From Tritonibacter multivorans (lineage in GTDB: Bacteria > Pseudomonadota > Alphaproteobacteria > Rhodobacterales > Rhodobacteraceae): DNA of 33,077 nucleotides. Position 1 is the stretch's first letter. The number at the start of each line of letters is the position of its first letter. The notes below the pieces were generated by a model. The model was not told the DNA's origin. It did no database searches and saw only the letters and a list, made by a program, of their open reading frames with translations. Shown in pieces: positions 1 to 33,077 of this stretch. The stretch is from the NCBI RefSeq assembly GCF_001458415.1, contig NZ_CYSD01000036.1, forward strand, positions 1 through 33,077, read 5' to 3'. Made by a program: the position numbers and the translations under genes.

Positions 1-130
1 CCCCCCCGCCTCCCGGCGTCCTGCGCAGCAGGGCGCAACCCCTCTGAGCACCTCTGGGCGCTTCAGGGCCCCGTTGGGCGACGGTCGAGGCGACCCCCCC
101 CTGCTGCGGATCGCTTCAATCGCAGGGGGC

Positions 131-175
131 TCAGTCGCGGGGGATTCAGTCGTGCGGGACTCAGTCGCGCGGGGC
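131..175. repeat. Three tandem 15-bp repeats at the GNAT gene end
   Basis: Three adjacent 15-bp units begin TCAGTCG at 131, 146 and 161 and differ at a few positions. The rightmost unit contains the stop codon of the acetyltransferase gene. Because 15 is a multiple of three, each further unit carries another in-frame TGA on the minus strand. Seen directly; probably a slippage duplication. Confidence 0.75.
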
Positions 176-712
176 GGGGGCATTCCTTTGGTCGTATGCG
201 CCAGGATCAACGGCCATCGGGCTGTTTGGCAGCGTCAGGCGCATCACATGCTGGGGCCCGGCAATGCCGCCGGTGTAGAGATCCCCGGTGTCCTGCATCC
301 CGGCCTTGAGATAGGCGCGAATGGCCGCGGTATTGCGCAGGTTGACGGTGAGCACCATCGCCTCGGCCGCAGGATAGAGCCGTCGCAGGTAGGGGCCCAG
401 CCGGGCCACAGCCGCGCTGCCAAGCCCGCGGCCCTGACAGGGCTGATCAATCATAAAGGCCCGCAAGCCCAGATCGCCCGTGCGGGCAAAATTATAGGTC
501 TGGGGGTATTTGTGATCGATCTTGAAAAATCCGACCGGCTGCTCTGTGCCCGTGCGATCTTCAAAAACCCCATGCAGGTCGACGCCGCGTTCCTCGCTGT
601 CAAACGCCATCTTCACGGTTCCGGAATAGATCACCTGTTCCGGCGCCACGGTGATGTGACGCATCAGAGCATAGTCGTCCTGAACGAGAGGTCTAAAGCG
701 TAAACAGGTCAT
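161..712 (-). CDS. GNAT family N-acetyltransferase
   Basis: A 183-residue protein of the GNAT superfamily, whose members transfer an acetyl group from acetyl-CoA to an amine. The acetyl-CoA pyrophosphate loop is visible as QPCQGRGLGSAAV (family pattern Q/RxxGxG/A). It is followed by a helix and then the typical NLRNTAAIRAYLKAGM strand-helix near the C-terminus. The substrate cannot be told from sequence. The ATG start at 712 has only a weak purine stretch upstream. A TATAAC box about 10 bases upstream of the start could mean a very short leader, but this is inference. The last residues (APAPRD) sit in a 15-bp tandem repeat. It is the last gene read in this direction before the left edge and is separated from pepF by a hairpin. 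Confidence 0.85.
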   Translation of the reverse strand: MTCLRFRPLVQDDYALMRHITVAPEQVIYSGTVKMAFDSEERGVDLHGVFEDRTGTEQPVGFFKIDHKYPQTYNFARTGDLGLRAFMIDQPCQGRGLGSAAVARLGPYLRRLYPAAEAMVLTVNLRNTAAIRAYLKAGMQDTGDLYTGGIAGPQHVMRLTLPNSPMAVDPGAYDQRNAPAPRD

Positions 713-739
713 TGATCTGTTATACTCTTACAAAAGATT

Positions 740-770
740 TGCGGCCACTGGGCTGTGCCCCGTGGCCGCA
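740..770 (-). terminator. Intrinsic terminator after pepF
   Basis: A perfect 9-bp inverted repeat (TGCGGCCAC / GTGGCCGCA, 13-base loop) is followed on the minus strand by an imperfect T-rich tract (AATCTTTTG). It lies downstream of pepF and upstream of the acetyltransferase gene. Confidence 0.6.
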
Positions 771-837
771 GGAATTTGCTTATAATTGCTCATGTTGGCG
801 GGCAGATCGGCGCAGATTTGCCGGTCCGAAGGGCGGT

Positions 838-2670
838 TCAGCCCTCCATGGCTTCCAGTTCGTCGATCATCTCGGAAATCATCGACAGACCTTTGTCCCA
901 GAATTTCGGATCAGACGCATCGAGCCCAAAGGGCGCCAGCAGCTCTTTGTGGTGTTTGGAGCCCCCTGCCTTCAGCATCTCGAAATATTTCTCCTCGAAC
1001 CCGTCGGCGCCAGAGGCATAGACCGAGTAAAGCGCGTTCACCAGCCCGTCGCCAAAGGCATAGGCGTAAACATAGAAGGGCGAGTGCACGAAATGCGGGA
1101 TATAGGCCCAGAAGGTCTCGTAGCCTTCCATGAAATCAAAGGCCTCACCCAAGCTTTCCGCCTGCACCGACATCCACAGGGCATTGATGTCCTCGGGGGT
1201 CAGCTCGCCCTCAGCGCGGGCGGCGTGGAGTTTGCATTCAAAGTCATAGAAGGCAATCTGGCGGACAACCGTGTTGATCATGTCCTCGACCTTGCCCGCC
1301 AGCAGCACTTTGCGCTCTTCCTGGGTTTCGGCTTTCTCGAGCATCTTGCGGAAGGTCAGCATCTCGCCAAAGACCGATGCAGTCTCGGCCAGCGTCAGCG
1401 GGGTCGAGGACAGCATCTCGCCCTGTTCCGCCGCCAGCACCTGATGGACGCCGTGGCCCAGCTCGTGCGCCAGCGTCATCACATCGCGCGGTTTGCCCAA
1501 GTAGTTCAGCATCACATAAGGGTGCACATCGGTGACGGTGGGGTGTGCAAAGGCACCGGGGGCTTTGCCCGGTTTTACGCCCGCATCAATCCAGCCTTTG
1601 TCAAAAAACGGGGTCGCAATCTCGCCCATGCGCGGATCAAAGGCCTCATAGGCCTCCATCACTGTTTCGCGGGCCTCGGCCCAGTTCACCACGCGGTCGC
1701 TTTCCATCGGCAGCGGCGCATTGCGGTCCCAGACCTGCATCCGGTCCAGCCCCAGCCATTTGCGCTTCAGCTCATAGTAGCGGTGCGACAGTTTGGGGTA
1801 GGCGGCAACTACGGCCTCGCGCAGGGCCTCGACGACCTCGGGCTCCACGTGGTTAGACAGGTGACGGCCCATCTGCGGGCTGGGCATGCCGCGCCAGCGG
1901 TCGAGGATCTCTTTCTCTTTGGCTTGCGTATTGTGCACGCGGGCGAAGATTTTGATGTTGTCCTCAAACACCCGCGCCAGTTCGCGTGCGGCTGCTTCGC
2001 GTTTGGAGCGGTCCTGTTCGGTCAGGAAGTTCAGCGTGCCTTCAATATTGTGTTCTTCGCCGTCCAGATCAAAGGTCAGGCCCGCGATGGTTTCGTCAAA
2101 CAGACGCTCCCAGGCGTCGCCGACCACGCCGAGGTCATGGAGGAATTTCTCCATCTCGTCAGACAGCTGGTAAGGTTTCATCGCGCGGATGCGGTCAAAG
2201 ACCGGTTTATAGCGCGCAAGATCCGTGTTGGCGGCGAAATGCGCCTCCAGCTGGGCGTCGTCAATGCGGTTGATCTCCAGCGTGAAGAACACCAGGGGCG
2301 TGGTGAAGACGGTGATCTTTTCCTGCATGTCGGCCATGAATTTGGCGCGTTCAGCGTCGACGGTCAGCTGGTAATAGCGCAGGCCCGCATAGGACATGAT
2401 CCGGCCCGCAATGCCGTTGATTTTCTCGTTGCGCAGAACGCAGGTCAAAAGGCCTGCGGCATCCAGATCGGCCAGCTTGCCTTCGTAGTCAGCAGCAAAA
2501 GCGGCGCATTCCCCCTCGAGCCAGTCGAGGTCGCGGGTCAGTTCCGGGGCATCCGGCGCGGTGTAAAGATCGCTCAGGTCCCAATCGGGCAGGGGACCCA
2601 GCCCATCAGGTCCGCCTTCGCCGCCAGAAGAAGCATGGGCATCGCGCAGGGGGAAGGGGAGTTGGAACAT
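838..2670 (-). CDS. pepF: M3 family oligoendopeptidase (PepF type)
   Basis: A 610-residue zinc metallopeptidase of family M3B, close to the usual length of oligoendopeptidase F. These cytosolic enzymes cut short peptides left by proteases. The zinc site is clear: HELGH with H402, E403 and H406, and a downstream glutamate in LAETASVFGE (about E429) that fits the third ligand. The N-terminal third carries the helical oligopeptidase domain. The start at 2670 is supported by a good ribosome binding site (GGAGG, 5 bases from the ATG). A hairpin at 740-770 ends the transcript. It is a single-gene unit by spacing. No signal peptide is seen. Confidence 0.95.
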   Translation of the reverse strand: MFQLPFPLRDAHASSGGEGGPDGLGPLPDWDLSDLYTAPDAPELTRDLDWLEGECAAFAADYEGKLADLDAAGLLTCVLRNEKINGIAGRIMSYAGLRYYQLTVDAERAKFMADMQEKITVFTTPLVFFTLEINRIDDAQLEAHFAANTDLARYKPVFDRIRAMKPYQLSDEMEKFLHDLGVVGDAWERLFDETIAGLTFDLDGEEHNIEGTLNFLTEQDRSKREAAARELARVFEDNIKIFARVHNTQAKEKEILDRWRGMPSPQMGRHLSNHVEPEVVEALREAVVAAYPKLSHRYYELKRKWLGLDRMQVWDRNAPLPMESDRVVNWAEARETVMEAYEAFDPRMGEIATPFFDKGWIDAGVKPGKAPGAFAHPTVTDVHPYVMLNYLGKPRDVMTLAHELGHGVHQVLAAEQGEMLSSTPLTLAETASVFGEMLTFRKMLEKAETQEERKVLLAGKVEDMINTVVRQIAFYDFECKLHAARAEGELTPEDINALWMSVQAESLGEAFDFMEGYETFWAYIPHFVHSPFYVYAYAFGDGLVNALYSVYASGADGFEEKYFEMLKAGGSKHHKELLAPFGLDASDPKFWDKGLSMISEMIDELEAMEG

Positions 2671-3043
2671 GGGGCCTCCGTTCGGGTTCTTTGATCTTTG
2701 AGTGTTTTTAGATCGATTGGGTCTGGGTGCCAGCTAAACCGCTGGCGGTTGAGAAAACACTTAAGCGGCAGTGTGGGTGATCTCAAGATGTTGTGCAATC
2801 GGATCGGCTGACATCTGCGAAACCTTGGCAGAGGGGTTTCGCTTCGGGCTTTGCCCGAAGCGACCGGCGCCGCGCGCGCCCCTGCGGGGCGCGCGCGGCG
2901 CTACCCCCAACGGGAGCGCGGGCTTTTTAAAGCCCCTGCGACGGGCGGGAGCGCCCGCCTTTGCCCCAGGCGCTGGGCTGGAGGGGGGAGGCGCAAGCCT
3001 CGCTGTTAGGCTGCTGCGCGGGCACAGGCGGAGTTGCGCGGCG
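2671..3043. other. Hairpin-rich spacer without a gene
   Basis: About 370 bases lie between the lipase gene end and the pepF start. The part near pepF should hold its promoter and has a small GCCAGC/GCTGGC hairpin at 2729-2746. The central part is a run of perfect inverted repeats, listed separately. Open frames here are very GC-rich and overlap the repeats, so none is accepted as coding. Confidence 0.6.
2841..2958. repeat. Cluster of four strong hairpins
   Basis: Four consecutive inverted repeats are visible. One has a 9-bp stem with loop TTT at 2841-2861 (GCTTCGGGC/GCCCGAAGC). One has a perfect 16-bp all-GC stem with a 3-base loop at 2867-2901. One has a 7-bp stem at 2920-2935 (GGGCTTT/AAAGCCC). 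One has a 6-bp stem around 2943-2958 (GGCGGG/CCCGCC). The third could terminate minus-strand transcription of the lipase gene, but there is no long T run. The block resembles dispersed palindromic elements, which is inference. Confidence 0.8.
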
Positions 3044-3988
3044 TTAGGCGCTGAACAGCTCTGCCAGGCGGTTGTGCAGAGTGTCGCGGATGTCTTTGCG
3101 TTCCAGCAGAACCTCGTGACGTCCGCCGGGGATTTCGAACAGTTCCCCGCCGGGCCAGCGGGACATGCGGTCCCGGATCGCGCCCATATGAACGATCTGC
3201 TCATCCGCGCCGAGGAAGGTGATGCAGGGCAGATCCGGCGAAGGTTTCGCGGCCAAGGCCCTGCATTCCTGCATGGCTTCGGCCAGCCAATTGATTGTTG
3301 GTCCCCCCAGCCCGAGGCCGGGATAGGTGGCGACCTGCATCCGAATGTAGTCAAACATCTCTGCGTCCGAGGTCAGGCTGTTGTCCTCAAACGGCGCGGT
3401 CAGCACATAGCTTTGGATCGATAGGGTCGGGGCGAGCTTGTTGCTGATGCCCAGATGCCCGCCAAAGCGCGCCAGAAAATTCGCCAGCGGCTGCAACATC
3501 GGCGGGATTCGGATGCCCCACATCGGTCCGGTAAAGGCGCAGGCTTTGACATCGAGCCCCTCGTACAGGGCGCGCAGCCCAATGCCGCCGCCCATCGAAT
3601 GGCCCACCATATACCAGGGCTTTGGCAGCCCTTCGGCTTCGGCATAGCGCACTACGGCGGCCACATCGTGCTGAAAATCGCGGAAATGCTCCACATGGCC
3701 CAGGCGCGGCTCGGCCAGCATACGGTCGGCCAGCCCCTGGCCGCGCCAGTCGATCGCCAGCGTCGCATAGCCGCGCGCACAAAGATCCGCGGCCGAGCGC
3801 CCATATTTTTCGATAAATTCGGTGCGGCCGGGGAACATAAGCACCGTTCCCTTTGGCGCAGTACCTGATGCGGCAGGCCAATGGCCTACGCGGATGCGCA
3901 GGCCATCAGCGGTGATCATCCAGCGGGCAGAGCCACCATCCGGCCCCTTTGCAACATCCGCAAGAAACGGGGCGGGGCTCATGTCCAT
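3044..3988 (-). CDS. Alpha/beta hydrolase, lysophospholipase / monoacylglycerol lipase-like
   Basis: A 314-residue serine hydrolase of the PldB / monoacylglycerol-lipase group (Hydrolase_4 type). The nucleophile elbow is GHSMGG with S131. The acid is probably D262 in FLGADEQIV and the histidine H291 in GGRHEVLL, giving a complete catalytic triad. The oxyanion region FPGRTEFIEKYG near residue 52 fits the family pattern. It probably hydrolyses lysophospholipids or monoacylglycerols, but the exact substrate is unknown. The ATG at 3988 has AAGGA 9 bases upstream. It lies 17 bases after the SCP2 gene on the same strand, so the two probably form an operon concerned with lipids. Confidence 0.9.
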   Translation of the reverse strand: MDMSPAPFLADVAKGPDGGSARWMITADGLRIRVGHWPAASGTAPKGTVLMFPGRTEFIEKYGRSAADLCARGYATLAIDWRGQGLADRMLAEPRLGHVEHFRDFQHDVAAVVRYAEAEGLPKPWYMVGHSMGGGIGLRALYEGLDVKACAFTGPMWGIRIPPMLQPLANFLARFGGHLGISNKLAPTLSIQSYVLTAPFEDNSLTSDAEMFDYIRMQVATYPGLGLGGPTINWLAEAMQECRALAAKPSPDLPCITFLGADEQIVHMGAIRDRMSRWPGGELFEIPGGRHEVLLERKDIRDTLHNRLAELFSA

Positions 3989-4005
3989 CTGGGAGATCCT
4001 TTCGA

Positions 4006-4293
4006 TTAGGCCAGCAGGGAGGCCAGCTTCATGGCAACACCCATGTCCCCATCGATGGAGAGCTTGCCCCCCATGAAGGCTGCGGTCGGGTTCAGTTCGC
4101 CCGACAGGATCTCCTGAAACACGTCGGGGTCTGCGGTCATGGTGACTTCGGTTTCGTCGTCACCGATGCGCACGCCGTCGGCGTCCAGGATCAGCGCGCC
4201 AACGCCGGTCAGTTCGAATTTCGCAGAGGAGTCAAAGCCGCCGTCCAGCTTGGCGTTCAGTGCTTCGACAGCGGAGTTGAGAAGATCGCTCAT
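4006..4293 (-). CDS. SCP2 sterol-binding domain protein
   Basis: A 95-residue single-domain protein resembling SCP2 lipid carriers: the alternation of GVGALILDADGVRIGD, a TVTMTADPDVF-like stretch and the end FMGGKLSIDGDMGVAMKLASLL is typical. Such proteins bind fatty acyl or sterol-like ligands and are often encoded beside lipid enzymes. The ATG at 4293 is preferred over an upstream in-frame start at 4353 because AAGGA lies 7 bases before it. The protein start MSDLLNSAVEALN also fits family N-termini. It is the first gene of the likely two-gene unit with the lipase. Confidence 0.85.
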   Translation of the reverse strand: MSDLLNSAVEALNAKLDGGFDSSAKFELTGVGALILDADGVRIGDDETEVTMTADPDVFQEILSGELNPTAAFMGGKLSIDGDMGVAMKLASLLA

Positions 4294-4405
4294 GGGTCTA
4301 TCCTTGATCGGGTCATTTGTACGGATTGCACAAAGTTCTGAAGCTTTTGTCACGGCGTGTCACACGAGAGTGGAAATCCGCCGCGACGGGGTTACACTCA
4401 AACTT

Positions 4406-5053
4406 ATGCGCACAAAGCCCCGCAAGAACAAATCTATCGTCACGGCACTGGCTGTAACAGTCACGTTTTCCTGCCCTAACCTTGCGTCAACGCAAGGAGA
4501 ATTGCTGCCTGTGCCCGGGGACGGGGGCGGCGGTGGTCGCGGGGAATCGGGAGAGGCGGCGCTTTTGAACCTGCGCGGGCTGCAGGAACCGGACCTGCTG
4601 GCGGCGCTGGCGGTGACGGATGCGCGCAATGCCCAGCGGATCGCGCGCGAATTGTCAGCCCTGTGGGACCGCAGCGGATCGCCCGCCATGGATTTGTTGC
4701 TGCGCCGGGGGCGTGACGCGCTGGAACGCGGCGAGGCCGATGTGGCGCTGGAACATCTGACCGCGCTGACCGATCACGCGCCGGGCTTTGCCCGTGGCTG
4801 GTCCGAACGGGCGCGGGTCTTTGCGGCAACGGGCCGCTTTGGTCCGGCTGCCGCGGATCTGGAGCGCGCGCTGGCCTTGAACCCGCAGGACTATGACGCC
4901 ATCTTCGCCCTTGGACAGATGTGGGAGTTTTTTGAGAACCCCGAGAAAGCCCATGCGGCCTATGGGCGGGCCAAGGCTATACATCCCCACCACGAAGAAG
5001 TAACCAAGGCGCTGGACCGGCTGTCCGACGCGGTTCTTGGCGAGCCCCTTTAA
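4406..5053 (+). CDS. Exported TPR-repeat protein
   Basis: A 215-residue protein with a basic N-terminus and a hydrophobic stretch (IVTALAVTVTFSC, about residues 11-23) that looks like a signal peptide. A glycine-rich linker and then tetratricopeptide repeats follow (about residues 85-205; for example the ARVFAATGRFGPAAADLERALALNP unit). TPRs bind proteins; the partner is unknown. A longer frame begins at 4139 but would run antisense through the SCP2 gene. The ATG at 4406 is chosen because it gives the signal peptide. The ribosome site is weak. The gene is divergent from the SCP2 gene and 62 bases ahead of the helicase gene. Confidence 0.8.
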   Translation: MRTKPRKNKSIVTALAVTVTFSCPNLASTQGELLPVPGDGGGGGRGESGEAALLNLRGLQEPDLLAALAVTDARNAQRIARELSALWDRSGSPAMDLLLRRGRDALERGEADVALEHLTALTDHAPGFARGWSERARVFAATGRFGPAAADLERALALNPQDYDAIFALGQMWEFFENPEKAHAAYGRAKAIHPHHEEVTKALDRLSDAVLGEPL

Positions 5054-5115
5054 CGACAGCCCCTTATAATGCCGCCTGTTGGGAATCCTGACGGGCACGC
5101 GCGGAGTTTGATGCA

Positions 5116-8031
5116 ATGACGACTGCATCTCGGGTTGTGGCCGTACTTGGCCCGACCAATACAGGCAAAACCCACTACGCGATCGAGCGTATGCTGGCCT
5201 ATCGAACCGGTGTTATGGGGTTTCCGCTGCGCCTTCTGGCACGCGAGGTTTACGACAAAATCGTCAAACTGCGCGGCCCATCCGTGGTGGCGCTGGTCAC
5301 CGGCGAAGAACGGATCGTGCCGCCGCGCGCGCAGTATTGGATCTGCACCGTGGAAGCCATGCCCGAGGGCATGGGCACCGATTTTCTGGCGATTGACGAA
5401 ATCCAGCTGTGTGCCGACCCGGAACGGGGCCATGTGTTCACCGACCGGCTGCTGCGGGCCCGTGGTACGCGTGAGACGCTGTTTCTGGGCGCCGACACCA
5501 TGCGCGGGCCGATTTCTGAACTGATTTCGGGTGTCGAGTTCATGCGCCGCGAGCGGATGTCGGATCTTTTGTATTCCGGGTCCAAGAAGATCAGCCGGAT
5601 GCCGCCGCGGTCGGCCATTGTTGGGTTCTCGGTGGACAATGTCTATGCCATTGCCGAGCTGATCCGCCGCCAGAAGGGCGGGGCGGCTGTGGTTATGGGC
5701 GCGCTGTCCCCGCGCACGCGTAATGCGCAGGTCGAACTGTATCAAAACGGCGAGGTTGATTATCTGGTCGCCACCGATGCTATTGGCATGGGGCTGAACC
5801 TCGATATTGACCATGTGGCGTTTTCCTCCACCGTGAAATTCGATGGCCGCCGGATGCGCCCCTTGGCACCCAATGAACTGGCCCAGATTGCAGGCCGGGC
5901 CGGGCGCGGCATGAGCCACGGCACCTTTGGGGTCACGGGCGATGCGCGCCCCCTGGAAGAGGGCGTGGCGACCGCGATTATGGAGCACCGCTTTACGCCG
6001 CTGAAGAAACTCAACTGGCGGTCGGCGGATCTGCGCTTTGGCACCATCGATGCGTTGATTGATTCGCTTGAGGTCGGCCCGACCGATCCGGTTCTGATGA
6101 AGGCGCGGGAAGCCGATGATCTTATGGCGCTTAAATCCCTTGCGCAGGATTCCGCCATGCGCGACCGGGCCGCAAACGCCCAGTCTGTGCGGCTTTTGTG
6201 GGATGTGTGTCGGATTCCGGACTTTCGCGGGATCAGCCATGCAGAGCATTCTTCCCTGCTTTCGGGCATATATGCTTACCTACATGAGGGGGGTGTGGTC
6301 CCCGATGACTGGTTTGCGCGGCAGATTCGTCGCATTGACCGGACGGACGGCGACATTGACACATTGTCGAAACGTCTGAGCTTTATCCGCACTTGGACTT
6401 ACGTGGCCCAGCGAAACGGCTGGCTGCGTGACGAAAGTCATTGGCGCGGGGAAACGCGCGCTGTAGAAGACAGGCTATCGGATGCATTGCATATGCGTCT
6501 GACTCAGCGATTTGTGGACCGGCGCACCTCTGTGTTGTTGCGGCGGCTCAAACAGAAGGAGGCCCTTTTGGCCGAAGTAAATGATAATGGTGAAGTGACC
6601 GTCGAAGGCGAATTCGTCGGGAAGCTTGAAGGGTTCCGGTTCTCGCCGGACAAAACCGCGCAGGGTGCAGAAGCCAAAGCGCTGAAGTCTGCGTCGTTGC
6701 AGGCACTGGCGCCGCAGTATCACCTGCGTGCGGATCGGTTCTATAACGCCCCCGACACCGAAATTGATTTCACCGATCAGGGCGGCCTGATGTGGGGTGA
6801 ACATGCGGTTGGTAAGCTGGTTGCCGGCGCCGATCCGTTGTCCCCGATGGTCGAGGTTTTTGTCGACGACACCGCGGGCGCAGACGTCGCCCAGAAGGTG
6901 GAACGCCGCCTGCAGCATTTCATCACCCGCAAGATTGCCGCGCTGTTTGAACCGCTGCAAAATCTGCAAAATGACGAAGCGCTGACCGGTCTGGCCCGTG
7001 GCTTTGCCTTCCGTATGGTCGAAAGCCTTGGCGTGCTGCCGCGTGCGGCGGTGCAGCAAGAGGTCAAAGATCTGGATCAGGACGCCCGTGGCGCGCTGCG
7101 CAAGCACGGCATCCGCTTTGGTCAGTTCACCATCTTTATGCCGCTGCTGCTGAAGCCCGCGCCGACCCGTCTGCGTCTGGTGCTGTGGTCGCTGGCAAAC
7201 GGTTTGCAGGAATTCCCCGAAGCGCCGCCTCCGGGTCTGGTCACTGTTCCTTCCGCCAAGGATGCGCCCGAGGGCTATGACACCATGTCCGGCTACCGTG
7301 CCGCGGGCGAACGGATGATCCGCATCGACATGCTGGAGCGTCTGGCGGACCTTTTGCGCGCCGAAGACAGCCGGGGTGGGTTTGAAGCCAAGCCCGACAT
7401 GCTGTCGATCACCGGCATGACGCTGGAGCAGTTTGCGGACCTGATGCAGGGTCTGGGCTATCGCGCCGAAAAAGGCGAACGCGTCAAAGTGAAAGCCGCC
7501 CCGGAAGCTGCTGCAGAAGCCCCTGCTGATGCAGCCGGTGACGCACCCGCCGAAGGCGAAGCTGTTGAAGCAGCCGCGGAAACACCTGCTGAAGCCCCGG
7601 TTGAAGCGCCTGCTGAAACCTCTGCAGATGTTGCTGAGGCACCGGCTGCCGCGGATGCAGAGGCTGCCGAAGCTCCGGCTGAAGCCGCCGCAGATGCGCC
7701 TGCTGCCGATGCAGATGCAGCCGAGGAGATGGAAGTCTTCTTCACCTTCACATGGGGTCGCACCCAACGCGGCAACAGCCGTGGCCCGCGTCAGGGGAAC
7801 CGCGAAGGTGGTCGCCAGAACGCTCAGGGCGGCAACCGCCGTGAGGCTGGCAACCGCGAAGGTGGTAAAGGCCGTGGTAAGCCGGGTGGCAAACCGGGCG
7901 GTAAGGGCAAGGGCCCGCGTAAGGATCAGGGTGCAAAAACCTACTCCGCACGTCCGCCGAAGAAAGAAAAGGCCATCGATCCTGATAACCCCTTTGCAGC
8001 AGCGCTGATGGGGCTGAAGCAGGGTGACTAA
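5116..8031 (+). CDS. Suv3-like ATP-dependent RNA/DNA helicase with disordered C-terminal tail
   Basis: A 971-residue superfamily 2 helicase of the Suv3 type. Walker A is GPTNTGKT (residues 12-19), Walker B/motif II DEIQ (94-97), motif V ATDAIGMGLN (219-228) and motif VI QIAGRAGR (257-264). The relation to mitochondrial Suv3, which works with RNA decay enzymes, suggests a role in RNA turnover; this is inference. After about residue 790 an Ala/Glu/Pro low-complexity linker of roughly 75 residues begins. Then come EEMEVFFTFTWGR (from 870), a Gly/Arg/Lys-rich stretch that looks RNA-binding, and a short conserved-looking end (IDPDNPFAAALMGLK). A GGAG about 10 bases upstream supports the ATG. The S4-domain gene starts 6 bases after its stop, so the two are co-transcribed. 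Confidence 0.92.
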   Translation: MTTASRVVAVLGPTNTGKTHYAIERMLAYRTGVMGFPLRLLAREVYDKIVKLRGPSVVALVTGEERIVPPRAQYWICTVEAMPEGMGTDFLAIDEIQLCADPERGHVFTDRLLRARGTRETLFLGADTMRGPISELISGVEFMRRERMSDLLYSGSKKISRMPPRSAIVGFSVDNVYAIAELIRRQKGGAAVVMGALSPRTRNAQVELYQNGEVDYLVATDAIGMGLNLDIDHVAFSSTVKFDGRRMRPLAPNELAQIAGRAGRGMSHGTFGVTGDARPLEEGVATAIMEHRFTPLKKLNWRSADLRFGTIDALIDSLEVGPTDPVLMKAREADDLMALKSLAQDSAMRDRAANAQSVRLLWDVCRIPDFRGISHAEHSSLLSGIYAYLHEGGVVPDDWFARQIRRIDRTDGDIDTLSKRLSFIRTWTYVAQRNGWLRDESHWRGETRAVEDRLSDALHMRLTQRFVDRRTSVLLRRLKQKEALLAEVNDNGEVTVEGEFVGKLEGFRFSPDKTAQGAEAKALKSASLQALAPQYHLRADRFYNAPDTEIDFTDQGGLMWGEHAVGKLVAGADPLSPMVEVFVDDTAGADVAQKVERRLQHFITRKIAALFEPLQNLQNDEALTGLARGFAFRMVESLGVLPRAAVQQEVKDLDQDARGALRKHGIRFGQFTIFMPLLLKPAPTRLRLVLWSLANGLQEFPEAPPPGLVTVPSAKDAPEGYDTMSGYRAAGERMIRIDMLERLADLLRAEDSRGGFEAKPDMLSITGMTLEQFADLMQGLGYRAEKGERVKVKAAPEAAAEAPADAAGDAPAEGEAVEAAAETPAEAPVEAPAETSADVAEAPAAADAEAAEAPAEAAADAPAADADAAEEMEVFFTFTWGRTQRGNSRGPRQGNREGGRQNAQGGNRREAGNREGGKGRGKPGGKPGGKGKGPRKDQGAKTYSARPPKKEKAIDPDNPFAAALMGLKQGD

Positions 8032-8037
8032 GGTCCG

Positions 8038-8424
8038 ATGACACCACCGGAGACCGCAGGCGCGGGCAAGCTCCGCATCGACAAATGGCTGTGGCATGCG
8101 CGGTTTTACAAAACCCGCTCGCTGGCTGCCAAACAGGTTGGTGCAGGGCATGTGCGCGTCAACGGCTCCAAGGTGTTGAAGCCATCTCAGAACGTCTCCC
8201 CCGGGGACGTTCTGACCTTTCCGCAGGGTCATCTGGTGCGTGTTGTGCGCATCCTTGCCCTGTCAGATCGTCGCGGCCCCGCACCCGAAGCGCAGGCGCT
8301 TTACGACGATATGACCGAAGTGCAGGAAAAGCGTCCACAAAACCCCAAATTTGAGGGAAAAGGTCGCCCTGACAAGAAATCCCGTAGGGCGCTTGACCTT
8401 AGTCGCGTATGGGAAGGTGATTGA
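8038..8424 (+). CDS. hslR: S4-domain RNA-binding protein, Hsp15-like
   Basis: A 128-residue protein with an S4 RNA-binding fold at about residues 10-70 (RIDKWLWHARFYKTRSLAAK, then VRVNGSKVLKPSQNVSPGDVLTF) and a basic tail. E. coli Hsp15 binds stalled 50S subunits that carry nascent chains; the same role is possible here. It starts 6 bases after the helicase stop, making a two-gene RNA-handling unit. A small hairpin follows the stop. Confidence 0.88.
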   Translation: MTPPETAGAGKLRIDKWLWHARFYKTRSLAAKQVGAGHVRVNGSKVLKPSQNVSPGDVLTFPQGHLVRVVRILALSDRRGPAPEAQALYDDMTEVQEKRPQNPKFEGKGRPDKKSRRALDLSRVWEGD

Positions 8425-8445
8425 GCTCTTGCAGAGCTTTCTTTT
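8424..8445 (+). terminator. Weak terminator after the S4-domain gene
   Basis: AGCTC-TTGCA-GAGCT forms a 5-bp hairpin overlapping the stop codon, followed by TTCTTTT. The stem is short, so some read-through into fdxA is likely. Confidence 0.45.
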
Positions 8446-8496
8446 GTGGATTAGCTAAAGCGCTTAACGCGAAACTCGAGACTAAGGCACCTGCCA

Positions 8497-8835
8497 ATGA
8501 CCTACGTCGTCACAGATAACTGCATCGCCTGCAAATATACCGATTGTGTCGAAGTTTGCCCCGTAGACTGCTTCTACGAGGGTGAAAACACGCTGGTGAT
8601 CCACCCCGACGAATGCATCGACTGCGGCGTCTGCGAACCGGAATGCCCGGCGGACGCGATTCGCCCGGATACCGATGCAGACATGGAAAAATGGGTCGAG
8701 TTTAACCGCAAATATGCCGAGATCTGGCCGGTGATCGTCACCAAGAAAGATCCGATGCCGGGTCACGAGGACAAAGACGGCGAAGAAGGCAAGCTGGAGA
8801 AGTACTTCTCTGAGGCGCCCGGCGAAGGCGGCTGA
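8497..8835 (+). CDS. fdxA: 7Fe ferredoxin FdxA
   Basis: A 112-residue ferredoxin of the Azotobacter FdI type with one 3Fe-4S and one 4Fe-4S cluster. Cysteines at 9, 12, 17, 21, 25, 40, 43, 46 and 50 match the FdI spacing shifted by one residue. Of these, C12 corresponds to the free cysteine of FdI, and C9, C17 and C50 should hold the 3Fe-4S cluster. The acidic C-terminal extension ([15 protein letters not shown]) is usual in this family. It is a soluble electron carrier; its partner cannot be deduced. The gene lies between the S4-domain gene and carD and ends with a strong terminator. Confidence 0.95.
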
Positions 8836-8887
8836 AGCCCGCTTTCCGCCTATGCAACGTAAGCATATCGGAAATCCAGAATCACGG

Positions 8888-8919
8888 CGCGCGCTCCGAC
8901 TTTCGGAGAGCGCGTTTTT
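8888..8919 (+). terminator. Intrinsic terminator after fdxA
   Basis: CGCGCTCCGA pairs with TCGGAGAGCGCG (two-base bulge), followed by TTTTT. It is well placed 50 bases after the fdxA stop. Confidence 0.8.
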
Positions 8920-8939
8920 GTGTTATGATGTGCGGACGT

Positions 8940-9107
8940 AAAAGGACAAAGTTAAACAAACACCCCGAGAGCTAAGGACGTTACCCAGCCTGATCCTTAG
9001 CGGGAAAGCTACGCCATAACATGATCCACCGGGCCTCACATCGTGAGCCTGCGGGGATTTTTTGGCTCTGTAGGGCGGCCTTTTCGGCCGCTGCATCGTG
9101 AGGAAAG
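8940..9107 (+). promoter_or_regulatory. Structured leader of carD (possible attenuator or small RNA)
   Basis: Three hairpins are visible between the fdxA terminator and carD. A perfect 8-bp stem with a 15-base loop lies at 8971-9001 (GCTAAGGA/TCCTTAGC), preceded by an A-rich stretch. GGCCTCAC/GTGAGCC at 9032-9049 has one bulged base and is followed by GCGGGGA and six Ts (9058-9063), like a terminator. GCGGCC/GGCCGC lies at 9075-9091, just before the carD ribosome site. CCTCAC (9034-9039) is also complementary to GTGAGG (9098-9103), which contains the start of the carD ribosome site. This suggests alternative pairings, or an independent small RNA that ends near 9063. Confidence 0.5.
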
Positions 9108-9113
9108 ACCTGT

Positions 9114-9626
9114 ATGACCAAATCGAAGAAGCTCGAGTTCCGTCCCAATGACTATATCGTCTATCCGGCGCATGGTGTGGGGCAGATCATTTCGATCGAG
9201 GAACAGGAAGTGGCCGGCTTCAAACTGGAACTTTTTGTCATTACCTTCGAGAAAGACAAGATGACCCTCCGGGTCCCCACCAACAAAGCAACCGAAGTGG
9301 GCATGCGTTCGCTGTCCAGCCCTGACGTGATCGACGCGGCGATGAAGACCCTGAAAGGCAAAGCCAAGGTCAAGCGCGCCATGTGGTCCCGCCGGGCGCA
9401 GGAATACGAACAGAAGATCAACTCTGGCGATCTGATCTCGATCGCGGAAGTTGTGCGCGATCTGCACCGCAATGACGATCAGCGCGAGCAGTCCTATTCG
9501 GAGCGTCAGCTGTATGAAGCAGCCCTTGAGCGTCTGACCCGCGAAGTCGCAGCCGTTTCCGGCGGTGACGAAGTGGCGGCAGCCAAGCAAGTGGATGAGG
9601 TGCTGACCTCCCGCGCGGCGGCCTAA
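9114..9626 (+). CDS. carD: CarD family transcription regulator (CdnL type)
   Basis: A 170-residue protein of the CarD_CdnL_TRCF family. These proteins bind the RNA polymerase beta subunit through the N-terminal Tudor-like domain (here FRPNDYIVYPAHGVGQIISIEE, about residues 9-65). They stabilise open promoter complexes through a helical C-terminal domain. In Rhodobacter sphaeroides CarD supports promoters lacking the conserved T at -7. The ATG at 9114 has AGGAAAG 6 bases upstream. The leader is long and structured, suggesting RNA-level control. A bidirectional terminator follows. Confidence 0.95.
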   Translation: MTKSKKLEFRPNDYIVYPAHGVGQIISIEEQEVAGFKLELFVITFEKDKMTLRVPTNKATEVGMRSLSSPDVIDAAMKTLKGKAKVKRAMWSRRAQEYEQKINSGDLISIAEVVRDLHRNDDQREQSYSERQLYEAALERLTREVAAVSGGDEVAAAKQVDEVLTSRAAA

Positions 9627-9646
9627 ACACCCGACCTGAAAACAAG

Positions 9647-9688
9647 AAAACCGCGTCCCCTGCCGGTGTTGGGGGGCGCGGTTTTTTT
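9647..9688. terminator. Bidirectional terminator between carD and cobS
   Basis: AAAACCGCGTCCCC ... GGGGGGCGCGGTTTTTTT forms a long stem with A and T runs on both sides, separating the convergent carD and cobS genes. Confidence 0.85.
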
Positions 9689-9707
9689 GTGGGTTTGGGG
9701 CTGTGAT

Positions 9708-10463
9708 TCAGACTTGCGCCAGCAAGGCCATGGCGCAGGTGATTTCCGCCAACTGCTGGCTGGCGCCTAGAATGTCGCCGGTCTGGCCGCCGATTTTGGC
9801 CTTGGCGATCTGCGCCACGGCCAGCGCGGTGAGGGCGGCGGTGAGGCCCATGATCCAGATGGGAGCGCCGATCAGCGCAAGACCTGCCACAAGAGGGAGC
9901 GCCGCCGCCAGCATCGCAGGCGCGCGGTTCGGGCGGCCCACCTGTGCCGACAGACCATGTCCGCGCGCATTCGGCAGGGTCGCCATGAGGCCCGGCATGA
10001 CGGCACGGCTGAGCATGGCCAGCGCCACCAGCGACCAGAGCTGCCCGGCGGCAAACAGGGCGGCATAGAGGCTCCACCGAAGGCCAAGGCCAAGGATCAG
10101 GGCAATCACCCCGTAAGCGCCGATGCGGCTGTCTTTCATAATCTCAAGGCGGCGGTCTGTGTCGAAGCCCCCCCAGAGCCCATCGGCACTGTCGGCAAGC
10201 CCGTCTTCATGCATGGCCCCCGTCAGCAGGATCTGCACACCCAGGAACGCCCCGGCGGCGATCGGGGCGGGCAGGCCGAGCGCCATCAGGGCCCAGGCGA
10301 GACAGCAGGCGGGCAGGGCCACAGCCAGCCCGGCCAGAGGAAAGGCCCACGTCGCCTGCGCCTGCCGTGCAAAAGCGGCTTTGGGCAAATGCGGCAGCGG
10401 CAGCCGGGTCAGCAGCACAAGCGAAAGCGCAACGTCGCGGGGGTGAATGTCGATTTTTCGCAT
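9708..10463 (-). CDS. cobS: Adenosylcobinamide-GDP ribazoletransferase (cobalamin synthase)
   Basis: A 251-residue integral membrane enzyme that joins adenosylcobinamide-GDP to alpha-ribazole (or its phosphate) to complete the nucleotide loop of B12. Family motifs are clear: TGAMHEDGLADSADGLWGG (Mg-binding acidic motif), MKDSRIGAYG and GGQTGDILGA near the C-terminus, with several hydrophobic helices between. It is called cobV in the Pseudomonas denitrificans naming. The start at 10463 has GAGG 8 bases upstream. The gene is divergent from cobT, which makes the other loop precursor, across a 100-base shared promoter region. Confidence 0.95.
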   Translation of the reverse strand: MRKIDIHPRDVALSLVLLTRLPLPHLPKAAFARQAQATWAFPLAGLAVALPACCLAWALMALGLPAPIAAGAFLGVQILLTGAMHEDGLADSADGLWGGFDTDRRLEIMKDSRIGAYGVIALILGLGLRWSLYAALFAAGQLWSLVALAMLSRAVMPGLMATLPNARGHGLSAQVGRPNRAPAMLAAALPLVAGLALIGAPIWIMGLTAALTALAVAQIAKAKIGGQTGDILGASQQLAEITCAMALLAQV

Positions 10464-10563
10464 CTCAGCGCCTCTTCAAGGACTTGCGGGAATGGCTCTG
10501 GCCGTTAAACAGTTCCAAACCGCTTTACCCGCTTTGGGAAAGCCCGCGCAATGAGGCTTTGAC

Positions 10564-11580
10564 ATGCTGCCAGAACTTTCGTCCCTTGAAACCTTCCGTC
10601 ACCTGCTGGCTGAGGCGCCCGCGCAGGATGCGGCCGCGATTGCAGGTGCACAGGACCGCAATATGCAGCTGACCAAGCCGCCGCAGGCGCTGGCTCGGTT
10701 GGAGGATCTGGCGATCTGGTATGCGGGCTGGCGCGGTGAACCCCGCCCCGAGATCAAAACCCCGCAGGTGATCATCTTTGCCGGCAACCACGGTGTGACC
10801 GCCAAAGGCGTGTCGGCCTTCCCGCCCGAGGTGACCGTGCAGATGGTGGCAAACTTTGAAGCAGGCGGCGCAGCGATCAACCAGCTGGCCAAGCTGGCGG
10901 GCGCAAAGATGGATGTCCATGCGATTGAGCTGGACCGCCCCACTGCTGATTTCACTGAAAGCCCGGCCATGACGGACGCCGAGTTCCTCGATGCGCTGCG
11001 CATTGGCTGGACCGCAGTGGACGCGGATGCGGATCTTCTGGTTGTTGGCGAAATGGGCATTGGCAACACCACGGCGGCCTCGGCCATTTGCAATGCGTTG
11101 TTTGGCGGTGTGGCCTCGGTCTGGACCGGGCGTGGCACCGGCGTGAACGATGAGGCGCTGGAGATCAAAACCGAGGTTGTGTCACAGGCTGTTGCCCTGC
11201 ATGGTCCAGAGATCAAAGACGGTCTGGACGCGTTGCAGCGTGTGGGCGGGCGCGAACTGGCGGCGATGGCGGGCGCCATGGTGGCGGCGCGTTACTTGCG
11301 CATTCCGGTGGTGCTGGACGGGTTTATCTGCTGCGCGGCAGCGGCGGCATTGGCCAAGACGGCCGAAGGCGCGCTGGACCATTGCGTTGCAGGTCACGAG
11401 AGCGCCGAGGGCGCGCATCCGGCGCTGCTGAACCATCTGGAGAAAAAGCCACTGTTGTCGCTGGGCCTGCGCTTGGGCGAGGGCTCTGGTGCGGCGTTGG
11501 CGATCCAGATTATGAAAGGCGCGATTGCCTGCCACAGCGGCATGGCAACCTTTGCAGAGGCTGGCGTCGCCGAGGGGTGA
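10564..11580 (+). CDS. cobT: Nicotinate-nucleotide--dimethylbenzimidazole phosphoribosyltransferase
   Basis: A 338-residue enzyme of the usual CobT length. It makes alpha-ribazole 5'-phosphate from dimethylbenzimidazole and nicotinate mononucleotide. Visible motifs are [16 protein letters not shown] (about 72-87), [22 protein letters not shown], and the C-terminal [13 protein letters not shown] and [14 protein letters not shown]; the last carries the likely catalytic glutamate. GAGG 7 bases before the ATG supports the start. It is paired with the divergent cobS. No cobalamin riboswitch fits in the 100-base gap. Called cobU in P. denitrificans naming. Confidence 0.95.
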
Positions 11581-11606
11581 CGCCGGATCCTTGCCAAGCG
11601 GTAGGA

Positions 11607-11636
11607 GGGTCTGACCGAAAGGTCAGGCCCTTTTTT
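11607..11636 (+). terminator. Terminator of cobT
   Basis: GGGTCTGACC-GAAA-GGTCAGGCCC with a GNRA-type loop is followed by TTTTTT. Its right part overlaps the last codons and stop of the convergent antiporter gene. Confidence 0.85.
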
Positions 11637-13500
11637 CATCATCCTTTTCCGCCAGCTCCAGCAGCGCGGTTTCCAGATCGCGGTGCAGCTCCTTGGCGCG
11701 TTTGATGTATTCGGGATTGTCGGCCGCGGGCACGCCGGGTTTCCAATATTGTGCCAGTTCGCGCACGGTCATGCGGTCGTGGTGATAAAAGGTCTGTTCG
11801 GCCTGTGCGGCCTCGTATTCCGACAGGCCAATGGTTTCCAGCACATAGCGCCCCGCCCGAAGGGAACTGTCGAACATCTCGCGGACAATGTCGCGCGCGC
11901 CCGCCCGATACAGCTGGAACACATGGGTGCGGTCATAGGCGCGGGCCACAATGTGCAGATCCGGGTAGGTGCGGCTGGCATAGTCGACAAGCTGCACGGC
12001 TTTCTCTCGGTCATCCAGCGCCACCACCAGCACGCGGGCTTTGCCGATGCCGGCGGCTTTGAGCAATTCAGGGCGGGTGGGGTCGCCAAGGAAGGTCTTG
12101 AACCCAAAGCGGCGCATCAACTGCACGGCCTTGAGGTCATTGTCCAGAAGCACGGTCTTGAACCCGCTGGCGCTGACCAGCCGGTGGACGATCTGACCAA
12201 AGCGGCCAAGGCCTGCGACAATGATCGGGCCTTCTTCGTCGATCTCGTCGGGTTCCTGTTCCGGGCGATTGTCCGTCATCCGGCGCGACAAGAGGTCATA
12301 GGCAATGAACAGGGCAGGCGTGATCAGCATCGACAGCGCGACCACCAGCAGCAGCTTTTCCGACAGGTCGCCGGGGATCACATTGAGCTGCTGCGAGAAG
12401 GTCAGCAGGACAAAGCCAAATTCCCCCGCCTGCGCCAGACCAAGCGTAAACAGCCACAGGCTGCGGCGGCGCAGGCCAAAGGAGCGGCCCACAAAGTACA
12501 GCACCACCCCTTTGGCGAGGATGACCAGAAGGGCAAGGCCCAGCACATCGCCGGTTTCCGACAGCAGCAGATCGGTGTTGATCCCGGCGCCAACGGTGAT
12601 GAAAAACAGGCCCAGCAGCAGGCCCTTGAACGGCTCCAGATCGCTTTCCAATTCGTGACGGAATTCGGAGTTGGCGAGCACCACACCGGCCAGGAACGCC
12701 CCCAGCGCAGGGGACAGGCCGACTAGGGTCATCAGGAAGGAAATGCCGACCACGATCAAAAGGGCAAGCGCGGTGTACATCTCGCGTAGGTTGGCGGCAT
12801 GGATAAAGCGGAACACCGGCCGGGTCAGGAAGATACCAGCGAGGATCACGGCCGCCACCGCACCCAGGGTCATCAGCGCCACAGCCCAGCCGGGCAGCCC
12901 TTCGACCAGCGACAGGGAATGGTGGTGCGCGTCATGGGTGTCGGTCACCCGCGCGATGGAGCCGTCTTCGGTGAAACTGGCAAGCTGCGGGACTGCCAGC
13001 AGGGGCAGAAGGGCGAGAATGGGGATGACCGCAATGTCCTGGGTCAGCAGAACCGAAAAGCTGGCCCGCCCGCCGCCGGTGCGCATCAGCCCTTTTTCCG
13101 ACAGGGTCTGCAGCACAATCGCGGTGGAGGACAGCGACAAGGCCAGCGCCACGGCCAGCCCGACCTGCCAGCTCAGCCCAAAGGCCATGGAGGCGGCGGT
13201 GAGCAGCGCGGTGGAACCCAGAACCTGCAGGCCGCCCAATCCCAGTAGATGGTGTCGCATGGCCCAGAGCGCGCGGGGTTCGAGTTCCAGACCGATCAGG
13301 AACAGCATCATCACCACGCCAAATTCGGCAAAATGCTGGAGCTCTTCTGCTTCGGCGCCCACAAAGCCAAAGACCGGGCCAATCAGAATGCCGGCCGCCA
13401 GATACCCGAGGACGGATCCCAGCCCCAGTCGCGCCGCAATCGGCACCGCAATCACAGCGGCAGCAAGGTAGATCGAGGCTTGGGAGAGGAAACTGTCCAT
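11623..13500 (-). CDS. CPA2 monovalent cation:proton antiporter, KefB/KefC-like
   Basis: A 625-residue inner-membrane transporter. The first roughly 390 residues hold about a dozen hydrophobic helices of the Na/H exchanger fold. They are followed by an RCK/TrkA-N domain with a Rossmann motif (IIVAGLGRFGQIV), an acidic residue ending the second strand (VLLDND) and GDPTRPELL. This architecture is that of KefB/KefC potassium efflux systems, which exchange K+ for H+ and are often gated by nucleotides or glutathione adducts. No ancillary KefF/KefG quinone reductase gene is nearby. The ATG at 13500 is chosen over an upstream frame start at 13632, whose extra 44 residues are basic and not membrane-like. 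The gene's 3' end overlaps the cobT terminator. Confidence 0.92.
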   Translation of the reverse strand: MDSFLSQASIYLAAAVIAVPIAARLGLGSVLGYLAAGILIGPVFGFVGAEAEELQHFAEFGVVMMLFLIGLELEPRALWAMRHHLLGLGGLQVLGSTALLTAASMAFGLSWQVGLAVALALSLSSTAIVLQTLSEKGLMRTGGGRASFSVLLTQDIAVIPILALLPLLAVPQLASFTEDGSIARVTDTHDAHHHSLSLVEGLPGWAVALMTLGAVAAVILAGIFLTRPVFRFIHAANLREMYTALALLIVVGISFLMTLVGLSPALGAFLAGVVLANSEFRHELESDLEPFKGLLLGLFFITVGAGINTDLLLSETGDVLGLALLVILAKGVVLYFVGRSFGLRRRSLWLFTLGLAQAGEFGFVLLTFSQQLNVIPGDLSEKLLLVVALSMLITPALFIAYDLLSRRMTDNRPEQEPDEIDEEGPIIVAGLGRFGQIVHRLVSASGFKTVLLDNDLKAVQLMRRFGFKTFLGDPTRPELLKAAGIGKARVLVVALDDREKAVQLVDYASRTYPDLHIVARAYDRTHVFQLYRAGARDIVREMFDSSLRAGRYVLETIGLSEYEAAQAEQTFYHHDRMTVRELAQYWKPGVPAADNPEYIKRAKELHRDLETALLELAEKDDEKRA

Positions 13501-13634
13501 GGCGGCCCTGCGGAATTGTTTCTTATAGCTTAGGCAGGGAGATAGGGCGCATCGTCTGCTTTGCCTTGTACGAAATGGCTTTTTCCCACTGATGTGGCGA
13601 AAACGTCGCGACTGGCTTTGCAGACCGGGCAAAC

Positions 13635-13662
13635 AAAAAGGGCAAGCCCTGCGGCTTGCCCT
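13635..13662 (-). terminator. Terminator after the PAS protein gene
   Basis: On the minus strand AGGGCAAGCC-GCAG-GGCTTGCCCT forms a perfect 10-bp stem followed by TTTTTG, 30 bases after the stop of the PAS protein gene. Confidence 0.85.
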
Positions 13663-13691
13663 GAATGTGGTTCCGGGTCCGGAAGGGGGGC

Positions 13692-14915
13692 TTATTCGCC
13701 TTCGGGGGAGCGGATTTCTTCGCCCAGCTGCGCGATATGTTCAAGCCGCTGCGAGATGCGTTCCTGGAAGGCGCCAAGCTGGTCAATAATGTCGGACAGG
13801 GTTTCGCCGGACGACGGCAGGCGCGCGCTTTCGATCTTACAAAGCACACGTGTGGACGACAGGCCAAGGAAGTGACGGTGCATCACCTGACAGGCATTGA
13901 TAATGCGCTGTGCTTCGGTGTCCACATTCTCCATGCCTTTGGCGGCGCGTTCGGACTGCTTGTCAATCAGGCTTTGCAGTATATTGCGCTCTGTCTCCAT
14001 GTCGACATCGCCAAGGTCGCGGCGTTCGCTTTGCAGCTGGGTGCCACATTCCTTGAGAATGCGGGTCATGCCGGTGACAAAGAGGCTTTGGTCAATGGAG
14101 GTTTTGATCGCCGCAAAGTTGGTGTTTTCCCCCATCACATTGCGTTCAAACCAATCGGACATTTCCCGCGACATAGCGCCGTAGTTCTGGGACAGAACGG
14201 TGACCGGGCCGCCCGAGGGTTCAATCCGCGAGGCAATGACGCGCAGGTTGTGCGGGATGGTGTGCATGGCTTCAAAATCTTTGATCAGGCCGCGGGTTTC
14301 TTCCAGCAGCGTGTCAGAGTTCTTCAGCATCTTGCGCAGATCCGTGATCGTCTGATCGGGCTTTTTGCCGAGACCATTATCACGCGAGATCAGCTCTTCG
14401 GACATGGCGTGGGTGGCAAACTGGGCATAGTCTTCAAACCCGTGTTCACGGATCCAGGTCAGCAGGATTTCCTTGCTTTCCAGAGGTGAGATGCCTTCGT
14501 TCTGTTCCAGCTTCAGCAGTTCGGCATACATCGACTGGATTTTGGTGAACATTTCGCTGCTGGGTTTGATCCGCGCCGAAAGATAGCCGCCTTCAAACGG
14601 AATCACCGCAGCAAAAACCCAGTAATACAGGCCGTCTTTGGATTTGTTTTTGACATAGGCGCCAATGGTGTCGCCACCTTTGATGGTGTCCCACATCAGC
14701 TGGAACACCCCTTTGGGCATGTCTGGGTGCCGCACAACCTTATGCGGGGCACCAATAATTTCATTCCATTCGAAATGCGAAACCCGGCGGAACACATAGT
14801 TGCTGGCCTGAATCACCCCACGCTCGTCGGTGCGGGAGAAGAACACCTCGTTCAGTTCAAAGGGCGCAGCGCCGGAAGAGGGGCGCGTTTCGATACGACG
14901 GTCGACAAATGACAC
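13692..14915 (-). CDS. Aer-like PAS-domain protein without a chemotaxis signalling domain
   Basis: A 407-residue soluble-looking protein. Residues about 20-120 form an Aer-type PAS domain (VFFSRTDERGVIQASNYVF, then IGAPHKVVRHPDMPKGVF and GAYVKNKSKDGLYYWVFAAV). In Aer this type binds FAD and senses redox state. The remaining 280 residues are charged and predicted helical, but I see neither transmembrane segments nor the conserved hairpin tip of methyl-accepting chemotaxis proteins. The start is GTG at 14915; no in-frame ATG is close and the ribosome site is weak. It lies alone, with its own terminator. It may be a cytoplasmic redox or oxygen sensor feeding an unknown partner. Confidence 0.8.
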   Translation of the reverse strand: MSFVDRRIETRPSSGAAPFELNEVFFSRTDERGVIQASNYVFRRVSHFEWNEIIGAPHKVVRHPDMPKGVFQLMWDTIKGGDTIGAYVKNKSKDGLYYWVFAAVIPFEGGYLSARIKPSSEMFTKIQSMYAELLKLEQNEGISPLESKEILLTWIREHGFEDYAQFATHAMSEELISRDNGLGKKPDQTITDLRKMLKNSDTLLEETRGLIKDFEAMHTIPHNLRVIASRIEPSGGPVTVLSQNYGAMSREMSDWFERNVMGENTNFAAIKTSIDQSLFVTGMTRILKECGTQLQSERRDLGDVDMETERNILQSLIDKQSERAAKGMENVDTEAQRIINACQVMHRHFLGLSSTRVLCKIESARLPSSGETLSDIIDQLGAFQERISQRLEHIAQLGEEIRSPEGE

Positions 14916-14979
14916 TGTAGCGATTCCATCTGGTGAGAGTAATTTGCATCCTTCTTACGCCCCAGTGGTTCACCAGCCG

Positions 14980-15435
14980 TTAAACCGGCAGTGCGCTGTC
15001 GTATTTTAATTGTGCCATTACGATCTGACTCTGCACGCGGGACACGGTCGGGTGGGGCAGAATGATCTCGTGCAGAAGCGCGTTAAGCTCTTGCAGTGAC
15101 TTGCAGAAAACCCGCAGCAGATAGTCCGCTTCACCGGTCATGGTCCAGGCCGAGGTGATCTCGGGGCGGGTGCTCACCAATCTGGCAAAACTTTGGCTTT
15201 GTTCGGTGCCGTGGCTGGACAATTGCACCTGCACAAAGCCCTGCACGGTCAGGCCCAGCTTGTCTGGGTCAAGGCGCGCGACATAGGCGCGGATGTAGCC
15301 TTCGGCCTCTAATCGTTGCCGCCGCCGTCCGGCCTGCGAGGGCGACAGATTCAGGATGTCGCCAAGATCCTGTGCGGTCAGATGGGCATTGCGTTGCAGA
15401 GTTGCGAGAAGTTTGACGTCAATCGGATCTAGCAT
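14980..15435 (-). CDS. Lrp/AsnC family transcriptional regulator
   Basis: A 151-residue regulator with an N-terminal winged helix-turn-helix (LDPIDVKLLATLQRNAHLTA, LSPSQAGRRRQRLEAEGYI) and a C-terminal ligand-binding RAM domain (from about residue 65). The ATG at 15435 is chosen because AGGAG lies 7 bases upstream; an upstream start at 15465 would overlap an operator-like palindrome. The gene is divergent from hpd with 138 bases between. It therefore probably controls tyrosine catabolism and itself, with an aromatic amino acid or derivative as the likely effector (inference). Confidence 0.92.
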   Translation of the reverse strand: MLDPIDVKLLATLQRNAHLTAQDLGDILNLSPSQAGRRRQRLEAEGYIRAYVARLDPDKLGLTVQGFVQVQLSSHGTEQSQSFARLVSTRPEITSAWTMTGEADYLLRVFCKSLQELNALLHEIILPHPTVSRVQSQIVMAQLKYDSALPV

Positions 15436-15464
15436 GCGGATCTCCTTCATCAGGGATGCTATCA

Positions 15465-15481
15465 ATGCGGAAACTCCGCAT
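15465..15481. promoter_or_regulatory. Operator-like palindrome in the lrp-hpd spacer
   Basis: ATGCGGA-AAC-TCCGCAT is a perfect 7-bp inverted repeat, 30 bases upstream of the Lrp-type gene start. Candidate autoregulatory site. Confidence 0.45.
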
Positions 15482-15495
15482 CAATTGCGTTGTTC

Positions 15496-15513
15496 TTGCG
15501 CGACTATGCGCAA
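15496..15513. promoter_or_regulatory. Second operator-like palindrome in the lrp-hpd spacer
   Basis: TTGCGC-GACTAT-GCGCAA is a perfect 6-bp inverted repeat, about 60 bases before the hpd start and centred about 31 bp from the palindrome at 15465. That distance equals about three helical turns, as expected for cooperative Lrp-family binding. Confidence 0.45.
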
Positions 15514-15573
15514 ACCCTGCGGCCCATAAGACCTATTCTGGATGCAACAAAAGCCATCCAATAGGAGAGAGCC

Positions 15574-16686
15574 ATGGGCCCGTTCCCCCATAATGCCCCA
15601 AAGTCCGTGATCAGCGCGGAAAACCCCGCAGGCACCGATGGATTTGAATTTGTCGAGTTTGCGCATCCAAATCCCGAAGAGCTGCGCAGCTTGTTTGCCA
15701 GCATGGGCTATGCGCTGGTTGCGCGTCACAAAAGCAAACCAGGTATTGAGCTGTGGCAGCAGGGCGATATTACTTACATTATCAATGCCGAAGCGGGCAG
15801 CCATGCGGTGAATTTCATCGCGGAACACGGCCCCTGCGCCCCGTCTATGGGCTGGCGCGTGGTGGATGCGCAAAAGGCGTTTGACCATGCCGTGGCGCAA
15901 GGCGCAGAGCCCTATGAGGGCGACGGCAAAACCATGGATGTGCCCGCAATCTATGGTATTGGCGGGTCGCTGATTTACTTCATCGACCAGTATTACGAGA
16001 CCTCGCCCTACAACGAAGAATTTGAATGGCTGCAGCAGTCAAAGCCACGCGGTGTGGGGTTCTACTACCTCGATCACCTGACCCACAATGTGTTCAAAGG
16101 GAACATGGATAAGTGGTTCAAATTCTACGGGGATCTGTTCAACTTCCGCGAAATCCGCTTCTTTGACATTCAGGGCAAATACACTGGGCTGCTGAGCCGC
16201 GCGCTGACCTCGCCCTGTGGCCGCATCCGTATTCCGATCAATGAGGACCGGGGCGAGACGGGCCAGATTGTGGCCTATCTGAAGAAGTACAATGGCGAAG
16301 GCATTCAGCACATCGCGGTGGGGTCGGAGAATATCTATGACAGCACCGATGCGATCTCGGCCAAAGGTATCCAGTTCATGCCAGCCCCGCCCAGCACCTA
16401 TTACGACCTGAGCCATGACCGGGTGTCAGGCCATGAGGAGCCGCTGGACCGGATGCAGAAACATGGCATTCTGATTGACGGCGAAGGGGTGCTGAACGGC
16501 GGCGAGACCAAGATCCTGTTGCAGATTTTCTCTAAGACCGTGATTGGCCCGATCTTCTTTGAATTCATCCAACGCAAGGGCGACGATGGCTTTGGCGAGG
16601 GCAATTTTAAGGCGCTGTTTGAATCCATCGAAGCGCAGCAGGTCGCAGATGGTGAGTTGGACACAACAGGCACTGCAGCGGAATAA
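15574..16686 (+). CDS. hpd: 4-hydroxyphenylpyruvate dioxygenase
   Basis: A 370-residue non-heme iron enzyme that turns 4-hydroxyphenylpyruvate into homogentisate, the second step of tyrosine breakdown. It has two vicinal-oxygen-chelate domains. The likely iron ligands are H168 (LDHLTHNVF), H246 (GIQHIAVGSENIYD) and E330 (GPIFFEFIQRKGDDGFGEGNF). Their spacing matches H161/H240/E322 of the Pseudomonas enzyme. The ATG at 15574 has AGGAGAG 4 bases upstream. The other homogentisate pathway genes are not in the window. Divergent from the Lrp-type regulator. Confidence 0.97.
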   Translation: MGPFPHNAPKSVISAENPAGTDGFEFVEFAHPNPEELRSLFASMGYALVARHKSKPGIELWQQGDITYIINAEAGSHAVNFIAEHGPCAPSMGWRVVDAQKAFDHAVAQGAEPYEGDGKTMDVPAIYGIGGSLIYFIDQYYETSPYNEEFEWLQQSKPRGVGFYYLDHLTHNVFKGNMDKWFKFYGDLFNFREIRFFDIQGKYTGLLSRALTSPCGRIRIPINEDRGETGQIVAYLKKYNGEGIQHIAVGSENIYDSTDAISAKGIQFMPAPPSTYYDLSHDRVSGHEEPLDRMQKHGILIDGEGVLNGGETKILLQIFSKTVIGPIFFEFIQRKGDDGFGEGNFKALFESIEAQQVADGELDTTGTAAE

Positions 16687-16702
16687 GAGGCTGTGAGACA
16701 TT

Positions 16703-16735
16703 AAAAAACCGGGCTCTCTCTGGGCCCGGTTTTTT
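16703..16735. terminator. Bidirectional terminator after hpd
   Basis: AAAAAACCGGGC ... GCCCGGTTTTTT forms a symmetrical hairpin serving both hpd (plus) and the large minus-strand gene that ends at 16763. Confidence 0.9.
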
Positions 16736-16762
16736 GTTTTGTGCGCGTGGCTGTGCGCGGTC

Positions 16763-19700
16763 CTAGCTGCTGGGCATGCGCAGCGTGGTGCTGCGGCTGC
16801 CTTTCTGATAGCGCAGCTGGTCCTGGCCAATGGCAACAATGCGGCCGCCGTCGATTTTATCGCCAACCTTGACCTTGACGTAGCGCCCCGAAGCCAGGCG
16901 CACCAGCGCCCGGCGGTTCGACGAGGTGCCATAGACCCCGATCAGGTTCAGGCGGCGCAGGTTCAGAACATCGTTCTGGGTGGCCTGACGGGCAACCGAC
17001 GCCGAAGAGGGGATCGCAGGTGCAACAGATGCGGCGCGGGTATTGCGGGCAGTCGCCTGTTCCCGCGAGCGTTGCAGCAGGGTTTCAAAGTTTGTTGGGC
17101 GCGACCGCGGGCGCAGGGTGGCGCTGGCCACAGCAGGTGTTGCCACCGCTTCGGCGTCAGCTTCAGCTTCGGGGGCTGCGTTGGCCTCTGCCACAGCGCG
17201 GCCAATGGCGGTCAGGGTGCGCGGGCGCATGCGCGGGCGCGGGATGGGGTCAACCGGGGTGTCGGCAACTTCTGCTGTCTCGGCAGCGCCGGTGTCCGTG
17301 CCGGTGTCAGCGCCGGTGTCCGTGTCAACTCCGGTGGCCTGTGCCAAAGCGGCCTCTGCGGCGGCGGCAATATCTGTCAGGGCCGCATCAGCCGCCGCAT
17401 CAGCTGTGTCCTCTTGGGGTGTTTCTTCCGCGGCATCGGCGGTGCGGGTCAGGCTGGCAGGACGAAGACGCGGGCGAATGCGGCCCAGTTCGCGGCGCAG
17501 CTCTGCGGCTTCTTGGGCGGCGCGCTGTGCGGCCAGATCTTCGGCGTCGAGGCGATCCGGCACAGCCGGGGGCACAATGTCGGGGCGGCCCTTGAACACG
17601 CGGAAGCCTTCGGGGGCCAGCACGCCTTCGGCGGTGGCAATAATCAGACCACGCGCATCGCGGGCGGGCTCTGCCGTCTCAGCGGATGTGGGCTCAGCGG
17701 CTGTAGGGGCCTCGGCACTTTGGGTCGCGGCCTCTGGTGGGAGCGCCTCTTCGGGGGCATCAGCGGCTGCGATTCCAACGTCGCCTGCGCTCACTTCGGC
17801 TGTCTGTTCTGCCGCGTCTGTCGCAGGACCCTGCGGCGTTGCTTCGGTTGCTGCGATTTCTGTCGTCGCAGCCGGTTCAAATGCCACAGCCGAGGCTGTG
17901 GCAATCCCGGCCAGACCCAGATCGGTGTCATAGCTTTGTGTGGCGGGCGCATGGGCCAGATCACTGTCGGTCAGGGCCGGTGCGCCGCGATCAATCTGAG
18001 GCAGCTGGATGCCATCCAGCGGCACGAACTTTGGCAGATCCGCGATTTCCGGGGCCACCTGCCAGATGCCGGTCGCCGCATATTGCGCAGCTTGTGACAG
18101 GGCCCGTGGGGTTACCGGGGTGTCAACAGGTGCAACGGAGGGCGCGGTCTGGTCTGCGGTGTCGACCGCCTCGGGGAGCAGACCTTCGGTTGCGGTGTCC
18201 TGGGCGGTTTGAGGCTCCAGCAGGCGCGGGGCGGGCAGGCTGGCGATCAGCGCGGGGTCCGCCGGGTCCTGAAGGGCGGCAAGGGTGTCGGCAGGGCTGT
18301 CCTGTTGGCCTGCGGGCAGGGCACTGTCGACGTGCGGTGTTTCCGCAGGCGCGATCAACGCGGGGCTGGTGTCGAGCGCGATTTCTGCCTCGACCCGGTC
18401 GGAGTCGGCTGTGTCATCGCTTTGCAGCAGGGCAGGCAGCACTGCCATTGCGCCCCCCAACACAACGACAAGCGCCGCAGTGGCCAGAAGCATGTGTTTC
18501 GCATTGAGCGGGGGGCGTTTGAGCTTGGCGGTTTTGGCCTCGGGGCCGGGCACCGGTTGTGCCACAGGTTTGGTTGCGGATGTGGCCGTTGGTGTGGCTG
18601 AGGTGCCTAGAACAGAAGCCAGCGCCGCCGGGATGGCGGGTTTGCGTTTCTTGTCGGTGGCGGGCGGGTCGATCACCGCACCGGAAGAGGCGGCGGCGAC
18701 CACGGCAGCAAAGCTTTTGGGGTCAGGAGCGGGCGCGGCGGGCGGCGGCAGAGGGGATCCCTGACGGGTGAACTGCGGCGCCGGTGCGGATTTCGGGGCC
18801 GAAGGCGCGGCCGGGATCCGTGCAGGTGCCGAGGGGGCGGCAGGGGCGGCAGGCAGTGCCGAAGGCGCTTGGGCCTCTGGGCCTTGCGGCTTTGTGGCGT
18901 TTGGGGCCGGAGTCTTGGGAGTTTGCGTCTTGAGGGCTTGAGGCTGGGGAGCCGGGGGCTGGGGAGCCGGGGATTGGACCTGTGTCGCCACCGCAGCGGG
19001 CGCTTTGGGCGCTTGTTTTTCCGCTTTGGGGGCGGGGTTTTCCGCCAGCGGCGCGGGAATGTCTTTTGCCTCTGGGGCCAGAGGCTCTGCCGCTGGTGCG
19101 CTTGCGGCCTCTGCGTTTTGTGCGGCTGTGTTCAGGGCGGCTGTCTCAGGTGCCGAAGCTTCGGGCGCTGGGGCAGCCGGTTCCGCGAGTGGGGTCTCTG
19201 GGGCGGTTATGGGGTCAGCGGCCTCTGCGCTGGGCGTCTGTTCGGCGACGGGTGCCGGCGCGGGGTCCGCAGCGGGTTGCGGCGCAGAGCTCGCGCGGCG
19301 GCTGCTGAATCCCATGGCAGGGCTGTCATCCCCCGGTGCGCTGTCATCATAGACCTGAACATCCAGCCCCAGCGGCAGCGGTGCCTGCGTGGCCTGTTCA
19401 ATCGGGCTGGGGGCGACGGGCAGGGTCGGGGTGGCCTGCGGCAACGGGCCAATATCGCGCACCGGCAGACGGTCTGCCTTCAGCGCGGTGGTGACACCTG
19501 CGGGGGTGCCGGGCGGGGTGCCAAGGAAAGCTTCGCCGACAAACGCGGCCTCTGTCGGGGTGGCGAGGAAACACAGCGGCGCAAAGCCCTGCGCACGGGC
19601 AAAGGTTTCGGCCTCTTGCAGGGTTTCCAGTGCCACAGCGGCCACATGGGTGGTGACCCCATGGGCGGCAATATCAAAGCTGAGTTCGGACACCGCATAA

Positions 19701-19996
19701 GGCGTGGCGCCTTCGAGCGCGCTGGCGGCGGCGTCGCGACGGCTGCCGAGCGGCAGCGGCCCGGTGTCCAGCGCCAGATAACGGATCTGGTCTTCGGGAA
19801 TGATCAGTTTGACGGGCAGCGGGTCCGTGGCTGGGCTCTGCGCCAGCTCTGCGCCCCGCTGTCGCAGGGCCGTGAGTTCGGCTTCCATAGTGTCGGCGCC
19901 AAATCCAACGGTGCCTAATCCGTGCCACCCTTCGGTCCCACGGGTGAGGAGGGAAATGCCATCACTGGAAAGGGAGAGCGCAAATTGCGGTTTCAT
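16763..19996 (-). CDS. Large single-span membrane protein with PilM/GspL-like N-terminus and PilP/GspC-like C-terminus
   Basis: A 1077-residue protein from the ATG at 19996; a TTG three codons upstream is an alternative. Residues about 1-165 read like the actin-fold cytoplasmic domain of PilM/GspL (KLIIPEDQIRYLALDTGPLP, EGATPYAVSELSFD). Residues about 170-500 are an Ala/Pro linker. A single membrane span follows at about 501-524 (HMLLATAALVVVLGGAMAVL), then about 480 residues rich in Ala, Glu, Asp and Thr. The last 70 residues (LRRLNLIGVYGTSSNRRALV, KVKVGDKIDGGRIVAI, then LRYQKGSRSTTLRM) closely resemble the homology region of PilP/GspC. Three RPRxRP motifs lie in the periplasmic part (about 841, 920 and 962). 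No pilus or type II secretion genes are adjacent. Similar Roseobacter proteins are often named only as hypothetical or IF-2-like because of the linker. The domain assignment is by eye. Confidence 0.75.
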   Translation of the reverse strand: MKPQFALSLSSDGISLLTRGTEGWHGLGTVGFGADTMEAELTALRQRGAELAQSPATDPLPVKLIIPEDQIRYLALDTGPLPLGSRRDAAASALEGATPYAVSELSFDIAAHGVTTHVAAVALETLQEAETFARAQGFAPLCFLATPTEAAFVGEAFLGTPPGTPAGVTTALKADRLPVRDIGPLPQATPTLPVAPSPIEQATQAPLPLGLDVQVYDDSAPGDDSPAMGFSSRRASSAPQPAADPAPAPVAEQTPSAEAADPITAPETPLAEPAAPAPEASAPETAALNTAAQNAEAASAPAAEPLAPEAKDIPAPLAENPAPKAEKQAPKAPAAVATQVQSPAPQPPAPQPQALKTQTPKTPAPNATKPQGPEAQAPSALPAAPAAPSAPARIPAAPSAPKSAPAPQFTRQGSPLPPPAAPAPDPKSFAAVVAAASSGAVIDPPATDKKRKPAIPAALASVLGTSATPTATSATKPVAQPVPGPEAKTAKLKRPPLNAKHMLLATAALVVVLGGAMAVLPALLQSDDTADSDRVEAEIALDTSPALIAPAETPHVDSALPAGQQDSPADTLAALQDPADPALIASLPAPRLLEPQTAQDTATEGLLPEAVDTADQTAPSVAPVDTPVTPRALSQAAQYAATGIWQVAPEIADLPKFVPLDGIQLPQIDRGAPALTDSDLAHAPATQSYDTDLGLAGIATASAVAFEPAATTEIAATEATPQGPATDAAEQTAEVSAGDVGIAAADAPEEALPPEAATQSAEAPTAAEPTSAETAEPARDARGLIIATAEGVLAPEGFRVFKGRPDIVPPAVPDRLDAEDLAAQRAAQEAAELRRELGRIRPRLRPASLTRTADAAEETPQEDTADAAADAALTDIAAAAEAALAQATGVDTDTGADTGTDTGAAETAEVADTPVDPIPRPRMRPRTLTAIGRAVAEANAAPEAEADAEAVATPAVASATLRPRSRPTNFETLLQRSREQATARNTRAASVAPAIPSSASVARQATQNDVLNLRRLNLIGVYGTSSNRRALVRLASGRYVKVKVGDKIDGGRIVAIGQDQLRYQKGSRSTTLRMPSS

Positions 19997-20169
19997 CGTG
20001 CCCAAGATCTTTCAAATGGCCCCATGACGCTGCGCGGGCGGCAGGCTGTGGGGCGGTCCTCACTGAATATTGCCCGTAGTGGTCAACCTTTTGCCCCGTG
20101 AATGTGCCGTGGAACGGGCGCGCGACGTGGCGGGTTTTTCCTGTTTGAGCAGACAATAGAGCAGGAGCG

Positions 20170-20208
20170 GCGCAAGGGGAAGAGAAAGCACCGTTGTTCC
20201 CCTTGCGC
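20170..20208. repeat. 12-bp perfect inverted repeat in a promoter region
   Basis: GCGCAAGGGGAA and TTCCCCTTGCGC are perfectly complementary around a 15-base loop, about 64 bases before the start of the SIMPL-domain gene. No T run follows on either strand, so it is not an obvious terminator; it could be an operator or a leader hairpin. Confidence 0.75.
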
Positions 20209-20271
20209 GCAAGGCTTTGCTGATGCCTTCTGGGGCAAGCAGAACACGGTCTAAGAGCCATGGAGGATACG

Positions 20272-21039
20272 ATGGCTGCAAAATGCATTGAAATGTCTGG
20301 TCTTCGACGCGTAATTTTGGCGTCTGTTTTGCCGTTGGGCGTGGCGCTGGCGCCGGTCTGGCTGGCTCCGGCGGCGCAGGCGGGCGGGGTGCCGCTGTCC
20401 GAGCGGACGATTTCCGTCGTGGGCACGGCAGAGATGCAGGTGGCGCCGACTGCGGCGCGCATTTCCTTCGGCGCGCGGGCGGAACACAAGGAAGCAGGCG
20501 ATGCCATGGCCGAAGTGTCGCGCCGCATGGCCGCGATTCTGGCCGAACTGGAGGCCGAAGGGGTTGCGCCTGCGGATCTGCGCACGCGCCGGATTGATGT
20601 CTCTCCGGTCTGGAGTCAGGTGCGGCAGAACAATGGTCAGCGGCAGATCACGGGGTTTGTGGCCTCTAATATGGTCGAATTGACCGTGCAGGATCTGGAG
20701 CGTCTGGGCGAGATGCTGGATCTGGTCTTGCGGCTGGGGGCCAATGATATGGGGGGGTTGCAGTTTGTGCATGGCGATGCAGCAGCACAGGAAGACACCC
20801 TGCGGGTGAAGGCGGTCGAGGACGCGATGCGCAAGGCGCGGCAGCTTGCCGAGGCCTCGGGCATGGGCCTGGGGCCTGCGCGTCATATCAATGATGGCGG
20901 CGGGCAGGGGCGTCCGCCGGTGATGCGGATGGAAATGGCTCGCGCGGCTGCGGATGTGCCGGTGGCACCGGGCGAGATGACGCTGAGCCATTCGGTGACC
21001 GTGTCTTTTGACATGTTTGTGCCGGAAACAGAGCACTAA
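20272..21039 (+). CDS. SIMPL (DUF541) domain periplasmic protein
   Basis: A 255-residue exported protein. The signal peptide ends near LAPAAQAGG, with a hydrophobic core VILASVLPLGVALAPVWL. The body is a SIMPL/DUF541 domain (ISVVGTAEMQVAPTAARISF, TRRIDVSPVW, NMVELTVQDLERLGEMLD, AVEDAMRKARQLAEASGM). The family includes the periplasmic proteins YggE and BP26; it is linked to oxidative stress and immunogenicity but has no defined reaction. The ATG at 20272 is preferred to one at 20260 because GGAGG sits 5 bases before it. It is flanked by a strong inverted repeat upstream and a terminator downstream. Confidence 0.88.
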   Translation: MAAKCIEMSGLRRVILASVLPLGVALAPVWLAPAAQAGGVPLSERTISVVGTAEMQVAPTAARISFGARAEHKEAGDAMAEVSRRMAAILAELEAEGVAPADLRTRRIDVSPVWSQVRQNNGQRQITGFVASNMVELTVQDLERLGEMLDLVLRLGANDMGGLQFVHGDAAAQEDTLRVKAVEDAMRKARQLAEASGMGLGPARHINDGGGQGRPPVMRMEMARAAADVPVAPGEMTLSHSVTVSFDMFVPETEH

Positions 21040-21060
21040 GCTTCAATCGTGCGAAACAGA

Positions 21061-21089
21061 AACAGGCCGGGGCGATCCCGGCCTGTTTT
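21061..21089. terminator. Terminator between the SIMPL gene and metY
   Basis: AACAGGCCGGG-GCGAT-CCCGGCCTGTT is an 11-bp perfect stem followed by TT on the plus strand, and by a T-containing tract on the minus strand; it serves two convergent genes. Confidence 0.85.
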
Positions 21090-21112
21090 GCATCTAAATA
21101 CTGCGATCTGGC

Positions 21113-22405
21113 CTAGCCGCAGGCGGCGGCCAGCGCCTGATCCAGATCGGCAATCAGGTCCTCGGCGTTCTCAATCCCGATAGAGACACGCACCACATTC
21201 GGGCCTGCGCCTGCGGCCTCTTGCTGTTCTGGTGTCAGCTGGCGGTGCGTGGTCGAGGCCGAGTGGATGATCAGCGATCGGGTGTCGCCCAAGTTGGCCA
21301 CATGCGAGAAGATCTTGAGGCTGTCGACCAGTTTGATGCAGGCCTCATAGCCGCCCTTCACCGCAAAGGTGAACAACCCGCCGCAGCCCTTGGGATAGCA
21401 GCGTTCGGCGCGTTCGGCATAGGGCGAAGAGGGCAGACCGGCGTAGGTGACGTAATCCACGCGGTCATCATTTTCGAGCCAAGTCGCCACCTTGATGGCG
21501 TTTTCCACATGGCGCTGCATGCGCAGGGACAGGGTTTCCACCCCCATCAGCGTGTAATGCGCGGCCTGCGGGTTCATCGTCATGCCCAGATCACGCAGAC
21601 CAATGGCAATGCCGTGGAAGGTGAAGGCCAGACCGCCAAAGGTCTCGTGGAACTTCAGCCCGTGATAGGCGGGTTCGGGCGCGGACAGGGACGGGAATTT
21701 GTCGTTTGCCGACCAGTCGAACTTGCCGCTGTCGATCACCACACCGCCGGTCACAGTGCCATTGCCGGTCAGGTATTTGGTGGTGGAATGCACCACCAGC
21801 GTCGCACCCTGCGCGATCGGGTTGCACAGGTAGGGCGTCGCCGAGGTGTTGTCGACGATCAGCGGCAGGCCCGCCGCATCTGCAACATCGGCCAGCGCGC
21901 GGATGTCGGTGACATAGCCGCCGGGGTTGGCGATGGATTCACAGAACACTGCGCGGGTGTCGTCGTCGATCGCGGCTTTGACAGCCTCAAGGTCATCGGT
22001 GTCGACAAATTTCGCCGACCAGCCAAAGCGTTTGATGGTCTGGCTGAACTGCGTCACCGTGCCGCCATAAAGACGGGTGGAGGCGACGACGTTTTTGCCC
22101 GGCCCCATCAGCGGGAACAGCGCCATGATCTGGGCGGCATGTCCCGAAGAACAGCAGACCGCGCCCACACCCCCTTCGAGCGTGGCAAGACGTTCTTGCA
22201 GCACGGCGACGGTGGGGTTGGTCAGGCGGGAATAGATGAAGCCCACCTCTTGCAGGTTGAACAGCGCCGCCGCGTGATCGGCGTCGCGGAACACGTAAGC
22301 GGTGGATTGATAAATCGGCGTCTGGCGTGCGCCGGTTGCCGGGTCTGGGGTGGCACCTGCGTGGATTTGCAGCGTGTCAAAGCCCAAGGCGGGACCATCG
22401 GTCAT
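21113..22405 (-). CDS. metY: O-acetylhomoserine sulfhydrylase (PLP-dependent)
   Basis: A 430-residue enzyme of the Cys/Met metabolism PLP family. Length and motifs fit O-acetyl-L-homoserine aminocarboxypropyltransferase, which makes homocysteine from O-acetylhomoserine and sulfide. The PLP lysine is K210 in VVHSTTKYLTGNG. SSGHAAQIMALFPLMGPG and YSRLTNPT are other family signatures, and the N-terminus GFDTLQIHAGATPDPATGAR is typical of MetY. The ATG at 22405 has GGGAGAG upstream and replaces a longer frame at 22471. A 10-bp palindrome lies 62-71 bases upstream. I looked for a SAM-II riboswitch there and did not find one. Confidence 0.93.
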   Translation of the reverse strand: MTDGPALGFDTLQIHAGATPDPATGARQTPIYQSTAYVFRDADHAAALFNLQEVGFIYSRLTNPTVAVLQERLATLEGGVGAVCCSSGHAAQIMALFPLMGPGKNVVASTRLYGGTVTQFSQTIKRFGWSAKFVDTDDLEAVKAAIDDDTRAVFCESIANPGGYVTDIRALADVADAAGLPLIVDNTSATPYLCNPIAQGATLVVHSTTKYLTGNGTVTGGVVIDSGKFDWSANDKFPSLSAPEPAYHGLKFHETFGGLAFTFHGIAIGLRDLGMTMNPQAAHYTLMGVETLSLRMQRHVENAIKVATWLENDDRVDYVTYAGLPSSPYAERAERCYPKGCGGLFTFAVKGGYEACIKLVDSLKIFSHVANLGDTRSLIIHSASTTHRQLTPEQQEAAGAGPNVVRVSIGIENAEDLIADLDQALAAACG

Positions 22406-22466
22406 TGGAAACTCTCCCTTACGTTTCTGAATGATGTGGCTGTATTGGCTGGGGCAAGAAGACACC

Positions 22467-22476
22467 GCCACGTGGC
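22467..22476. promoter_or_regulatory. Palindrome GCCACGTGGC upstream of metY
   Basis: A perfect 10-bp palindrome within a GC-rich segment 62-71 bases before the metY start. Possible regulator site; no known operator is claimed. Confidence 0.3.
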
Positions 22477-22549
22477 CCGAGGCAAGCCCAAGCTTGTGCC
22501 AAAATTCTCATGAGGATTATGCGCGTGCCCGCGCGACGCGACGCAAGGC

Positions 22550-23554
22550 TTAGCGCAGCCAGAGCCCGTTGGATTTGATCCGGTTGCGGATCTGCTGTTC
22601 GCGCCGGGGCAGGTTGTCCTGATCAAACAGCGCGCGCACCTTAGCGCCTTTGCCCTGATAGACCATGCGCTTGATCGGCTCGTAGCCTTTCAGCACTTTC
22701 TTCAGCCAGTTCGGCGCGGCAATCTCTTCCAGCGCGGCGACCACCGCATCGCTTTCGCGCGCATAAAGCAACGGGAAGGTGCGATAGTGACAGCTGGTTT
22801 GCCCGTCCAGCCAGCCGGGTTCCAGCGCATCTGCGCCGCCGCCAAAGGAATGGATCACCAGGGGAAGCGCGATCTGGTCGAGCCAGGGATCAAGCGTCTG
22901 GCCGATCAGCGCGTCCGGCATATCGTCGCGAATGGCGCGGGCATAGTGCATAAACCGCGCGCCAAATTCCCGCGGGCAGGCGCCATAGAAGAAACCTGCA
23001 TTGAAATAGAGATGGCGCTGCCAGTAGCCCTCGGGCTGGGTCAGATCGAGGGAGCTGTCAAAATCGAGCCCAAATTTGTCATAGAGCGATTTCCAGATGC
23101 CGGTGTGGCCGGGGCCATAAAGCGTGGGCTTGGGCCAGGTGCCTTCGCGCCGCAGAGAGGCCGAGGGGCGGTCAAAGTCAAAGGGCACTTTGGTCACATC
23201 GCCGGTGATCAGCGTGTCGCTGTCAAAGAAGACAAAGGGTTCGCCTTCTGGCAGGTGAGCGAGCATCTCGATCTTATTGCCGTAAGGATAGTCACTGCCA
23301 AAGGTTGTGCTGTCAAAGGGCAGGATTTCCGCCTCAAGCCGGGTCAGGGCATCAAGGATCGCCGGGTTGCGCAGCGTTGGTTCCCGTTCCCACAGGGGGC
23401 CGTCCTTGGGCGTGGCGAGGATCAGGCGACCGTTGAAATCCGGGCTGCAGGCACGCAGGGAGGCGGCAAACAGCAGCGCCTCGTAGGACAGCCGCCCGGC
23501 CTGCGCCACAATGGCGATATTAAAGCTCGTGCCCATTTTCATGTCCCCGCCCAT
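22550..23554 (-). CDS. Glycosyltransferase-like protein (GT-A fold, DxD motif)
   Basis: About 334 residues with no signal peptide. The stretch VFFDSDTLITGDV (D111-S-D113) has the metal-binding DxD signature of GT-A glycosyltransferases. It is preceded by a Rossmann-like start (FNIAIVAQAGRLSYEALLFAASL) and followed by LYFNAGFFYG, an arrangement seen in family 8-like transferases. Sugar donor and acceptor are unknown. Several starts are possible; the ATG at 23554 has a GGGGGA purine run just upstream, but 23542 and 23536 cannot be excluded. It is on the same strand as a sulfotransferase-like gene 93 bases upstream, suggesting joint action on a surface or secreted glycan (inference). Confidence 0.7.
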   Translation of the reverse strand: MGGDMKMGTSFNIAIVAQAGRLSYEALLFAASLRACSPDFNGRLILATPKDGPLWEREPTLRNPAILDALTRLEAEILPFDSTTFGSDYPYGNKIEMLAHLPEGEPFVFFDSDTLITGDVTKVPFDFDRPSASLRREGTWPKPTLYGPGHTGIWKSLYDKFGLDFDSSLDLTQPEGYWQRHLYFNAGFFYGACPREFGARFMHYARAIRDDMPDALIGQTLDPWLDQIALPLVIHSFGGGADALEPGWLDGQTSCHYRTFPLLYARESDAVVAALEEIAAPNWLKKVLKGYEPIKRMVYQGKGAKVRALFDQDNLPRREQQIRNRIKSNGLWLR

Positions 23555-23647
23555 GTTTCCCCCAGACACCTAACCGCTTTGGTGGCAAAGGGTAAAGGGG
23601 CCTCGGGCTTGGGTTTCCCCCGAAAGTTAACACGCATGCCGAAACCG

Positions 23648-24523
23648 TCACGGGGTGAGCATTGTAACGCCAGGGATGGCGGCAATATGCTGCACGTCGC
23701 GATCATAGAGCGCCTCGACGTGATCGACGAAATCGGGGGTCCAGCCGGGGATCTGCACGTCTTCTTCGATTTCATCGTCGCGGGCGTATTTGTCCAGAAA
23801 AGCCGCATAGACCCGGCGGCGCAGGGGTTCTGGCAGGTCCGGATGCATCTTCAGATAGGCGCGCAGACGGGTCAGCCCTTCGGGCGAGAGGATTTCGCCC
23901 AGAATATCCATGCCACCGGCAATCCACGCGCCGTCTTCCAACCCGCCAAAGCGGCGCAGCAGCTGCGGCCACAAAAGCGGCAGGTCTTCCTGACACCAGA
24001 CGGTGACGGCCATATTTGGGACCGCCTGACGGATGCGGATAAACAGCTCGGACCAGCGCATTTTGGTCAGATCCGCAGAACTGAGCACGGCGGCGCGGCG
24101 GTTGGGGTGGGCTTTTTCCAGCATGGCCGGCAGAAAGCCAATGGGCGAACGGATCGCCATCATCAGCTCGATCTCATCATCGGGCAAAAGCGTCTCAAGC
24201 GCGCGCAGGCGCGGGCCCGCTTCTGGGTAAAAACGTTGGTTTTCCAGCGCGTCACGCTGCGAGCCAAAGAAATGCTGGTTGGTCAGCACCACGCGCGAGG
24301 CCTGTTCGCCTTCCAGAATGGCGTCCCACAGCACCTCGCAGGCGGCAGGGGATGGCGGGTGCACACGCGCAGCCGCCACACATTCCTTGAGCAGAACCCG
24401 GTATTTGGCAGGGCCGGGCACCATGCAGCCTTTGGCAAGAAACCGGTCACGGTTCCGCAAGAGGGTCTTGGTCAGCCGATCCTCGTTGGTGCCGTGTGCA
24501 CCGGGATGAATGATGACCTTCAT
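23648..24523 (-). CDS. Sulfotransferase-like protein with degenerate P-loop
   Basis: A 291-residue protein beginning MKVIIHPGAHGTNEDRLTKT. This matches the start of bacterial carbohydrate sulfotransferase-like proteins (IHIGAHKTGTT), but the TGT(T/S) loop that binds the 5'-phosphosulfate of PAPS is replaced by GTNED. The central part (ELMMAIRSPIGFLPAMLEKA and DLTKMRWSELFIRIRQAVPN) resembles the 3'-phosphate-binding region of that family. It may be an inactive or altered relative. The ATG at 24523 is chosen; AAGGAG lies 12 bases upstream, a little far. It precedes the glycosyltransferase-like gene on the same strand. Confidence 0.65.
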   Translation of the reverse strand: MKVIIHPGAHGTNEDRLTKTLLRNRDRFLAKGCMVPGPAKYRVLLKECVAAARVHPPSPAACEVLWDAILEGEQASRVVLTNQHFFGSQRDALENQRFYPEAGPRLRALETLLPDDEIELMMAIRSPIGFLPAMLEKAHPNRRAAVLSSADLTKMRWSELFIRIRQAVPNMAVTVWCQEDLPLLWPQLLRRFGGLEDGAWIAGGMDILGEILSPEGLTRLRAYLKMHPDLPEPLRRRVYAAFLDKYARDDEIEEDVQIPGWTPDFVDHVEALYDRDVQHIAAIPGVTMLTP

Positions 24524-24650
24524 AATACGGATCCGTCTCCTTCGGGAACTGCTTAGCATCGCAGAGATAATGGGCGATTAACATCTGGTCAAACCGTGGC
24601 TGCGGGGAATTCCTGACCGGATGATGTCATTGCGATGGCTTAACGTTCAC

Positions 24651-24680
24651 AAAAAAACGCTTCCCCAGAAAGGGGAAGCG
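24651..24680 (-). terminator. Terminator after the cytochrome gene
   Basis: On the minus strand CGCTTCCCC-TTTCT-GGGGAAGCG (perfect 9-bp stem) is followed by seven Ts; it ends the three-gene molybdoenzyme operon. Confidence 0.9.
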
Positions 24681-24715
24681 CAGTCTTTAGACGATCTGTG
24701 CGGCAAAAGGTCCGA

Positions 24716-25360
24716 CTATTCTGTCGGACAGGGCTGCCCCGCCGCGCCCCAGGCGATCATGTCGTTGACATGGGCCTGCAGGCCGTAAGGCGCAGGTTCG
24801 CGTCCGCCGCTGGGGTTAAACCCCCAAAGCACGGGGCCAAAGGCTTCGGCGTCATGCACCAGATGGTCGACCAGACCTTTCCAGTCGCGGTCGCCATTGG
24901 TGTCTGGGTTCTTCATCTGCGCGCAGATCTGCACAGAGGTTTGCCCGTACCAGAGGAATTCAACCGGCGCGAGCGACCAGTCAATGCCATAGCGCGGCGC
25001 GGCATTGGGGGGCGTGTCAAAATCCGCCGAGGTAATATGGCAGGTGGAACACATCAGGGTTTCGGCGCCAATGCGGCTGTCGCCTGCATTGATGTTCATG
25101 CCGTGCGGGCGGGCTTCGCCATAGGTGGGGCCAGACCACATGGGGATGTTGGTTTCATCCACATGGCAGTTGGCGCAGCGTGGGTGGCTGACCACCTCGT
25201 AGATGCGCTCCCAAGCCGCAAGGCCATCGGCCTGCGTGACGCTGCCCTCTTCCAGCAAGGTGACATCCACATGCGGGTCGGGGCCTTCTGTGTTGGCGGC
25301 AAGGGCTGCAAGCGTGAACCCTGCAGAGAGGGCGGCGGCGGTGATAAGGGTCTTTTTCAT
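24716..25360 (-). CDS. Diheme c-type cytochrome of the molybdoenzyme operon
   Basis: A 214-residue exported protein with a signal peptide (MKKTLITAAALSAGFTLAALA) and two heme c motifs, CANCH (62-66) and CSTCH (104-108). Methionines in the spacer regions may be axial ligands. The C-terminal half (YGLQAHVNDMIAWGAAGQPCPTE) has no heme motif. It lies 14 bases downstream of the molybdopterin subunit gene. It is therefore probably the periplasmic electron acceptor that passes electrons from the enzyme to the respiratory chain. Confidence 0.85.
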   Translation of the reverse strand: MKKTLITAAALSAGFTLAALAANTEGPDPHVDVTLLEEGSVTQADGLAAWERIYEVVSHPRCANCHVDETNIPMWSGPTYGEARPHGMNINAGDSRIGAETLMCSTCHITSADFDTPPNAAPRYGIDWSLAPVEFLWYGQTSVQICAQMKNPDTNGDRDWKGLVDHLVHDAEAFGPVLWGFNPSGGREPAPYGLQAHVNDMIAWGAAGQPCPTE

Positions 25361-25374
25361 GTGCTGTCCCTCCC

Positions 25375-27621
25375 TCAGACGAATTTGATGTGTTTGTTGA
25401 ACGGCATCTCGCGGATGCGCTGGCCGGTGGCAGCAAAGATCGCATTGGCCAGCGCGGGCGCGGCCGGGGGCAGGCCGGGTTCGCCGACGCCGCGGATCTT
25501 GTCGCCATTGGTCAGGGCCTGCACTTCGATTTCAGGGGTCTGGAACAGGCGCATGCCTTCAAAGACATGGTAATTGTCCTGTTGGGCGGCGTGGTTTTCA
25601 TAGGTGGTTTCGCAGTTCATCGCGTGGGCGAGACCAAAGATCACCCCGCCAAAGACCTGCGCCTCGAGGTTCACCGGGTCCAGAACAGTGCCCACATCGA
25701 CGGCGGAATAGACCTTGTCGATCTTGATGCCGCCTTCGGTGTTCGTGACCTCGATCACCTGCGCACAGGGCACGCCGAAGGACATGCAGAAGGCCACGCC
25801 ACGACCACGGTTTTCGCCCATGCTGGGGCCATCCCAGCCGGACATCTCTTTGACCGCTTCCAGCACCTTGCGCGAAGGCTCGTGCATGCACAGGCGAATG
25901 CGTTCGGCCAAAGGGTCCGCGCCTGCAGCGTGGATGAGTTCGTCTAGAAAACTGTCATGTAGGAAGCCATTGCCCGAGGCCCCGACCGACCGCCACGAGG
26001 AGATCGGCACCATATCCGGCGCGCGGTAGCCGGTGACGCGGTAGTTGGGGATTTCGAACGGCTGATCCCAGGAACCGGTGGTAATGGTCGCGTCGGGGCC
26101 GGGCAGCGGGCCCATCAGGCGGCCAAACCACGACGTCATCAGCGAGGATTGCGCCACGGACAGATCAAAGGTTTCGACCTTGCCGTCCTTGACCTGACCG
26201 CGCGCCTTCGCCACCGCCGCAGGGCGGGGGTAGTCGTGGGTCATGTCTTCTTCGCGGGACCACGTCAGTTTGACCGGCGTGCCTTTGACGGCCATTGCCA
26301 GTTCGACCGCTTGCTGGACATGGGTGTCCTCCAGCTTGTGACCAAAGCTGCCGCCCATGGGCAGCACGTAGACATAGACCTGATCACGCTCCAGCCCCGT
26401 AATGTCGGCGGCGTGGTTGCGCACAAACAGCGGGATCTGGGTGCCGGTCCAGATATGGCAGGCGTCATCGGTGACCTGCACAATGGCGTTCATCGGTTCC
26501 ATCGGCGCATGGGCGACGAAGGGGATGCGGTAGTCCACCTCGATCACATCACCCGCCTCCAATGCGGCGTCCACATCGCCGTCATTGCGCTGACGATGGT
26601 CAAAGCGGTCCTCATTGTCGACGGTGGCTTCGAGTTCGGCAAAGATTTCTTCGGTGGTGGCCGGGTAGTTCGGCGCGCCCCATTCAATTTCCAGCGCCTC
26701 TGCCGCGCGGAAGGCGTACCAGGTGTTGTCGGCAATCACACCGATGCCGTGGCTGATGGGCACGATCTGCTGCACGCCACGCAAGGATCTGGCGGCGCTG
26801 TCGTCGTAGGACAGCACATCGCCACCAATGCCGGGGTTGGCGCGCACGGTGGCATAGACCATGCCGTCCACCGCCATATCGATGCCATAGACGGTCTGGC
26901 CCGTGACCTTGTCGGCCATGTCCAGACGGTCCATTTTCTTGCCCAGAAGCTTCCATTCCGTCTCGGGGCGCAGTTTGACGTCGGTTACCGGGTCCATCTT
27001 GGCGGCGTCTGCGGCCAGATCGGTATAGGCGATGGTGGAGCCATCGGGCAGCACCACATGGCCATCGGCGGTCTGTAGCGAGGCGCGCGCAATGCCGGTG
27101 CGCTGGGCGGCGGCCTGTTTCAGGGTTTCGCGCGCAACAGCACCCGCGAGGCGCATTTTGACAAAGCCGTCCTTCACCGTGGATGATCCGCCGGTCATCT
27201 GCATTTCCATCAGCTTGGCAGGGATGAACATCATGCCGCGCACGCGCTCTGCGATCCAGCTTTCGTCATAGGCGGGGAAAGGCGCGCCTTCGTCCATGAC
27301 CGCGCCATTATAGTAGGCGGGGCCGGGCATGCCGGGGGTGAGGGTGACCTTGGTCGGATCCACATCCAGTTCCTCGGCGATCATCATCGCTTGGATGGAA
27401 TAAGACCCCTGACCCTTGTCCGCGCGCGGCGTGATCAGGGTGATGCCGGTTTGGTCGATTTTGACATAAGGGGTAATGGCGGCTTCGCCATCCTTGAGAT
27501 CATCCAGCAGCGGGTTCGGGATCGCTTTGTTGACGTAATAGGCGCCAAAGGCCACGCCACCGACAATGGCAGCAGACCCGATCAGGAAGGTGCGGCGGGC
27601 AATTTTTCCGATGCGGCTCAT
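25375..27621 (-). CDS. Molybdopterin-binding subunit, xanthine dehydrogenase family (isoquinoline oxidoreductase beta-like)
   Basis: A 748-residue subunit with a Tat signal (ARRTFLIGSAAIVGGVAFGAYY), so the enzyme is exported folded. The body has the two-part molybdopterin cytosine dinucleotide domain of the xanthine oxidase family, for example DMAVDGMVYATVRANPGIGG, then PMGGSFGHKLEDTHVQQAVEL and WRSVGASGNGFLHDSFLDEL. The C-terminal GVGEPGLPPAAPALANAIFA probably carries the active-site glutamate. Close relatives are the IorB type, oxidising isoquinoline, nicotinate or aldehydes; the substrate here is unknown. It starts 2 bases after the 2Fe-2S gene stop. No FAD subunit is present, which fits electron transfer to the adjacent cytochrome c. 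Confidence 0.9.
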   Translation of the reverse strand: MSRIGKIARRTFLIGSAAIVGGVAFGAYYVNKAIPNPLLDDLKDGEAAITPYVKIDQTGITLITPRADKGQGSYSIQAMMIAEELDVDPTKVTLTPGMPGPAYYNGAVMDEGAPFPAYDESWIAERVRGMMFIPAKLMEMQMTGGSSTVKDGFVKMRLAGAVARETLKQAAAQRTGIARASLQTADGHVVLPDGSTIAYTDLAADAAKMDPVTDVKLRPETEWKLLGKKMDRLDMADKVTGQTVYGIDMAVDGMVYATVRANPGIGGDVLSYDDSAARSLRGVQQIVPISHGIGVIADNTWYAFRAAEALEIEWGAPNYPATTEEIFAELEATVDNEDRFDHRQRNDGDVDAALEAGDVIEVDYRIPFVAHAPMEPMNAIVQVTDDACHIWTGTQIPLFVRNHAADITGLERDQVYVYVLPMGGSFGHKLEDTHVQQAVELAMAVKGTPVKLTWSREEDMTHDYPRPAAVAKARGQVKDGKVETFDLSVAQSSLMTSWFGRLMGPLPGPDATITTGSWDQPFEIPNYRVTGYRAPDMVPISSWRSVGASGNGFLHDSFLDELIHAAGADPLAERIRLCMHEPSRKVLEAVKEMSGWDGPSMGENRGRGVAFCMSFGVPCAQVIEVTNTEGGIKIDKVYSAVDVGTVLDPVNLEAQVFGGVIFGLAHAMNCETTYENHAAQQDNYHVFEGMRLFQTPEIEVQALTNGDKIRGVGEPGLPPAAPALANAIFAATGQRIREMPFNKHIKFV

Positions 27622-27623
27622 GA

Positions 27624-28085
27624 TTATGCCCCCTCGTTCAGCTTGGCAGCCGCGGCTTTGACAGCGGCGCGAATGCGCGGGTAGGTGCCACAGCGGCAGA
27701 GGTTGGCAGACATGACCTGATCGATCTGCGCGTCCGTCGGATCAGAGTTCAGATCAAGGAAAGAGGCCGCCGCCATGATCTGGCCGGACTGGCAATAGCC
27801 GCATTGGGCCACCTGATGGTCGAGCCAGGCTTCCTGGACCGCATGCAGGGTTTCTGCGTTCGACAGCCCTTCGACTGTGGTCACCTCACCCTCCAGCGCG
27901 CTGATTGGCAGTTGGCACGAACGCACGGCCGCGCCGTCCACATGTACGGTGCAGGCGCCGCACTGGGCGATGCCACAGCCGTATTTCACGCCGGTGATCC
28001 CCAAAGTGTCGCGCAACACCCACAAAAGCGGCATGTCGGGATCGACATCCACCTCGTGTTCGGTTCCGTTTACGGTCAATTTCAT
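27624..28085 (-). CDS. 2Fe-2S subunit of the molybdo-hydroxylase (IorA-like)
   Basis: A 153-residue protein with a plant-type 2Fe-2S cluster (C37, C42, C45 and C57 in the [17 protein letters not shown] region) and a second 2Fe-2S site (C95 and C98 in CGYCQSG; C130 and C132 in CRCGTY). This is the standard small subunit of the xanthine oxidase family. It is the first gene of the operon that continues with the molybdopterin subunit and the cytochrome. It has no signal peptide and is presumably carried across the membrane with the Tat-bearing partner. Confidence 0.93.
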
Positions 28086-28216
28086 CTGGCTACTCCCCGG
28101 ACCCTATGTGATATGGGTCTGCGTCCTGGCTTGGTCGTTCGTCCTGCGGCGAGGGGTCTTGTGGGTCCCGCCGGTCCCTCGGCGATGAGTTTACGTTGAA
28201 ATTATTCTTTGCAGGG

Positions 28217-28242
28217 TGCCATTTTAGTGTGAAATCCTGCCA
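28217..28242. promoter_or_regulatory. Direct TGCCA repeats, candidate AraC-family site
   Basis: TGCCA occurs at 28217-28221 and 28238-28242, spaced 21 bases (two helical turns), with a related TGCCC at 28257. They lie between the molybdoenzyme operon and the divergent AraC-type gene. Candidate binding site only. Confidence 0.3.
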
Positions 28243-28307
28243 ACCTGAGCCTATGCTGCCCAGAGTTGCCCGGTTTCATCCCACCCCTTCAGCGAGTGCG
28301 CCTGCCT

Positions 28308-29315
28308 ATGACTTCACACGCCAGTTCCGTTTCAATCGAACAGATGCTGAGCCAAGTGTGCCAATTGCTGGCGCTTGACACAAGGTTGGTGCTGGGGGCC
28401 GCACGCCTGACCGAGCAGGACTGCAAATCCGTCATGGAGCCGCGGCACTATTTTGATCTGTATAATGCGGTGCAGCAGGTGTTTGACCGGACCCATGGCG
28501 CGGTTGGGTTTGAAGCCACGCTTGCGCGGGAATATGCCAAAGGCCCCTATCTGACGCCCACGCTGGCCTGTTCGGCGGCGCCGGATCTGCGCACCGGTCT
28601 GGACCGTCTGGCGCGCTACAAGCCGCTGATCGCACCGGTGACGATGGAGGTCCGCGCCGAAGGCGACACCGTCCAGATCTGTATGGCGTCGCAGTTTGAC
28701 GATCTGACCATGCCGCAAAGCATGGCCCTGTTTGAAATGCTGTTTATTCTTGAAACCGCCGCCATTCTGACCGGCGCGCCGGTGGTCCCGCAGGCGATTG
28801 TTCTGCCGGATGGGGCAGGCGGCCAAGCGGCCGTGACCGCCTGTGGGCTGGAGGTGACCTGCACCACAGGAGAGCCCGCACTGGTTCTGTCCAAGGCGGA
28901 TGCGCAGCGGGGGCTGTTGACGGCCAACCCGGTGCTTTGGGCCACGCTGGAGCCAACGCTGGAGGCGGAACTGCGCGCCAAGGTGGGCCGGGGCATCACC
29001 ACCGAACGTCTGGCAGACGAATTGGCCCGCGCCCTGCCGGATGGGGTGATCACTGCGGACGAGCTGGCCTGCCGCATGGGGCTGTCCAAACGCAGCCTGC
29101 AGCGCAAACTGCAAAACGAAGGCACCACGTTTCAGGAGGTGCTGAACGAGACCCGTTCGAACCTTGCACAAAGCTATCTGCGCGGGTCTGGCATGTCGGT
29201 TGCGGAAATCTCGCATCAACTGGGGTTCCGGTCGGTGTCCTCTTTCTTTCGGAATTTTCAGGCCTGGGCCGGTATGACCCCCCGGGCCTTCCGCGAAAAC
29301 CGTCAGGCAGAGTGA
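28308..29315 (+). CDS. AraC family transcriptional regulator
   Basis: A 335-residue regulator. The N-terminal ~200 residues match the AraC arabinose-binding-like domain found in OruR/ArgR-type regulators (MLSQVCQLLALDTRLVLGAA). The C-terminal ~90 residues hold the double helix-turn-helix (ITADELACRMGLSKRSLQRK and MSVAEISHQLGFRSVSSFFRN). The start is uncertain: the ATG at 28308 has a weak ribosome site, and a TTG at 28266 is in frame. It is divergent from the molybdoenzyme operon and 138 bases upstream of the SDR gene, so it may control both. Confidence 0.9.
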   Translation: MTSHASSVSIEQMLSQVCQLLALDTRLVLGAARLTEQDCKSVMEPRHYFDLYNAVQQVFDRTHGAVGFEATLAREYAKGPYLTPTLACSAAPDLRTGLDRLARYKPLIAPVTMEVRAEGDTVQICMASQFDDLTMPQSMALFEMLFILETAAILTGAPVVPQAIVLPDGAGGQAAVTACGLEVTCTTGEPALVLSKADAQRGLLTANPVLWATLEPTLEAELRAKVGRGITTERLADELARALPDGVITADELACRMGLSKRSLQRKLQNEGTTFQEVLNETRSNLAQSYLRGSGMSVAEISHQLGFRSVSSFFRNFQAWAGMTPRAFRENRQAE

Positions 29316-29452
29316 TCGCCAGGAGGATTGGCACCTTTTGCTAATCACTTGGCGCGATCTGCGATTTAAATTGTCCAGCCAAAGACCCACCTCACTGTCA
29401 GGTTCTACGCACCGGCCAGCCGCGCCGGTCTCTTTGGATGAAAGGACATCTC

Positions 29453-30511
29453 ATGACACTTGATACCTCCCGCCCGGCCCTGGTCACCGGCGCCACCGGA
29501 TATGTCGCCGGTTGGCTGATCAAAGAACTGCTGGAGGCGGGCGTCACCGTTCATGCCTGTGTGCGCAATCCCGACAACACGGCCAAACAACAGCACCTGA
29601 TCGACGCTGCCGCCGCTGCACCGGGTGAGATCAAATTCTTCAAGGCCGATCTGCTGGATGAGGGGTCTTTTGACGCGGCAATGGCGGGCTGTGGTGTGGT
29701 GTTTCACACCGCGTCGCCCTTTACGGTTGCGGTGGACGACGCGCAGCGCGATCTGGTTGACCCGGCGGTCAAAGGCACCCGCAATGTGCTGAACGCCGCC
29801 AACCGCACCGAATCCGTCTCGCGCGTTGTGGTGACCTCGTCTTGTGCAGCGATCTATGGTGACAATGCGGATGTGGCCGAGGCCCCCGGTGGCCGTCTGG
29901 ATGAAAGCGTCTGGAACACCTCGTCAACGCTGGAACACAATGCCTATTCTTTCTCCAAAACCGAAGCTGAAAAGGCCGCCTGGGAGATTGCAGGCGGGCA
30001 GGACCGCTGGGATCTGGTCTGCGTGAACCCGGCGCTGGTGGTGGGCCCCGCGCTGCAGGATCGTCCAACCTCCGAGAGCTTTAACCTTGTCCGCCAGATG
30101 GGCGACGGCACCATGAAGTCCGGCGCACCGAAATGGTATTTCGGCATTGTGGATGTGCGTGACCTGGCCAAAGCGCATGTGGCTGCCGGGTACAAAGCCG
30201 AAGCCAACGGCCGCAATATTGTCTTTGGTCACGAATCCAGCATTTTCGATCTGTCGCAGCTGCTGCGGGCCAAATATGGCGCCGACTACCCGCTGCCGAA
30301 ATCCGCCGCGCCGAAATGGCTGGTCTGGCTGTTGGGGCCGATCATGGACAAATCCATGACCCGCAAGCTGATTTCCCGCAACATCGGGGTGGAATGGAAG
30401 GCCGACAACTCCAAAGGTAAACGCGAACTGGGCGTGACCTATCGTCCGCTCAAAGACAGCATGGAAGACATGTTCCAGCAGATGATCGACGCGGGGCAGT
30501 TTGCCAAGTGA
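29453..30511 (+). CDS. Extended SDR, aldehyde / dihydroflavonol-reductase-like
   Basis: A 352-residue NAD(P)-dependent reductase of the extended short-chain dehydrogenase group. The nucleotide motif is VTGATGYVAGW (residues 11-21) and the catalytic residues are S129/S130, Y165 and K169 (AYSFSK). It resembles cinnamyl-alcohol / dihydroflavonol-4-reductase-like aldehyde reductases; the substrate is unknown. The ATG at 29453 is chosen because AAAGGA lies 6 bases upstream, rather than 29438. A small ACCGGC/GCCGGT hairpin at 29411-29429 precedes it. Placement beside the AraC gene and the molybdoenzyme suggests linked aldehyde or alcohol metabolism (inference). Confidence 0.88.
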   Translation: MTLDTSRPALVTGATGYVAGWLIKELLEAGVTVHACVRNPDNTAKQQHLIDAAAAAPGEIKFFKADLLDEGSFDAAMAGCGVVFHTASPFTVAVDDAQRDLVDPAVKGTRNVLNAANRTESVSRVVVTSSCAAIYGDNADVAEAPGGRLDESVWNTSSTLEHNAYSFSKTEAEKAAWEIAGGQDRWDLVCVNPALVVGPALQDRPTSESFNLVRQMGDGTMKSGAPKWYFGIVDVRDLAKAHVAAGYKAEANGRNIVFGHESSIFDLSQLLRAKYGADYPLPKSAAPKWLVWLLGPIMDKSMTRKLISRNIGVEWKADNSKGKRELGVTYRPLKDSMEDMFQQMIDAGQFAK

Positions 30512-30540
30512 TGCGGCGCTAATCCTGTCCTAACGCATTG

Positions 30541-30576
30541 AACGGACCCGTCAAAAGCGGGTCCGTTTGGTTTTTT
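30541..30576 (+). terminator. Terminator after the SDR gene
   Basis: AACGGACCCG-TCAAAAG-CGGGTCCGTT is a perfect 10-bp stem followed by TGG and six Ts. Confidence 0.9.
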
Positions 30577-30699
30577 ACACCCCGCGTGGCGGAAAGCGGA
30601 AATTTGCGCAATTTCTCCGCGCAAACCCGCTTGACGCTCTGCTGGCTTTGGGATAGCAGGTGCGAACCGGGCCGAAGCGACCAGATCGGCCCCTAAGGT

Positions 30700-30775
30700 G
30701 CCCCTATAGCTCAGCTGGTAGAGCAACTGATTTGTAATCAGTAGGTCCGCGGTTCGAGTCCGTGTGGGGGCACCA
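30700..30775 (+). tRNA. tRNA-Thr (anticodon UGU)
   Basis: A 76-base cloverleaf with the CCA encoded. The acceptor stem GCCCCTA pairs with TGGGGGC (one G-U pair), with discriminator A. The D arm is GCTCAGCTGGTAGAGC. The anticodon arm ACTGA-TTTGTAA-TCAGT shows anticodon TGT, reading ACA threonine codons. The T arm contains GGTTCGAGTCC. Its last 16 bases (30760-30775) are the start of an 87-bp inverted repeat that bounds the recombinase element immediately downstream. Confidence 0.97.
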
Positions 30776-30846
30776 ATCATTCCGCTAAATCATTGAAACG
30801 CATCAGCTTTTGGTCGATCCAAGGCGAGGCGTAGTACATTTTGGCG
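30760..30846 (+). repeat. Left copy of the 87-bp perfect inverted repeat
   Basis: These 87 bases are, base for base, the reverse complement of 32529-32615. The outer 16 bases are the 3' end of tRNA-Thr. The inner end includes the TTG start and second codon of the recombinase gene. A short direct repeat GTACATTT occurs at 30834 and 30846, the second crossing the inner repeat edge; these could be recombinase arm sites. Confidence 0.97.
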
Positions 30847-32013
30847 TACATTTCCGGCACCTTCCTCTTCAAGAAAGAGGGCATTTTCTACTTTCACCGT
30901 CGAGTCCCTGTGGATCTGCGGCAGCATTACTCATCACCTCGGATCGCCTACTCGCTTAGGACCCGATCTCGCAATGTGGCTCTGGCCCGTGCAAACGCTG
31001 CTGCTGTGAAGTTGGATGAGTATTGGTTTCACCTTCGATCTCAAGACGTGGAGCTACCGGGTAAGCATCTCCTACGCCATGGTCTGTCTCGACCAGCGGG
31101 GGAAGATGCCGAGTGTGTCAACAACGCCGCTCTAGCGCTGTCTGAGGCTGTGTTGACGTATATCCGGCTCAAGGGACAAGGGCGTTCTAAGACCTTTGAG
31201 CGGGCCGCACATCGCGCCTGTGGCTATGTCATAGATGTGTGTGGCGATAAGCCGTTGCCTGCGTACACCAAAGCGGATGCCAATGCCTTTCGTGACGCCC
31301 TGATTGAACGAGGACTCGCGGGCAGCTCGATCACCCGGATTTTCGGTACTGTGCGGGCGGTGTTCAATTTTGCCGTGGCAGAAGAAGGGCTTGAGGTCAC
31401 TTCACCCTTCGCGAACGTTTACTACGACCGCAATGCCGGTGTGTCCGAACGCCTGTCGATCCCCGTGGGAGACATTCGTGAGGTTCAAAAACAATGCCGT
31501 GAGCTGGACGACGAAATGCGCTGGCTGGTGGCCTTGGTCGCCGATACGGGGATGCGTATTGGCGAGGCCGCCGGCCTGCTACGAGAAGACATCCAACGCG
31601 ATACAGACGGGAATTGGTCGGTCCGGATCACACCGCACCCGTGGCGAACGCTGAAGACAGACGGCAGCAAGCGCGTGGTTCCCTTAGTTGGATCAGCCCA
31701 GTGGGCGGCTGAAAGGATCCAAGCCCAAGCTAGTGACAGCCGGTACGCCTTTCCGCGCTACAACGTCACGGACAAGACCAACGCCAATTCGGCAAGCGCT
31801 GGGCTGAACAAGTGGCTGAAAGCCCATGCGCCAGAGGGGGCGACGATGCACGGGTTCCGCCACGCCATGCGTGATCGCCTAAGGGCAGTGGAATGCCCCG
31901 CTGATATTGCCGATCAGATCGGGGGCTGGCAGACTGAGGGAGTGGGGCAAGGTTACGGCGACGGGTACCCTCTTAAGGTACTAGCAAAGTGGATGTGCCG
32001 TGCCACTCAATAG
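30841..32013 (+). CDS. int: Tyrosine recombinase / integrase
   Basis: A 390-residue site-specific recombinase. The N-terminus (FKKEGIFYFHRRVPVDLRQHY) matches the short arm-binding-like domain (DUF6538 type) common in alphaproteobacterial integrases. A SAM-like core-binding domain follows (about 95-185), then the catalytic domain. Catalytic residues are R239 (TGMRIGEA), K277 (DGSKRVV), H337 and R340 (HGFR), W363 (GGWQ) and Y372 (GQGYGDGY), so the enzyme looks intact. The start must be TTG 30841 or later, because an in-frame TAG lies at 30832. It begins 65 bases after the tRNA, inside the left inverted repeat. Confidence 0.93.
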   Translation: MAYISGTFLFKKEGIFYFHRRVPVDLRQHYSSPRIAYSLRTRSRNVALARANAAAVKLDEYWFHLRSQDVELPGKHLLRHGLSRPAGEDAECVNNAALALSEAVLTYIRLKGQGRSKTFERAAHRACGYVIDVCGDKPLPAYTKADANAFRDALIERGLAGSSITRIFGTVRAVFNFAVAEEGLEVTSPFANVYYDRNAGVSERLSIPVGDIREVQKQCRELDDEMRWLVALVADTGMRIGEAAGLLREDIQRDTDGNWSVRITPHPWRTLKTDGSKRVVPLVGSAQWAAERIQAQASDSRYAFPRYNVTDKTNANSASAGLNKWLKAHAPEGATMHGFRHAMRDRLRAVECPADIADQIGGWQTEGVGQGYGDGYPLKVLAKWMCRATQ

Positions 32014-32116
32014 GCCTAAAAAAGGCCCCAGAAAAGGCCTTAAGTACTTGATTTGACTCAACAAAAAGAATCGCCATAGGTTCATTCCGCGACTATTAAT
32101 TGGTTAGGAGAAGCAC

Positions 32117-32527
32117 ATGGCGAATTTCTCGCAGTACGCCCCGATCTTTTCACTCTATTGGCTCCATTTGGAGAGTCATTGGGATCCCATGGTCGAGGGT
32201 TACATCGGCATAACGAGGACAGAGGTAAAACAGAGGTTCTCTTCTCATAGATCAGGCTGGACCACTCCCTCACTAGCTTCAGCGTTCGAAGCTGATTTGA
32301 CTGCAGTGCGTTGTACAGTGCTATATGATGAACTTCCCGAAGTGGCTGCTCGGGCCTTGGAGCAAGTGTATCGCCCCATCAATAACATTGGCTGGAACCG
32401 GGACCCGGGAGGCCGTGGGATCCGGAACAGGAAGCAAATTTGGTGGGTAACCCCGAATGGCGTTAGGCTTTACAAGGACACGCCTAGGCCCGTGGACAAA
32501 CCGGTAAAAAAGAAAGCGAAGGCTTAA
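32117..32527 (+). CDS. GIY-YIG nuclease superfamily protein
   Basis: A 136-residue protein. FSLYWLHL (11-18) and EGYIGIT (27-33) fit the two strands of the GIY-YIG motif, with RFSSHRSG (40-47) supplying the conserved arginine and histidine region. The later LEQVYRPINNIGWNRDPGG (81-99) resembles the glutamate-containing part of phage-type GIY-YIG proteins. A basic tail (PVKKKAKA) could bind DNA. AGGAG 7-8 bases before the ATG supports the start. The stop lies 1 base before the right inverted repeat, so the gene fills the element exactly. It may nick or cut DNA for element mobility or for homing (inference). Confidence 0.78.
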   Translation: MANFSQYAPIFSLYWLHLESHWDPMVEGYIGITRTEVKQRFSSHRSGWTTPSLASAFEADLTAVRCTVLYDELPEVAARALEQVYRPINNIGWNRDPGGRGIRNRKQIWWVTPNGVRLYKDTPRPVDKPVKKKAKA

Positions 32528-32528
32528 G

Positions 32529-32615
32529 CGCCAAAATGTACTACGCCTCGCCTTGGATCGACCAAAAGCTGATGCGTTTCAATGATTTAGCGGAATGATT
32601 GGTGCCCCCACACGG
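32529..32615 (-). repeat. Right copy of the 87-bp perfect inverted repeat
   Basis: The exact reverse complement of 30760-30846. It includes the tRNA-Thr 3' end sequence at its outer edge (32600-32615) in reverse orientation, but no tRNA body follows beyond it, so this is not a second tRNA gene. Confidence 0.97.
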
Positions 32616-33077
32616 TTTGAGGACGTGTTTGATCGGGGCTGCGATTTGGTTGCATTCCCGTTGCAGGCACCGTCTCAGCAGCTTGCATCAGCAAAACAAG
32701 GCCTAGCAGCCCTGTGCTGTCGCGGTCAACAGGCGCAGATTGTACAACGGTATGTACAACGGCCCGGGCGTAACGGCTTGCCGCGTCGATCACGGAGATT
32801 GGCGATCCCCCGGGGCAGGTGCCACCCCACCCCCTAGGGATACCGTATATGGCCCCGCCCCGAGATTGGGGTTTTCAACTCGTCAACATAGCTCAGCTCT
32901 GTGTTGGCTGGTGACCTCGGGTGCTTGGTCTCGCTGCGTGCGGCGTTGACGACTGCCGGAGAGTCAGTGGGTCGCAGTCGCATGCACGTGTCATGACCCG
33001 CGTGGAGATCGGTTGATGCCAGCGTTTTCCGGCTTGGCTATGCGACCGCACTTCAGCGAGGGAGTGGGATACACTCT
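32616..33077. other. No convincing gene beyond the element
   Basis: About 460 bases with only short frames that lack family features or ribosome sites. Visible items are a direct repeat TGTACAACGG at 32741 and 32753 (2-base spacer), and a weak CCCC-GAGATT-GGGG-TTTT hairpin at 32858-32875. The sequence does not look like the gene-dense chromosome to the left and may be a further mobile region or the start of another island. Confidence 0.5.

Follow-up and report, generated by a model that had tools for sequence, protein, structure and literature searches.

Integrative elements are normally described with one attP, and P4-type elements carry one attP. Tycheposons, reportedly described by Hackl et al. 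in 2023, are said to be marine tRNA-linked integrative elements with a tyrosine recombinase; we know of no inverted attachment pair in them, and they are set apart here by that description rather than by sequence. Paired inverted sites are described for the yeast 2-micron system, in which, according to the available part of the source, Flp acts on sites in 599-bp inverted repeats to give equal amounts of two isomers, and the inversion can start double rolling circle replication (PMC3147054). The tRNA-targeting integrase of Thermococcus pTN3 is described, in the available part of its source, as able to flip in vitro a DNA segment bounded by inverted att sites (PMC5495485).

The window analyzed in this study, i.e., the whole stretch of 33,077 nucleotides of Tritonibacter multivorans DNA on contig C36, ends with a tRNA-Thr gene, a tyrosine recombinase gene (int), and a cargo ORF (Table 1). 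The 87-bp inverted repeats that had been described as perfect are so: direct comparison found the two arms 100% complementary, with 1682 nt between them, which is a match far beyond chance. Arm 1 takes in the last 16 bp of the tRNA gene and extends two codons into int, and the second GTACATTT copy at the start of int lies mostly beyond it. The int ORF matches DUF6538 (E 9.8e-19) and Phage_integrase (E 2.4e-9) in Pfam and an integrase in PHROGs (E 2.8e-35), in agreement with the original prediction of a tyrosine recombinase. The GIY-YIG-like protein predicted beside it is only weakly supported by a single sub-threshold Pfam match (E 0.1), together with motifs that we take to be those of GIY-YIG proteins. 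No NCBIfam or PHROGs family matched this 136-aa ORF, and a protein search with it returned only the ORF itself. Elsewhere in the window (25375-28085, minus strand), a molybdopterin-binding oxidoreductase large subunit adjoins its 2Fe-2S subunit.

Table 1. Features at the right end of the window (positions refer to the window unless a contig is named; attachment sites are assigned by comparison)
Feature	Position	Strand	Basis or remark
tRNA-Thr(TGT), integration target	30700..30775	+	ARAGORN, Rfam
attL core CCGTGTGGGGGCACCA	30760..30775	+	same 16 bp at inner site and C39:939-954
Inverted repeat arm 1 (core + L arm)	30760..30846	+	
GTACATTT / GTACATTT pair, 12-bp spacing, candidate arm-type integrase sites	30834..30853	+	
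Tyrosine recombinase (int), 390 aa	30841..32013	+	Pfam
GIY-YIG-like cargo ORF, 136 aa	32117..32527	+	weakly supported label
Inverted repeat arm 2 (L arm + core of second, inverted attachment site, site b)	32529..32615	-	
Inner core, reverse complement of attL core	32600..32615	-	direct comparison
R arm copy R'	32616..33077, on to C36:33149	-	inverted duplicate of the element's far end (C39)
Candidate R-arm integrase sites, GTACA pair, 12-bp spacing	32740..32762	-	

The window holds the left end of a tRNA-integrating element of about 7.5 kb that is spread over contigs C36, C22, and C39. Its layout is tRNA core - L - int - cargo - L' - core - R' - body - R - core - chromosome, and the length summed from the contig pieces is 7,478 bp, with 172 bp of R' known only from the other copy. 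Positions 32600-33149 of C36 are the reverse complement of positions 405-954 of C39 (550 bp, one N). Read forward, C39 passes from the element interior to the core at 939-954 and then to chromosome with a MarR gene; because this core precedes the chromosome, the far end bears an ordinary direct repeat of the tRNA tail. Direct 16-bp core repeats are thus found at both element ends (30760-30775 and C39:939-954), one of them being the 3' end of the tRNA. The two ends of C22 (4,200 bp) are mutually inverted copies of each other (235 bp at 100%), and both match the start of C39; because these ends are alike, the body of this strain could join C36 and C39 in either orientation. A second inverted repeat, 957 bp long in this genome, links the inner site to the far end of the element. 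C22 encodes a Prim-Pol/D5 protein of 732 aa up to the contig end, which belongs to the P4-family primases (TIGR01613, 277.7 bits against a cutoff of 108.7; Pfam PF08706, D5_N, and PF09250, Prim-Pol) and whose C-terminal part is also present at the start of C39.

The original prediction had treated the two genes between the repeats as the element, with inverted att repeats in place of direct ones. The inverted pair is real, but ordinary direct repeats are present too, and the mobile unit is the element of about 7.5 kb with direct cores at both ends, not the enclosed 1.86 kb. A stand-alone two-gene element of 1.86 kb is ruled out by the right end with its direct core on C39.

When both chromosome flanks were compared by blastn with 18 relative loci in search of an empty site, the right flank matched none and the left flank beyond the tRNA matched one (L008); a genus search with the right flank gave no clean empty site. 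Beyond attR, Ruegeria sp. TM1040 carries a piece of another tyrosine integrase gene (L041:3077-3937; Arm-DNA-bind_3, Phage_int_M), and the DNA past attR on C39 (L026, about 988-1175) is 70% similar to the same place in TM1040. This likeness suggests that tandem accretion may have occurred at the same tRNA tails. The C39 ORF beyond attR had no Pfam match.

A survey of related genomes for the same layout, which the original prediction had proposed, comprised 81 loci, i.e., 79 kept from species genomes (drawn from the best 80 of 112 confirmed matches) and 2 viral contigs. Self-comparison identified inverted arms around the integrase in 67 of the 81, with a median length of 85 and an identity of 100% in 43 loci and at least 98% in 54; the arms of L115 and L119, also among the 67, are about 82% identical. 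A tRNA gene adjoins 58 of these 67 loci, and the tRNA located upstream in 57 is Thr (18), Leu (18), Phe (13), Arg (4), Ser (3), or Gly (1). At one locus (L152, in G276), an apparent 3' part of tRNA-Phe stands outside the left end with no 5' part, and no tRNA was called there. Among the 14 loci with no inverted repeat, in seven the flank or the match is too short for a decision (L044, L083, L086, L092, L100, L108, and L122), and seven have no inverted repeat around int despite their flank (L065, L074, L075, L102, L103, L118, and L120), L074 having merely 23 bp with 2 mismatches.

The integrase of TM1040 is 66% identical to that of the window and lies at tRNA-Phe between perfect 85-bp inverted repeats, and a Chthonobacter locus (Hyphomicrobiales; L110) has a perfect 88-bp repeat. 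The same layout is found on long records, namely those of TM1040 (821,788 bp), G121 (3,288,122 bp), and G276 (4,595,413 bp). The window's contig C36 (33,149 bp) ends 534 bp past the repeat, in sequence that recurs on C39, and this position would suit an assembly or amplification artefact at a contig end; given the same layout on long contigs and in 67 of the 81 loci, such an artefact is scarcely credible, and a contig-end origin is ruled out by the long-contig genomes and the survey. Relatives with a single repeat copy had been named beforehand as the sign of an artefact; 67 of the 81 loci have both.

The integrase occurs at E≤1e-80 in 24 of 394 sampled genomes of the window's family (its own included), with some copies broken or partial, and at E≤1e-30 in 3 of 101 relatives. 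Phage records gave no match to the element, and the sole match among plasmid records was TM1040. Assemblies often break beside the integrase because of the inverted-repeat layout; at 30 of the 67 loci, the sequence stops no more than 140 bp from arm 2. The best 120 of 1898 matches in a protein search included 119 with a known contig size, 36 of which lie on contigs between 1210 and 1250 bp long, most often 1233 (12) or 1236 (6) bp, and sizes predicted from the surveyed loci, assuming a stop in both arms with 31-base words, have the same two modes. The fragment with the window's integrase (P0002) lies on a 1742-bp contig, equal to the predicted 1682+60; a 69%-identical match (P0019) has a 1742-bp contig by coincidence.

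Comparison of the elements identifies the downstream arm as an additional attachment site, inverted relative to the first. In 9 of 11 aligned elements and in the window's genome, attL, the inner site, and attR share one core; in G105 and G114e it is absent at the far end, and these elements look worn. The median identity of the arms is 100% within an element (n = 67) and 56.5% between elements (2211 pairs). An 8-bp motif pair is present at the start of int in 54 of the 67 loci, spaced by 12 bp in 53, and in 50 of the 54 the second motif copy extends past the end of the repeat (38 of 54 under the stricter rule that the repeat stop strictly between the copies). At 20 of 27 testable loci, the same pair recurs within the R arm at 89-116 bp from the core, against 0.24 expected from shuffles. 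The window is outside the 20 loci within the R-motif match limit and has a GTACA pair with 12-bp spacing on both sides. These 12-bp-spaced pairs resemble arm-type integrase sites. Both attachment sites read R arm - core - L arm, and the inner one has no complete second L-arm copy. That the core and motifs of the inner site are kept across lineages, with short arms alike within each element, suggests that it is used as a site. At one locus (L089:1387-1500), a complete tRNA-Leu is located between the L arm and an R-arm-like motif, and the attachment region there seems to include the whole tRNA gene.

Twenty-five elements, which were chosen for long downstream sequence rather than at random, were traced about 7 kb or more past int. 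A second inverted repeat of 233-3183 bp was observed in 12 of them: G276 (3183 bp, 100%), G103 (Ruegeria HKCCA6707; 2316 bp, 99.96%, running to the contig end), TM1040 (1148 bp, 100%), G101 (Leisingera aquimarina; 1053 bp, 98.1%), L045 (765 bp, 96.9%), G121a, b, and c (686-767 bp, 95.3-98.3%), G114f (745 bp, 99.1%), G114b (438 bp, 99.8%), G114e (347 bp, 93.7%), and G105 (233 bp, 95.7%). It is absent in the other 13, i.e., G104, G107, G110, and G113a (each at least 38 kb) and G111, G113b, G114a, G114c, G114d, L089, L121, L068, and G411; G114c and G411 have no first repeat either.

The single contig of G121 carries two elements, both at tRNA-Ser genes, that align in the same direction across the tRNA, the integrase, and R' (89.8%) but have 5.09 kb of body inverted (89.6%), bounded by the ends of the long repeat. 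Together with G121a and G114f, these make four homologous elements with a body orientation of 2:2, and int faces away from the tRNA in all four. A helicase search in the genus of G121 matched 3 of 20 genomes, and one more near-full copy (G481:C4) is at a contig start. These comparisons show body inversion between relatives, which agrees with the original expectation that inversion is part of the biology. The segment expected to invert was the enclosed 1.68 kb; the int segment is instead in one orientation, facing away from the tRNA in 57 of 58 tRNA-anchored loci, and the flipped part is the remainder of the element. At the one other locus (L089), an R-arm-like motif upstream of the tRNA makes the direction ambiguous.

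The main rival explanation for the inversion itself is homologous recombination by RecA between the long R arms. Under it, the inner site would be an inherited duplication kept alike by gene conversion, Int would only integrate and excise at the outer cores, and there would be no amplification. R arms of hundreds of bp at 95-100% identity are good recombination substrates, and only the body between the long arms has been seen inverted, never int between its arms of about 85 bp. We nevertheless consider this explanation rather unlikely, since the core and arm-type motifs of the inner site are kept across distant lineages and the short arms are identical within each element although the elements differ. 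The int cassette might also be a switch, in which a flip between attL and site b would place int under the tRNA promoter or an R' promoter and so set the integrated or excising state. The geometry of the cassette permits such an inversion, and the int of ICEKp1 offers a precedent, being read, according to the available part of the source, from the tRNA promoter if integrated and from a promoter at the 3' end if excised (PMC13023037). The nearly constant direction of int, with L089 as the ambiguous case, makes a switch improbable.

The DNA between int and arm 2 varies, with at least 400 bp of varied cargo at eighteen loci (within L043-L119); examples inside the repeats are an IS3-like transposase (L045) and a hemerythrin gene (G121a). 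Differing cargo at this position, along with a few pairs of similar int genes that have no R similarity (L084/L085 and L059/L062), would be expected if the inverted sites served cassette exchange, i.e., swapping of int and cargo between elements at different tRNAs. However, several pairs with similar int located at different tRNA genes (L093/L094 and L050/L061) also have a conserved core-proximal R arm, which weakens this explanation and leaves it very improbable. L093 and L094 occur in one Marivivens donghaensis genome, with int genes 94% identical and R arms 97% identical (102 bp); they lie at different tRNA-Thr genes and have different cores, each matching its own tRNA. In this pair, the core changed and both arms stayed.

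The bodies of TM1040, G101, and G103 contain type I restriction-modification genes, that of G103 also a CAP12/Pycsar-type TIR protein, and the G121 bodies TPR/sulfotransferase proteins. In three G121 loci (L148, L150, and L151), the TPR proteins have tandem repeats of roughly 102 bp whose number varies between element copies, and one of these proteins has a sulfotransferase domain. Family searches identified replication proteins in the window's element, G114b, and G121c, the last being common by DNA to G121a, G121b, and G114f; no family matched the large ORFs suspected to be replicative in TM1040, G101, and G276.

We favor, with a probability of roughly 45%, a replicating circle with two inverted attP sites, 2-micron-like inversion, and integration via one complete site. 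In the circular form, int would be flanked by the two sites, each reading R arm - 16-bp core - L arm. Site a, at the 5' end of int, would be split into attL and attR on integration, leaving site b within the element as the inverted repeat. Flp-like recombination of sites a and b in the circle would flip the remainder of the element with respect to int, and this inversion, combined with the element's own replication protein, could produce copy-number amplification by double rolling circle replication. The second L-arm repeat lies in the int gene and is incomplete in site b; integration would thus proceed through site a only, and int would therefore always face away from the tRNA, with the body either way. 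We infer that the element has a circular replicating stage, that Int instead of homologous recombination drives the inversion, and that amplification is the purpose of the inversion. Several observations count against this 2-micron-like scheme: the window is outside the 20 loci within the R-motif match limit, the second repeat is missing from 13 of 25 elements and the first, despite enough flank, from 7 of 81 loci, and the replication proteins of G009, G101, and G276 are unassigned.

More tentatively, the loci may constitute a widespread bacterial family with a Flp/FRT-like inverted attP pair, inversion in replication, and double-rolling-circle amplification. Such a family would be the prokaryotic analogue of the 2-micron system, in which a tRNA integrase is combined with a P4-type replication module. 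The individual components (tyrosine integrase, tRNA site, and P4 primase) are of known kinds; the conserved inverted second attP and the nested repeats are new. The original prediction had matched the locus to no described class, and none was matched here either; searches of open-licence PubMed Central papers yielded no account of comparable elements. Elements of this family, which is common in Rhodobacterales and extends to Hyphomicrobiales, would bring inversion into the cycle of integration and excision and would offer a bacterial system for testing the amplification logic of the 2-micron system. Amplification, if it does occur, would represent a replication strategy new to bacterial elements.

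Among known systems, the pTN3 integrase resembles that of the present elements in being a tRNA-targeting tyrosine recombinase with inverted att sites; in the available part of its description, however, the inverted sites are those of a test plasmid or chromosomal repeats, not a built-in inverted attP pair (PMC5495485). With P4-type and other tRNA-integrating islands, the elements share an int that faces away from the tRNA, a tRNA-tail core at both ends, and, in the window's element, a P4-family primase, and they differ from the P4 type in the second inverted attachment site and the nested inverted repeats. The 2-micron system, as far as the available text describes it, combines a tyrosine recombinase, two sites in inverted repeats, two isomers, and a replicating circle (PMC3147054). 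The present elements differ in being bacterial, in integrating at tRNA genes with attL and attR, and in having attP-like sites with arm motifs, and their circle and its amplification are predicted. As in the 2-micron system, the integrated forms have two inverted sites in inverted repeats (12 of the 25 elements traced have the second repeat), and both body isomers occur, here between homologous elements (2:2) rather than in one culture.
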